DNA of 64,000 nt. Source: Meandrina meandrites (lineage: Eukaryota > Cnidaria > Anthozoa > Scleractinia > Meandrinidae). How positions within the stretch are numbered: position 1 is the first letter of the stretch; every line of letters begins with the position of its first letter. Location: contig OY855911.1 of the NCBI GenBank assembly GCA_963693305.1, positions 30,458,939-30,522,938 on the forward strand, written 5' to 3'. The notes under the pieces are model-generated. The model ran no database searches. It had not been told where the DNA came from and saw only the letters and a list, made by a program, of their open reading frames with translations. This document shows positions 1 through 64,000 of the stretch, piece by piece. The position numbers and the translations under genes are program-made.

Positions 1-8
1 TAAAGCCG

Positions 9-84
9 TTTAGACGAGTTTTTCTTTCTGAGGATTTGCTTCCCCTAAAGAAGCACAACCTCAGAAAGGAAAACCCGTCTAAAA
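9..84. repeat. Short foldback (hairpin) repeat
   Basis: Two arms of about 25 bases (TTTAGACGAGTTTTTCTTTC... and its near-perfect reverse complement ending ...GTCTAAA) flank a loop of about 25 bases. It looks like a small non-autonomous inverted-repeat element. No coding potential is seen. Confidence 0.6.
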
Positions 85-162
85 GGTGACGCAAGGCAAA
101 CATAATGTAATGTAATGTATTACAAAACAGTCCTAAGAAAATATGCACGCTGATTGGTTAAA

Positions 163-319
163 AATCGTGTTTCTATAACTCGATAGAAACACAGAACTAG
201 CACGAGCTGTTAACGTGATGATGGCGCGAGCAAAGATAATTTACATTTTGATAGTCAAAGTTAACAAGATGTTTTCGTTTCTTTCGTCGCGGTGTTTTCT
301 AAAAGAAGTAGAAAACATG

Positions 320-358
<39 letters not shown>

Positions 359-373
359 AGTTTGGGAGAACTC

Positions 374-404
<31 letters not shown>

Positions 405-471
405 CGTGTTCCCACAGCATTTCTCGTCCTCCCAAACTTCCACTCGTGTTTCTATAACTCGATAGGTACAC
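163..471. repeat. Foldback element family built on GTTTCTATCGAGTTATAGAAAC
   Basis: The palindrome GTTTCTATAACTCGATAGAAAC (read in two halves) occurs near 170 and again near 326 and 448. From about 326 to 471 the two outer arms, roughly 60 bases each, are reverse complements. Both carry the AGTTTGGGAG and GCTGTGG blocks. Short open frames here are by-products of the palindrome. Confidence 0.6.
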
Positions 472-549
472 GATACCTGTAAAACTTTATTTAGACACGG
501 GAAATCATCAGTAAATTAAGCTTAAGAAAACTAAAACTAATTACAGACT

Positions 550-1300
550 GTTTTACATGATTGCCGTGTGGGAATCCGATATATTAGCTACATTCTTAAT
601 AATTTGCTTAAAATTATTAACAGATACAGCATTTTTTAGGTATTTGGGCAAGTTATTCCATAACATAGCCCCGCTGTGAGAGAAGCTTCGTTTTAAATAA
701 TTGGTGCTTGGTTTTGGTAGAGTCAGCAGTTTCCCTCAGAGTCTCTCAAGTTATAAACAGAGTGACGCTGAGAGAAAAGACTTTGAAGATAGTCCGGGGC
801 AAGTCCATTCATGATTTTAAACATCGTCAATTCTTTCTGTTTCTTTCGTCGAAGAAATAGCCCCTCCCAGTCGAGGGTGGACAGGAGGTAGTTTGAGCTC
901 GTATCAAAGGGTAATTTCGTAATAACTCTGGCTGCACGATTCTGTAATTTTTGTAGCTTATCACTCAAGGTACCACTCAAACAGTCCCAGACAGGGCTGC
1001 AGTAATCAAAATGTGGCATAATTAAAGCATTATAAATTTGAATTGCGGTTCCTTTCGATACAAACGGCCGCACTCTGTTAAGGGCGCCTATAGCCGAAGA
1101 GACTTTTTGGCAAATCTCTTCAACGTATTTAGACCAAAGAGAGATGAGCATCAATGGTGAGACCCAAAGATTTGGTATGTTCAACTCTCTTGATAATTTG
1201 GTCACCAATTTCTACGTCGTCACATTGGACAGATAGTCTTGTAAGACATTTTTATTCATCTTTAAAACACGTACTATTTAGAGCAATTTTCAAAGTATTC
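550..1300 (-). mobile_element. Degenerate non-LTR retrotransposon (C-terminal RT region)
   Basis: On the minus strand the conceptual protein matches the region downstream of the reverse transcriptase core in LINEs of the jockey/CR1 superfamily. Recognisable blocks are KVSSAIGALNRVRPFVS, YNALIMPHFDYCSPVWD and LTMFKIMNGLAPDYLQSLF. A last block around 560-690 reads LKRSFSHSGAMLWNNLP. The reading frame shifts at least twice (near 725 and 1150) and the RT catalytic core is absent. It is therefore a dead, 5'-truncated copy. It is a different lineage from the LINE at 45.6-47.9 kb. Confidence 0.75.
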
Positions 1301-2038
1301 TCATACATTGTTTTATCGGTTATGTCACGTTGATTGAATACAACGTCTGGGCAGCCTGTGTTGGCATAGACCAGCATCTGTTGAAGGCTCTGATTGGGAT
1401 CGTTGTTTCAAAAGCGCAAAGCATCAAAGGAAGGAAGATTCTGAACCAGATGCACCGACCACGAAAACCTGCTCAAACCTGTTACAGTCAAAACAGCTCA
1501 AGTGTTCCTATCAAGGGTGAATTAATGAATTCATTGTAATGGAAAACTGATTTGATTCTTTGCTTCAATATTCCATTCTTGAAGTGATTATTTCAATGTT
1601 CAAATGGCGACTCGATTCAAAACAAAAATGTCGGTTTCATAATGCCTGGCTTTGCGCCATCCAATTTTCCTAATTTGCGTAAAAATAAAAACTGGGTCAA
1701 CAACATTTTTCCCACTTTCTCTTCCGCCAGCAGTAATTTTTCGCCTTTTTAGTGCACTAAAGTCTCTTGCCCAGAGGTTGCTAAATCTCTCTTGCGTCAT
1801 TGTTGAGCAAAATATTCAGTCTTCGGGCGATGGAAACTGAAATGATCGTTCACCAGATGCACTCCGCGTTACTGGATTTACCAATGTGGAACTAAAGCGA
1901 AAACACAATTTATCACCAGCTTCTGGAAAGGCGTTCAAATGAAATACTTCTAGTAATCACAACTATAACAAAATTCTTGAATCAGATTGGTTCTTAGCAC
2001 GCCCTATTTTTTACCAAATTGGAGCGCGCGCGGCTAAA

Positions 2039-2099
2039 GTGTCCAATAACAAAGTGTCCAATAACAAGGTGTCCAATAACAAGGTGTCCAATAACAAAG
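2039..2099. repeat. Minisatellite, 15-bp unit x 4
   Basis: Four consecutive copies of GTGTCCAATAACAAG with single-base variation (A or G at the end). Confidence 0.85.
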
Positions 2100-2270
2100 T
2101 TCGCGTGCTGCACATGCGCGCGCTCTTTATTTGGTTTCTTGTTCGGACTAAATACTCCTTGATATTCCTAAAACGTTCAGCTTCAAGAATGGCTTTTTTG
2201 CCTTAGTGATGATAAGTCCTTAGTAGGCTTCTCTTTATCTAAATTTTTTCTCGAATTTTGTTATACTTAT

Positions 2271-2431
2271 GATTAATTGGTAACAGGACTTTGTGTTGTC
2301 CAATTCTGTCTGTAATCATACTCGTGATTAAACAAATCGGACTCCCGCTACGCGGTCGTCCGATTTTGTTTATCACTCGTATGATTACAGACCGAATTGG
2401 ACTCCACTCAGTCCTATTACCATTACTAATT
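2271..2431. mobile_element. MITE-like foldback element
   Basis: Terminal inverted arms of about 70 bp. The left arm runs from TTGGTAACAGGACT through GTCTGTAATCATAC to AAATCGGAC, and the right arm is the reverse complement. The loop is a few bases (CCCGCTACGCGG). No target duplication was resolved. Confidence 0.65.
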
Positions 2432-2622
2432 GTTCGTTCAATGATATTTTTTTTTCGTTTCTTTCTTTCTTTACTTGCTTTTTTACTTAAGTTCTCTGCG
2501 CGAGCCCTGTGTATTCACTTCAAGAATGGAATATTGAAGCAAAGAATGAAATCAAATTTCCGTTAATGAGATTCATTAATTCACCCTTGATAGGAACGCT
2601 TGAGCTGTTTTGACTGTAAGGT

Positions 2623-4964
2623 TGATAAAAGTCTGCCAAGCACAATCTACAGAGGGCCTACTGTGTTCAATTTTAAACCATTTTGTGCGAAACCAGTTTT
2701 TCATCCTCCTCTTTCTCCAAACTGTATGGTATAAAGACTATAAATTAAGGTATTGGGATTCGGTACAGCTCAATTGACTATCATATCTTGAGTTATGATT
2801 TTTAAGCCGGCTTCTCAAGCGGAGGCTTTGAAACTAAGCGTTTCATAAAAGCTTAATAAACTAAAGAATTTAAATTTCGAAAACCTCAACGCCGCATTAA
2901 TAAACGCTCTTAACCCTTATTCTTGTCCAGTTGCATGCCTCAATTATGAACACAATGGCTAAACTTCTACCTTACGCGAGTTTGCACTGCTGAACGAAGA
3001 ATTTCTTCACAATTTTCAATAATTATCCGATGTTCGTTTTTAAGACTTTTAAAGATTGTGTCGCAACATATTGACACTTAAGGGATCTGATATGAAAACC
3101 GCTTATGCGAAGATTAGGGCAGCTGCATGTTCGAGCCGTGGAAATGTAATTATTTCACCTTATGAATTATGCCTTGGTCTTTTTACATAGTCCTTTAATC
3201 TCGTCGAGACACTTATTTGCTTCCGTGATAAAGCCTTCTAAAACTGTATATCGCAAGATATTGCATGAAGAATATATTCACACTTTAAGTATTTTAGAAC
3301 GGTGTTCACCTGCAAAATTCAAGAGGCGTTTCAAGAGTCATTCGCGAGCACTACAATTACGCGACAGACGCAAGCTTAGCATTATTAAAATCTTTTCTCA
3401 ATAGCTTGCTTCTAAAGTCAGCAAAATAGAGCTAGACTTTGGGAAAATTGCCTCCTTCCGTTTACTCTGTAATATGTTCTAAATTTCGGTGTTTGTGTAA
3501 GATTTTGACCATCTCGATTGCACGCTTAATTTTAACCTTCACGTACTCTAAACTAAATAATTATTAGTGAGCGTGCTATTTTTACACTTTAAACCCATTT
3601 TGTTGCGTCAGTTGTTTTCCTTTGTGAAAACGATGGCTCTTTACCAATATTTCTCCGACATACAACTTGTCGTCAGTGCGCAATAGTTTATTCCTTCATT
3701 TGCGTTTACATCCGCTCGGTAATTTGTTCTTTTTAATGCAACCAGTAAAACGCACAGTTGGGTTGCTTGAGAGCTGTGTCCTGCGCTCAAAGAATGTTTT
3801 AATTTTGAGGCCGTACTGATTAAGGGCCGTATAAAAGCTGGATCGATTTCTAAAGAATTAAGAAGAAAACAAATATTTGAGCATCCCGATTTCAAAAATT
3901 CAGAAATTTTACATGTCGAAAATACTACCGTCTAAATTGAAATTTGCATGTTACGCTGAAAAAAGAAATTAAAAATTCCGGCTTTCGTGGGAGCGAATTA
4001 TAATTTCTCGTATGGCACTGTCACTCACCACCAGCCGAGAGGTTTTGAATTATCTTAAGTTTAAAATACATGTGGTTTACTTATATTAAACAAAGCCAAT
4101 TTGGTTGGAATAAGACTACATTTTCAAGCCCTTCTCTGACGTATAACGCATCAATTTTTCTCGTTATCCGCGCGTCAAATCTCGGTTCTTTGGCAAGTGT
4201 AAAATATTCATTCAAATGACAAAAAATTAGTGGTTTTTGCAATCACACTAACGATTGTATCATGAAATGCGGATAAATAAATGATAAAATGTCGCCTATG
4301 TAAAATTTCAAATCTAACGAGCTGGAATTGATAATTATTTGCTCACCGCATACAATGATATATTAAACTTTTTTTAAAAAAAAATTAATCCCGCCCCTGT
4401 CTGAAAAATTGAACCAAGGATCAGTAAAAACATAGTGAATTTATGTGAATTTGGCGCCAAAAAGCTGACATATTTTGCCTTGGTGGTAAAATAGAGTTAT
4501 TCAGAAACACAGGTGCTGCTGAATTAACACGCAAAGAACACTCGAAAATCACACTTTTCAGCTTGAATTATGTATGAAGTTCGTTTGACAACGACTTTCA
4601 TTATCTACACAGAATTGAAGCTTTTGAATGTGTTGCCCATTGTATAATAAAAAATCACCCGAAATAAATCACTTTTTGACGTTGCTGTGCCTTTTCTTTG
4701 TATAACTCGGGGCTTCGTTGAAGCCGGTCTCAGGGATGTTGCATAAATTATTTATTCACATTCACAGCTTAAACATTAAGTGAGCGAATTGACGGGCAGA
4801 ATCGATGTTATCCACTCTGTACCTTGGTCTGGGCACATATCGGGTTGTTTACATGCAAGTGGTCTATTAAATGAGTCATTTACTACGTGACAGTCAACTT
4901 ACAAGCCTCTAACTGGCACACTACGGTTTCAGCACCTACGGAAAGGAAACGCACAAAAAACAGA
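2623..4964. other. Intergenic, upstream of the Kv gene
   Basis: AT-rich sequence without a convincing exon or repeat. Short open frames (for example 3162-3404 and 3641-3895) have no recognisable domains. The Kv promoter and 5' UTR must lie in the right part, but no TATA box or other element can be assigned with confidence. Confidence 0.5.
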
Positions 4965-6224
4965 ATGTGTTCCTCGCGCGAATTGTTAAATCGCGTTGTC
5001 TACGACGACCGTGTCGTGATAAACGTGAGCGGTATGATATTCGAAACGCGGGAGACGACACTATCGCGTTTTCCAGAAACGCTTCTGGGCAATGAAGAGA
5101 AACGCAGCAAGTTCTACGTCCCGGAATTTCACGAGTACTTCTTCAACCGAAATCGCTCGGCTTTCGAGGCTATTCTTTACTATTACCAATCTAGCGGGCG
5201 ACTCAAGCGCCCAGACGAGGTACCAATGTGCATTTTCAAGGAGGAAGTGGAGTTTTTCGAACTGGGAGACGAAATCCTGAGCGACATTCGTCTGAAGGAA
5301 GGCTACCTAAGTATGGACGAGGACCACAAAGAGCATCCCGAGAACAAGCTCCAACGTAAAATCTGGGAATTGTTCGATCAACCGGATACGTCAACTGCAG
5401 CCTCGTGTTTGGCAGTGTTTTCGGTGGCTGTCATTGTATTAGCCATAACTATTTCAATCGCGGAGACAGTCCCCTCAATTAAGGAAGAGAAAGACTACAC
5501 TAATTCCACAAATAATGCGGCGGAGGCTGTCTGGACTGACGACACCTGGTTTCTTCTTGAATTATCTTTCAACGCTTGGTTTACAATTGAATATCTGGTG
5601 CGGTTGTTCACTTCCCCGAATAAGTACCATTTTTTCGCGTCGCTTTTGAATTTCATAGACTTGATTGCCATTGCGCCATTCTACATAACACTGCTTCTCG
5701 ACAAATCCGAGTCCAATTCGGTGGCGGCGTTACGAATTTTGCGGGTTGTTCGTGTGTTTAGGATTTTCAAGTTATCTCGCTATTCAAAAAGCCTCCAAAT
5801 TATTGGGTACTGCGTCCTAGAGAGCTTTCGCGAGCTTGGTCTTCTCATCTTGTGTTTATTTTTAAGCGTTGTGGTTACCTCGAGCCTTCTATACTACATT
5901 GAAACAGGTAGCCCCGATACACATTTTATTAGCGTACCGGCGACGTTTTGGTTCTCGTTACAAACTATTACCACTATTGGCTACGGGGACATGGTACCAC
6001 ATACCCCTTTAGCAAAGCTGATGTCGGCTGCTTGCGCTATATTTGGCGCCTTGACGCTCGCGTTACCTGTTCTAACGTTCGTATCGAATTTTAACACGCT
6101 ATACTACAAAAACATTATGGAAAAGAACGAACGGAATCAGCGAGAGAACGGCGAAACATCGGAAACAAGCGAAGTTTATTCACCATTGCTAAGCACAAGT
6201 GCAGAAAGCCCCCAAAACCAGTAA
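4965..6224 (+). CDS. Shaker-family (Kv1-type) voltage-gated K+ channel subunit, intronless
   Basis: Pore-forming or modifier subunit of a tetrameric plasma-membrane K+ channel. The first in-frame ATG is at 4965, giving 419 residues. The frame is open upstream only to a GTG at 4887, after a stop at 4872. Order of parts: T1 tetramerisation domain at about 17-114 with the Shaker-type motif FFNRNRSAFEAILYYYQS; S1 at about 148-168; an S1-S2 loop with an NST glycosylation site; an S4 sensor at about 256-272 with R/K at every third position (six charges); a TIGYGD selectivity filter at about 337-342; and S6 at about 360-380. The S6 gate motif, normally PVP in Shaker channels, is PVL (368-370). Loss of the second proline is typical of electrically silent or modifier Kv subunits, so this may be a regulatory subunit. 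The single exon fits known cnidarian Shaker expansions. No PDZ-binding tail is seen. Confidence 0.95.
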   Translation: MCSSRELLNRVVYDDRVVINVSGMIFETRETTLSRFPETLLGNEEKRSKFYVPEFHEYFFNRNRSAFEAILYYYQSSGRLKRPDEVPMCIFKEEVEFFELGDEILSDIRLKEGYLSMDEDHKEHPENKLQRKIWELFDQPDTSTAASCLAVFSVAVIVLAITISIAETVPSIKEEKDYTNSTNNAAEAVWTDDTWFLLELSFNAWFTIEYLVRLFTSPNKYHFFASLLNFIDLIAIAPFYITLLLDKSESNSVAALRILRVVRVFRIFKLSRYSKSLQIIGYCVLESFRELGLLILCLFLSVVVTSSLLYYIETGSPDTHFISVPATFWFSLQTITTIGYGDMVPHTPLAKLMSAACAIFGALTLALPVLTFVSNFNTLYYKNIMEKNERNQRENGETSETSEVYSPLLSTSAESPQNQ

Positions 6225-7725
6225 TGGAATTAAGCTTGAAATAAGGGACTTTCATGAAATAATAGGCTGAATTCATTAAAGAAATTCGATGAAAAAGTAC
6301 TTTATTATTGTTAAGCCTCTGTACATAAATTAAAGGTAATTTTCAAACTCGCTCTACGCAACGCCAAGAAATATGCCAACGTTGCCTTTCTCTTCCATTC
6401 ATAATAGAGCCCTTTCAGAAGCGCTGACGCTAGAAAAGCAAACGAGTTTGAATTATGCTCTGTTAGCCACCGCATGAAGACTTTCTTGGGGTTATATTGC
6501 TTGGGAAGCGCAAATTAATTGCAAACCTACTGAATGCTAAACAATGTCTTGTTTTGGCAAAGCTCAATGGGTTTCCACCAAACCTGACTGCCAAAAAATT
6601 TAATTTTGGTCTTTGGTTAATGCCGTGGGCTAAATATAAAAAGAATGCTTCAAGCCAAAAAGGTGACGCGATTGTTTTATTGTTATTTCTTTTATTTGAC
6701 ACGAGTTTCAATAAATAACAATGTCCCGCACATCAATTTTCTTCGCGTTCGTAGGAAATGGCATATGCCAAATTAGGGGCCGAGAGAGTAAATTATGTTG
6801 TCATGCAAGCTGGCATGGGGTGAAATTTCCCAACACGAGAAAACGAATGGCTAAAATTAAACAGCAATGTTCCTGCAGGTTACAAATAAATAACCACCAA
6901 ACCCACAAATGAAGGACGAATCGCGTTTTGCTGTCGTTCCAATCGTTTCAAGAAGAAAAAAAAAATAGTAATTGCTTATATATAAATCATGCCTTATTTT
7001 TCAAACACGGATAAATATTTGTAATTTGCAACCTTCTAGGTTTAAATTTATCTTCGCTATGATAACAAATGGTATCCGGATTTTCTTTTTCTCCGAGCGA
7101 AACAAAGTTGTTAATATTTGATTGGTCAAAAATCGGAAGCGGGCGAGTCTTTCGTTTCCTTTTTAAGGTACTTTGATTTGGAATCCCCTTAAGTTTTAAT
7201 TCTACAAACTTTCTTATTATCTTAAAGTCGGAATGAGTCAGTTCATGAGGTAATCGGAATGAAATCCTCTTGTATAATCTTGGAATCTTTTGTAGTCTTC
7301 TTTCATTTCCTGCAAGACGAGAATGTTTTTTAGTAAGACTTCGTCTGTACTATAGTTACATTGAATCTGTAAATGTAAACAACACGAAATTTAAACAACT
7401 TTGCGAATTGTAACTTGTCCCAGACAAAGCTATTTTTTTTAAACTGGAGAAATTTATTTTGCACGTCAGGTCGCAATATTTCAAAGGAATTGATCCAAAC
7501 CACGAGAGGCTGTAATCCATTTCAATGCTCGCAAACGTCAATCATCCTCACTTCTAATGGGTTCCTGTCATTTGTCGAGTACTGTACCATTATTTTCTGT
7601 TTGCTGGACGCGTCGTTGTTTTACGTTCAGCGACGCGGAAAGCACAGTTTACCTGTTACAGTGGGTTACCACTTCATTGTATAACCCAAGCTTTTCCTTA
7701 TAACTCGACCACATATGGATGACTT
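6225..7725. other. Intergenic, downstream of Kv
   Basis: Non-coding. An AATAAA near 6711 is a possible poly(A) signal, but it lies almost 500 bases past the stop. No repeats or exons were recognised. The short open frames lack known motifs. Confidence 0.45.
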
Positions 7726-7966
7726 AAGGCGGTGGCAAACGAGGACACAATGTTGCGGACACATCGAGACACAAATGTTTCCCCGTTTGCCCGCGCGCGC
7801 AACATTTGTTGCCGACACAAAATTTGTGTCCGAGACACAAAAATATTTCTGATTTCTTTCAGAAACATTTTGTGTCCGCAACAAATGTTTCCCGGTTTGC
7901 GCAGCATAGAAACAATCACGAGCAACAATGTGTCCGCAACATTGTGTCCTCGTTTGCCACCACCTT
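7726..7966. mobile_element. MITE with 39-bp terminal inverted repeats
   Basis: The left end AAGGCGGTGGCAAACGAGG and the right end CCTCGTTTGCCACCACCTT are complementary over about 39 bp with a single mismatch. The interior repeats the themes GACACAA and TTGCGGACAC. It is 241 bp long, with no transposase and no clear target-site duplication. Confidence 0.8.
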
Positions 7967-8262
7967 GACAGCGTCGAAATAAATTGTTCCCTCTTGCTTG
8001 CTTTTTAAAAACTGAATTTACACGCAAACCAATATTTAAGTAGGTGTTGTACTAATAGGTAAAATAAAACAACATCACAAATGTTTGAGAACAAAGACAG
8101 CTAAAGACTTGCTGGCGAAATAATGACTATTTTAGAAGACAGATCAGTATCTTTGCAGTTCTTGTACGGCGTGCTTCCACCCCGCTGGTGCACAGAAATT
8201 ACGTCCGCTAGAAAGATCTGGAGATATGCCAAACTGCCCTTAAATATTCTTCAATTTTATAT

Positions 8263-8319
8263 CTAAAGGTTTACTGATGATATAGTGAAATCTCTTTTTG
8301 TACCATTCACTAAGGCCGT
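8263..8319 (-). CDS. Possible terminal exon of the coiled-coil gene
   Basis: A plausible acceptor (GCGTTTTCAG) is followed by 18 codons in phase 0 and a TAG at 8263. This would complete the upstream minus-strand coiled-coil gene, whose last secure exon ends in phase 0 at 11314. The implied 3-kb intron would contain the Harbinger-like element. The exon is short and has no recognisable motif, so the link is weak. Confidence 0.2.
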   Translation of the reverse strand, partial: TALVNGTKRDFTISSVNL

Positions 8320-9482
8320 CTGAAAACGCGACAATTTGAATTAACGCTACCATTGTTGTGAAAACATAGCGGTTTGCAAATGAAGCACAATTTGGATGAA
8401 AGCAGATGCATTTCAAACCACCTTTTGTCAAAATCTTGATTACGATTGGTTCTCGACAAAAACGCATTCCACCGATCGTCGAAACAGACAGCCATCAGGT
8501 CATAAGTGAAAAATTCTCGATGACTAGCTGCATTAGTTAATTTGTCTGCTTGTGACAGGACAAAAGAAACCCGTTAATTAAGAAAAGTAAAATTAATTGC
8601 CCGTTACACATTATGTCCGCCTTACTCACAACTTGTACCAGATGTTTTCATCATCAATTTGTAGAAAGCGTCTTTTCTGTTGGAGTTGCGATACAGACAT
8701 TGAAATGACCGAAAACTTTCCTTAAAACACCAATTTACTAAAGAAAGAAGTAGAACCTATATACCTAGTGAGCGTTATGTAAGAACAGACTGCAAAGCTT
8801 AGTGGCCTTAAAACTGGCTATTGGTAACTTTCCTGTTCGCTCAGAATCAGATGCAGATCGCTCACAAACTCTACTCCTGCTAATGGACAAGTTTTCGTGC
8901 TTTATTTTTCGAGAAACTATTGAACTTTTGGTCGAAGCGCAACCGTCAAGTGCAATATGGAGAAAACGAAGAAGGAAAAAAGCTTCCCGGCCTGCTCCGC
9001 GCGCGTTATGACGCATTTGGCGCGTGAACAAGAGGTCACTCGGGACATGTCGGGGAACTCGCAAGTGTAATTACATGTAACGTCGTTTTTATCTATCCCG
9101 GCTAATTTTGGTGATTCCAGCATTCACAAGCTACTGTTTCTCGAACATTTCCAACATTAAAAAACTATATCTCCAACTCGTGGTTTGAAAAGCTCGAAAA
9201 CATCCAATATAACAGGAAAGCCAACATTCATAGTTTGATTTAATTTGTAGAACGGTACTCCGTCGACATAATGACAACAAGCTGGGAAGCGAGGATGACT
9301 AACGACGTCGAGAATACAGATAGTTATCTGTTAATAACGAACATTGGAGGCTAGGACAAACATGATAAAGTTCGTTCGTTCTTTCAATTTTTTCGCGAAT
9401 TCTGTACAAGAAAAACCTTGGTGTTTTTTCTTAAAGGGCTTTATGAAAGCGCTTTCTGTAATTTATTGTTCAAGTAGTTTTA
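8320..9482. other. Non-coding stretch
   Basis: No supported exon, RNA gene or repeat was recognised. It may be intron if the candidate exon at 8263-8319 is real. Confidence 0.4.
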
Positions 9483-11074
9483 GGGCCAATTCGCACTAGC
9501 GGACAAATTTTGTAACAATCGGTAGATTTCATCATTTATGTGTCACTTGTCACAGAAAACAAGTGCGAATACGTTTTTTGAGACTTAGGGCCAATTCGCA
9601 CTAGCGGACAAATTTTGTAACAATTGGTAGATTTCATCACTTGTGTGTCACTTGTTACAGAAAACAAGTGCGAATACGTTTTTTGAGACCTAGAACTTGT
9701 CAAACAATTCAGGAAAACAAAGAAGCAGTTGTCTGATGATTGGTCCGCGTTGCACGCGTGATACATTTTGTCAAACAATCGCAAAAACAAGTGCGAACGA
9801 CTTGTTGGACAAGTGCAAATTTTGTCAAAACGGACCGTGAAATCTTCAAAGGGGCCGATGTCCTGCCTCAAGGCAGGACAAGTCATGACAAGTCGCATTC
9901 CAACGCCCCTCATAATACCAGATAACAATACGTTGTTGATTGGCTATTGTGTTTGGTCTGGATTGTACTAAAAAACAACAGGCAAACTTTTTCCGCGATA
10001 GGCGGCAAAAAGTGTTTGTGTGCCGAGGTGAGGTCGTGGAAGGATGATAATACCGGGGTTGGAACAAATGAATGCGGAGGGAACCAGTTTGTGCCGATAA
10101 ATGGAGGGGAAAAGAAATAGTTTACTTGCCACATTTTCCCCACATTTTCACCACGTGGACCTGCCTGATTATTTGATATTTGCACAAGACGACCGTGCCG
10201 AGAAATGTACCAGGATGCCAGAAGCACGTGCAGAGCTATTGTAATAATAATTACACCTTTTGTTTTTTTTTCAAAATGTCTCTGACTTGTCGCGACAATT
10301 TTGTTTTTGTCAAAAATGTTATGACATTTAAAACTTGTCCGCTGGTGCGAACCGGCCCTAAACTTATCAAACAATTCAGGAAAACAAAGAAGCAGTTGTC
10401 TTATGATTGGTCCGCGTTGCACGCGCGATACATTTTGTCAAACAATCGCAAAAACAAGTGCGAACGACTTGTTGGACAAGTGCAAATTTTGTCAAAACGG
10501 ACAAATCTTCAAAGGGGCCGATGTCCTGCCTCAAGGCAGGACAAGTTATGACAAGTCGCATTCCAACGCCCCTCGTAATGCCAGATAACAATACGTTGTT
10601 GATTGGCTATTGTGTTTGGTCTGGATTGTACTAAAAAACAACACGCGAAATTTTTCCGCGATAGGCGGCAAAACATGTTTGTGTGCCGAGGTGAGGTCGG
10701 AGAAGGATGGTAATACCGGGGTTGGAACAAATGAATGCGGAGGGAACCAGTTTGTGCCGGTAAATGGAGGGGAAAAGAAATAGTTTACTTGCCACATTTT
10801 CTCCGCAGGTCAGCACAAACACATCACTACACGCGCACTTCAAATGCAAATCGTTTTAAAATTTTTCACCACGTGGACCTGCCTGATTATTTGATGTTTG
10901 CACAAGACGACCGTGCCGTGAAATGTACCAGGATGCCAGAAGCACGTGCAGAGCTATTGTACTAATAATTACACCTTTTGTTTTCTTCAAAATGTCTCTG
11001 ACTTGTCGCGACAATTTTGTTTTTGTCAAAAATGTTATGACATTTAAAACTTGTCCGCTAGTGCGAATCGGCCC
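9483..11074. mobile_element. Composite Harbinger-like non-autonomous DNA element
   Basis: The outer ends are GGGCCAATTCGCACTAGCGG (9483) and its reverse complement ending at 11074. Both are flanked by TTA, the 3-bp TWA duplication expected of PIF/Harbinger elements. Inside, the left 105 bp is present twice in tandem (9483-9587 and 9588-9692). A body of about 660 bp plus a right end is also present twice (9693-10359 and 10361-11074, offset 668). The order is therefore L-L-body-R-body-R. The second body carries an extra segment of about 50 bp near 10800-10860. No transposase frame is seen. Confidence 0.75.
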
Positions 11075-11313
11075 TTATTTATCGTTTGAATTTTTGTGCT
11101 ATATGATGTTGCGTAATGTCGCTTACATTTGATAAAGTTCTTATTGCATAAATCGAACAGTAATAACTGTATTGCGGCCTTGCTATTACGGTTAATAAAT
11201 TGCTGAAACTTATTTTTGTCCAAAAAAGTTGAATGTGCATTTTTCGCAATTTGCGAGCGAAGTACACAAAATGATGTCGAACCATGCATCGAGCTAAAAA
11301 GTTGTTTACTTAC

Positions 11314-14300
11314 TTGAAACATATCCTCTACTTCGTGTTTTGCGCTGTTTTCGTCTTCTAGCATTTTCGTCAAGTTATTTATTCTACAAAGAAATGCACA
11401 GGACAGGACATAATTTTAAAACAGTTATTAGTGAATCATAGTCAACTTATAAGTTCCATTTTAATGTTCTGTTTCTAGATACCAACATGATCAATTCGAC
11501 AGAATTCCCAGGGTCTGAGTTCTTTTTATAAAAGCCAGGGGTTTTTAAACCCCTGGCTTTTTACCATCAAACGATCTGGTTTACGCTTTAGAACAAACCT
11601 CTCGGCCTTGGTAATCTCGCTATCATGTTCAATTTCATCCGACAACTGTTAACCATACCACTTCAAGGACGCAATTAACATTCACCTTTGATTGAGTTCG
11701 TCCACTCTGTTTTTGTGTATCCTCGCTACTCTTGATGCTTCTGCCGCAGCTTTGCTCTCGCATTCTCGTTTTGTTTCCTCAATAGATTCCTGTCGACGTC
11801 TTTCAGCATTTTTCTAAGTAAAGTTGGAAGAAAAAATTAAACAAAAATTAACGTTAATTGATAACGTTTAATTTATAGTTCAAACATCATCCTCAAGTCA
11901 AAGAGTGGCGAGTGTCTGTGCATCGCCCCCCCCCCCCCTCCCCTCCCGCCCAAAATCAACCCATCCAGCCTGACATCCTTCGACTTGTGAGATAGGTATC
12001 CACGTTACATCAGCAGGACATATATGGTGGTTAGGGGGTGGGGGGGGGGGGGGGGGATAAGGAACTCATACAAAAGGGACTATGAGTTTTGTAGGAAAAA
12101 TTTGAATTATAGGAGACCAATCTAGGCATAGCTCAAGTGTTTTTGGGACCCCAAAAGTTAGTCTGATCGGTCTAGACCGTAAACACGCTATGACAGCGTT
12201 TTTGTAATACATACCCCTTAATTGATTCGTTTTTGCCCTGTTGTACAGTGTAATAACGTGTCATATTTTGCGCGTTCTTGTGACCTAATACGGTAAAATG
12301 GCGCAATAGTGGAATAATAATATTTCTTCATGACTGTGCAACTCAAAGCGAGACCGTGTCAGCTGAAAATATTTGGCATTTGTCCTGCACACCCTGAGAG
12401 AGACAAAATACGTAATTTCCACCCCTAAGCGAGATGACAAGCATCTCCCTCTGTTTGATACGAAAGTCCATCCGAGACTAGTAAATAAATAGTAATATTA
12501 CCCTTGCCACAGACAGTGCTTCACCAAGAGCTATTTCTCTCTGTAGTGCTGCTTCATTTCTTAGCTTTCTTGTGAGAGTTTCTGTAAGGTTTTTCATCTC
12601 TTCCTGTTTCTTTTTCTCGGCTTCTTCAGCTGCTTTCTGCAGAGCTGCATGCTTTTCATCCTGGGACCTTTCCCAAGCTGAGCGTGCACGTTTTTTCTCT
12701 GCGACCTCACACCTGTACTGAATTTCTGCCATTTGCTCCTCCGCTTGCTAAAATAAAATGTTGTTATACCATATTTTTGAGAGTTCAAATTATATTTAAC
12801 TGAACCAGGGCCTCAAAAGTAACACAACTACCAGGTAAAAATCAAATTTCTGTTTCAACAGAAATTTGATCAAACTCTTTTCTGTTTGATGAATGTTTGG
12901 TTCCAGAAATTATCTGCTGGGGTTAAAATTTATTTTTGGTTTAAAACTCTTCGAACCAGTTTGATTTTCATTTCCCATTGTTTCAGATTATGATAATGAG
13001 TATAAGACAATGAAAAACAAAAATCAAACTGGTTTGAAAAATTTTAAACCAAAGATAACAAAACCTAGAGGCCCTGTATGTTTTTTGGAACAACACAGTA
13101 ATCATTTAGATTAACAGAATGCTGATCTCTTAGGTAGGCAATACTTAAAATAGTTTAAACGAAATGTTCTAGTTTGTTTTGTACCAGCCTAGCTTCATTC
13201 AGGGCCTGTTCTCTCTCTTTATCCATTCGTTCTCTCAACTCATTTAAAGATTGCTTGAGTTCGGCATGTGCCTTTGCTTCAGCTGCAGCAACCTGGTATA
13301 GAGCAACAAACAATAAAACACAATCATCTGCTAATTATATTTACAGAAAGCATCATGACGAGAGGACAGTGGAAGGCACAGTGGCTTAATAGTTAGCATG
13401 CTGGGATCTGGATCAAGCGGTCTGGGTTGGAGCCCTGGCCAGGGTCACTGCATTGTGTTCTTGGGCAAGACACTTTACTCTCACAGTGCCTCTCTCAACC
13501 CAGGTATATATTGGGTACTGGCAGATTAATGCTGGTGGTAACCCAGCTGTGATGTACTAGCATGCCATCCAGAGGGGATGTAGAAGTACTCCTTCCCACT
13601 TCATACTGGAAAGCAGGATAAGCTCCAATAGTATGGACTACTCGGCCCAATGCAGACTAAATATTTTTTACCCTGATCATGAAGGGACAATAGAAAGGGA
13701 GATTTGGGTTTGAAATCCTATAAACAGACATGGCAGCTACAGTAGTTGACAAGGTAGCTTGGAGATGACGAGCAGCCCAGTTCTCCAGTAAAAAGAAAAC
13801 TGGATGATGATGACAACGATGAGGATGACAACGATGACAACCCTCCAAGTTAAGACCATTTTAGTCGCCATGGCGACTAAAATTTTGGAGCTGGTGACTA
13901 AATGGGAACCCATGGGAACCCCGTGAGCTTAATTTAGTGACTAAAATTTTTCACTGGCAACCAAACTTGAGCAGTCGGTGGCCAAATGGCCACTAAGGCA
14001 AAAAATAAACTTGGAGGGTTGGATGATAATGACAAACGCTGATCATGCATGGAATTACAAGGCTAAGGTTAAACTAAGGCCTGTATACATTACCATAAAG
14101 TCATTTTGCAACAGTAAAAAAAATTATCTAAAAACTGAAAAAACCTCAATGTAATTTTTATTAATGGGATTTGTGCTTTTCTTCAGAGCATTTAAACAGA
14201 GGAAGAATTGCGAATGTGAAGAGAGGTGCCTGTTTACTTGCATTGGGTTACTTACAGCATCTTGGACTGCTTTCTCTTTGTCTTCTCTCATGACTTGCTG

Positions 14301-15922
14301 AATTTCATTTAACAGCTCTGTTCCAATACCTACAGGTATGCACACGTACACAAAATAAAGCAAAGAAATTATTATTGCAAATTTAGATCTCCTGACTGTG
14401 CCTTCTTCTCTTATTTTTACTGTTTTATTCCAAAGCATCAGAACCCTGACTAATGATTGTGTTTTTTATTGCCATTAATCACAGCAGCTACATGTAAAAT
14501 GACAATCAACGAACTTTGAAAAAAAAACAGAAACAAACAAATCAAATTGGATCAAAATCTACCAATCAAAAACAAAAGACATGACCTTGTAAACCACTTG
14601 AAGAGAACTTCTATTTCATGAGATGTCAACTAAGATAACTGATCATCAAAGGAACACGTTGCCTCTCGTCAAGGGAAAACGTCAGGATTTTTGTCAGACA
14701 TAATTTTACCATAGTAAATGGTTTGAACTCAGGAGTATCAGTAGTTGGTATGGTGTGATCGTCCAGGTGAGAGTAGTTCTGAGAAGAACTGTTGTTGGTG
14801 ACTGTCGTTTTGACAACCTGTGCGGCAGTCATTTTCAGAGTCAAGTGAAAAGTTGTTGTCAGTTGGTGATGTTATAAGTCTGGTCCATTGAAACTGATTG
14901 GTCAGTTTAGCCGTGATGTTATTGGCTGTAAGACTCGTGTTGTAAGACTCGTGCTCGTACTGAGTGTCAGTGTTCAAACAAAACAAAACAAAGTCAATGT
15001 CAACGACTGTTACTCATGTACTCCCGGGTGTACTGTGGGTGTTGATAGGAAATGGCTTTTATGATTACCTTCGATGTGACTGTAAACAGACAGAAAGACA
15101 AACAAAAAGATTGGAGCCAGTCTTCTAAAGATGAAATACTCTTCTACCACATCTACACTGAACCGACATTCTTGGTAGCCTTTTACACTACACGAAATCT
15201 TGATACGTGCAGTGCCCTCCCAGGTCTCCTGGATATCACTTCAGGACTTTTTCGACATGTTTACTGAAAGCCCAGTGAAGAGGGTAGGGGAAAGCTGGCA
15301 GTGATTTTGACCTTAAGACTGAATTCGACAGACCATGTGCCTATCATGCGATGTGAAAATTGTCCTATCGAACAAGAGTTCAGTAATCGAACGTTCGATT
15401 GGGTTCGATTACCGATCATTCGGCAATTGAACATTCGATTGTGTTTGATTGGCAAAATTTTATTGTGAGTTCGATTACGTTCGATTGAGTTCGGCAATCG
15501 AACGATTGGTGTTCGATTGGGTTCGATTGGATACCCCGGGTATTTTATGTTTATTTCTTGAGTGAACAGCACTCTAGCTTGATCTCGGCCCGGTTGAGAG
15601 TCAGATCACGGCTACTTCAAAACATTGCTCCTGCATACTAAACCATTACTTTATGCAACATTCCCTTGTACACTTGAACTGGGAAATGACAACTTTTACA
15701 CCTCTGTTGAAATCGAGTTCGCTGATAACATGTTCTGGAACATTTTGCGGCGTAGATTCGGACGGGGATTTTAAGACTGGCAAAATTTACTTAAGAAGAG
15801 ATGCGAAGAAAATAATGTCTTTACTTACATACGATGTTGTTGTGTGTAACCTTTTGTGTTTTTAATGTTGTCCTGCCATTTAACATTTGTTCCAACGTTA
15901 GTAAGGGATTTGTAGATGCCAT
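11314..15922 (-). CDS. Coiled-coil protein gene, six exons (C6orf163-like?)
   Basis: Exons rebuilt from splice sites, all phase-consistent: 15922-15829 (ATG, starts MASTNPLLTLEQ, donor GTAAGT), 14329-14256, 13292-13185, 12747-12502, 11813-11686 and 11383-11314. They encode 240 residues so far, and the terminal exon is not secure. Apart from a short N-terminus the protein is one long, highly charged Lys/Glu/Ala/Gln-rich helix (for example QKAAEEAEKKKQEEMK and RRRQESIEETKRECESK), typical of a structural coiled coil. The charge pattern and an IG-x-x-LL segment near the N-terminus loosely recall vertebrate C6orf163. That identity is tentative. Introns hold a foldback, a SINE and a MITE. The start lies about 290 bp from a possible plus-strand exon at 16213, so the promoter might be bidirectional. 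Confidence 0.75.
11530..11562. repeat. Perfect short hairpin
   Basis: AAAGCCAGGGGTTT and its exact reverse complement are separated by 2 bases, inside an intron of the coiled-coil gene. Confidence 0.7.
12806..13075. mobile_element. Foldback element in an intron
   Basis: The ends CAGGGCCTC and GAGGCCCTG are complementary. Inside are a perfect 14-bp hairpin (ATCAAATTTCTGTT, 12840-12869) and larger arms sharing TTTGGTTTAAAA and ACCAGTTTGATTTT in inverted order. The CAGGG start hints at hAT, but no 8-bp duplication was found. Confidence 0.55.
13376..13625 (+). mobile_element. tRNA-derived SINE, copy 1
   Basis: A tRNA-like head has an A box (TGGCTTAATAGTTAGC) and a B-box-like GGTTGGAGCCC. It is followed by a conserved body, CTTGGGCAAGACACTTTACT then CTCACAGTGCC and CAACCCAGG. 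The same family appears in reverse at 30985-31205 and 52600-52783. Confidence 0.75.
13838..14021. mobile_element. MITE with CAACCCTCCAAGTT ends, copy 1
   Basis: The ends CAACCCTCCAAGTT and AACTTGGAGGGTTG are exact inverted repeats. The interior contains TTTAGTCGCCATGGCGACTA. A second copy at 51021-51238 interrupts a recombinase-like pseudogene. Confidence 0.8.
14745..14950. repeat. Interspersed repeat, copy 1
   Basis: Shares GTGTGATCGTCC-G-TGAGAGTA and GATTGGTCAGTTT with 30330-30425. The segment has short open frames on both strands but no known domain. It lies in the first intron of the coiled-coil gene. Confidence 0.5.
15370..15535. repeat. Degenerate GTTCGATT / AATCGAAC array
   Basis: At least ten copies of an 8-bp word GTTCGATT or its reverse complement, irregularly spaced, within the first intron of the coiled-coil gene. 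Confidence 0.65.
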
Positions 15923-16337
15923 CTTGATTTTTTGCGTCCATTCGTAGCTATGCGACCGCGACTTATTGGAAGTCCCAGTCTCTCTCTTACAGATCCATCG
16001 CTCTCGGGTCGGACGTCTTTATAGTATTTTTGACAGATCTTCATATAAGTTCTCCTTAGCAATCAGTTTAGCAGTAATATTTAACAGTGTCAAGTATATT
16101 ATCACCTCTGTGTTGAATATTTCGAATTTTGAATTCATGGACAGCCACAGTTTTCGCCGTTTTTCGTTTGATCTCGACATACCATCCATCAAACAAGTTG
16201 GCCGCCCGAGTTATGAACCGCGAAGAAGCCTTAACAATCCTGGCCCCAGCCACACGCAAACATTACACAGCACAGGTCTGTTCTATGCGGATACCTTTTC
16301 AGGTCCTAACGCTTACGTAAGCACATTACAAATAATA

Positions 16338-16493
16338 CAGTAAGGCTGATACTACGTGAAAAAGTGGACTGACCGCGCTGACGAGTCTTAAAAAGCAAGA
16401 AACAGCTGTCCACGGTTGCCACCCTGCTTTATCAGTTTTAGTCGTGTTGGTGTCTCGTTAAGTCTACTTTTTCATGTAGTATCAGCCTTGCTG
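16338..16493. mobile_element. Tc1/mariner-type MITE, 156 bp
   Basis: The terminal inverted repeat CAGTAAGGCTGATACTACG is matched by its reverse complement at the right end (one or two mismatches over about 28 bp). It is flanked by TA on both sides, as expected for Tc1/mariner insertion. Confidence 0.8.
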
Positions 16494-16741
16494 TATTGTT
16501 TGTGATGTGATTTCATTTTTGTAGTTCCTGGCTGCGTTAGCAGCACTGCTGTTTGCGGTCCCTTGCTAGTAGCGCTAGTAGTGGTTAAGACCTGTTGTGC
16601 TGTGTAAGAGATTGGTTGGGTGACCGGGAACACTGCCCCCCCCCCCCCCTCCCCCACCCTCCTTATAGAGTAAGAGTGAGAGTAAGAGTGAGAGAGCAGT
16701 ACATGCATGGGATACTGTTTATCGCCGGCCCTCCGCCTAAG

Positions 16742-16778
16742 TGCCTGCGAAGTTGAACTCAAGTCAACTTCGCAGGCA
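16742..16778. repeat. Perfect 15-bp-stem hairpin
   Basis: TGCCTGCGAAGTTGA and its exact reverse complement are separated by 7 bases. Nearby copies of GCCGGCGG suggest a degraded repeat. Confidence 0.7.
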
Positions 16779-16917
16779 TGCCGGCGGTAAAGACCTGCCG
16801 AATGATCTTTGTTGCCGGCGGCGCATGTTCTCATATGCGAGAACAGTATCTCAGGCAGTACCGGCGGCTAAGCAGGTAGGTCGGCGGCATATGAGAACTA
16901 AGTCGCCAATTGATAAA

Positions 16918-17004
16918 GACAGCACAGTTGTTCGTCAATTTTTGTTTTCTTCCAACGTCAAGGTACCTGAAAGAGAACACCGGAGATTCGCTTGAATTAC
17001 GAGT
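16918..17004 (-). pseudogene. Decayed duplicate of the lysozyme last exon boundary
   Basis: The acceptor region and first codons of the lysozyme last exon (17663 side) are repeated here. They share GACAGCACAGTTGTTCGTCA and AAGGTACCTGAAAGAGAACA. In this copy the coding part runs into a stop after about ten codons and the cysteine-rich remainder is missing. It is a partial, non-functional duplication just downstream of the real gene. Confidence 0.75.
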
Positions 17005-17415
17005 AAGAGTAAGTATCTAGTAAGTCCTTCTTTTCGTTTCTGTTTTATCTCAATAATATCTCAAACAAAACGGCAAAATGTTAAACAAAAAACTGAAACA
17101 ATAGATTTTATTGTTGGTAGAAAAAGTTTATGAAGGAAAAAGCGCCCTCCGTTTTGCACTTTTATTTATTACTTGTAAACAAATTTTCGTTCTCCCCTAT
17201 CACATACAATTCTTCCTGTATATAACGAGCTAACCTACTTTTTGCTGCCAATAATGCTGCATCGTCGCTGACACATTCTAATAGTGCTGTAATTTTTAGG
17301 GTCAATTGTGTCTTCTTAAGCTAATGGCCAATGCTATTTAGCGACTCGTTTTCATGCAAACAAACATACAAACTAAAAATCGCAAATACAGATTTTTCAT
17401 ATCAGCTGGTTCTCT

Positions 17416-20005
17416 TTAAGATAAGGGAAGCGCTCGAACGGCAGGCTGTCCTTCAGTCACGTGGCCATCACGTGCTCTGTAACACTGCCCATCTTGGCAC
17501 ACTGGGTAATCCGCAGGACAGCAGTAGGTGGGTACCGCGGGCGGTGGTGGGCAACAGACCGTGTATTGCTGTGCACAGCATTTGTTGTGCTCACAGCAAT
17601 TCGCCTTCGGAAAAGGACAGCACAGTTGTTCGTCAAAGGTTTTATCCTTAAATGTCAAGGTACCTGAAAGAGAACACCGGAGATTTGCGTGATTACGCGA
17701 GTTTATCCACCCCTCCCCACTCTCTACCCCTCTGTTAAGCAGGACACCTGAAGCCTGTTTTTCCACCTCTTAACTTGGATTTAATGTGAATATCTCGTTC
17801 GCGTTTCAAGCAATCCAAAAACTCTATGCTCATTTCACAAAGCTATGTGTAGCGGTGTTTTGTAAATTTTTGGGTGATTTTGGGGGATGTTTGTGTAGAG
17901 ATAGCTTTTCTCAAAGGATTTGTAAAATTTGGAGAAATAAGAAATATTTAAGATTTGATGTGATTTTAAAATTAGAATTTGAAGTTAAAAATTGGTAGAT
18001 GGACACCAAACAGTCCCCTGACAACCTGCGGGGCTCTTGCGTGGGGGTCAACTGTCTGGTGGCGTTTCAAAAATAATTTTCTTTCTTCTTTTCCTTCTTT
18101 AAACCTCTTAAACTTTCACTCAAATTCACGTTTACCCCCGCCAATAACAGAGTCGAGAACAAGCCTAAATTTTAGCTTCTACTGATACTTTCATTTCAGC
18201 AAAAAATCATCGGGCATTGATAGCACGTGTTTTAAAGTTTTTGTACTGTCAGTCACTTTTTTGTCTCCAAATACAGCGAATTGGGAATAAATGAAAACAG
18301 AATCATTTTAACTTAACCGTGTCAATTTATCTGACAAAATATAATGGACCTATTAATGAGTGTTTCCCATTTGTGGGATGGAACCGGTTGGGATGACCAT
18401 TCAATAGCGGTAAGGGTTTTTCATAAAATCAGCAAACCAACCGAAGGAGATGGCGCTTAACATTTGTAATTCCGTTTCCTGTTATTGTTTTGCGGTGATG
18501 GGAGATTGGAACTGGGAAACAGTGCAAATAGTAAGCAAATTTTCCCACGTTCCGTTTCGAACGGAAAAAGAGGAATACCTCTGGAGGTAAGTCCGCAATT
18601 TCCAACAGATTTTCCGGAACATTAGAGTTCCGTTAGACTTTCGACCGAAATTTCCGGAATTTAAGCACCCATTATTTTTTGGGAGCTAGGTTGGCTGGGA
18701 CGTCGAGAATAACAGAACCGAATAGGCAGCTTTTCGGATGAAAGAAAGGCACAGGTAGGTTTTCCGGGAAAGAAAATGAGAAGATATCAGGTATTATTTC
18801 AGCGAGCTTACTTTCAGTTTCGTTAAAGTCGTTTCGTTAATTATTAGACACTCCGTTGTTTAATTACAAAACACTGAACCGAAACCAAAGAATTGAGATT
18901 TTTCCTAAGACTAACTTCCGTTGATTCCACGAAGCACTCATTACCGGTAATTATTGAGTTGGGGTGACGAGACAAGATGATTTTAATTTAATTCAGTTCC
19001 CAAAACTCAAAAATTTGACTGAATTAGCCCAAACTGTTCCACATAGTTTTCTTATAACGCTTTGGTGGCGCATCAAGACAGCGCCCTTCCCATATAAAAG
19101 CTAGTTGATGACAACTTCGTTCCCAGGGCTTTTCCCTTCTTCGTGGGGTGCCCGACCGCCCCCACGAAAAAGGGAAAAGCCCTGGGAACGAGGTGGTTGA
19201 GTTGATGAGTTTTTTTAATTCTCATTACTTTGAGATTGCTTGACAGCGCACAAATGTAGAAGTTGATTACTCTTACGAAAATGAAAATGTCAAAGACGGA
19301 AGTAAACCGGAAGGATTCTGCCTTAATTTTCATTTTTATCTCACCTTTACAGCAAGTCTCCTGTGTTTCGCTGCCACAGCAGGCTGATGCCTGAGAGTCA
19401 CAGACTTGAGGGTATGGCTGGGAACAGCCGCATCCCTTTCGGACGATATTTGCGTCTTCCATGCAACGAGAACTGGCTTGCGTGCACCACAGGGAGACCG
19501 TCAAGTCATCACCAGCCGCCTTCCAGTATTGTACCGTTACGAGCTTTGCAAATGTTGTAAACTGAGCAAATCCAGGCCCACCAAAAGTAAAGGACATGTC
19601 GACCATCACATTCTGAACCGGACAGCAGAGGCTGTCGAAGGTCAATATCACTTTCCGGGCATCTTCGATGGCCGTCTTCAAGCTGATGTCCAACAGGTCT
19701 TCGATCTGCCCTTCGGTGAGGCAAGGGACGGAGGAACAATTACAAGGAACATTCCACTTGGTCACAGGACCGTTCACAAACTTGTTGTAGTCGGCTCCAA
19801 TCGACTCAAACACTTCTGGTGCGTCCTTGTTCCGCATGTTGTAGCCAACGCCTATGGTCTTGATGCCCTTAGTGTCGAGATAAACGCAGGCTTTCTTGCC
19901 TTCATGTCTTGTGATCATTGGCTTTGGATCGCATTGTTCCGCTCGAAAGCCTTGGAGAAAGATAACTAAAGATAGGGATAACAGAATGATCTCTTTTAAC
20001 TCCAT
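17416..20005 (-). CDS. Secreted T4 (phage)-type lysozyme with C-terminal granulin-like module
   Basis: Predicted extracellular muramidase (glycoside hydrolase family 24) cleaving bacterial peptidoglycan. Two exons: 20005-19345 and 17663-17416, phase-1 intron, 302 residues. Residues 1-22 are a signal peptide. The catalytic triad of T4 lysozyme (Glu11, Asp20, Thr26) is present with identical spacing: Glu35 in RHEG, Asp44 in YLDTKG, Thr50 in KTIGVG. Extra cysteine pairs (CNC, CC, WC...C, GCGC) suggest disulphide stabilisation for extracellular life. From about residue 201 a granulin-like Cys pattern follows (VCD...CC...TCC...LCCPFPKANCC...KCC...VCC) and then a second CC/C-rich tail. The intron contains a foldback. 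A paralogue lacking the catalytic residues lies head-to-head at 21648. The likely role is antibacterial defence or digestion of microbes. Confidence 0.9.
19119..19190. repeat. Foldback repeat in lysozyme intron
   Basis: The arms CGTTCCCAGGGCTTTTCCCT and the reverse complement enclose an inner inverted pair (TTCGTGGGG...CCCCACGAA). It is read through by an open frame but is clearly a small repeat. Confidence 0.75.
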
Positions 20006-21647
20006 TTTTCCTCGTTCGAACTCCGAGATGTCTATCGGATCGGTGTATCATTTAACAATTATCATTTTCGAAGTACATTTCCTTGTACCGCCTCGTTCTC
20101 ATTTATCACGCAATAAGTCACGAAACGGTGGCGGTACGGTGTTGTCACGGACTAAAACATGGACTTGTACTTCCTGCATTTCGTTCCAGTGCTATCTCGA
20201 CTTTTTGAAAGAATCCGGATATACAAAACAAACGAACAACAAAACATACATTTTATCGTATAAATGTTAAAAGTTAAAAAATTAATATAAATGAAAAGAA
20301 AAAAACTCACTCCTGCAATTTTTGTTTTTTTATCCTACATAACAGCGGGCCATCACTGTTTAAGGGCCTGTTTACATGGAGGTGGGGAATCCCGGGTAGG
20401 TGAGGTAACCCGCCCAGCCGTGGTCGAAAAATAGCTCGCGTTTACAGGCAATCTTGTCGCCCCGGGGTCCCGGGGTTAACTTCCTTGAGAAAATAGCGTG
20501 GCGTAGATTTCTTGTTGTTTTTTAGTTGTTGTTTTTTTTTCACAGCATGATTTTCGTTGGCAGAGACAACGTTTTTCGTTGCTTTGTGTTATCGACTGAT
20601 CTCTAAGTAGAGAAGAAGCGCGTGCTTCGATCGGGCCTTCACTTAAAGCATCACTTGAAATTTGAATACCTTCAGATTCTTCCTGATTGCCATCTTGATT
20701 GCGGCCTTCGACACTAAGCAGATGAACCCGGCGAAAAAGCTCCCCACGCTGATATCCTCGAGACTGAAACATGTTGTTGCGGTTCCAATATGGTGGGCGT
20801 TTGGTTGTTGGTTCGGATTTGGCGCGTTTTGGTAACATGAACCGACCCCGGGTAGGCGGGTTACCCCACCTTGAAACGTTTACATGGCAAAAAGCGACCC
20901 CGGCTGGGAGGGTTACCCTACCCAGCAGACCGGGCAACCCGCCTAGGCGGGTTACCCCACCTATCATGTAAACGCGATCGAGAAAAAATGAGAGTTTATA
21001 TGGAGAGGCGGGTTACCCCACCTAGGCGGGTTACCTCACCTGCCCGGGGTCCCCCACTTCCATGTAAACAGGCCCTAATTTCGTTGTGTTTGTTTGATCA
21101 CGGAGTCTTTCGAATTTATCTCCAGAGTCTAATTAACGGATTTCTTTGACAATGAATGTCTCCTTCTGGCTTACCTATTATCAAATTTTGATGAAAGAAT
21201 AATAATACTTCAGACAATTCTGTCGCAGTTTGTATGTTTATGCTGGGCGCGGCGTGAGAAAAAATTTATCGGGAGACAAATTAAATGTTTTGTCAAGCGT
21301 GAACGAAAACTGTAGCTTTGTGGGCGTTTGCTCAAGTGTCGTGTCTTCAATCTGTCTGGCTAATAATAATCTGTTAAGGAGGAGCGAAGTGAATTTATAC
21401 GTCAGCTCTTTCAAGTACAAGTCATCCAACAGATGTTAGAATGCATGATTAAGTGATTTTCAATTCCCAACAGCCCTGCGGCTCGCGCGAGTGGTGGGTG
21501 AAGTCACGCTTGAAATGACATGACATTTTGAGGTCGCTTTGAATTTTAGCGCGAGACAGCCATGTGCGAATTGAATATTATCGCTTTCCGAAAGCGATCG
21601 GATTGCTTTCAGTTTCATTTGTGTGTTATGGCTACTTTGGAATGAGT
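20006..21647. promoter_or_regulatory. Shared upstream region of the divergent lysozyme pair
   Basis: 1.64 kb separates the start codons of the two head-to-head lysozyme-family genes. Both promoters must lie here. About 0.7 kb is a Harbinger-like element, leaving roughly 350 and 570 bp of potential promoter on either side. No individual site can be assigned with confidence. Confidence 0.4.
20364..21075. mobile_element. Harbinger-like non-autonomous element, 712 bp
   Basis: The ends GGGCCTGTTTACATGGA and the reverse complement are flanked by TAA on both sides (TWA duplication, PIF/Harbinger style). The terminal regions are GC-rich and contain repeated GGCGGGTTACCCCACCT words. An open frame of 163 codons runs on the minus strand (20476-20967) with no recognisable domain, and its N-terminal third is encoded by the repeat. 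It lies between the two lysozyme-family genes. Confidence 0.75.
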
Positions 21648-24600
21648 ATGGAGTTGATCGGGAAAGCTTTGACATTCTTTGTGCTGTTCCAAGCGTACAC
21701 GTCGATAACTTGCCGACTGTGCGATTTTTCCATTGAAAGCTCGGCGTCCAGTTGGGTTCGAAAGCCTTGCGCTTTTTACTTCAACAACAAACCCGAAACT
21801 AAATACATTGGATTTGAATTCCGATTAAGAGATGACACGGTGGCGAAACGGGCTTTTGAAGTTGTAGAAGCGGATTTTAACGAGTTCTCTCACAGTACTT
21901 TGACGCCGTGGAACCATAGCTGTGATTGTACTGAAGTACGATGTTTGAACGAGGAACAATTAAACAAGTTGTTTGCTTTCAGCGTGGAACAAGCCCACCA
22001 AGAAGCGAGGTGCAGATTTCCATTTATTTCTACACTATGCTGTTCTTTTCAACAAGCTTTAGAGGAAATCGTTTATCGATTAGATGGAGAGCAAGTCACC
22101 AAGCTAACGAAAATCACTTTGAAAGAAATTAACATGCAGAAATGGACAACTCATTTGATTGATGGACTTCGACAAACGGAATGGTGTGAATCTTTCAAAG
22201 CGAAATGCGACGCTGTCGTGCAACGCATTTCGAAAGGATGTGAAGAAAAAAGGAGGGAGAAAAGAGATATTGGTGTTAAAACTTCCACAATGTGTGGCCC
22301 ATCTTCATGCCATCACGGTAAGAACTAATTACTCAGATCGCTTATCGTTAAATTCATGTTTGCATAGTGTTGTTTACAACAGGTAGCCGTTCCCGCGTAA
22401 ACAAATTAAGAAGGAATGCTCGCGCGGAAATGCCTTTTTGACGCGAAAACTTTCGAAGTTTTTTTTTTTACATTCATGTGGTATTTATTTTTATCATGAC
22501 TAAAATTGATGCGTCATTTTTAAAAGGAAGCGAAACTGAGCTGAATATCAAATGTTTGAGTTCATTACAATTTACATTTAATGACGATAACTTTATGCTA
22601 TTCGGCTTTGAAGCTGTTTGAAGTGTAGCTTTTTCTCGGGGATGTTGGTCTTGTTTATCCAATGTCAATTGACGCAGAAAATGCTTGTATAAATCTTTTT
22701 ATCGCTTCACTCAGAAAAAACGTTTAACCTGTTTTGGAAGGATTAAACGTTTTACCGAAGGGCATTGATGTAATCAATGCAGATATATTTGCCTTTTCAT
22801 TTTCATTTGTATAAATATAAAAGTAAAAGATATTTGTACATTTCGGAAAGCGCGAAATGCTATTTCTGACTTCACCGAGAGCATCAAAACTGCGGTCATC
22901 GCTTCCAAAAAATTACAAGAAAAAAATAACTTGTGTCAGTCAGGCATGAAAAGTTAATGACACTGTAAAACTTGTCAGCATAATTTAACTCATAAGCGGT
23001 AACAAACTGAAACAAAAGACAAAAGCCGGCTGCATTTATATATTGAGGACAAATTAATTTTATCTCTGTCGACATTAATTATTTTATTGCTTACGTCAAA
23101 AGGCAACCGCGGAAGCATCAACAGGCGGACGAAAAAAAAAAGTTGGAATATGAAATCAAATGAGTTTTTGAGCTGATTGCAAATATATCTTATAGCCATC
23201 TTAAATGCAAATTTCTCAACTGGTACTATAAAGTACTGTTTTAGGACTTTTAGGCTTGTTGGCTTTAGCACAACATGACCGCATAAAATTACAAAATTCT
23301 GTTATTTAACTTTAGGATATTAGAGTCTTGTGAGTTATATTTATAATGTTGGAGGCATAAATGATTATCCAATATCACAAAAACTTGACGAAAACGTGTA
23401 TCATGGTCTCGTAATATTATAAAATTATATCAACTCCTAAACTAAACCGCCCGCCAACTTTAGGGAATCGCGCATGATTTTCCCGCCCTCTCTCTTGGTA
23501 TACAAAATGTGATGTAGACTATATTTCAAATTAGACAGAGAGTTTGTTTTGGTCTTTGACGAGGGTTTGATATAGGGCTGCAACGATACATTTTCTTAGC
23601 AACCGATACATATCTCGGTACAAGTGCCACGATACGATACACGATACGATACATCATAACATACAACTGACAAGTGACGTAATGTAACTAAACTGCTTTG
23701 GAATCTTTAATTTCCATTGACAACAATTACATACATACATACATACATACACCAGGCGGTGTTGGACACGACTCGCAAAGCATGCCGGAAGAACTTTTCG
23801 ATTGTACTCATTATTGTCTGATCGTCGGACTGTAAACATATCCTCGAGGTGAGAAGATATTCCTATGCTGAAAGAAATTTCGGAGGAAATCCATACCAAA
23901 TCTTTGTGGGCCAAGTAACAACTATAGATGTGTATTGCTGGATTCGCAAAGGCGCCATTGATGTGGACCTGCTAACAAATGGTAACAAATAACACAAGAA
24001 TATAACGAGAAGTGTCTTACTCCTTGGCCATCGTAAAAAACTTTGAATCCAAGGTCTTTCCATACCTTTGACTTACAAGAGGACGGTGCCAGTTGTAACT
24101 CAACTGCAGAGGAAGACATTTTGACGAAAGAACCAACGTGACGAACGAACCGCATGTTTTTGTTGCGGGCGCATAAGACTGTGTCAGCTGACAACTTATT
24201 GAAACTACGCATGCTTTCGTGCCGCCATCTTGAAATATAAGTGACTGGAAGCATGCGAAACGATACTAAGCAACGACGAAGCCCTGTGGCTAAAAAAAGG
24301 CTTGTACTTGGGTAAGGAGTCATAAAACTGATTAAAACAGTAATTTCTGAATGTTGGTAAAGTAATTTTTCATTTTTGATGATACACGCGATACAGCGAT
24401 ATCCCATTCAAATATCGATATTCGTATCGTGACAAAAAATATCGCGATTCACCGGTGCACCGGTGTATCGTTGCAGCCCTAGTTTGATAGGAGGTACGAG
24501 TGCCTGTGCTTGAAATAAATTTTGTACTGCAAAGAGGTGATATTTTAGTGTGAAACGAGCGTGAACGCTCGAGAGGGTCATGCGCAAGTTGATAATTGCT

Positions 24601-26494
24601 TCGCGTCACGCGTGGTGCATCTATAGATATCATGGCGACAGCAAAAAAATAAATTGTTTTGTAGTCTACTGGGTGGTGAATAGAATGCCTGCAAAAGGGT
24701 GCAGTAGCTACGTGCATCATCCAGCACAAAATAACTAATTTATCTTGCAGATACTGGATCAGTTTCTCCGACACCACTGAAGTCAGCATCTCACCTTGGG
24801 GTACAAAACTTGATGAGCACATCTGCACAACGCTATTTGGCTTCTAGGTCAGTGACGCTTGTAAACAACGCAAATCAAAGTGCAAACAAGTTAGCGATGG
24901 CGCCATTGAAAACAAGTTATGCTCGATCAGAAAATTCTCAAGAAATGACTGTTGGTGAACTCGCCTCCAGTTTTCTCACTGGAACCGCACTAACGCCCTC
25001 TCCCACCCCATCCTCGACCATGCCATGGAATTCTTCCCCTATGATGGACTCGGGAGCACTGTCCGCGTCACCTTTTATGTCTGTTTACACGACGCCTACA
25101 ATGGTTACTAAAGCGCGCGTCCGTAGTTTGGCCACTTTCTCTAAGTCCACTGAATCATCTTTGAATTCCACCGAGAGTATTTCCAAAGGAAAAGCGATTG
25201 AAATATTGACTGCTTCTTCTGGTAGGCCAAAGACAACGTCTTTTCAAAATGACGCCTTTTCTGGAAGTACGGTGTACTTATCAACCCTTTCTTCAGTATC
25301 GCACGCTGCTCACTTACCTGAGCATTCGTCAACGCAAAGCTCCGCAGTTGAAGAAAGTGCTGTTAAGGGATATTTGGCGACGGAGCTTTCCACACCGAAA
25401 ACGCAAGTGATTAAACATTCACAAGTGCTGATAACACAAGTACTTAGTGATCGCGCATCGATGAAAATATCGAGCAGTCTATTTTCACTGACAAACCAAG
25501 CCATTAACATGGCGATATCGTCGCCAATTAAATCAAGATTTCAGTTAAGTACCTCAGTGAGGCGTGTTAGCTTAATGAATTTCACCACGAGTAAGACAGT
25601 ATCCATGGCAACCGATGTAGTGCGGGGTAACGTTTCTTTGAAGTCAACTAACTCTGCTCTTCATCTGGACAATGCTTCCGTGTTTTCTTCAGAACAGACG
25701 TCTCGCCCTCTGCAAGGAGAAACGACATCATTGTATGTCATAACGCCTTCAAATTTCAAGCGGCTGTCAAAGAGTTCATCAGCTTTAGATTTGGCTTCAG
25801 GAGAAAGCGTTAGTGGACAGCAAAATAGTGAAACTACATTGAGCGTCACTTTTGCTTCTGTGGTTGCAGGCAAATCAAGTTCTTCACTCACTGATGTAGC
25901 GTGGAACGAAACAAAAATTCTACACCAGCCATCATTCAGCAAAGGCAATAAGAGTGATGTACTAGCGACATCTTTACTATTGGCATCGTCGTCGTCCTCG
26001 TCGTCATCATTATCATCTCCACTCTCGCTACATTTCCGATCATCATCTTTGTCATCTCCATTTTCACCATCATCAATATTGACCCCGTCATCCGTAATGC
26101 CCATTACCTCTACGCCTCTGTTACCACTTCCGCCACCATCATCAAATTCTAGTCGAATGTTATTTTCTTTTGTTTCATCGACACCATCAACCTTGTCATT
26201 GTCGCCGACATTTTCATTAACAAAAGCTGTGTTGTTTACACAGCAGTCACGTGTATCTACGTCACAATCTACACGGACGTCAATACCACGTGCATCAAGA
26301 TCTTCATTGCCGTTGTGGTCCTTATCATCCAAATGGTCATATTCTGAATCCACATTTGTGTTACCGTCATTACCATTGACATCTCCAGCATCGACAACGA
26401 TTCATTGCCCATTGCGGATAAGAACGACATTGTTATCGACGTTAACATCATTGTCATCGGCGCAATTATCGTCATTATCACCACCGCCACCACC

Positions 26495-26577
<83 letters not shown>

Positions 26578-27848
26578 TAACAACAGCAACAATTGCAGTA
26601 ATCGGTCCACCAGCAACACCAAAGCGTTCCTCTTCGACACCATCACCGTCGTCTGTGTCACTACAATTGTCATCAACAGTCTCTTTACTATCATTACCCT
26701 TAATGTCAGTGTCAACATCATCAACAACAAAATCTACATCGTTGCCGCCATCAATTCATCCATCGTCAGTACCATCACTAACAACCATCACAGAACCCAA
26801 GCCTTCACCCGCGCCAACACCGCTGTATGTGTCTTCGCGCTTATCCACGCTTCCGAATCTAACGTTGAACACGAAAACTTCACTTGTTCCTCAAAGTACT
26901 AAACACCATTCTTTATTGTTAACGTCCTTGGGGACAACACAGTCTTCCAGTTTACGAGAAATACTCAACAGTTTGTCTTACACTGGAACAAAAACTGCTC
27001 CTTCCAGCATTCTTCACACACTGTCATTGGAATCGTCGTCTTCAACGCCAAGTACAGCTTTACCAGCAGTAACTAAAACGTTTCTTATAAAGTTCAAAGC
27101 TACCTGTAGCATAATCACAGACAAGGATGATTTCGGATTTAATTTTATAGCCACACTAACACACCTCCTGCAGATCTCAACGACTGACGTCATAGTTCAT
27201 GACGTAACATGCGGCTCGGTGGATGTTGCTTTCATGGTCAAAAGCGCGCTTGGCAGAAACTTAACAAGCGAACTCTGGGCAGCGATAAAAAATGAATCAT
27301 TCGTATTTACGTACAACGGGACGGAGCTTGTAGCTTTTGAATTGAGTGAGATCCCGAGCCCGTCCGTAATTTTCACATCTTCTACCATGTCTCCTTCGAC
27401 GCCGTCAGAAACGTCCAAACATGAAAGGAAAAAGGTCGTTTTCATAATATTCGTGTTTATCGGTTCTGTTTTCGCAGCGTTGTTTATATTTTTATTGGTG
27501 GTATTTTTGGCCAGGTTTTCAGGCTGCTGTCGGAAGGCTGGAAAATTGCGCGTGCGTAGAAACGTTCGCTTGCGCCCTCCTTTTGAATCCGAGTTGAAGC
27601 GGTTTGCGGCGCGTGGAAGTCTCTTCCAGGGAGTGAATTATTACGGAGATATCACTCAACTGGAGGAACATAGAAGGGATAGTGTAACTATTGAAGATGA
27701 CGCGGAAGAGGATTTCTTTGAAATTCATCCAGTTGATACGAACGCATGTTTGCTAAATCACACCAATCACACGGACTCTAACAAACGAGAAGAATGCAAG
27801 TTTGTTTTTGACGACGATGAATCGTGCTCAAGTGTACTATTTTATTAA
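21648..27848 (+). CDS. Pseudolysozyme-mucin-SEA-like transmembrane protein
   Basis: Two exons, 21648-22317 and 24751-27848, phase-1 intron, 1255 residues. The start at 21648 (MELIGKAL...) mirrors the neighbour's MELKEI... signal peptide. Residues about 23-223 align with the neighbouring T4-type lysozyme: WNHSCDC..RCL, CCSFQQAL, EWC....C and SKGC are conserved. The Glu, Asp and Thr catalytic positions are replaced (SSWVRKPCAFYFNNK), so no muramidase activity is expected. Residues about 224-995 are a Ser/Thr/Pro-rich mucin-like stalk, probably heavily O-glycosylated, with a poly-Pro/poly-Ser tract encoded by trinucleotide repeats. Residues about 1000-1088 form an alpha/beta module with G1045-S1046-VDV, resembling the SEA autocleavage site GSVVV. 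A transmembrane helix follows (about 1119-1144), then an acidic tail of about 110 residues with a YGDI sorting-type motif. Inferred: a cell-surface mucin that may bind microbial glycans. It could alternatively be purely structural. Confidence 0.85.
22717..22755. repeat. Small inverted repeat in the mucin intron
   Basis: AAAACGTTTAA and TTAAACGTTTT are separated by 14 bases. Confidence 0.45.
23573..24481. mobile_element. hAT element, 909 bp, with 8-bp target duplication
   Basis: The ends TAGGGCTGCAACGATACA and the reverse complement are perfect for 18 bp. GTTTGATA directly abuts both ends (23565-23572 and 24482-24489), the 8-bp duplication typical of hAT. Minus-strand fragments (for example KSKVWKDLGFKVFYDG) may be remnants of a BED-type zinc finger, but no intact transposase is present. 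It contains a short CATA microsatellite near 23730 and lies within the intron of the mucin gene. Confidence 0.9.
26480..26577 (+). repeat. Coding trinucleotide microsatellite (CAC)n(CAT)n
   Basis: About 30 bp of CAC repeats followed by about 68 bp of ATC/CAT repeats, read in frame as poly-Pro then poly-Ser in the mucin stalk. It is expected to be length-variable without breaking the frame. Confidence 0.9.
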
Positions 27849-28739
27849 CATTTGGAGCTATTTAAACATTAACAAGCATGCGCGAAAATCCCGTGGCAGG
27901 GAAGGTGAGAAAAAAAGCAACTGTTCCCAAGCCCGCCCGCGCCGTTATCATTGCATAAAACTGAGGGAGTCAAATTTTGTAATTGGATCGATTCCTCTTA
28001 AAGTATTTGCCTGTAAGATTGTATTAACTTTTTTTTAAAAAAAGTAGTACATTTCTCAGAATATTTCCTAGAATTATATTATGTCAGAACTGAAATATAA
28101 CTTAGCGATTTTATATTATAGTTTGTGAATAAATTTGTAAAAACATTTATAAAAACAAAATAAACTTAAATCTATGGCACACGTTTTTATAGCTGACGCA
28201 CTGCCTGTGACGTAGGTAGCTCAGTTTACAAAATTAAAATTATTCTCAAAATTCAAAAAAAAAAAAATTAAAAGTTAAAAGTTTACAAAATTAAAATTAT
28301 TTACAAAATTATTCTCGTGTGATAATCCCCTCGGTTCGATTTCCACTGCCGACTGTTGTCTAACAGCAGCTGGTGCTTAATTCCCCGAGAGATTTCTTAT
28401 AAGTTGGATTTTTGAGCCGAAAATAAACTGAAATAAAGCATGATTAATTCCGGACATGATTTCAGACACGATTCACAATTTGAACAGATGCGTCAGTGTT
28501 TTCAAATGTGTCTGTTTTCATGTGTCTAGACTACACGATGGAGCGTGTGTTTCAAAAGCTCCAAATTTGCGAGTTGACAAGTCTCCGTAAAACATTCAAC
28601 GTTTACGACCGTTAGAGCTTAGAACACATCAAAGAGGGGTTTTACGGTGGCCTTGCCACTCGGGTCGTGTGTGGGACATAATAATCATCATATATGAAGT
28701 ATATACCCATCGAGGAGAAAAGATGGCGACCCGGTTTAC
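27849..28739. other. Mucin 3' flank and TRAPPC14 upstream region
   Basis: AT-rich. A candidate poly(A) signal AATAAA lies at 28128-28133. A duplicated phrase GTTTACAAAATTAAAATTAT occurs twice between 28220 and 28310. The right end must contain the TRAPPC14 promoter and 5' UTR. Confidence 0.5.
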
Positions 28740-28758
28740 ATGGCGGGCAAAGAGTTAG
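28723..28758 (+). promoter_or_regulatory. Overlapping upstream ORF at TRAPPC14 start
   Basis: An AAGATGGCGACC context opens an 11-codon frame that ends with TAG at 28756-28758. It overlaps the main ATG at 28740 in another frame. If it lies within the mRNA it could lower TRAPPC14 translation. The AAGATGGCG motif also resembles a YY1-type initiator, so transcription may instead start here. Confidence 0.35.
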
Positions 28759-31700
28759 ACAGCCACTTTTTGATTTTTCTGCCTCAGGTTTTCACTAATG
28801 ATCCTGTTTCAGACATAGAGCTAGGCTCCAGAAATTCATGCTACGCTGGGGAGCGTCTGTGCTTTTTTCTGATCGCTCAATTTCGAGGAAAAAATCGGAC
28901 AGATGCAAATTTTCAAGCATGGCAAAAGCGCCTGCTGCGTGTACGTACTTCTGTTAGTGTGAGCAGCATTGATTTAATGAGCAGAAAAGATGATCCACAT
29001 GCAGGCGGACTTATTACATGCTGGCCTATTAGCTCTTCGAAAGTGAAGGGAAAAGATGTTGACTTAACAAGGAAGGTAAGCTTAAAAAAATAATAAAAAT
29101 TTGATCACAGTGCGCAAGGGAAAATATATTAATTTATTAAACTGATCTTTGGGGATCATTTGCGAGACAGAATGTGAGATTTTTGTTATTTTTGTTACTC
29201 TTGTGCAACATAAAATTGGAATTGATTTCAAAATATTTTTTTTTGGTCTTGGAGCGCTCTTGGCTGTCTTGGCTAAACTGTAGAATACCGGGCCACTTAT
29301 TACTGCACTTATTTGCATCTCATTGAATTTGAATGTTTCCTTTTGTCCCTGTATGCTTCGTTCTAAAAAATCGTTCAGACCGTAAAAAACTGGCCCTGTA
29401 TTCCAAAGTCGCTTCCCCAATTCACACTTATATTTCTACACTGGATGAATGACTTTCTAGTGAATAAATATTCAGACAAAAGCAACAAGCCTTTCCACAG
29501 GATAGTCATTAATCCAGTTGATAGAAGTGTCCACTCTGTGGACAACAGTAGAGAAGCAGGGTGCTTATGAAATGCACAAAATTGATTCTGCTCCACACTC
29601 TTTTATTATATTGAAATATTGAAAATTGAAGAGAGATTGACATGAAGATTCTCAAGTGGGTTCTTGTGCTAATCAGCAATATTGAATAGGTCATAAGTCT
29701 TAGGCCATTAGTCTTTATATGCATGTTTAGCCTCCTTATTGGGCCTCTCTATGGGTATTTCTGATGAAATTGTAGATGTGAAGATTACTGGTGAAAAAAC
29801 AAGGATCTCCAGATTGAAGGGAATATTTAAAAATTGGCTAGGAAACGCATAAAAACGTAAACAGTTACTTATGAAATTTGTTGCTAAAGTAAAATAATTT
29901 GTGTTATTCACTGATTCATTGATATAGTTAAAGGAGTCATACCTGAATCTAATAGATCTTTTTCTCTTTACAACAGATAGAGCCAAAAATTACAACTCGT
30001 GGCGACATCATTTACCCTTTAAATGTTCTCCTGGACTCGTTGCCGGCTTTGACGAGGAGAATGCGGCTGTCAGTGAATGTCTGGACACCTGAATTGAATG
30101 TCTCCCACGAAACAGAAGCCATCCATAATATTGACTTCAAACAATATTTAGTAGACCATCACCCTGAAGATCTTATAGAGGAATCAAAGAGTGCATGGCG
30201 ATGTATAGGTAAGCTTTGTCAAAAGAAAATCTTCCAGTTGATGATTCTTGTTTCTGTCATCCATCAGCTCTCTCAGTTCTGAAAGTCTGGGTCATTATAA
30301 TAAATAAATTCTTCACTATTAATTTTTTAGTTCGTATAGTGTGATCGTCCGGATGAGAGTAAATTTTTATTTATTATAATTATAAAATGTTTGACTAATT
30401 GTGTGCACTGTGATTGGTCAGTTTGAGTTCATTAGAGCTCCATAAAGCACATGGCTTACGTCTGCTTATGTCATGAGTTTGAGCGTGCACAAATTTTTTT
30501 AACATTTTATAAAAGAAATAAACAACTTCATCCTCATGCATTGTCAAGCTATATAAGCACTTGGGAATTATTAGCATTCATGGATGTGTACTGTCATGTA
30601 AGCTGATGAATCAAATTCATTTTTTTTCTTGATTTGCAGTAAATGCTACCCTTCCTGTTATTACTCCTCCAACACTCCGCTGCAAGTACTTTCAAGTGGC
30701 TGGCAAGCATTTTCTGTGCATTGAAGGTACACATCATGGCAGAAAAAAAGTTAAAGTTAGGTCATAACTAGCACAGTATCCCCAAGTACCGGGTTGCTTT
30801 CCTATCCATAATGATATGTTTGAAACATTAAGTATTTTTATTAAACTTAGTGTGTTGTTGTTATGTAATGGTTATATAAGATGATTCAGGGAGTAAGGTA
30901 AAGTCTGTGTTCTGTGTTCAAACCTAGTGGCCTATCAGGCCAGTTAGTGAAATCCAGTTTTTGAAGAATGAAGTGACTAGGATTATTTCTACTCCCCCCT
31001 GGGTTGGATGCAAGTCTTTTGCCGGGCTACCCCTAGCATTAAATTTGTCGGTACCCATTTATACACCTGGGTGAAGACAGGCACCATGAGAGTAAAGTGT
31101 CTTGCCCAAAAACACAACCCAGTGACCTGGCCAGTGCTCAAATCCTATTCACTTGATTGGGAGTCCAGTGCACTAACCATTAGGACATTGCGCCTCCTAC
31201 ATGGGAAGTAAACAGACATATGTGACACAAAGACTGTACATGGACAAGACAGCAAAAAGAAATGAGATCTTTTTAACAGTCATTGTATTTTTCTCAACAC
31301 ATGGTGTTTCTTTTACTTCCAGTAATCAATATTTTAGGTAGATCAGTCAATCTTAATGAAGTTGATGTACACACCAGTTCTGATGTCACTGTGGAAAATG
31401 CAAAGAACATGATCCACAATCAGAGTCACTTGAAACAGGAATCAAAGCCCAGGTATGACTTTTTCTTAAATTTAATGTGAATTTCAAGGAGCTCAATTTT
31501 TGTGTACTAAGTAATTATTTTTTGACTGACTTTTTTTGTCTAATTGTTTGACTTGTTTAACTTTAGCAGTTTTTAATTAATGGAGTGTGTTAAAACTGAA
31601 ATCAAGGCAATCCCAATGGTAAGGAAAGTAAATGTAAAACAAAAAAGAATTAAACAGTGAACACACATAACTGGCACCAAGCATGAGAAAACATGTACGA

Positions 31701-34700
31701 TTGAGTCAAGGCTGGTTTTGCATCAGTTTGTAAGCGTGGTTGAAAAGGTCGCACAAGTTTTTTTAAAACCAATCACATCTAGCATTGTAAAGCAAAACCA
31801 AGCTACCTTTATCTGATGTGCAATAATATTGAAAACTACTCAAACAAGAATTTTTTTAAAAAAACGTAACTGATCATTATTGTCTAAATGCAACACTAAA
31901 ACAGTAAGTGTATCATCCCGGTCAAGAATAATGTGTTGTTTACATTAATTAATTATCATAAAGGAAGATGTAGATGAAAGAAGATTTTTTAAATTTTATT
32001 ATGTTTTCAATCAGCAGATTTTCCTGTTTAGATGTTTTTCCAGTCACAGCCAGTGAAAACTTATCAAGCAAGCATCCAATTCTACTCAGACCGTGGGAGC
32101 ACTATGCATTTCTGTTTAGAATCATCTATCATGAAAACCAGATGGCTTTCAACAAGGTATTGATCATGACAATTGTTTTATCTTCCTAACCCTTCAAGCT
32201 GAAAAATCTCCCAGGGGGTTTGCTACAAACTTTCTTAAACTCATTTTATTTGATCAAGTTAAAACAAAGAATATCACAACCATGTTGGTGGTTTTGATAT
32301 TAAAATTTTAATTGCTGGTGGAACTCTTCTCTTTTAGGACCTAGCTGATAACAGGACAATTTATATGTTAGTAGAGGCTCTGCCATAATTGTCATCGTTA
32401 ACAGTTCCTCTTTCTTTGCATTCTTTGGTGCATGGTGGAAATCAGTTTTCTCCAGTTTTAGAAAATATATTTTTTGCCAACCTGGCAGCTTGCCCTCTAG
32501 TCTTCTGGCTTTGTTGATTGTATCTCAACCTCAGTTTCCTTTTGATCTATTTTGAATTGCATAATAGCACATGTACAGTACATTACACAGTACATTATGT
32601 ACAATAAAATCTGCAATACACTACTAGATACTATATTGTACACTACACTATTAAATATTAAGTTCACTTTTCCTTACAAAATAGATAAAAATCCAGACAA
32701 TTTATGTTTAAATTATATTTTCTAAACTTTCAGCAGCTGGAAGTGGCACTTAAAGGTTCCATAACATGGGGTGTTGAAACACTGAAGGAACGGTATCAAA
32801 CAATTAACACCACATACAGGTAGTTGTTTTGTTATTAAAGGGGCAGTATCATGAGAGGTCTTCTAAGTTTTTGTGTTTACTATGCTAGAATCATAAAGGT
32901 GCACTCACTGATCAACAAAATAACCTTTGAACAACAAAAATGGCATAACTTTACTCTCTTAGGTGTGAACAAACCATAATCAATGGCTCTTGGTGATTTT
33001 CCTCCAAGTACCGTAACACTGTCAAACTTGAAAATGTTGCCCGGCATTTTCAAGCTTTAGACCACTTCTTGCTGACCCGTCCGTAGACACACCATATAAT
33101 TTTCAAACAACTTTCGTTATTAGAAAAGTTTGTTTTAGCATGGCCAGGCAACTATTTGTGCATTTCCAATTAATACCAGCACTGTACCTTCATTGGATTT
33201 TCAAGTAGCACTAAATCTTGGTGAGACTGCCCCTTAACATCTTACTTGTAGAAAGAGTTTTTCTTCTAGAAGCTGCTTGGCAAAATAGCCAAAAAAGTTT
33301 GTCTATGTTCACAGGAAACAGGAAATGAAATCTTTACTTTGTTGCTCACATTCAGCTTTTTTTTTTTCGTTGTTGTCTTTTACTACAGTCTCCCTGTTTT
33401 TGTTGTAAGAAGATCTTCTGTGAGTGTCAGGGCAAGTTGTCAATCAAGTGTCAGAAAAGGAAAAAGGTACTTTATTCTGGTTGGTGATATTATGTTGGTA
33501 CGTGTGTAACTAAAGAATTATTCATAGATTATAAGATTAAAGTGCACATTGTGAGCAACTTTTAATACTGTATTAATACTAGAAGGGTAGGTTTTTCAAG
33601 ATTCCTCATCTATAAGATAACTCCTTAAATTCCTATTACCTATACCTATAATGTCCTTTATAGATTTCAGGTGAAATACACAGTCACAAACACTGACCAA
33701 GATGATGGGAATGTGTCTCTAGTGTGGAGTCCAGTCAATAACAACTTGACAAGTACAGATGATGTTTCTGCTACTGAGCAATCCGTGGTGTGCTTGCAAC
33801 CTAAAGTGAGAATAGGGTAAGCAGAGAATTTTTGTGCGCTCATTGAAGATCCTAGATTTTCATGACATGACAAACTTATGTTAATAAATCTGAAACAAAG
33901 GAAAATACAAATCAAACAAGTTTAAAATCTTTTTGACCATTAATTTATTCTTTTTAGACTACAACATATAGTTACGTGTAGATTTATACCATAGTATGCT
34001 TACGATTTTCAGTGCTTTCAATAAGTATCAGCAACAAGCAACTTTGGTCAAAGATGTCAGCTACTTTTCCTAAATTGAAGTAATCAAAGAACGATTCTTT
34101 CAATCAGTTGGTTACTTTACTCAAACCAGCTGCCTAGTTCAATTTTATTGAAACCTCTTTTTTGTCAAGCATAGATGCTGCCCCTCTGGGTCTTCAGTAG
34201 CGGTAAATGTGGAGTTCTTAGCAGTGCAAGAAGGTCTACATGAGGTACAGTCTTATGAATCTCACCAGCACACAATGCCTGGGGGGACTCTGGATTTATG
34301 GTGATGGGAAGTGTGAATGGGGTCATAAATTTCCCCACCCCCTCCCTCCCAAAAATCAAATTCTCTCAGACTTGAAGTTACCCCCAAAATATCCTCTGAA
34401 CCAAAATTTAACCCCAAAGTCCCTGCGAAAATCAATTTGCCCCCAACAAATAATAGCCAAAATTTTCTTGCCCAAAAATCGCCAAGTTGTAAGAGTAGAG
34501 CAGTACCTCTTGTGAACCTCTAATTTCAGAGGCATTCTAAAACAATATTGCTCATTGTCTTCAGGGATAGGGGCATTGTTTGTGCCCTTTGTCCTATTGT
34601 TCTTATGGCCAATGAGGATGTTCAATGAGGTGCTGGTCGACTCAGTTGTAAATCTCAAATCCAAAGAAATCCTTTACACCTCCCTGTCACCATAAATCCA

Positions 34701-35394
34701 AAGTACCCCCCCCCCCCCCCCCCCTCCTCCAATCCAAAAATGCAAACCTGGAATTTTATTTAATTATCTGTCTGGGATATCAAAAACAGATAATTTGCAA
34801 AAGTTGAGTGGTGAAGAGATAAGGAGGGAAAAAGCCCAGTTTTACTTGCAATCTCTAATTTATGCAAATTAAGTAAACCTGTGAAATTAACATGTGCCTA
34901 GCTAGCCATTATTCTGGCAAAAATTCAAATTTTGCATGGAGTCTCAATTTGTTGTGCGAAAAGGCAACTAAAGTTAGAAACAAACAATTAAAATAAACTT
35001 GATTAAAATTTCTCTTTTTGGGAGGAATACTTAAATTATTTGGCCTGACTGTAACTATTTTATTGGGCAGGCATCTTTTATGACATTTTGGCAAAGGGCT
35101 CAGTAAACATTTTGCTTTGTTTAATAAGAAAATCTGGCACATTCATCAAGTCACTGTTCTTTTTAACAGTAAACACCGTATGGAAGAGACATCAAACTTG
35201 TGGCTCTGTTACTCTTGGGACACACTCATTTACTTACCTTGTTTCTTCAGGTTGGTAAATTTATGAAGTGCAAATGGCACGGTGAGTCAGATGAGAGAGA
35301 TTTGTCAGGAAGTCCATTGCAAGGACAGAATGCTACTTCAGGGTTCACAACAGTGTCACATTCATGTCAAGTTTTTGTAACAAGTGTTAGGTAG
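28740..35394 (+). CDS. TRAPPC14: TRAPP complex subunit 14 (TRAPPC14/MAP11), ten exons
   Basis: Metazoan accessory subunit of the TRAPPII vesicle-tethering complex; the human protein (C7orf43) links TRAPPII to Rabin8 and ciliogenesis. Exons: 28740-29075, 29977-30208, 30640-30726, 31323-31452, 32018-32156, 32734-32819, 33389-33466, 33664-33816, 34175-34244, 35251-35394. All junctions are GT-AG and phase-consistent, giving 484 residues (human about 580). Diagnostic blocks resembling the human protein: YAGERLCFFL, GDIIYPLNVLLDSLP, TPPTLRCKYFQVAGKH, RPWEHYAFLF, RFQVKYTV with VSLVWSP, VVCLQP and a terminal CQVFV. The family's Gly-rich and Ser-rich linkers are absent, which explains the shorter length. 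Introns carry a SINE and a MITE. It converges on LAMTOR4. Confidence 0.92.
30330..30425. repeat. Interspersed repeat, copy 2 (partial)
   Basis: Matches 14745-14950 over its first 32 bases and again at GATTGGTCAGTTT. The middle differs. It lies within intron 2 of TRAPPC14. Confidence 0.45.
30985..31205 (-). mobile_element. tRNA-derived SINE, copy 2
   Basis: Reverse-strand copy of the 13376-13625 family. On the minus strand it has CCTAATGGTTAGTGC (A box region), then GGCAAGACACTTTACTCTCA and CACCCAGGTGTATAAATGGG. It lies within intron 3 of TRAPPC14. Confidence 0.75.
34281..34730. mobile_element. MITE in TRAPPC14 intron 9
   Basis: The left end GGGGGGACTCTGGATTTATGG and the right end CCATAAATCCAAAGTACCCC are inverted repeats with a few mismatches. 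The interior is rich in CCCCAAA words. A C-run of about 22 lies at the right end. Confidence 0.65.
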
Positions 35395-35480
35395 TAGCTG
35401 ATGTGGATAAGGTATAATTATTATTATATTATTATTTATTTATGAATGTAATAATTATTGTGTAATTCATATAAAGAATA

Positions 35481-35820
35481 CAGTGGTATCCCAATAGGCC
35501 ATTTCCGAGTTGGCTTTTGCCTCAGTTTCTAAACGAGTCTTAGTGCGAAACCATTCAAATGAAAATGAGTTTGATTTGCATAAAAATGGACGTGAAGGTG
35601 GAACACATTTTCATATGAATGGTTTCGCACGTAGACTCGTTTTGAAATAGAGGCGAAGGGTAACTCGGAAGTGGCCTATTTGTCAAACCTTCAAAGGAAA
35701 AGAAAACTGGTTCAAAAAATTAGGAAGTTTGAGAAATCAGGGATCAAGTGAGTGAAGCATTTGGTTTGAGTGATCGGGAGGTTCAAGAAATCAAGGGTTT
35801 GATAAATCAGAATTGTACTG
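35481..35820. mobile_element. Pogo/Tigger-like MITE carrying a nested MITE
   Basis: Flanked by TA and starting CAGTGGTATCCCAA, it ends in an inverted CAGT-type end (GTACTG). It matches the intact relative at 37162-37376 (CAGTTGAGTCCCAATAACTT). The homology is interrupted at TA by a second element at 35495-35678. Confidence 0.65.
35495..35678. mobile_element. Nested MITE with ~72-bp inverted arms
   Basis: The ends TAGGCCATTTCCGAGTT and the reverse complement AACTCGGAAGTGGCCTA are followed by long matching arms, including GTGCGAAACCATTCA. It is inserted in the element at 35481-35820 at a TA site, so it is the younger insertion. Confidence 0.8.
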
Positions 35821-38344
35821 TACATGATAGGCAGGAGAGGTTACATACACATTATCCATTTAAGGTAGGGGCCTAAAAAAGCCTGGGAATTGCTTGAGTG
35901 TAAAATAAAATAAGGTATGAATATGAATTAGTTCACTGAACTGTATTTTTAACAGGAGAAACGTCTCTCATTCTTTCATTAACTCAAATTGATCTAAGGG
36001 TGTTCTCATTAGCTGTTTGCGTTGCGTTGATTGGAAAATAATGAAACGAAAATGCAGCAAGTATGTTATTCTGAGATGCATCAGATGTCAAAGTAATAAT
36101 AACTATGCGAGGTATATGCAAATGAATAGTATTTATTTGAATTATTATTAATTATTATAATTATTACACTAGTGCTAATAAAAAATATATAATAATTAGT
36201 AATATCTTATTCTTATATGTAATTATAACTATAATGATAATAATTATCATGATTATTTCCTCAGTTATAGTGAGTTGGAGAATCAGGACAATTTTTAGCC
36301 AATAAATTACACTGTGTGTTTTCTTACTCGGACCAAGTATTTAAGCTTGCTATTATTCAGTTAAACATTCTTGGTAAACTTCAGTAATCAGCATTTTGCT
36401 GCAGTGACAATAAAATGTTGTCTTCTTGATGTCCTCAGTTTGGAGAGTTAAGTAGTAAAGTTTCACAGACCAAACCTTGCCTACAGTCCTCTTTGTACTT
36501 TTAAAAAAAATCATTGAATTTCAAGTTGAAAATTAGAGCTTCATTAATATTATTATTATGTACATACTTTTAATATTAACAGATTGTGCATTCCTGTATG
36601 AGAAAATTATTTATTCTCATTCTATTATTCGTGGATATCAATTTAAAAGTAATCATATACATCTGGCTGAGTTTCTCTGATCAAGCTGATCCAGAATAAG
36701 CCCCAACTTTTATAAGTTATAATTTATCATTCCTCGCATTTTTCTTTGTCTAACATGTGTAACTTTGGACAATGCAGAAAAAATCATTTGAAACAACAGA
36801 AATATAAAAGCCCTGGTTAATTTTACAGGTATTATCCCAGAGTAGCATTTATTGGCTTTTTAACGACTGAGTCCAACTGATTACAACTGACCAAAATCCA
36901 AGGATAATATTATTGCAAGGCTTATTTTGACGTACAAATGCAAATTAAGATCTATTGGTAAAAAAGATAGTTTATAGGGCTTACAACTACATTTGTATGT
37001 GCTACCCAATAGGGAAATACCATAACATGATCATAAATATTCAACAGACTGCCACATTGAACAATGCTAGAAGTCCAATTTAGCAGTCAGAGGTGTATAA
37101 TTTGGGGGAAATAATAGTTTTTTTTATTGTTGATTAAGACCAGGAGTGTGTGGGTAAAATACAGTTGAGTCCCAATAACTTGAACCTTCAAGGGAAATGG
37201 AAAATGTTTGAGTTATTGATGGTAAAATTAGTAAGGAAAATACCTGTAGGGGAATAAAAAAGGTTGGAGTTATCAAGGGTAAGACTAGTAAGAAAGGGGA
37301 AGGAGGGGAATCAAAAAAGGTTCAAGATAGCATGAAGGGTGAGTTCTCAAGGGTTTGAGTTATCCAGATTCAACTGTACATATGACTAGTCAGTGGTCCT
37401 GCTGATCAGTCAAGAACCCAGCAGGGCCTAAATAATTTCACTCAGAATTCAACTGAAATAATTATTATAGCGTTGTGTGAAAACACCACAAATTTATATC
37501 TATATTACTGGGAGTGTGTTAATAATTGAATGAAACTTTGGGGATTTCAAATACTTGTGCTTCTGAAAAAGGGTATGGTGACTGTAAGAATGTCATGAAC
37601 CCAATTGAAAAGATTTTGGTCTCACCAGTGTGGTGTGCACAGAATCAGCACACATTTTCTGAATGACATATTTATAACAACATTATTGTAAAAAATATTG
37701 TTAATAGAATATATACTATTGCCAGGTGACAAAATATTTTTCAGAAATTAATGGTACTTATAGGGGAATAAAATATTTAAATTGTAACTCAAGGTTGTAC
37801 GTCTTTTTCTTGATGGTTTATGTAAGGGTTTTTTAGTGCTCCCAAACTTACTCAAGTGCATGCGATGTAGAACCTTGCTTTTAACAAGTGAAATATACCC
37901 TGTTCTAAAGGATTTACCACCTCAGAAACCATTCCCCGTCCAACAGCATGTATACACCCTTTACAAGCCTGTCTCAAGTCCGTCTTATTGTCCTAATATA
38001 TATTTGTTACAAAGCCACTCATACTAAAATTCACAACAAAGACAGAGATGGAATATTAAATAACCTTTATTCATAAAAATGATACAAAATTCCTTGCAAG
38101 AAAATATTTATAAATTTATTTTGTAGAATGTGATAGGTTTTCTTACTGAAAAGTATAGTTGGCCACTGAGAGTTAGTTGACTAATACAGAAACAGCTCAA
38201 CAACTTTATTGATTAAATTTAGATCAGTGGAGCTTGCCAAATCAACCTGTTCCACCATAATTTGTGCTCCACAACACACCTTGATTTCATGATTGGCCCA
38301 ATTCTGAGGCAGCCACTGGATTTGCCTGGTTAATAATTTATTTC
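35821..38344. other. Convergent intergenic region TRAPPC14 / LAMTOR4
   Basis: Very AT-rich spacer between two 3' ends. Candidate poly(A) signals AATAAA lie near 35904 (plus) and, for LAMTOR4, on the minus strand immediately past its stop (about 38336). It contains the MITE at 37162-37376. No further exon was recognised. Confidence 0.5.
37162..37376. mobile_element. Pogo/Tigger-like MITE, 215 bp
   Basis: CAGTTGAGTCCC at the left and GATTCAACTG at the right, each flanked by TA. The interior has repeated forms of TTGAGTTAT. Relative of 35481-35820. Confidence 0.7.
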
Positions 38345-40714
38345 TTATTCACTATCTTGTTTCAAAGGTCTCTTAACTACATATATTTTTTGATTTGATA
38401 CTGTGGCCATCAAGGTGAAGTCTCTATAATATACTGCAATAAAAAATACAAAAAAGTATTAAAAATGATTAAGATTTAGTATCTACAGACTCCTTCACAA
38501 AAAGAGCTTTTATGTTGGTAGAAGTGTACCAACTTTTCTGAGCAGTTTGGATTGTGAACATGAAGAGTCTTCTGGGTGAGATCTGGCAGATTTGAGAGTC
38601 GAGGGCAAGAAAAAAAATTGGTCTTCTTATTTTCTCGAGATAATAGCACTTCAGACAAAAACAAACTACATCAGGTTTCATTCTTTTCTACCTAATAGCT
38701 ATTTATGGGCCAAAAATGAAGGAAATATATTTTCAACATCTGCCACGCAATGCTCAGTTTTTCATGAAGCACGACTTGGAAGTTAGGGGAAAACTTTTGT
38801 CAAAGCTCTGTTTGCTCAAAGCAATACCTGAACATTATCTAGCCGTATTGTGGGTCCCAGGCGTACCTGACATTCTCTTGAAGGTCTGTGTTCTGTCTCC
38901 TGATATCGGTATTTTGGCTGCAGTTTGAAGCATCTTGGTTATGGATGCAGCAACATTCTCTTCATTTTCAAGTTCACCAGATGACTACAAGAGAAAAATA
39001 CAGAAATGAAACTTAAGCTGTGTATAAACTTGGTTCCCTGGCACATTCAGATGACTGGCACCCAATATGGTACCAACATTGACGCAAATGTATCCCCCGG
39101 GTGTATCCCCTTTCAGTCCAGCTATATTTCCACCATTTTGGTGCCACTGACACCTGAGTTGTGGTTGTGAAGACTGCCCTGATGGATTAAACTCCAGATA
39201 AAGTGGTGTGGTTTTGAACACTGCTTGGAATCACTGATTCAATTCTTGGACAACTCGTCGCACAGGTAAAGTAGGGTGTACATCATTGAAGACTGCGATC
39301 TGCAGCCGTAAGCTAACACTGTGGTTAGCCAGCATATGGTTAAATCTAATGGCAGGAAATGGCTATGGTAAAATGGTGCATGAACGGGTATGGGTAGAAC
39401 CATCTGCAGTAATTTGTAAAATGAATCACTAGACTAAAATTTTAGAAAACTTCACAAGTTTATGCATCAGTTAATTCCAGCAGTGCCCATCCCCCCCCCC
39501 CCCCCCAGGCAACCGCGGGGCATACCCTAATGTTGTCCACCCCGAGGGTGGGGCATTTGCGTACCTCGGGTTTACCCCCGGGCATTTGACACGTGGTTTC
39601 GAAACCTTGGAGTGAGTCGCGTATTCATGATGGAGGCGTTTATAGCCAAGACGTGGACTACGTTGCAGATTAGCTAGTCCATGAATGACTAGAGAGAAGC
39701 TTGTGGATGTTCTTAAAGGTATATTTTCTCAATTTTAGATGTTTCTTCATTGCTAAGAAGCAACGACTTGTATTATATTCTTATATCACCTATCGAGAGA
39801 TTGAAAACAATCAACCCGGGAGCGGGGCATTTGCCCGGTTCCTTCATCCCCACCCCGGGGAATTTGCCAATTTTTTTTAAGAAATGCTAATGCCCGGGGG
39901 TTAGCCCGGGGGGGGGGGGGGGGAGGGGGATGGGCACTGCTGGAATTGACTGATGCATTACTTGACAAAGTAACAGCAAGATTTTCCCGCAAAAAAGCAA
40001 AAACAAATTGACACTTACAGCAAGCACTGCTCCATCTGAATTCAACACAAGGTATCCCTGTACATCAGGTATCTTGTCTAAGCCATGAGGAAGAGGATTG
40101 GCCTTACAACATAGAAAGAGAGAAACGTGGTCATTGGAATTTCACAATGATAGAGTAGACCTTAACCTTGTTACCAACAAATTTTCCGCAGTATCAAAAC
40201 GACCAAGTAAAAAGAAGAACGAACAATACAAAGAGCTGGCAAAACAAAGATAGAGAAGGAAAACAATAGCTCCAAAACAAAGAAAAATATCACAGGTTCT
40301 TTAATACACCGAGGTAAACCCATGCATTCAATGTAACTACGATAAGTCAACTAAGATAATTTTTTCTCCACTTATGTAGCACTCTTATTAACTTTAGCTC
40401 GTTTAAGCACATTGATTTTATTTCGATAAAACAAAGGAAAGAACCTCCAACGGGACTCGAACCCATAATCTTCTGTGACACTCTGCTAAATCTATCAAAA
40501 GACTGAGCGCGGGACTCGAACCCGTCACTGAGCTGATCAGGAAGATTGCGGGTTCGAGTCCCGACGACCTTGTCATTTCTTAACGCTACCTTCCAGTGAG
40601 TGCAGAACTATTACTTTCATAACCCTCCTGCAAATGAAATATGGAATTCAAATGCAACTAACAAGAACATAAAACAACTAAGAGAGCTTCGATCAGCTCA
40701 CTTGTACTCACCAT
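38345..40714 (-). CDS. LAMTOR4: Ragulator subunit LAMTOR4, four exons
   Basis: Roadblock-fold subunit of the lysosomal Ragulator complex that anchors Rag GTPases and supports mTORC1 signalling. Exons: 40714-40712 (the ATG codon alone, donor GTGAGT), 40102-40019, 38984-38867, 38433-38345. All splice phases agree and the product is 97 residues (human 99). Matching blocks: GLDKIPDVQGYLVL, DGAVLA then SSGELENEENVAASI, FKRMS, and LMATVSNQKIYVVKR before the stop. AATAAA follows the stop by a few bases. Intron 2 holds a MITE at 39462-39958. It converges with TRAPPC14, and a tRNA gene starts 117 bp upstream on the other strand. An alternative start is unlikely because exon 2 has no earlier in-frame ATG. 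Confidence 0.93.
39462..39958. mobile_element. MITE with 34-bp terminal inverted repeats
   Basis: ATGCATCAGTTAATTCCAGC...CCCATCCCCC at the left and its reverse complement at the right, with a C-run and a G-run just inside the ends. The interior is GC-rich with repeats of CCCGGGG and GGGGCATTTG. It lies in LAMTOR4 intron 2. Confidence 0.8.
40452..40563. repeat. tRNA-like B-box fragments
   Basis: Two minus-strand GGGACTCGAACCC words (40452 and 40511) and one plus-strand GCGGGTTCGAGTCCCGACGAC (about 40548). None has a complete cloverleaf. They look like tRNA gene or SINE debris. They lie in LAMTOR4 intron 1. Confidence 0.6.
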
Positions 40715-40830
40715 TTTGTCGAAATATCGAAAATCACGAGATCATCGAAAGTCTTGGTAGCCGCGCCTTTTGTAGCTATTGTTTTGAGCCCAGATTGAAA
40801 TATGAACTTTTTGATGTAAGCTACAAGCCC

Positions 40831-40929
40831 GCCTCCGTGGCCTAATGGATAAGGCGTCGGCCTCCTAATCGGAGTGCCAGGTGGGTACCGGAAAGCCGAA
40901 GATTGCGGGTTCGAGTCCCGTCGGAGGTG
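40831..40929 (+). tRNA. tRNA-Arg (anticodon CCT) with a 26-nt intron
   Basis: Complete cloverleaf. Acceptor GCCTCCG pairs with CGGAGGT. D stem GCCT pairs with AGGC. Anticodon stem TCGGC pairs with GCCGA around loop CTCCTAA. T stem GCGGG pairs with CCCGT, with loop TTCGAGT. The anticodon CCT is at 40864-40866. An intron at the canonical 37/38 position spans 40868-40893. A T-run (40931-40937) is the Pol III terminator. Without the intron the anticodon stem cannot form. Confidence 0.95.
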
Positions 40930-43900
40930 TTTTTTTCCTTCCTCTTTTTTCATTAAAATGAACAAACAACACACTCCTGTTTAAACTTTCCATCGTTTTT
41001 TAAAAAAAAAAAGTTAAAAATATAAGAAAACTTTTAAGTCAAACAGTCTCGTTAGGGTTGGGAGTCAGCCGCGGCGGGGCTACTGTAGGTTAGTCCATGG
41101 GCCCGAGCAGATTTCGGTACCATTCAAAGGGACAAATTGTGAGTGGTATCAGGTTAAAGTTCATCTGAAGGAGTTTTAAAATTGAGCTGATAGCAATCAC
41201 GAAACAGTAGCTTAGTAGGATTTTTTAAGGGTATAAAATTCTCCTTCTGCATGAAAACGAGGCTAAAATTGAGATAGAATTTACAACTCCTATTATGGTC
41301 TATTTTTGCTCAATTTCATCTTGCAGTATTGGAAACATGATTATTAACTAGTTTTCTCAATAAAATGGTAAAAGTTTGAATTAATCACTAATCAGACCAA
41401 AATACTGTTTGAAGGTCCTGAATTGCATTCTGGGTAAATCCAAGATGGCGGCCGTACTAAGGTGTACGGTTATTTTGGTCTTAATTTATCGATTTAAATC
41501 CCCAGTAAAGGACAAAGAAATCTCTAAAAAAGATTAAGATTGTATTAAAAACTTTAGAAAACTATTTTTGGCAATTTTGAAGGAATCTAAAAGAGAATTA
41601 TTTATATAATTAACTTACAATATCAGCCCAGAAATATCTTCTGGAGGCGTGAAAGGGTATCAATATTGTTCTGATTTTTGAAATAAACATTTGTTTCGTA
41701 GACGTTATTTAGCTCGGTACTGGTTTCCCGATTGTGCACTGCTGCCTTTTTTCGGAAAAGCTAACAACTATGTTGGAAAACACAGTTTGTTCTCTACAGT
41801 CGTACGCAAATAATTCAAAAAAGTTTGCGCGCGCCAAGGTGGCACGTGCGCGTGTTGAACAGAAAGGCGACAGAAAAAAGGAATCGTGGTTGTTGCCAAG
41901 AGAAACAAGTGTTCTACATTAAAAGATATTGCATTGTGCTGTCCGGAAATACTTCATTACTAAACCTGATTGCACCATGGAACAAGGACGTCTTGAATTG
42001 AATGGGCTGAGGCATTCATTATCATCGAAATGTTGCATCAGATGTACATGGAGTCTCTGTTGTGCTATCGCACCTCGAGGCGATGTTTCCTAAAGGATTC
42101 AGTCAATATGTCTCCTGCATTACTCATGAAAACTTCTTTGGGGCATTTACGGCAGAAGATGTAATATATAGATGATATTTCCCGTAATCAAGTTTGGGAT
42201 TGGCTAATGCGAGGACAGGTGCGCAAAAAAGGGAAAGGAACCCGGTTGGTGGGGTGGGACAACTCGTGGCGAGCTCAAAGAATGTCAAAATAACCATGAA
42301 AGAGTCGTCACTGACCAAAATGATAAAAATGCGTCGTAGAATATGGCAGACAGATGCGTTCTTTGTAGGCGGTAATCGCCGCATCTCAACTTTTACCTTA
42401 AAATCCTCTGTACATTGGAGAAACACCATTCAGCTTCAGTTGGGTGAAAAATCAACCCCTTTCATGTCATTTATTGCAGTGATGACAACAGTGACGATTT
42501 AAAATCACCATAGTAGATGGAGAATTGAAATCAGTCCTCAACATTGCTGGAGAAAGGGAAATTCCGTCTATGTTTTATCACCGCAAATATTGCCGGGAAT
42601 TAGATAAACTCCGAAATAGACGCGAGGTGGTTAAAACCCCGCCAAAAAAGATCTTCAAATGCAAAAACACAATCTACGATTTGAAAAAAATTGTAATTAG
42701 AACAGCATATATATGAAACGTTCCAAAAAATATAGAGCCATTCAAATTTTCGAGCAGACAAAACAATCGACATTATTACAACATTATCTGTCCTTTTCGC
42801 GCTTGGCGACGCAAAAGGCCTCAAACTCTCCTCGAACTGTTTGTAATTGACTACAGCTGGCCAGAAATACAACATATTCTTTACCATCAATTATCACAAT
42901 AAGCCGGAGCAGCACGTAATGCAACAGTATCGATGAAATTAAGGAAGCTAGTTAAAACATTTGATACTTAATTATTTCACAAGAAGCTGTTCAAATAACA
43001 TGACCACACAGCCTATTCACTAGCATTCTCAGCTCATTAGCAATGACACCTTTAAAGAACGCCCGGGGACAAGGTTGGTGTTCACCCTAGCCGTGAGAGC
43101 TGTGCAAAAATGCAGTAAATGTTATAGAAGAACTTGATTTACATTGTGGTAATTAGAAATGTAAACCGCCTAGGAGGGAGCTAGAAGTCCTTCTCGCAAT
43201 TAGGAAATTAAAACGGCACTTTGTCTCTACAAATCCGGCCCTGTTCGACCCATGAAAATGTAAAACCACTACCTCAGAGTAACACCTCCCTTGCCTTTCT
43301 GAAATGTCCCACAGGGTCAACGGTATCGCTGTCCAAGCCTGACACTTTGGAACCCAACTCCCCCCATCGACAGTGGCTAAATTAGCAAGAACAAAACAGA
43401 GCCTCGTTAACACTTTAACAATGGTGGTTAAGTGCTGTAATCCTCGAGCAAGAAAATTATGGAATAATATTTGAACAGACGAAAGAGCACGCATAGAAGA
43501 AAAAGTTGCTTTGAATTTAACTGCACCTTCGTGCAAAAGTGACGAAAAAGAAGAACGTAAGTAGTTGGACTGGGTTGACTGATATATCAGTCCGCGAGGA
43601 GGAAGTATCCAAAAACAATGTTGTCAATTTGCCGCCGCCGCTCATAGGCCACAATTTTCGAAGTTCCTGTTCTTCACATACTCTTCGGAAGATTTCTTTT
43701 AAAAAACGTGAATTCATTTATTTTAAGAACAGAATGAAGTTGAGTACGAAAAAACTAGACAGCTTTAAGTTCTATGATGTTCTAATCTTTCAGAAAGGGA
43801 ACAATGACTATTTCTCAGTCAGAACCATTAATTAGCATCCAAGCCTGAATGCCGTCTCGTTCTGAATATTTTGTGGGTTACACTACACATTCAACAGGTT

Positions 43901-45470
43901 TCGAAAGTTTGACGAACACGCTGTAAGTTGCTCGTGTCGACTTGTGGTGTTTTCTTCTGAGTTGAGTTGTTCTCTTATCATTTCTCGGAGAACTAATTAT
44001 AATAGACCCGTTATAACATGGTCATAACAATTGTTCGTATGAAAAACGTCCTTGAAAACTATGGGTTTATGGTAAGTGGGAAAAGTTTGTGTTTGAGCCA
44101 AGGGACCCATCAGGCTGGAGCTTATTCCGGTATCTGTAGCATTAAGCGACTAGCACTATTGCTAATCCCCCATGCTAATCCATCGCAGGGCTCCTCCCCC
44201 CCCCCCCCACCCCCCCTGCAGTAACTTCGCCAGTACCATTTATAAAGCTGGGTGTAGAGAGGAATTGGTTAATAGAGCAGGTCAAATTAAAGCTCTGTGG
44301 CATTCTTTACAACCAAGTTCTTAAGAAAATAATTGTGAGACAAAACAGTGTTGAGTATGCAGCCACAATGTTAGTTTCCCTCTTTAATTTGGGGCACAAA
44401 CAGGGCAGCCAAAGAAATGCATAATCAGTCGAGAAAACTCTTCCATTAATATTATTCATCTTCACTTATTAACATTATTTTAGATGTTACTTTGTAATTG
44501 ATGTCGCGTCTGTAATGTAACAACACAATGAAGCCGGAATACACGTTTTTGTGACAAATAAGAAACACGTTCATCCGGGACTTCGCAAATGTCAAAATGC
44601 TTTATCCTCTAAACAAAACACTGAATCGATATCAAATTTACAAGATTTTTATGTTCTTTATGGCAAGAATATGTAAAAAGAAAACGTTTATAAGATACAC
44701 TGGCAAGATTTGTAATTTCAATGACGTTAGATAAAACCTCCACGTGCTTTAGTCAAATGAGGCCGCCTCCCGCGCGCATCTGTTGGCTCGAAAGGCTTCC
44801 AATTTTATAAGAAAGAGAAATCAATAAAACTCTTATTAACCCCCAGTAATCGGTCCGTACTGTAAAATACAAATCCTTGTTTTTTCTACCTGATTCATTT
44901 AAAAACTCGGTCCATATTTTAAAATTCTAACATCAGTCTCGATATATAAGAGGTCTATATTGCAATCCGGCTTTGTTGCCATGGAAACCATAAAGAGAAA
45001 AACCCTTAAGTGCGGCAAAAGCCCTTTGCTAGCATCAGCTGCCTTTCCTGTACTTTCTCAGGCCTCTCTCACAACATTTACGTGTTTGAAGTTTCGATAA
45101 AGTGATTTTTCATTACCCTTCGAGCATTAAAATGCAACATTGATTCAGGAAAGATGACGTCAGAAATCACGTGATTTAAGCAAGAGAGCTACTCTTTTGG
45201 AATTGCTATCACATACCAAAATGAACTAGAGTGTTCAAGGATTCGAAAAATATATGATAGCATTTGTCCCTCCGAATGGTACCAAATGCCTAATTTTGGG
45301 GTCTGGGCCCATGGACTAGGTATGGAGTTTTAAAAAAAACCTTCAATTTCTTTTTAGAAGATAATTTCCGTTATTGCCACCTCAGTAAAAGAACTCAAAA
45401 GAAATATGTAATATTTTGTCAACAGTTTGTCAAATATATCTAATCAAGTCTTTACCTAAAACTCACTTCC
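40930..45470. other. Region without supported genes
   Basis: Contains an inverted-repeat pair (41086-41215 and 45185-45318), a YY1-like CAAGATGGCGGCCG at 41442 with a 30-codon frame behind it, a C-run and a possible SINE fragment near 44160-44240. No known domain appears in any frame. The TGACGTCAGAAATCACGTGA phrase near 45154 recalls paired CRE/E-box words at 53 kb. Confidence 0.4.
41086..45318. repeat. Pair of ~130-bp inverted repeats 4 kb apart
   Basis: Left (41086-41215) and right (45185-45318) share, in opposite orientation, TAGTCCATGGGCCC, GGTACCATTC, AGGGACAAAT, TGATAGCAAT and AGTAGCT in the same order. They could be the ends of a 4.2-kb element or two separate copies of a repeat. No transposase was recognised between them. 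Confidence 0.55.
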
Positions 45471-45613
45471 CAATGGAAATTTTACAGATGGGACTCGAAC
45501 CCGCAATCTTCTCCTGCAGATTCTGAGAACGCGGGCTCGAGTCCCAATGGAAATTTTACAGATGGGACTCTCGATGGGACTCGAACTCGCAATCATGATT
45601 GCGGGTTCGGGTC
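45471..45613. repeat. tRNA-like B-box fragments with a 26-bp direct repeat
   Basis: CAATGGAAATTTTACAGATG followed by GGACTC occurs at 45471 and 45544. Four B-box-like words alternate in strand: GGGACTCGAACCC, GGGCTCGAGTCCC, GGGACTCGAACTC and GCGGGTTCGGGTC. They directly abut the 3' tail of the LINE. Confidence 0.6.
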
Positions 45614-45615
45614 AA

Positions 45616-47866
45616 TAATAATAATAATAATAATAATTTATTAATTTATAGTGCGCCTTTTAGCATGGAAATGATCAAAGGCGCATTACATATACAATAT
45701 TAAAACATTAAAATATTAAAATATACTGAATATATACATATTAATAACGAGATCTAAAGGCTAAAAGCTAATTTAAAAAGATATGTTTTAAGACGAGATT
45801 TAAAAATAAGAATAGAACTAATATTCCGCAGGCAAGCTGGAAGCGCATTCCAAAGTGTAGGCGCAGCTACACTAAAACACCTGTCACCAAACGACTTCTT
45901 CATTTTCCCTGCTGGGTGCAAAAGAAGCGTGCCTGAAGTTATAGAGCGCAGTGAATAGCGTGCGGGCTTTCTTACATTAATTAAATCACTAATATAAGCT
46001 GGCGCCATGCCATTGAGAGCCTTAAAAGTTAAAAGTAAAATTTTAAAATGAATTCTATATCTAACTGGCAGCCAGTGTAATTCTTGTAAAACAGGCGTAA
46101 TATGATCATATTTGCGACTCGAAGTTAGCAGCCGAGCCGCAGCGTTCTGCACTCTCTGCAATTTAGCAATTTCACAGTCTGGTAGTCCATAGAGAAGTCC
46201 ATTACAATAATCAATTCTACTGGTAACGAACGCGTGCAAAACCGTTTCTAATTTATCTCTTGATAGAAATTTGCTAATTCGCTTAATATTGTGTAACCAG
46301 AAAAAAGCTGCACTACAAGACTTAGAGATATGAGTCGACATAGAAAAATTGCAGTCAAACCAGGAGCCTAGATTGCGCACTTCAGACACAGGCTTGATAT
46401 CTGTCGTGCCAACACGGATTGTACAATCATTAATTTTCAACATTTGTTGCCTAGATCCAATAATTAGAAATTCAGTTTTATCATCATTTATCTTTAACTT
46501 ATCCTGGTACATCCATTTTCTTAAGTCACTGATACATCTCTCCATTGTACACACGGCCTCAGCTTGATCTGTTGGACTATTCGGATTGAATGAAAGGTAG
46601 AGCTGAGTGTCATCAGCGAAACAGTGGGCGTCGGGCACGTGGGCTTGTACTATCTCGAAGAGCTTGGAGGCGTAAACAACAAAGAGAAGCGGACCTAGGC
46701 AGCTCCCCTGCGGAACACCGAAGCGCAGATCGAAATTGTCTGATGTAACCCCATCGAACAAAATGCGCTGGCTGCGCCCTGACAAGTACGATGAAAACCA
46801 CTCTAGAGCCTTCCCCCGTATACCAAAGCTCGTAGTCAAGCGTCTTAGCAAAATCTCGTGATCCACTGTGTCAAACGCAGCGCTTAAATCCAAGAGGACG
46901 AGTAGCGTTACGCGCTGCGAGTTCATATTCAAAAGAATATCATTAGCAACTTTGACTAACGCTGTCTCTGTACTATGATATTGACGATATGCAGACTGCA
47001 ATTGCGGATAAAGACCTGAGCGGACTAGGTGGTCATATGTCTGATTGAATACAGCTCGCTCAGCGAGCTTAGAAATGTAGGCTAAATTGCTCACAGGACG
47101 CAAGTTCTTAAATATTGGATCCAAGCCCGATTTCTTCAACAACGGTTTGACCACGGCCTCTTTCCATTTCTCAGGAAAAATTCCTGACTCCAAAGAGTTG
47201 TTAATTATCCTGGTTACCACCGGAATAAGAGGCTCAATGCAGGACTTTACTAGTGGCGTGGGAATAGGATCGAGGCAACAGGATGTAGATTTAGATTTCG
47301 CGATGAGCATGCGCACATCATCTTCGCTTAGCGGCGCAAACGCCTCAATAACTGGTGGGGTCGGTAAGTTACTATTGGTACCATTATCATTCGGGACATC
47401 ACATTGATCAAGCTCGTTTCGTAGCCGGGTAACTTTCTGCACAAAGTACTTCCCCAAGTCATTTGCAAGTGCTGATTTATCCGTATAGTCTGAAAAGCAT
47501 AGTGTATTCTTTTCTACTAAAAGGTCTTTCACGGCCCGAAACAACTTGCCTTGGTTATCAGAATTCTGATCTATGAATTCAGCAAGGAAGGTTGATTTAG
47601 CATCATTCAGCAAACGCGTGACACGATTTTTGTGCCTTTTAAATGACTCAAAATCAGCAGGAGACCCAGTAGACCTCCATCTCCTTTCAGCACGCCTGCG
47701 CTCTCTCTTGGCCTCACGGATCTCCTCTGAGTACCAAGGCACCTGGGGTCTGACCGTGACAGTTTTCTTCTTGAGTGGAGCATGTTGATCCAGTAATTCA
47801 CCTAGCGTTCTATTATAACAGTCTACCAGCTTGTCAGGCTCAGATGGAGGGTCCTGGCACATGTGT
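45616..47866 (-). mobile_element. CR1/L2-type LINE, 5'-truncated, RT frame intact
   Basis: An uninterrupted minus-strand frame (47862-45754, 702 codons) encodes the linker, reverse transcriptase and C-terminal region of a jockey/CR1-superfamily ORF2. Motifs include NLRPVSNLAYISKLAERA, LLVLLDLSAAFDTVDHEIL, FGVPQGSCLGPLLF and the catalytic FADD. The AP endonuclease domain is missing because the copy stops at about 47866 inside tRNA-like sequence. A short 3' UTR ends in an (AAT)n tail at 45616-45640. The open frame suggests a recent insertion, but without its endonuclease it cannot move on its own. Confidence 0.9.
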
Positions 47867-47964
47867 TCGAACCCACGTTCTCAGAAAATTGCGGGTTGGG
47901 GTCCCCCCCCCCCCACCGATGTGTATTTAACGCACGTTTGCGGAAGAGTGTGGGTTCGAGTCCC
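47865..47964. repeat. tRNA-like B-box fragments at the LINE 5' junction
   Basis: GTTCGAACCC (minus), GCGGGTTGGGGTCCC (plus, degenerate) and GGGTTCGAGTCCC (plus, about 47952) occur within 100 bp, with a C-run between. Same theme as 40.5 and 45.5 kb. Confidence 0.55.
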
Positions 47965-47992
47965 AGTGAATTATTTTCGCAGCTTGCGGGAC

Positions 47993-48412
47993 GGGAGTTA
48001 CTATTCAGCACTCAGTTGATGTTGTGAGACTTCTCATTTTTTCATACATGAAGTATAAATCACATTACCGCGCGGGAACGCTATCCACTAGGCTACCGAC
48101 GACCAGCTGGAAGAAACCGTAAAATTTTGGCTATATATCCTAACCTCAATATAAAGCTAACCGCAAGCAAACTAAGCTAACGTAGGCTAACCGGAGTGCT
48201 TTTTAGGCTAAACGGAGTGCTAGTAGGCTAACCGGAGTGCATAGTAGGCTAACCGAAGTGTATAGTAGGCTAACCGCAGTGCTGAATAGGCTAACCGGAG
48301 TGCTGTTTTTGTATTCACAACATGAACTGAGTGTTACGTGGTATAAAATATCATGAGGTGTCTTCCTATTGTCTCACAACATCAACTGAGTACAGAATAG
48401 TCACTCCCCTTC
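47993..48412. repeat. Foldback enclosing a tRNA 5'-half and a minisatellite
   Basis: The arms GGGAGTTACTATTC... and the reverse complement ending ...GTCACTCCCC share ACTCAGTTGATGTTGTGAGAC over about 37 bp. Inside, near 48070-48110 on the minus strand, GTCGTCGGTAGCCTAGTGG then ATAGCG looks like the 5' half of a tRNA with its A box. Six units of about 21 bp follow at 48183-48303. Confidence 0.65.
48183..48303. repeat. Minisatellite, unit TAGGCTAACCGGAGTGCATAG x 6
   Basis: Six consecutive 20-21-bp units with point changes, preceded by AAAGCTAACCGCAAGCAAAC. The same unit recurs at 54910-55200. Confidence 0.85.
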
Positions 48413-49529
48413 TTGATGTCCTACTCGCGCGCTTTTGTTTTTCGCGCCTTTTGCACAAGCGGTCGCCCGCGTCAACCAGTGGCGGGAAAACCGCCCTTTC
48501 TGCACCACTGGCGTGCTCAGCTCAAAAGAGTTCAGTTCGTCGGTGAGCAGGGACGAGACGAGGCGTTTCGGAAAAAGACGAATATTTAATATTCCTGCAC
48601 ACAAAATGATTTGACTTCTTCTGCATCCCTGTATTTTATGAATGTCTTACTCTTCAGTGGATCTGTTATGAATGTGTTCATTCTCTAGAAGGAGGGGATG
48701 TTGCCTAATGTAAGTGTTGTTCTTGTCAAGAGAAAACTGCAGATTCATGATGCTTTTTCTGTACGAGTGAGTTGTTTTTTTTTACTTGCTCTTCTACCAT
48801 TTACAGGCATGACTTCTTTAAAACAAGTAAAAGGGACAAGGAACAGAAAAGACGTTTTCATCTTCGCTGGTTGAATGAAAATAAAACGCTCTGTTTGTCC
48901 GTCGTGACTACGGAAGCTAAACGAAGCGTCGTGCAGTGACCAGTCTGACCACACGACAAAAACGAAGAGTGAGAGAAGCTTACACTGAACACACCAGTTC
49001 TGGACTAAGGTAACTGTAAGCAAAATATTTTCTCGTTTCATGAAAGGATTCGATAACCTGAAGATTCGTTTAGCAGTCATTTCCAAAGTGTTTTAATCAG
49101 GAAAAACGGTTAACTAAAAAATTCTCTTGAAAATGGCCTCTCGGCTCTCAGTAGTCTAGTTGTGAAGAACATTCAGTTCCCACCCAAAATTTGCTCGTAA
49201 AATTTTTCAGTACTAGGATTTTCCATCAGTTTCCTTGATTGTTAGTGTACTTTCATTTATACTAAGCCCATCTTTTATGAAAAGGAAATATTTCAAGGCG
49301 TTTCTTGTCCAAAAATGTTTTTACTGCTCGTGCCATGCACAAAGAGGCGGGAAGAGAAGCAAGCAATTTTTTCTATCTATTACAACTCTCCTTACATGTC
49401 TTTTTTTCTATCTTCCCAATAGTAAGCTTACCTCTGACTCTGTCAGCCATGAAAAAGACTTGTTACAAATAGAGTTTTTTGGAAACTGCACTTCAATTAA
49501 AATACGTTTCTTGTTTTGCTTGTTTTCAG
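48413..49529. other. Non-coding stretch
   Basis: No supported exon. The 113- and 138-codon open frames here have no recognisable motif. N-terminal recombinase exons matching 63.3-64 kb were looked for and not found. Confidence 0.4.
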
Positions 49530-51450
49530 CAAGGAACGACCATCAAAGCCAGGGGAAACTTTGGTATTCCAAGGAAAGATTCCCGTGCATTCACTTAAAA
49601 CAGTCAGTCAATGTTAAAGCAAGATTTCGAACACACCTTGGATGTCATTGATAGTTATGAAAACTTACAAAGTAAGTACGAAAACTTGATTAGATTGTGT
49701 ACCTTATCCCGTTTTTCGACGCCATGTTCATGGGTAGGCAATGCGCTGAGAAATTACATTGTTTGTATGGGAATCCGACGGCACATATTTTTTTTCAAAA
49801 ATTGGATTCTAGACAACTTATGAATCGTAAAGTAAAGATACTAGGCAAAAGTTTTTATTCGCCAAGTTTGAAGGATGTAGGGCTAGAAAGCTTTCATGAT
49901 CAGTTACGTTTTTAATTTTTCATACATTTGCCTATAATTTTTTTCCCGCAAACTGCATTAATATGCGAACAGTTTGCAGACCCAGGGAGAGATGGTGTAC
50001 TTGTTGTTTTTTTTTTATGCAGGGAAGCTCCACCCTGAGGTCCACCTTTTCATATACCATTTTTGACTTAAAAGGTTACCCTTTTGTATTCCTTTCTGAT
50101 CACTTTACTTACAATCATTCTAGACGGGATACACATTTACACCACTTGGGGAGGAAAGTCCGTACTATACAGCAACATTGGGGTTTTTACACCTGACGAA
50201 GAGAGGGGCTTTTGTCCTGAAACCAATGGCGGCATGGTGCCAAAAAAAACTTTGCACTAAGACCACTTGCAGAGTCTTGGCCTTTGCTGTGTGCAGTGGA
50301 CACAAGTACACAGACCCTTACAGTAAGTAATGAATATAAACCATCATGATAAATATGACTTAAAAGTGGCTTGGATGAATAGAACTGAAACAGCTTAGGA
50401 CGCAAGTTATGTACTGTGGGAATTAAAGCAGATATTTCTTGTTACAAAAGCTGCATTAGGCGAACTTGACATTTGAAGGAAAAATGGAGCGATATACAGA
50501 TGAACACGACTACAATGTGCTAAACCACTTATAATGAATAAGTAGACCACAATTCACTGAGGAAATGTCACTGAGTGATTGAGTTACCAATGCAGTTAAA
50601 GAAAGAAAGCTATTGCTTTTTGATACCGTTTTTACAATATTTTTCCAGAATAAGCCTCTAGACAGCGTCAGCTTAGGAAAAGCAATCGAAAAAGGATTGC
50701 AGATGCTGGCTTCGACAAAGTTCAGCTGTCCCATTACAGCTACAGATCGGTAAGGAAATTACAAAGGAATGCAGACATCTTCCTTCTTGACATAAAGGTG
50801 AATTTAATTTCAGACCCACCCAATACACAAATTATTGAAATAATACTGACTGGCCCTACTCTTTCATGCTTTATCTCTCCATGACTCGCTGATTTTTCAG
50901 TGGGTGCAGCTGATAGGTCATTGCAATTTTTTGACAAATGCAAACACAAGACGTTAAATTGCCATGAAATTGGTTCATTTGAAATACAGGAAAGATTAAA
51001 AAAAAAGGCAAATGGTCAAGCAACCCTCCAAGTTTATTTTTTTCTTTAGTGGCCATTTGGCCACCGATTGCTCAAGTTTGGTTGCCAGTGAGAAATCTTA
51101 GTCGCTAAATTAAGCTCACGCTTTCAATCTTTCTTCTCAATTTTAGTCGCCAGGCTGGCAACTTCTGTTCCAATTAAGTTGCCAGCTCGAAAATCTTAGT
51201 TGCCATGGCGACTAAAATGGTCTTAACTTGGAGGGTTGCTGTGTCACCACTGTGTGATGCAAATTGTAGGAATTTATATGCACACTAAGAAGCATTTGTA
51301 AGACAAAAAATTGCTACGTTAATGAAGAAATATTACTAAGATCAGAAACGGTTTTGCTTGAAGGGTACAAAGGGAGGAACATTGAGTTTCAAATATTCTA
51401 TTCTCTTTCATTTAAAAGGGATCAGAGATAAGGAAGGCAGGGAGGAGAGG
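49530..51450 (+). pseudogene. Broken inverted copy of the tyrosine-recombinase-like gene
   Basis: Plus-strand exon copies homologous to the minus-strand family at 58.8-64 kb. X-like block 49530-49671 (MLKQDFEHTLDVID, out of frame with its upstream part). Exon A at 50124-50322 (YTFTPLGEESPYYTATLGF, frameshift at a run of eight A). Exon B at 50649-50749, 101 bp against 102 in the intact copy, so frameshifted before ADAGFDKVQLSHYSYRS. Y-like block 50901-51018 (FFDKCK...IQERLKK). The Y block is interrupted by a MITE at 51021-51238, and homology resumes near 51239 and 51420. Splice sites are still visible. The order X-A-B-Y differs from the minus-strand X-Y-A-B, so rearrangement has occurred. No exon C or zinc finger was found here. 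Confidence 0.7.
51021..51238. mobile_element. MITE with CAACCCTCCAAGTT ends, copy 2
   Basis: Same ends and interior (TTGCCATGGCGACTAAAATG) as 13838-14021. Comparing with 62.8 kb, the sequence GGCAAATGGT...TGTGTGAT is split by this insertion. Confidence 0.8.
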
Positions 51451-52121
51451 CTGAGGCGCCTTCCCTCAGCATACAACTATAGGCTTATTCCACCAAAGAA
51501 AAACCTGCAGACAGAGCAGGATGCCCTGGAATAACCAAGTAATACTTCAAGAAGAGTATGAGAGGTATTTGTCACAAGATGAGGGACTGAAGAAGGCACA
51601 AGGTAAGCTTAACAGCAAAATTGGACTACCAGGAGTCAATTTTCATTTTGCACAAGCAAATTGACATGGAGTGCTATAGGCTGCGTTAACAATTTTTCAT
51701 TCAATAGTTACAAACTTCCTGACTGTTGGGAAACCTGTGCTCCAAACTTAACTGACCAGGAGGTCTGTGTATGAGAACCTTGACTAAGTGGGATCATGAT
51801 CAGTACACATTACTTCAGTCAAGATTATCACATAAAGACCAAGTCAATTGTAATTTCAGGATCAATGCCTATCAACAACCTCCCTATAACTGACTTTATC
51901 TGACATCTCTACTGGGTTACAGGATAAAAATGCAAAATAACCTGATTACAGTACTTTATTATCGTTAAAAAATTTTAGATCAAGCCACCAACTACCACAG
52001 AGATAGAAATAATCTCATCAGTAAAAAGAAGGTTTTGGCAAAATTATGTCAAGATGTCCTCATCAGAGCTGTAGATCAGCAAGTGTCTCTAAAAAAAACT
52101 GAAACATACTGTTAAATGGAT
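51451..52121. other. Repeat-derived, non-coding
   Basis: The first 80 bases still match the minus-strand copy near 62650-62720 (CCTCAGCATACAACTATAGG, CCACCAAAGAAAAACCT). Beyond that nothing was recognised. Confidence 0.4.
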
Positions 52122-52312
52122 TGTGTGATTCCAGAAAATATCCATATCCCTCCCATGGAAGGGATTTGGCCTATGACCCCCCCACCCCTCCGGAAATTCC
52201 AATTTAGCCTCATACATTGCTTTAAATTTTTGGCTCTTCAAGACCCCCCCTCCTCCCCGGAATTTCCAATCCCTTCTGTGGGGGGAGTATGGATATTTTC
52301 TGGAACCACACA
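52122..52312. mobile_element. MITE with GATTCCAGAAAATATCCATA ends, copy 1
   Basis: TGTGTGATTCCAGAAAATAT at the left and ATATTTTCTGGAACCACACA at the right. The inner arms are also complementary (CCCATGGAAGG...CCTTCTGTGGG; CGGAAATTCCAATT...GGAATTTCCAAT). Related copy at 56142-56330. Confidence 0.8.
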
Positions 52313-52599
52313 TTATAGGTTAAAACTTGTATGTCACAAATAAAATTGTTATTGATGGATATAAGTATACCGGTAGTTTGATCAGGCCACAAAAAGATTG
52401 TGCACAGACCCATGGAGGGGTGGTGCACTTGATATGTTTTTTTATGCAGGGAGGCTCCACCTTGAGATCCAAATCCTTACCCTTTCATAATACAGAAAAG
52501 GTTTCCCTTTTGCATTTCTTGGATACTTCAATGATTTGTTTGGTGGGCACCTCTTTTGGGTGGGGCCTCCCTGTATAGCCCACTTTAGGTTGTACGCTG

Positions 52600-52783
52600 A
52601 GATGGTCTGCACACAAGCCCAGTGGTCCTATCCCCGTTTCTTTAGCATTTATACACCTGGGTGAAGAGAGGCACTAGGAGCCTAAAGCTAAGGACACAAC
52701 ACAGTACTCCTGTCAGTCCTTGAACAAGTTCAGTTGATCCAGAGTGCAGCACCCTGACTATTCAGGGCACTACATCTCCCACA
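52600..52783 (-). mobile_element. tRNA-derived SINE, copy 3
   Basis: Diverged reverse-strand copy of the SINE family (ATTTATACACCTGGGTGAAG, AGGCACTAGGAGCCTAAAGC). It ends in an (AAT)n microsatellite at 52783-52812. Confidence 0.65.
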
Positions 52784-52971
52784 AATAATAATAATAATAA
52801 TAATAATAATTATAAAAACAATATATAATTATAATAAAAACCTTCCCAAAATCCTTTGCAACTGAAAAATCGTCAATGCCAAATAACTTGGTTAGTTTGA
52901 AGCCAGCAGGAGTACAACGTCGTATAGAAATAACTCTTAACAATAACCACTTCTTGTATAAGACGTAGGGC

Positions 52972-53290
52972 GATGACGTCATTAGTCACGTGACATTGCT
53001 CTCAAGTTCGTTTTTGCTCACTGTGACGAAGATATTGCGTTACTGAAAAAGCAGTCATTGCAGTTTGAAGCACATTGATGTGAGGCATTTCAGACTGCCC
53101 GGGTACCGAACAAAATATAAATATTAAGGGAGCTATGTACAATTTTCTAAAAGTGGGAGTCTGGGTACAAGTGCGTATCTGGCGTTGCACTAAATGTGAG
53201 GAAACAACAAATTACATGTTGGTAGATATTTATATGTTAAGTACATTTTTATCACTTTTATTGTTATGACGTCATCGGTCACGTGACCAG
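52972..53290. promoter_or_regulatory. Two paired CRE/E-box words
   Basis: TGACGTCATTAGTCACGTGAC at 52975 and TGACGTCATCGGTCACGTGAC at 53268 combine a CRE palindrome (TGACGTCA) with an E-box (CACGTG) at the same spacing. They may be promoter elements or parts of a repeat. No gene start is evident nearby. Confidence 0.35.
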
Positions 53291-54909
53291 AACGGACCGC
53301 ATTTTTAAATTCGCTTGAAAACTTTTCTGGGATCTCCCTCTTAGGATTATTTTAAGCGAAGTTGTAGATTTTTAAATAGTGTTTTTAAAAATGGCCATTA
53401 TTACTTTTTCCTAAAAACGTACGGCAGTAAAAAATACAATTGAAAAGTTTGTTGGCTTCCTACTCAGCGACCATTTGGGGTAGGAATAAAAGAAAATTTT
53501 GCCAAAGGCAGGAGTGCATGCTCTTTATGATGGCGTTGTCAGTTTTTTCTTATTTTAATTGCCTTTCGCGAGGATGGATTTAATTTCTTTCAGACGAAAG
53601 GAGTGGGACTGGGGAGATGTTAAGTAGCTGCCCCTCCCCTCCCCCCTACTGTGAGTCTCCCCAGCGGATTCCCCGTGGTCCGTATTGCGGGCTCATGACA
53701 AGAGCATTTTTAAAATGGCGTCTAATGGCGACTAGAAAAGGGAATCTAATGGAGTGAATTTGAGATATAGAGGACAGTTTTTCCGATGTTTTTCCTTCTT
53801 GACGCGATCAAAACGAGTCCCCAAACGTAGGGTATACCTCCTTTATTTGTATTCCCGATAAAGAAGAATATGGAATGAGTAGAAACGTGCGAAAACGTGG
53901 TTAACAGAAACTTACAGGGACCTGAGGTAAGCGTTTCTCATTGTACAATGATTTTCTTTTAGACTGGTTAAAGCTTATGTCTTCGACGTTTATCATGTTT
54001 ATCAACTTAGCTTACTGGAATTAAAGCCGAGCTCGGCGTAAAAAAAAATAGATAGTGAGAACGAGGCGATAATATTAAATGGCAGTCATTTCGTCGAGGC
54101 ATGTAACTGTTCGTTATGTTTGTAATCTGAATTTTAAGCTACTGTACTTCAAATTAATAAGAATCGCATCCTTTCATTGTTTATACGTGAGGAAATGTTC
54201 CTCAAAATATTGACCAAGTGGCCATTTCAAGCCGCAAAGAAAAATTACGTCAGGGAAATTTGAAATTACTGTAACACCTTTGATGTGATACCTTTGAAAT
54301 TGGAAGAAACATTTCAGCTCAGTGTGATCTCTTTTTTTAAGTTAGACTAGAGACTACTTTCAGTCGACCTGGTAGCTAATCTAGACTTCAATTATTTAAA
54401 CACTAGTGCTACTCACATTTTGGAATGCCTCATTGGGCATGTTTAATAAATGAGACCATTTATTAACTTAAAATTTGTTCTTCCCATGATGTTTTATTGT
54501 ATTGGTAAACATGGATTTACGTTTCTTTTGCATTTTGTGGTCTACAGGTAATTTTTGGGACTAATAGAATGCCTAATGTTTTGACAGGATTTGCAGTATT
54601 CAGAACTGAGGATATTCTGGATTACTGTTGAGTTAAACTATGGATTATAACAAGTTCAGGTAGTTGTTGATCTCTTAGTTTTGCACATAGTTATGTGACA
54701 GTCAATTCTAGCAATTCCCATCCTTCTCTCTACACACATTCATTACCTGAGGCATTTAAGATCTGCTTTTTGACCAGACATTTGTCTACTTTATAAAAAA
54801 ATCTGTTTGATATTTTTTAATGCCTGTATTTTCAGTTGTTGAATGACCTTCAGTAGCATTTTGAAGTAGCAAATATGAAAATTCGTGAGGCCTTAAACTT
54901 AAGCAAGCC
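53291..54909. other. Non-coding stretch
   Basis: No convincing exon, RNA gene or repeat. A C-run lies near 53630. Confidence 0.4.
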
Positions 54910-55200
54910 AGAAAACCCTAATCCCAATACAAAGCTAACTGCAAGCAACATGATGTACCATTGGGCTAACCGGTGTACTATGTACATGTAGGCTAACCGG
55001 AATCTTATGTAGGCTAACTGGAATGGCCTGCATGGCTTGCATGTTTCATGACACATAAGTGCCATACAAGCCAGAAATACCTAACTCCAGTAATAAGCAT
55101 ATAACCTCAAGCTACCTCAGCTAACTATACTCAGGCTAACTGGAGTACTGCTTAGGCTAACCAGGGAGCTTTTTAGGCTAACCAATGTGCTATTTGTATA
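54910..55200. repeat. Degenerate GGCTAACCGG minisatellite, two clusters
   Basis: Clusters at about 54910-55025 and 55110-55192 of the unit seen at 48.2 kb. Each follows a diverged form of the leader CAATACAAAGCTAACTGCAA. Confidence 0.75.
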
Positions 55201-56141
55201 TAGTGGAATGGCTCTCATGACTTGTTGGCTCACACTTTGTCAAGACCCAAGTTTTTTTTTTAAACTCACATGGGAATTAGCCAAGTAGTAGCTGTAAATT
55301 TGATTTAAATAAACTCCAGCTTAGTTTTGGTTGGCAACTTGCTCTACAAGAAAACCAAACAGATTTTTTTTCTGTGATGTAATGTTTTGAAATGAACAGA
55401 TTACAAAAATTTAGCTTTAGGGTCCAAAACATTTTTAAACATTATTAAAATAATCTGACATTTTTCTGCAATAATTAATGAAAGGAGGGGTGCAAAGAAA
55501 ATTGATTTCTTCCTTGCCTGACCCAGGTAGACTGGGCAAGGTGAAACCATTATAACCTTACCCAAAGTCCCATGTTTCTTTTGAAACAACTACTACAAAA
55601 AATAAAAATCCATAAATGTCATTTGGCTATCTAGCAAGTGGAAAAAATTATTGGATCCAATAGCCCAACATAAAAGCAGCCAGTTTTTTTTTTCACACAC
55701 TGAAAAAGGCCATTTAATTTTAATATACAGTCTGCATCCTGGAAAATTGCAATTTCATCAAAATAAATAGTTTTGTTAGTTTTGTTCTATTTACAGCTGA
55801 CTTGAAGACTTTGCAAGGGCATTCCTGTTAGTCAAAATGAACTCAAAAATACACCTTGTGTCAATGTAACAAAATTGCAACATGATTGACTCCCACATGT
55901 TGCCAGTTTAAACCCGAATATACTTTAGTGATATTTATAGCTAGTTATATGATATAAATTCCCAGAACCCAATATGGCTCCATTCTGGGGTTCATGACAA
56001 AAAATTTTTTTTCAATAAAAACATATAACAATAATGAAATAACAGAGAATTAACATCATTAATTATTATCGCAGACCATAAATTTTAATCCAGGTTAAGT
56101 TAATGTCTCAAGTTTTTTTGCAGCACAGGCTTGGCTCCACA

Positions 56142-56330
56142 AGGTGTGATTCCAAAAACTATCCATACCTCCCCTGAGGATGGTTCTTTGGTTTGGACCC
56201 TCCCACCCCCTGGGATTTCCAGTGTAGCTTCATACTTTCTTTTAAAAATTTGTGTTATTGAGACCCCATCCCCCTCAGAATTTCCAATGACCATCCTTGG
56301 GGTGGGTATGGATATTTTCTGGAACCGCGC
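56142..56330. mobile_element. MITE with GATTCCAGAAAATATCCATA ends, copy 2
   Basis: Diverged copy of 52122-52312. GGTGTGATTCCAAAAACTAT at the left, GGATATTTTCTGGAACCGCG at the right. Confidence 0.75.
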
Positions 56331-56455
56331 AATGTAGGCATTTGCTTATGAAAGTAAGCTGCAGATTGATCTGATTGATACACACTAAACTATTTTCACA
56401 TTTACCTGTTTTCTGTGGGATATATAATTATATATTGTTTTTACCGGTTTCACTT

Positions 56456-56456
<1 letters not shown>

Positions 56457-56520
<64 letters not shown>
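56457..56520. repeat. (AAT)n microsatellite
   Basis: About 21 uninterrupted AAT units. Confidence 0.9.
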
Positions 56521-56522
<2 letters not shown>

Positions 56523-58822
56523 CCAGGAAAACTGTAGAAATTTTAGCTCAACTATGTTTCATTTGTAGGGATTTGTAACAGGATTTGCTCTTATGATGTC
56601 CCACTGTCACTGACAAAAGATTGGTTCAACACTGAAAAACTAGAAAGCCTAGCCTGATGGTCAGATGATCCATGTATTGAACTGAATTATTGGAGAGTAC
56701 AGTAGCACCTGTTGGCTGGTGGATGAAGGTAAACAGGGGTCTTTGACACCATGAAGGAACCAGCATGGGAAAGGAGAGTAAGATACAGGGTAAAATCTTA
56801 AATTTGGCATGCCAACAAGTTGTGCCACAAAGAGACATTTGTGGAATCCAAAAAAAAAAATAGTGTTATCGTCTTAGTGATTAAGTGCCATAGCTAGTGA
56901 AAAGAAGTTGCATTGTTAAATATTTCTATTTTTTTATTTTCTATCTATTATGACATATGACACTCTATACACCCTATTCATAAATGGCCGCCAGTGTTTT
57001 CGATCTTTGGAAAGATTACAGTGTAAATTGTACTTTAAACACACAGGCCAAAATAGAAATATGTGTATGCAGTCTTGACCCCAAATTATATCTCAATGAG
57101 AAGTACTGAATACTTCATTAAAAAAGCAGCTGAAAAGGTGAGGCCTGAAAGACTCAGGCTTGCCTTCCCCTGTACAAGTGCTAACATTTAAAAGCGTTCC
57201 AACTTTGTAGCTTCTTGACCAAAGCACTCAAAATTCTTTTTAGACAACTTCAAGTTGGAGCATTCATTTATAGGATATTATTGCATAGAAAAGAAAACCT
57301 AGCCAAACAAAGTTACAAGGTGGCCATTTATGAAATATCCAGGATGTTGCATGTATTTGCCTCCATGAAAAGAAATATTCCAAAACATTTCAGGATGTTT
57401 GTTGTTAATATTAGACTAGAAAAGAATTTTAAGACATTCTAAAATTTATAGCATATGAAGGTATTTTTTTATAATTTTATTAGAATGAATTGATATGTAA
57501 AGATTCTGTTACTTTAATAGCTTAGCAGCTCTTCTCATTTTAAATTGTCTCAATTTACATGTGATTATGCTTTGGGAACCTACAATTCAAGTTTAATTCA
57601 AAATCTTTTGCATCACAAAGTAGTATTGAGTTCTCTTTTCAAGCCACTCTGCACATATAATGCTCCCACAAGCAGAAATGACAGTCCATTGCAGGTTGTC
57701 TAAACTAGCAACTTGTTAGATTTCCTGATCTCACATGCCGACATCATATTTGACAGTCCGAATTTGCGATCTTGAAAACATTGCCATAGGCCACATTGAA
57801 GTGTCTTCACTCAACATTGCTCAGTGATTGGGTAAATAAACCAGCATCCTGTACTCCAAATTTGGAAGAAATCAGAAGTAACACAATTTTTTGGTGATTT
57901 TTTGTTTTATGGGTCACTGGTGACCCCATGATCACAAAGCGTGACCAGAATTTAATTATCACTACTGGATCAAGAGAATAGAAATATTCTAAACGCTGTA
58001 CCAATTCCCAACCCCAAAGAACTGTTATAAGAACTGTTATATGGTAAATATGTCGTAAAACGGGTAGTGGCGTGTATCCAAAGTGGTTAAGCTCTCATTT
58101 TTTAATCATTCATCACAAGAACATTGGGTTTACAACCACAAGCTCAAGCAAGCCAAACAAAGGATATGCAACTATAATCAAACCAAGAAATTTAAGTATT
58201 AATGTTTTCCACTTAATCTAATCCATCTTTACATATACTGTAATTACCAGACAGATTAATCCAGTTGTGAAATTATCAAAGCATAACTTATGAAAAATGT
58301 TCTTTTTTGTAAATATAAATAAGAAAGTTCCACCAACTCTGCAAACAACAAAAACAGTACTAGTTTTGAAGAATATGTTCCAGATATTATCTTGTTCCTT
58401 AGAGATCATATTTGTTTAATGTATCAGCCAAATGGAACGATAAAAATTTATTTTCAGTGTATATCAATTTTACAGGAGCAGTTAAAATCCTGAAATGATT
58501 TTTCTTGTATTAAGTTTTTGTTGGGAGTGGAGGGGGGGGGACCTATGCTTCATTACCTGAGCACAGTTCATGCAGCATGCCCCCTATATCATTAAATCAC
58601 CCACTCTTGCAACTTTTCCATTAACGAATTGTTCACAAAGTGTGATTTAAAAATTGAAACTGGCTGAAATCCAACAACTTGGAGAAATTTATGGCTAATT
58701 CAAATTTTTTGTACATGTATATAAAACTCCTTTTTTAAAAAAATTTAAGTAAGAAATACTTCGTAAAAAACGATGATTTGGACAGTGACTTTAGACACAT
58801 GTCAATTATGACATGCTGCACG

Positions 58823-60193
58823 CTACTGTTCGTGTCGCCATTTCTTTATTCCGGTTTCGGTCGCACTGGCGTCATGGTTTCTCTTAATGTGCCTTAAGAG
58901 ATGTCCCCCCTGATTTGTCCCGTACTTGCAATGCTCGCAGTGGAACCTTTTAGGCAGGTGTACTGCATTAATATGGTTCCTCAAATCATCCAGAGATGAA
59001 AATGCCTTGCCATCACCTGTTGATAATAAAACACACTGCAGTTAGTCGGTTATGCAGTTCTTTAAACTCAGGGTGAGTCATGGCCTTCCAGGTTCAATCT
59101 TGATGCATGTCATTTAGAAGATGGCATAATGTTTGTCGGATTTGTACAAGCTCCATGAAGAGTATGATGGGATGTCCTCTCTCCGTCACTGGACAGTAGT
59201 GTTTACAAGTTTTGAGCTTACCTGGTATTAGCAGACCACAAGTGTCGCTGCATTTCTCTACTATCCTCTTGATGTAGAGATGTACAATGGATGATTTTTC
59301 AGCCCAGCCTCCGAGCCTCTTCAGCTGCTCAATTTGGTCCGTTTGAAATCGCCCACCATTTTCCATAGCGTGACTCAAGACAAAGCAAGTAGCAAATCCC
59401 TAGAAAAGAGAAAATATATTTATTGTTGTAGAATATACCCATGCAATAAATTTGCTTTCCCCATAAACGTACCATGTAAGTGTAGGGCCATTCAGTATTA
59501 TTACAGTACTTTGTGTATTGGGTGTGTCTGAAATCAAATTCATTTTATGCTTTTCTTTGTAATCTTCTTACCGATCTATAGCTGCAGCGAGACAACTGCA
59601 CTTCGTCAAACCCAGCGTCTGCTACATATGCTCTTTTTGATTGCCTTCCCGAGCCCACTCATGTCGAGAGGCTTATTCTGGAAAAGTGTTGTAAGAACAG
59701 TATCAGAAAGAATTAGTTTTCTTATATGTTTCAACTGCATTGGTAACTCAATCACTCATTGCCGTTTTTCAGTGAATTGCCATTTACTAACACAACCTTG
59801 TTAGTGTTCAATTTTAAGCACATTGCAGAATTGTGCATCTGTATATTGCTCCATTTTTCCTTCTTCAAATGTTAAGTCTGCCTAATGTAGCTTCTTTTAC
59901 AATAAGTGTCTGTTTTCTACTGTACAAAATTTGTATCCTGAGCTGTTTCAGTGGTATTTTTCCCAGCAACATTTTTTTAAAGTCATTTTTCTCGTGATGG
60001 TTAACCTTCAATACTTACCATAAGGGTCTGTGTGCTTGTGTCAACACCACACAGTAGTGGCCAAAACGCTGCACACGGTCTTATTTCAAAGGTTTTTTTT
60101 GTCCACGCCTCCATCTTTGCCAAATGCAAGAAACCCAACGTTGCTGTGCAATGGGGACTTTCGTCTCCAATTGGTGTGAATGTGTATTGCTGT
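58823..60193 (-). CDS. Tyrosine-recombinase-like catalytic module 2 with C2H2 zinc finger
   Basis: Four exons on the minus strand: A' 60193-60019, B' 59684-59579, C' 59399-59222, zinc finger 59016-58823 with stop TAG. A' (TATLGFLHLAKMEAW) aligns with the Arg-I region of tyrosine recombinases. B' ends in the Arg-II motif, SYRS leading into GFAT of C' (like RHTFAT in phage integrases). C' holds LKRLGGWAEKSSIVHLYIK, matching the LGH...Y box, with Tyr as the presumed nucleophile. The C'-finger junction is phase-consistent (phase 1). The last exon encodes FHCEHCKYGTNQGGHLLRHI then KRNH, a C2H2 finger. B' carries a net +1 frameshift, so this module may be inactive or B' may be skipped. The fold assignment is inferred from motif order. 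Confidence 0.6.
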
Positions 60194-60753
60194 CTAGAAG
60201 GATGGTAAGTTATGTGCTCAGAAGGTGTTTTAATGTGACTATTGCTTTCCCATTCATTCTCATGTGGTTTCTTTTGATCGAGTTTTAGTTCTGGATAGCT
60301 ATGTTCAGAACTTTACTTAATACCTGCATTGAGAAAAATAGAAATAGTCCTCCATACTACCACAAACATTCCTTTTCTCCACTCATCACAAAGACATGGA
60401 TGAGTTATGAATGCATCTTAGTTATTATGGGAGTGAGTGATGTGGTTGAGATCACAGAAGGGAGGTTTTTCAGTCAAAAAATGGAACATTAAGACATGTT
60501 TCCTTGAATACATGGGCCCACAATTAATTGGCATGGCATGCCTTATAACATCCTGTTTTGCCAATTCACCACAAAATTGTTTAAACATTTCAAAATTTTC
60601 TCCCAAAATTGGCAAAAATAACACTATGAAAACTGTTATTCTAATTAAGCATTTTCCTTCATATCCAGGGATTTGGTGACCCGCATGGGAGACCAGGAGA
60701 TTTGTTGTGTATGACCTTGGGCACGGACGTCACCTACAGGATGTTGCATTTAC

Positions 60754-61844
60754 CTGGTATCAGCAACCCACATGTGTCACTGTATTCTTCAACTATTCAT
60801 TTGATGTAGAGATGAACTACTGATGATTTTTCGGCCCACCCTCCGAGGCGTTTAAGCTCCCACCGTTCTCCATAACATGGCTGAGCACAACCCGGGTTGC
60901 AAATCCCTGAAAAAGTTTAAAAAGTAGTGCTTTGAAAATTGTGTGGTGTGATTGACATATCTGTCAGGAGTGGTGTCAGTACATAAGTGCCAGTTACTTC
61001 TTTATTCCATTTATTGACTTAGAGTAGAGGTCAGAGTTACAGATGCCCCACTGGGGGCTATAATGATTGAGTAGTTTCAGATGGCAAACCAAAACAAATT
61101 CACAGACTGGAAGTTCTATTTTGCGTCAAAACGCCACTTGGCAGTTCAAGAAAAAGAGGCAAAATCCAGCATAGTTGGCATATACATGCAGTCTGTTTCC
61201 TTTACCTGTTGCTTACTGATCTGTAACTGCGATGAGACAACAGTACTACATCCAACCCAGCTTTGGCAATGGTCTTTTTTATGGCTCTTGACATCATGTC
61301 TGTTGTTAGTGGTTTATTCTGAAAAAGTATTGCATAACGATGGTAGTGAAAAACATTACCTCCAAGAATTTTTGTCCTGATTTAGTCTTTGCTATAATTG
61401 GTTACTTTTTCCTTTGTTTTAAAAATTATAAAAACCTGCAACTGCAATTTGCCAATTAAATTGTGTCAAGTGTACCAAGTCATCCAACAACCATCTGTTT
61501 TGCAGTCTCTAAAGCCATCATCTAGTTCATTTTGATTTACTAAAGATAAGTATTTGACAATCAAACTCTTCTGATGGTTTCCGCAAAGACATTAACTCTA
61601 TGATATTTCAAGTATTACTTGGTATTATGCAATTTTAAATGCATTACTCAGGGTCTGTGTACTTGTGTCTACTGCACACAACAAAGGCCATGATTCTCCG
61701 ACTTTGCGAAACTGAAAGTCCTTCAGTGACCACACATCCACCGGCTCAAGCATAAATGCCTCCCTTTTAGCTAGGTGCAAGAAACCTAAAGATGCAGTGC
61801 AGTAGGAACTGCCCTCCACCAGTGGCATAAAGGTGTACTCCCAT
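60754..61844 (-). pseudogene. Tyrosine-recombinase-like catalytic module 1 (tandem copy)
   Basis: Exon A 61844-61648 is open (WEYTFMPLVEGSSYCTASLG, ending VDTSTQTL), but its donor is altered (GTAATG, wrong phase for exon B). Exon B 61318-61217 is exactly 34 codons and intact (KKTIAKAGLDVVLLSHRSYR). Exon C 60906-60754 lacks 25 bp relative to C' and has a stop just after HLYIK. Module 1 is thus damaged where module 2 is intact, and the reverse holds for exon B. Confidence 0.6.
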
Positions 61845-62655
61845 CTGCCAAACAAAGGTATGTTATGTGATAAGAGAAAATGTTCCAATATTTTACCACC
61901 AGGTACCCCTATTTTCAATCAGATCTTTTGACATAGTTTAGATTTTGGAACCTCAACCATGTCAAGCTTATCTTAAGTGAGAAATTGTACTTCACCAGAA
62001 AACAATTTAAAGCATTTTGTTTCAGCTTATTATTTCCAAATCAAGGAAAAAGGAAAGAGTGTGTACTGTCCCTGTAATCTCCTCAAATTCCAATGGTCCG
62101 GGATACTCAGGAGAAGAGTGGTGAAAGGTGAAAGTGGCATGGTTGGGATGTACATTTCAGTGTGGTTGCAACTGGTTTAATGTAAATCATCTGAATGCAT
62201 TTTTTGGAATACACCCACCTTTGTGCCCTGTTAGCAGCATTATTTTTTTCATGGATCATGGTGATCGTCATGAACTGAGGCCAAGGATGTCATCCCACCT
62301 GCCAATTCATATGTTACAAATCAACCAGTCAACCAACTCGTTAAGTGTTTGTATGTAGATGACTGCCTGTTCACCCTGCACTCTGATTGAATGAAGCTCG
62401 GTCTGGAGCAAGACTTTAAATAAAAAGGAAAACAAAGAAGTGCATGGATGAGTTCAACATCTCACCAAAATCCGTAAGTATATATTTCTTTTACATGTGT
62501 AAAGCTATCACTGCATTTTCTGTAAGTACTTTGGAAATAGGGCTAATATGCATATACATACAACAATTGAAATATACAACAAGATATACACAACAATTAT
62601 TGAAAACTACTACTCATGTATAGTTTTTTCCTTTGCAGGTATGGAATCAATAGAG

Positions 62656-63010
62656 GTCTCCACCAGCCTATGTTCTACTAGGTTTTTCTTTGGTGGAATA
62701 AGTCCTATAGTTGTATGCTGAGGGAATGCACTTCAGCCTCTCCTCCTGCCTTCGTTATCCTACAATTTGAATCACACACAGCGACACCATTTGCCCTTTT
62801 TTTATTCTTTTTTAATCTCTCCTGTATTCCACATGAACCTTTTTCATGGCAAAATGCCTCTTGCTTGCATTTGTCAAAAAAATTGTGACCTAGCAGCGTT
62901 GTTGATGCCCATGATGTCCAGGATATGTTCAAAGTCCTGTTTGAACATCAGTTGCTCTATTGGAAGCATTGGCACATCTCCAACTGCTCCCCTCAGAAAT
63001 TTTCTTGTCG
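62656..63010 (-). pseudogene. X/Y block of the recombinase family, frameshifted
   Basis: Reads GDVPMLPIEQLMFKQDFEHI then LDIMG...NNAARSQFF. A 7-T run (6 T in the plus-strand copy) then shifts the frame to FDKCKQEAFCHEKGS and IQERLKK. The same block in two pieces appears at 49.6 and 50.9 kb. Position and pattern suit the start of the catalytic domain, but this copy is broken. Confidence 0.5.
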
Positions 63011-63276
63011 TGCTGCCATTAGCTTAGGGTACATCTTTCCGGGACTACTGTGATTGTTACTTATTTGCTATGGATAGAAGTTAAATCAATGGAATTGGAC
63101 TTTTTTGTGAAGTTGGAAATGTAAATTGCTATAGTAAATTGTTACATAAAGTGAAATTGGTTATGTTTGAACAATCATATGCATCTTTTCAAGGTTATCT
63201 GTCAAAGGAAAGGTAGCCAGTTCAGCATACTGACGTCTTAATAATAGCGTTTTGGATAAAATTTTGTGGCACTAAC

Positions 63277-64000
63277 CCACATGCATAACCCTTTATAAAG
63301 GTTGTTCAGGATGGGAGGAAACGAAAATCCAGCATCAGACAGTGCAATACAAAATGCTTTTATGTCAACTTCTTTAATAGGAAATCCCACCACTTTTCCT
63401 GGGTAAGCATTGGAATGCCAAACAAGAAACAGCTGTCTTGCATCTTGTATTGATCGTATCTGAGAAAAAGAAAATAATTTAGATACCGGTAATTCTTTGA
63501 CGGTTTGTTTTCACCATAGAAAACTGTAAACCAATGATGTTTAAAGAAAAAATATGGCAGATGCTTATACAGTAGAAAAAATTACATTACAGTATACTTT
63601 TAGAACAATAAACAGCGAATAAGGGATTAGCCTGGTTTTTTACAATTTACTCTAGGTGCAAGTGTGTCAGCAATTTGGCATGACAAAAAAATTATTCTTG
63701 TAAAATGCAGAGACATAAGACCTTCCATTTTAATGCAGGACATAACATATCATGTCTTGACTATCATGTATTAGCAGGAATTTATTGTTACCAACTTATT
63801 CATGAAATGCAAGATATTGTTTAGGAATGTAAATGTGATTGTCCTCTTTGTTAAGATCACATGATGACATGTCTATGATTTATCATAGACAAAATGTATC
63901 GTCACTGACCGTTCCAGGACTGTGGGTCTCTAAATACATTTTTTTTGCTCTGTTCGGATCTTTGGAAGCATCTCCAAGGCTACCTTCAAAATTTGTAGCC
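63277..64000 (-). CDS. N-terminal (core-binding-like) exons of the recombinase gene, partial
   Basis: Two exons, 64000-63910 (open at the window edge, donor GTCAGT) and 63459-63277 (61 codons, acceptor CTCAG, donor GTTAGT), joined in phase 0. The second reads KEVDIKAFCIALSDAGFSF then ILNNLYKGLCMW. This resembles the SAM-like DNA-binding core domain that precedes the catalytic domain in tyrosine recombinases (a 'linear run then Fxx-L-x-x-G-x-S' helix pattern). The gene's start lies beyond the window. Resemblance is by pattern, not by search. Confidence 0.5.

Follow-up and report, generated by a model that had tools for sequence, protein, structure and literature searches.

The window analysed here, a stretch of 64,000 nucleotides from Meandrina meandrites, contains a gene whose predicted product is a single-pass membrane mucin with a relative of the GH24 lysozymes as its outer tip. 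The order of parts, which runs from a pseudolysozyme head through a mucin-like stalk, an SEA-like module and a membrane helix to a tail, is very probably correct. At the sequence level, the prediction is supported by a joined reading frame, by a head that is homologous to the lysozyme next to it, by two catalytic residues that the whole family has lost and by conservation of both halves of the protein. Taken singly, a GH24 domain, an SEA-like fold and a membrane mucin are all of known type. Their combination is not described in the literature searched (open-licence PMC papers), in agreement with the initial annotation, which knew of no described family with this architecture.

The gene lies on the plus strand and consists of two exons. 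Exon 1 (21648–22317) starts with an ATG at 21648 and ends at a donor at 22317, and exon 2 (24751–27848) extends from an acceptor at 24751 to a stop codon at 27848. The 2433 bases between them (22318–24750) form a phase-1 GT...AG intron, whose splice sites were read from the sequence. Joining of the two exons (G|AT) yields a frame of 1255 residues with no internal stop, so that the in-phase join proposed initially was borne out. Two AATAAA signals are located downstream of the gene at 28128 and 28159. A hAT-like element with perfect terminal inverted repeats of 18 bases lies inside the intron (23573–24481); a flanking direct repeat of 8 bases was spotted by eye.

The stalk (residues 224–1000; 24751–27080, plus strand) comprises 777 residues with a Ser, Thr and Pro content of 47%, close to the Ser/Thr/Pro-rich stretch of about 770 residues noted before, and includes a single cysteine. 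In the homologues, stalks of 517–793 residues with 44–49% Ser, Thr and Pro were found (eight measured, some incomplete at the start). With its long Ser/Thr/Pro stalk, membrane helix and tail, the protein has the make-up of a membrane mucin. In-frame runs of Pro and Ser within the stalk are coded by CAC/CAT microsatellites (26479–26577), including a perfect 23-copy CAT microsatellite (26509–26577) that codes for Ser and whose length likely varies between individuals.

The stalk is followed by an alpha/beta module (residues 1001–1091; 27081–27353, plus strand). Its predicted structure has a pLDDT of approximately 90 and is similar to SEA domains, placing an SEA-like fold beside the membrane; a SEA or ferredoxin-like fold had been expected for residues 1000–1088. 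The Pfam SEA model matched neither the window protein nor any of the 15 members scanned, and the module is therefore filed as SEA-like and not as a Pfam SEA member. A PDB search with the module profile retrieved no relative (best E = 1.2). The predicted turn between strands 2 and 3 (model residues 57–59), where SEA domains have their cleavage site, carries a G|S motif within CGSVD (residues 1044–1048; 27210–27224, plus strand), and the GSVDV site described previously was found at residues 1045–1049. All 88 homologues share CGS[VI]xVxF. The SEA cleavage consensus is GSVVV, whereas the residue following CGS[VI] in the homologues is D, S or G.

Like the fold of the module, the membrane-spanning helix (residues 1119–1143; 27435–27509, plus strand) is a prediction. 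It coincides with the strongest hydrophobic stretch, which starts at about residue 1119 (Kyte-Doolittle maximum 3.07 at residue 1122), and had also been recognised earlier. The putative cytoplasmic tail (residues 1148–1255; 27522–27845, plus strand) contains NYYGDI and ends in SVLFY. Corresponding motifs recur in the homologues, with [VI][LM]FY at the C-terminus in 88/88 and N[YF]YG in 87/88. The tail had been called acidic and said to contain YGDI; YGDI is indeed located at residues 1188–1191, but the tail is only mildly acidic, with 21 Asp and Glu against 16 Lys and Arg among 108 residues. No signalling domain was recognised in it.

A neighbouring gene on the minus strand encodes an active-type GH24 lysozyme. 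Its first exon (19345–20005), delimited by splice sites, keeps Glu35, Asp44 and Thr50, and a phase-1 join to a cysteine-rich, granulin-like second exon (17416–17663) gives a protein of 302 residues. This complete two-exon gene matches T4 lysozyme with E = 1.1e-9 and has relatives in other corals and in Nematostella; the closest named one is from the stony coral Oculina patagonica (90%). In the Nematostella relative, granulin was matched with E = 0.0069, below the curated cut-off. According to the introduction of PMC12855814, Cnidaria apparently lack bona fide lysozymes, although g-type lysozymes are reported from this phylum by the same paper. Whether the head or the lysozyme was the query, protein searches of the 551-Mb assembly (56 contigs) detected the same two GH24 places, namely the adjacent head-to-head pair, and the lysozyme was the nearest relative of the head found in this genome. 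An element with inverted-repeat arms of 62 bases (87%) is situated between the divergent genes (20363–21076) and splits a possible shared promoter region.

Residues 1–21 of the mucin (21648–21710, plus strand) form a putative signal peptide, as judged from a hydrophobic N-terminus that lines up with the leader of the adjacent lysozyme; no 19-residue window in it exceeds 1.6 on the Kyte-Doolittle scale. The head follows (residues 22–200; 21711–22247, plus strand). Exon 1 showed 28% identity to the neighbouring lysozyme (19355–20005, minus strand) in BLASTP (E = 3e-24), which upholds the cysteine-guided alignment of the ectodomain made previously. A profile–profile comparison of 17 pseudolysozymes with 19 active relatives gave a probability of 99.8 and E = 1e-27. 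The homology of the head to GH24 runs via the neighbour, itself a relative of T4 lysozyme, and via this comparison. In the direct searches, Pfam PF00959 did not match the head and Pfam assigned no family to it; a sequence search of the PDB returned chance matches only (e.g. 2eo1, E = 0.016) and no relative, and the head profile found no lysozyme there. Single-sequence structure prediction for residues 23–223 yielded a model too poor to use (pLDDT 38.8). When IMG/VR was scanned with the head alignment, 13 stretches fitted a pattern and none was confirmed. In a tree of 59 rows, built after 10 of the 69 alignment rows had been dropped, the 17 pseudolysozymes formed one side of a branch with a support of 100/100.

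Catalytic positions were counted in the 69-row alignment, in which two of 19 pseudolysozyme rows and four of 50 active rows do not span the sites. Glu, Asp and Thr are kept in all 46 remaining active rows, including the neighbour. Among the 17 informative pseudolysozyme rows, including the window protein, the Glu column is occupied by W (15), S (1) and F (1) and the Asp column by F (15) and V (2). As both residues are changed in 17/17 rows, two of the three catalytic residues are surely gone. The Thr column holds T in 13 rows, A in three and K in one. The initial annotation, which had stated that all three catalytic positions are changed, was hence correct for Glu and Asp and too strong for Thr. 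Thr51 of the head falls on the catalytic Thr in the ungapped BLASTP alignment; an alternative register would put Tyr53 there. The head has very probably lost muramidase activity.

Comparison of conserved columns suggests that the scaffold of the head was kept and the cleft was not. The pseudolysozymes retain 32 of the 84 columns that are at least 90% conserved in 46 active rows (four of the 50 dropped), and these comprise 12 of 16 cysteine columns vs 20 of 68 others. The cleft loop GGPGFAQFT of the active family (G142, F146, F149) and M137 are kept in a fraction of 0.00 of the pseudolysozyme rows counted. A further 35 columns are conserved in a pseudolysozyme-specific manner, with a residue that differs from the commonest one of the active family.

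Between head and stalk, the sequence REKR (residues 203–206; 22254–22265, plus strand) fits the motif R-X-[KR]-R, the furin consensus. This motif is present behind the head in all 19 pseudolysozymes, compared with 2/46 active rows that contain it anywhere; the residue of the active family aligned to the last Arg of the site is Gln in every row counted. Cutting by furin at this position is somewhat more likely than not. Two cysteines behind the site, C216 and C221, lie in columns kept at 0.95 each in the pseudolysozymes, and a cut head could therefore be either free or tethered by disulfides. The conserved furin-type site is newly reported here, together with a mucin paralogue at another place in the assembly; both had been overlooked previously, as had the intron position that the mucin gene has in common with the neighbouring lysozyme.

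In both genes the first exon ends in phase 1 after an aligned Gly, which suggests a tandem duplication plus an exon swap. A single further match to the C-terminal part was found in the genome; it lies on contig C8 and shows 31% identity. The paralogous mucin at this place (L006; G000:C8:25654890-25658492) is an open frame of 1264 residues with Ser-rich tandem repeats of 20 residues, and it also has an SEA-like module (CGSILV), a membrane helix and NYYGE. Its N-terminal exon was not recognised in the 10 kb upstream of the stalk. In the simplest history that we infer from these sequences, the lysozyme gave rise to a second copy in head-to-head orientation, and its first exon then became linked to a mucin's terminal exon. 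A phase-1 lysozyme exon would thereby have come to precede the terminal exon of an SEA-type membrane mucin, which would have replaced the granulin-like exon. Equal sizes of the longest contigs of head and lysozyme matches (P0009/P0110, 263712; P0011/P0121, 1258384; P0015/P0125, 1290043; P0018/P0133, 552502) suggest that the gene pair lies on the same contig in other species. For these four size-matched pairs, identity to the window was 67, 61, 57 and 48% for the head vs 86, 79, 76 and 72% for the lysozyme.

We lean, with modest confidence, towards a furin-processed membrane mucin whose tip has no catalytic Glu and Asp and would work by binding instead of hydrolysis. The 777-residue stalk would be O-glycosylated and would keep the head well away from the membrane, in the surface mucus. 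A cut at the conserved R-X-[KR]-R during secretion would either set the head free or leave it attached through disulfides that bridge the cut. The SEA-like module may relieve strain or serve as a breaking point close to the membrane, and the constant SVLFY end of the tail might recruit a PDZ-type scaffold. Most likely, the head is a non-lytic binding or assembly module. That its main job is to bind a non-sugar partner is a serious candidate, which we rate somewhat below an even chance. More tentatively, the head could be detachable: an exon copied from the adjacent lysozyme, enzymatically dead, that was spliced onto a mucin, gained a furin site and might work together with the active lysozyme, in a releasable or force-gated form, where coral and microbes meet.

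A role of the head as a sensor of peptidoglycan or chitin oligomers, in which the dead domain still binds sugar and reports bacteria at the coral surface, would be in line with its descent from a lysozyme and its place at the tip of a membrane-anchored stalk. It is unlikely, however, considering that no pseudolysozyme row counted keeps G142, F146, F149 or M137 and that the tail has no recognised signalling domain. The earlier proposal that the head senses or binds peptidoglycan gained no positive support, the cleft loop and most of the conserved non-cysteine positions being replaced; sensing in the ancestral mode is unsupported because the loop has been rewritten, and peptidoglycan binding of this kind was set lower. 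Doubtful as well is a reading in which the mucin is a mere carrier and the head is shed from the cell after a cut at REKR; as a decoy, for instance, it might divert bacterial lysozyme inhibitors and so shield the neighbouring active lysozyme. The furin-type site in 19/19 pseudolysozymes and the same-contig pairing with an active lysozyme suggested in four further assemblies speak for such a releasable factor, but C216 and C221 could tether it.

The head might also be decaying, or be an inert cap, in that the lysozyme exon gives the mucin only a signal peptide and a folded end. The head does evolve faster than the active lysozyme, as seen in the four pairs above. On the other hand, it occurs in 18 homologous protein clusters as open frames at 48–98% identity, with 12 cysteine columns, 35 family-specific columns and an invariant furin-type site, and because of this conservation of frames, cysteines and site we consider decay or an inert cap quite improbable.

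The fusion itself can be followed beyond the window. The C-terminal part (exon 2) has 88 homologous protein clusters at 47–71% identity. As 82 of the 88 have the NYYGE form and look like one close clade, they do not represent 88 independent lineages. Species names are attached to P0023 and P0155 (Desmophyllum pertusum), P0108 (Oculina patagonica) and P0145 (Nematostella), and the closest named relative of the C-terminal part is from D. pertusum (69%). P0023 (OS493_010454) unites both halves in one gene model, with the join CKN|DIGSV vs CHH|DTGSV in the window. Compared with the window protein, its head is 75% identical, two parts of its stalk 53 and 62%, its module 73%, its helix 80% and its tail 73%; the model lacks 43 head residues. 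The D. pertusum annotation drew on RNA-seq among other evidence, as stated in PMC10022433. Within the first 120 residues of each exon-2 homologue, an acceptor-consistent [VA]D.GSV start is found in 76 of 88 and is absent from the other 12. With 18 and 88 clusters for the two halves and their fusion at the same junction in P0023, the observation goes beyond chance, and head plus exon 2 constitute a conserved family at the sequence level. It is very unlikely that the exons belong to two genes, one for a secreted pseudolysozyme and one for an unrelated membrane mucin lying in line with it, and that the in-phase join is coincidental: most homologues are single-exon open frames, which therefore do not test the join, but exon 1 has no stop until past a GT donor, exon 2 lacks a leader, and both P0023 and the acceptor-consistent start codon in 76/88 homologues speak against separation.

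The protein resembles SEA mucins of the MUC1/MUC16 type, of which a MUC1-like mucin of Actinia tenebrosa offers a comparison (PMC9080433), in having a leader, a Ser/Thr/Pro stalk, a membrane-proximal SEA or SEA-like fold, one helix and a tail. It differs from them in its lysozyme-relative tip, in the furin-type site behind this tip and in a module that lies outside Pfam SEA and has flanking cysteines (C1009 and C1044). The main text of PMC9080433 does not contain the word 'lysozyme', and that of PMC13044578 on novel coral genes contains neither 'lysozyme' nor 'mucin'. With the GH24 (T4-type) lysozymes of corals and Nematostella, the head shares a homologous domain, the cysteine scaffold, the exon-end Gly and the phase-1 intron; unlike them, it has lost Glu and Asp, its cleft loop is rewritten, and a mucin exon takes the place of the granulin-like exon. 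Alpha-lactalbumin and the sperm lysozyme-like proteins are dead lysozymes of the c-type kind turned to binding roles, and to our knowledge neither they nor human LYG1 is fused to a mucin. All of these proteins belong to other lysozyme families (c-type, g-type). LYG1 has a lysozyme fold with the catalytic residues lost (PMC11576321). For SpmX of Caulobacter, PMC5347347 and PMC4460556 describe a lysozyme-like domain with no detected activity, whose fold serves assembly and recruitment, together with a disordered Pro-rich linker and a membrane anchor. SpmX is unlike the coral protein in being bacterial and held to be largely cytoplasmic, in keeping the catalytic Glu, in having two membrane helices and in possessing neither a mucin stalk nor an SEA-like module. 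We regard SpmX as the nearest architectural analogue and do not claim a common origin of the architecture.

Corals encounter their microbes through the layer of mucus that covers them, and only a small number of coral surface receptors have been identified. If our reading is right, a conserved and apparently single-copy membrane mucin, with a non-catalytic head derived from a lysozyme, would provide a concrete, testable molecule at the coral–microbe interface. It would also represent a clear animal case of exon shuffling that turned an immune enzyme into a surface module, in a gene that adjoins, head to head, the active enzyme from which it likely came. Elsewhere in the window, we observed an intron-free frame resembling a voltage-gated potassium channel (4875–6221, plus strand; BTB_2 and Ion_trans) and a retroelement reverse transcriptase frame (45757–47880, minus strand; RVT_1).
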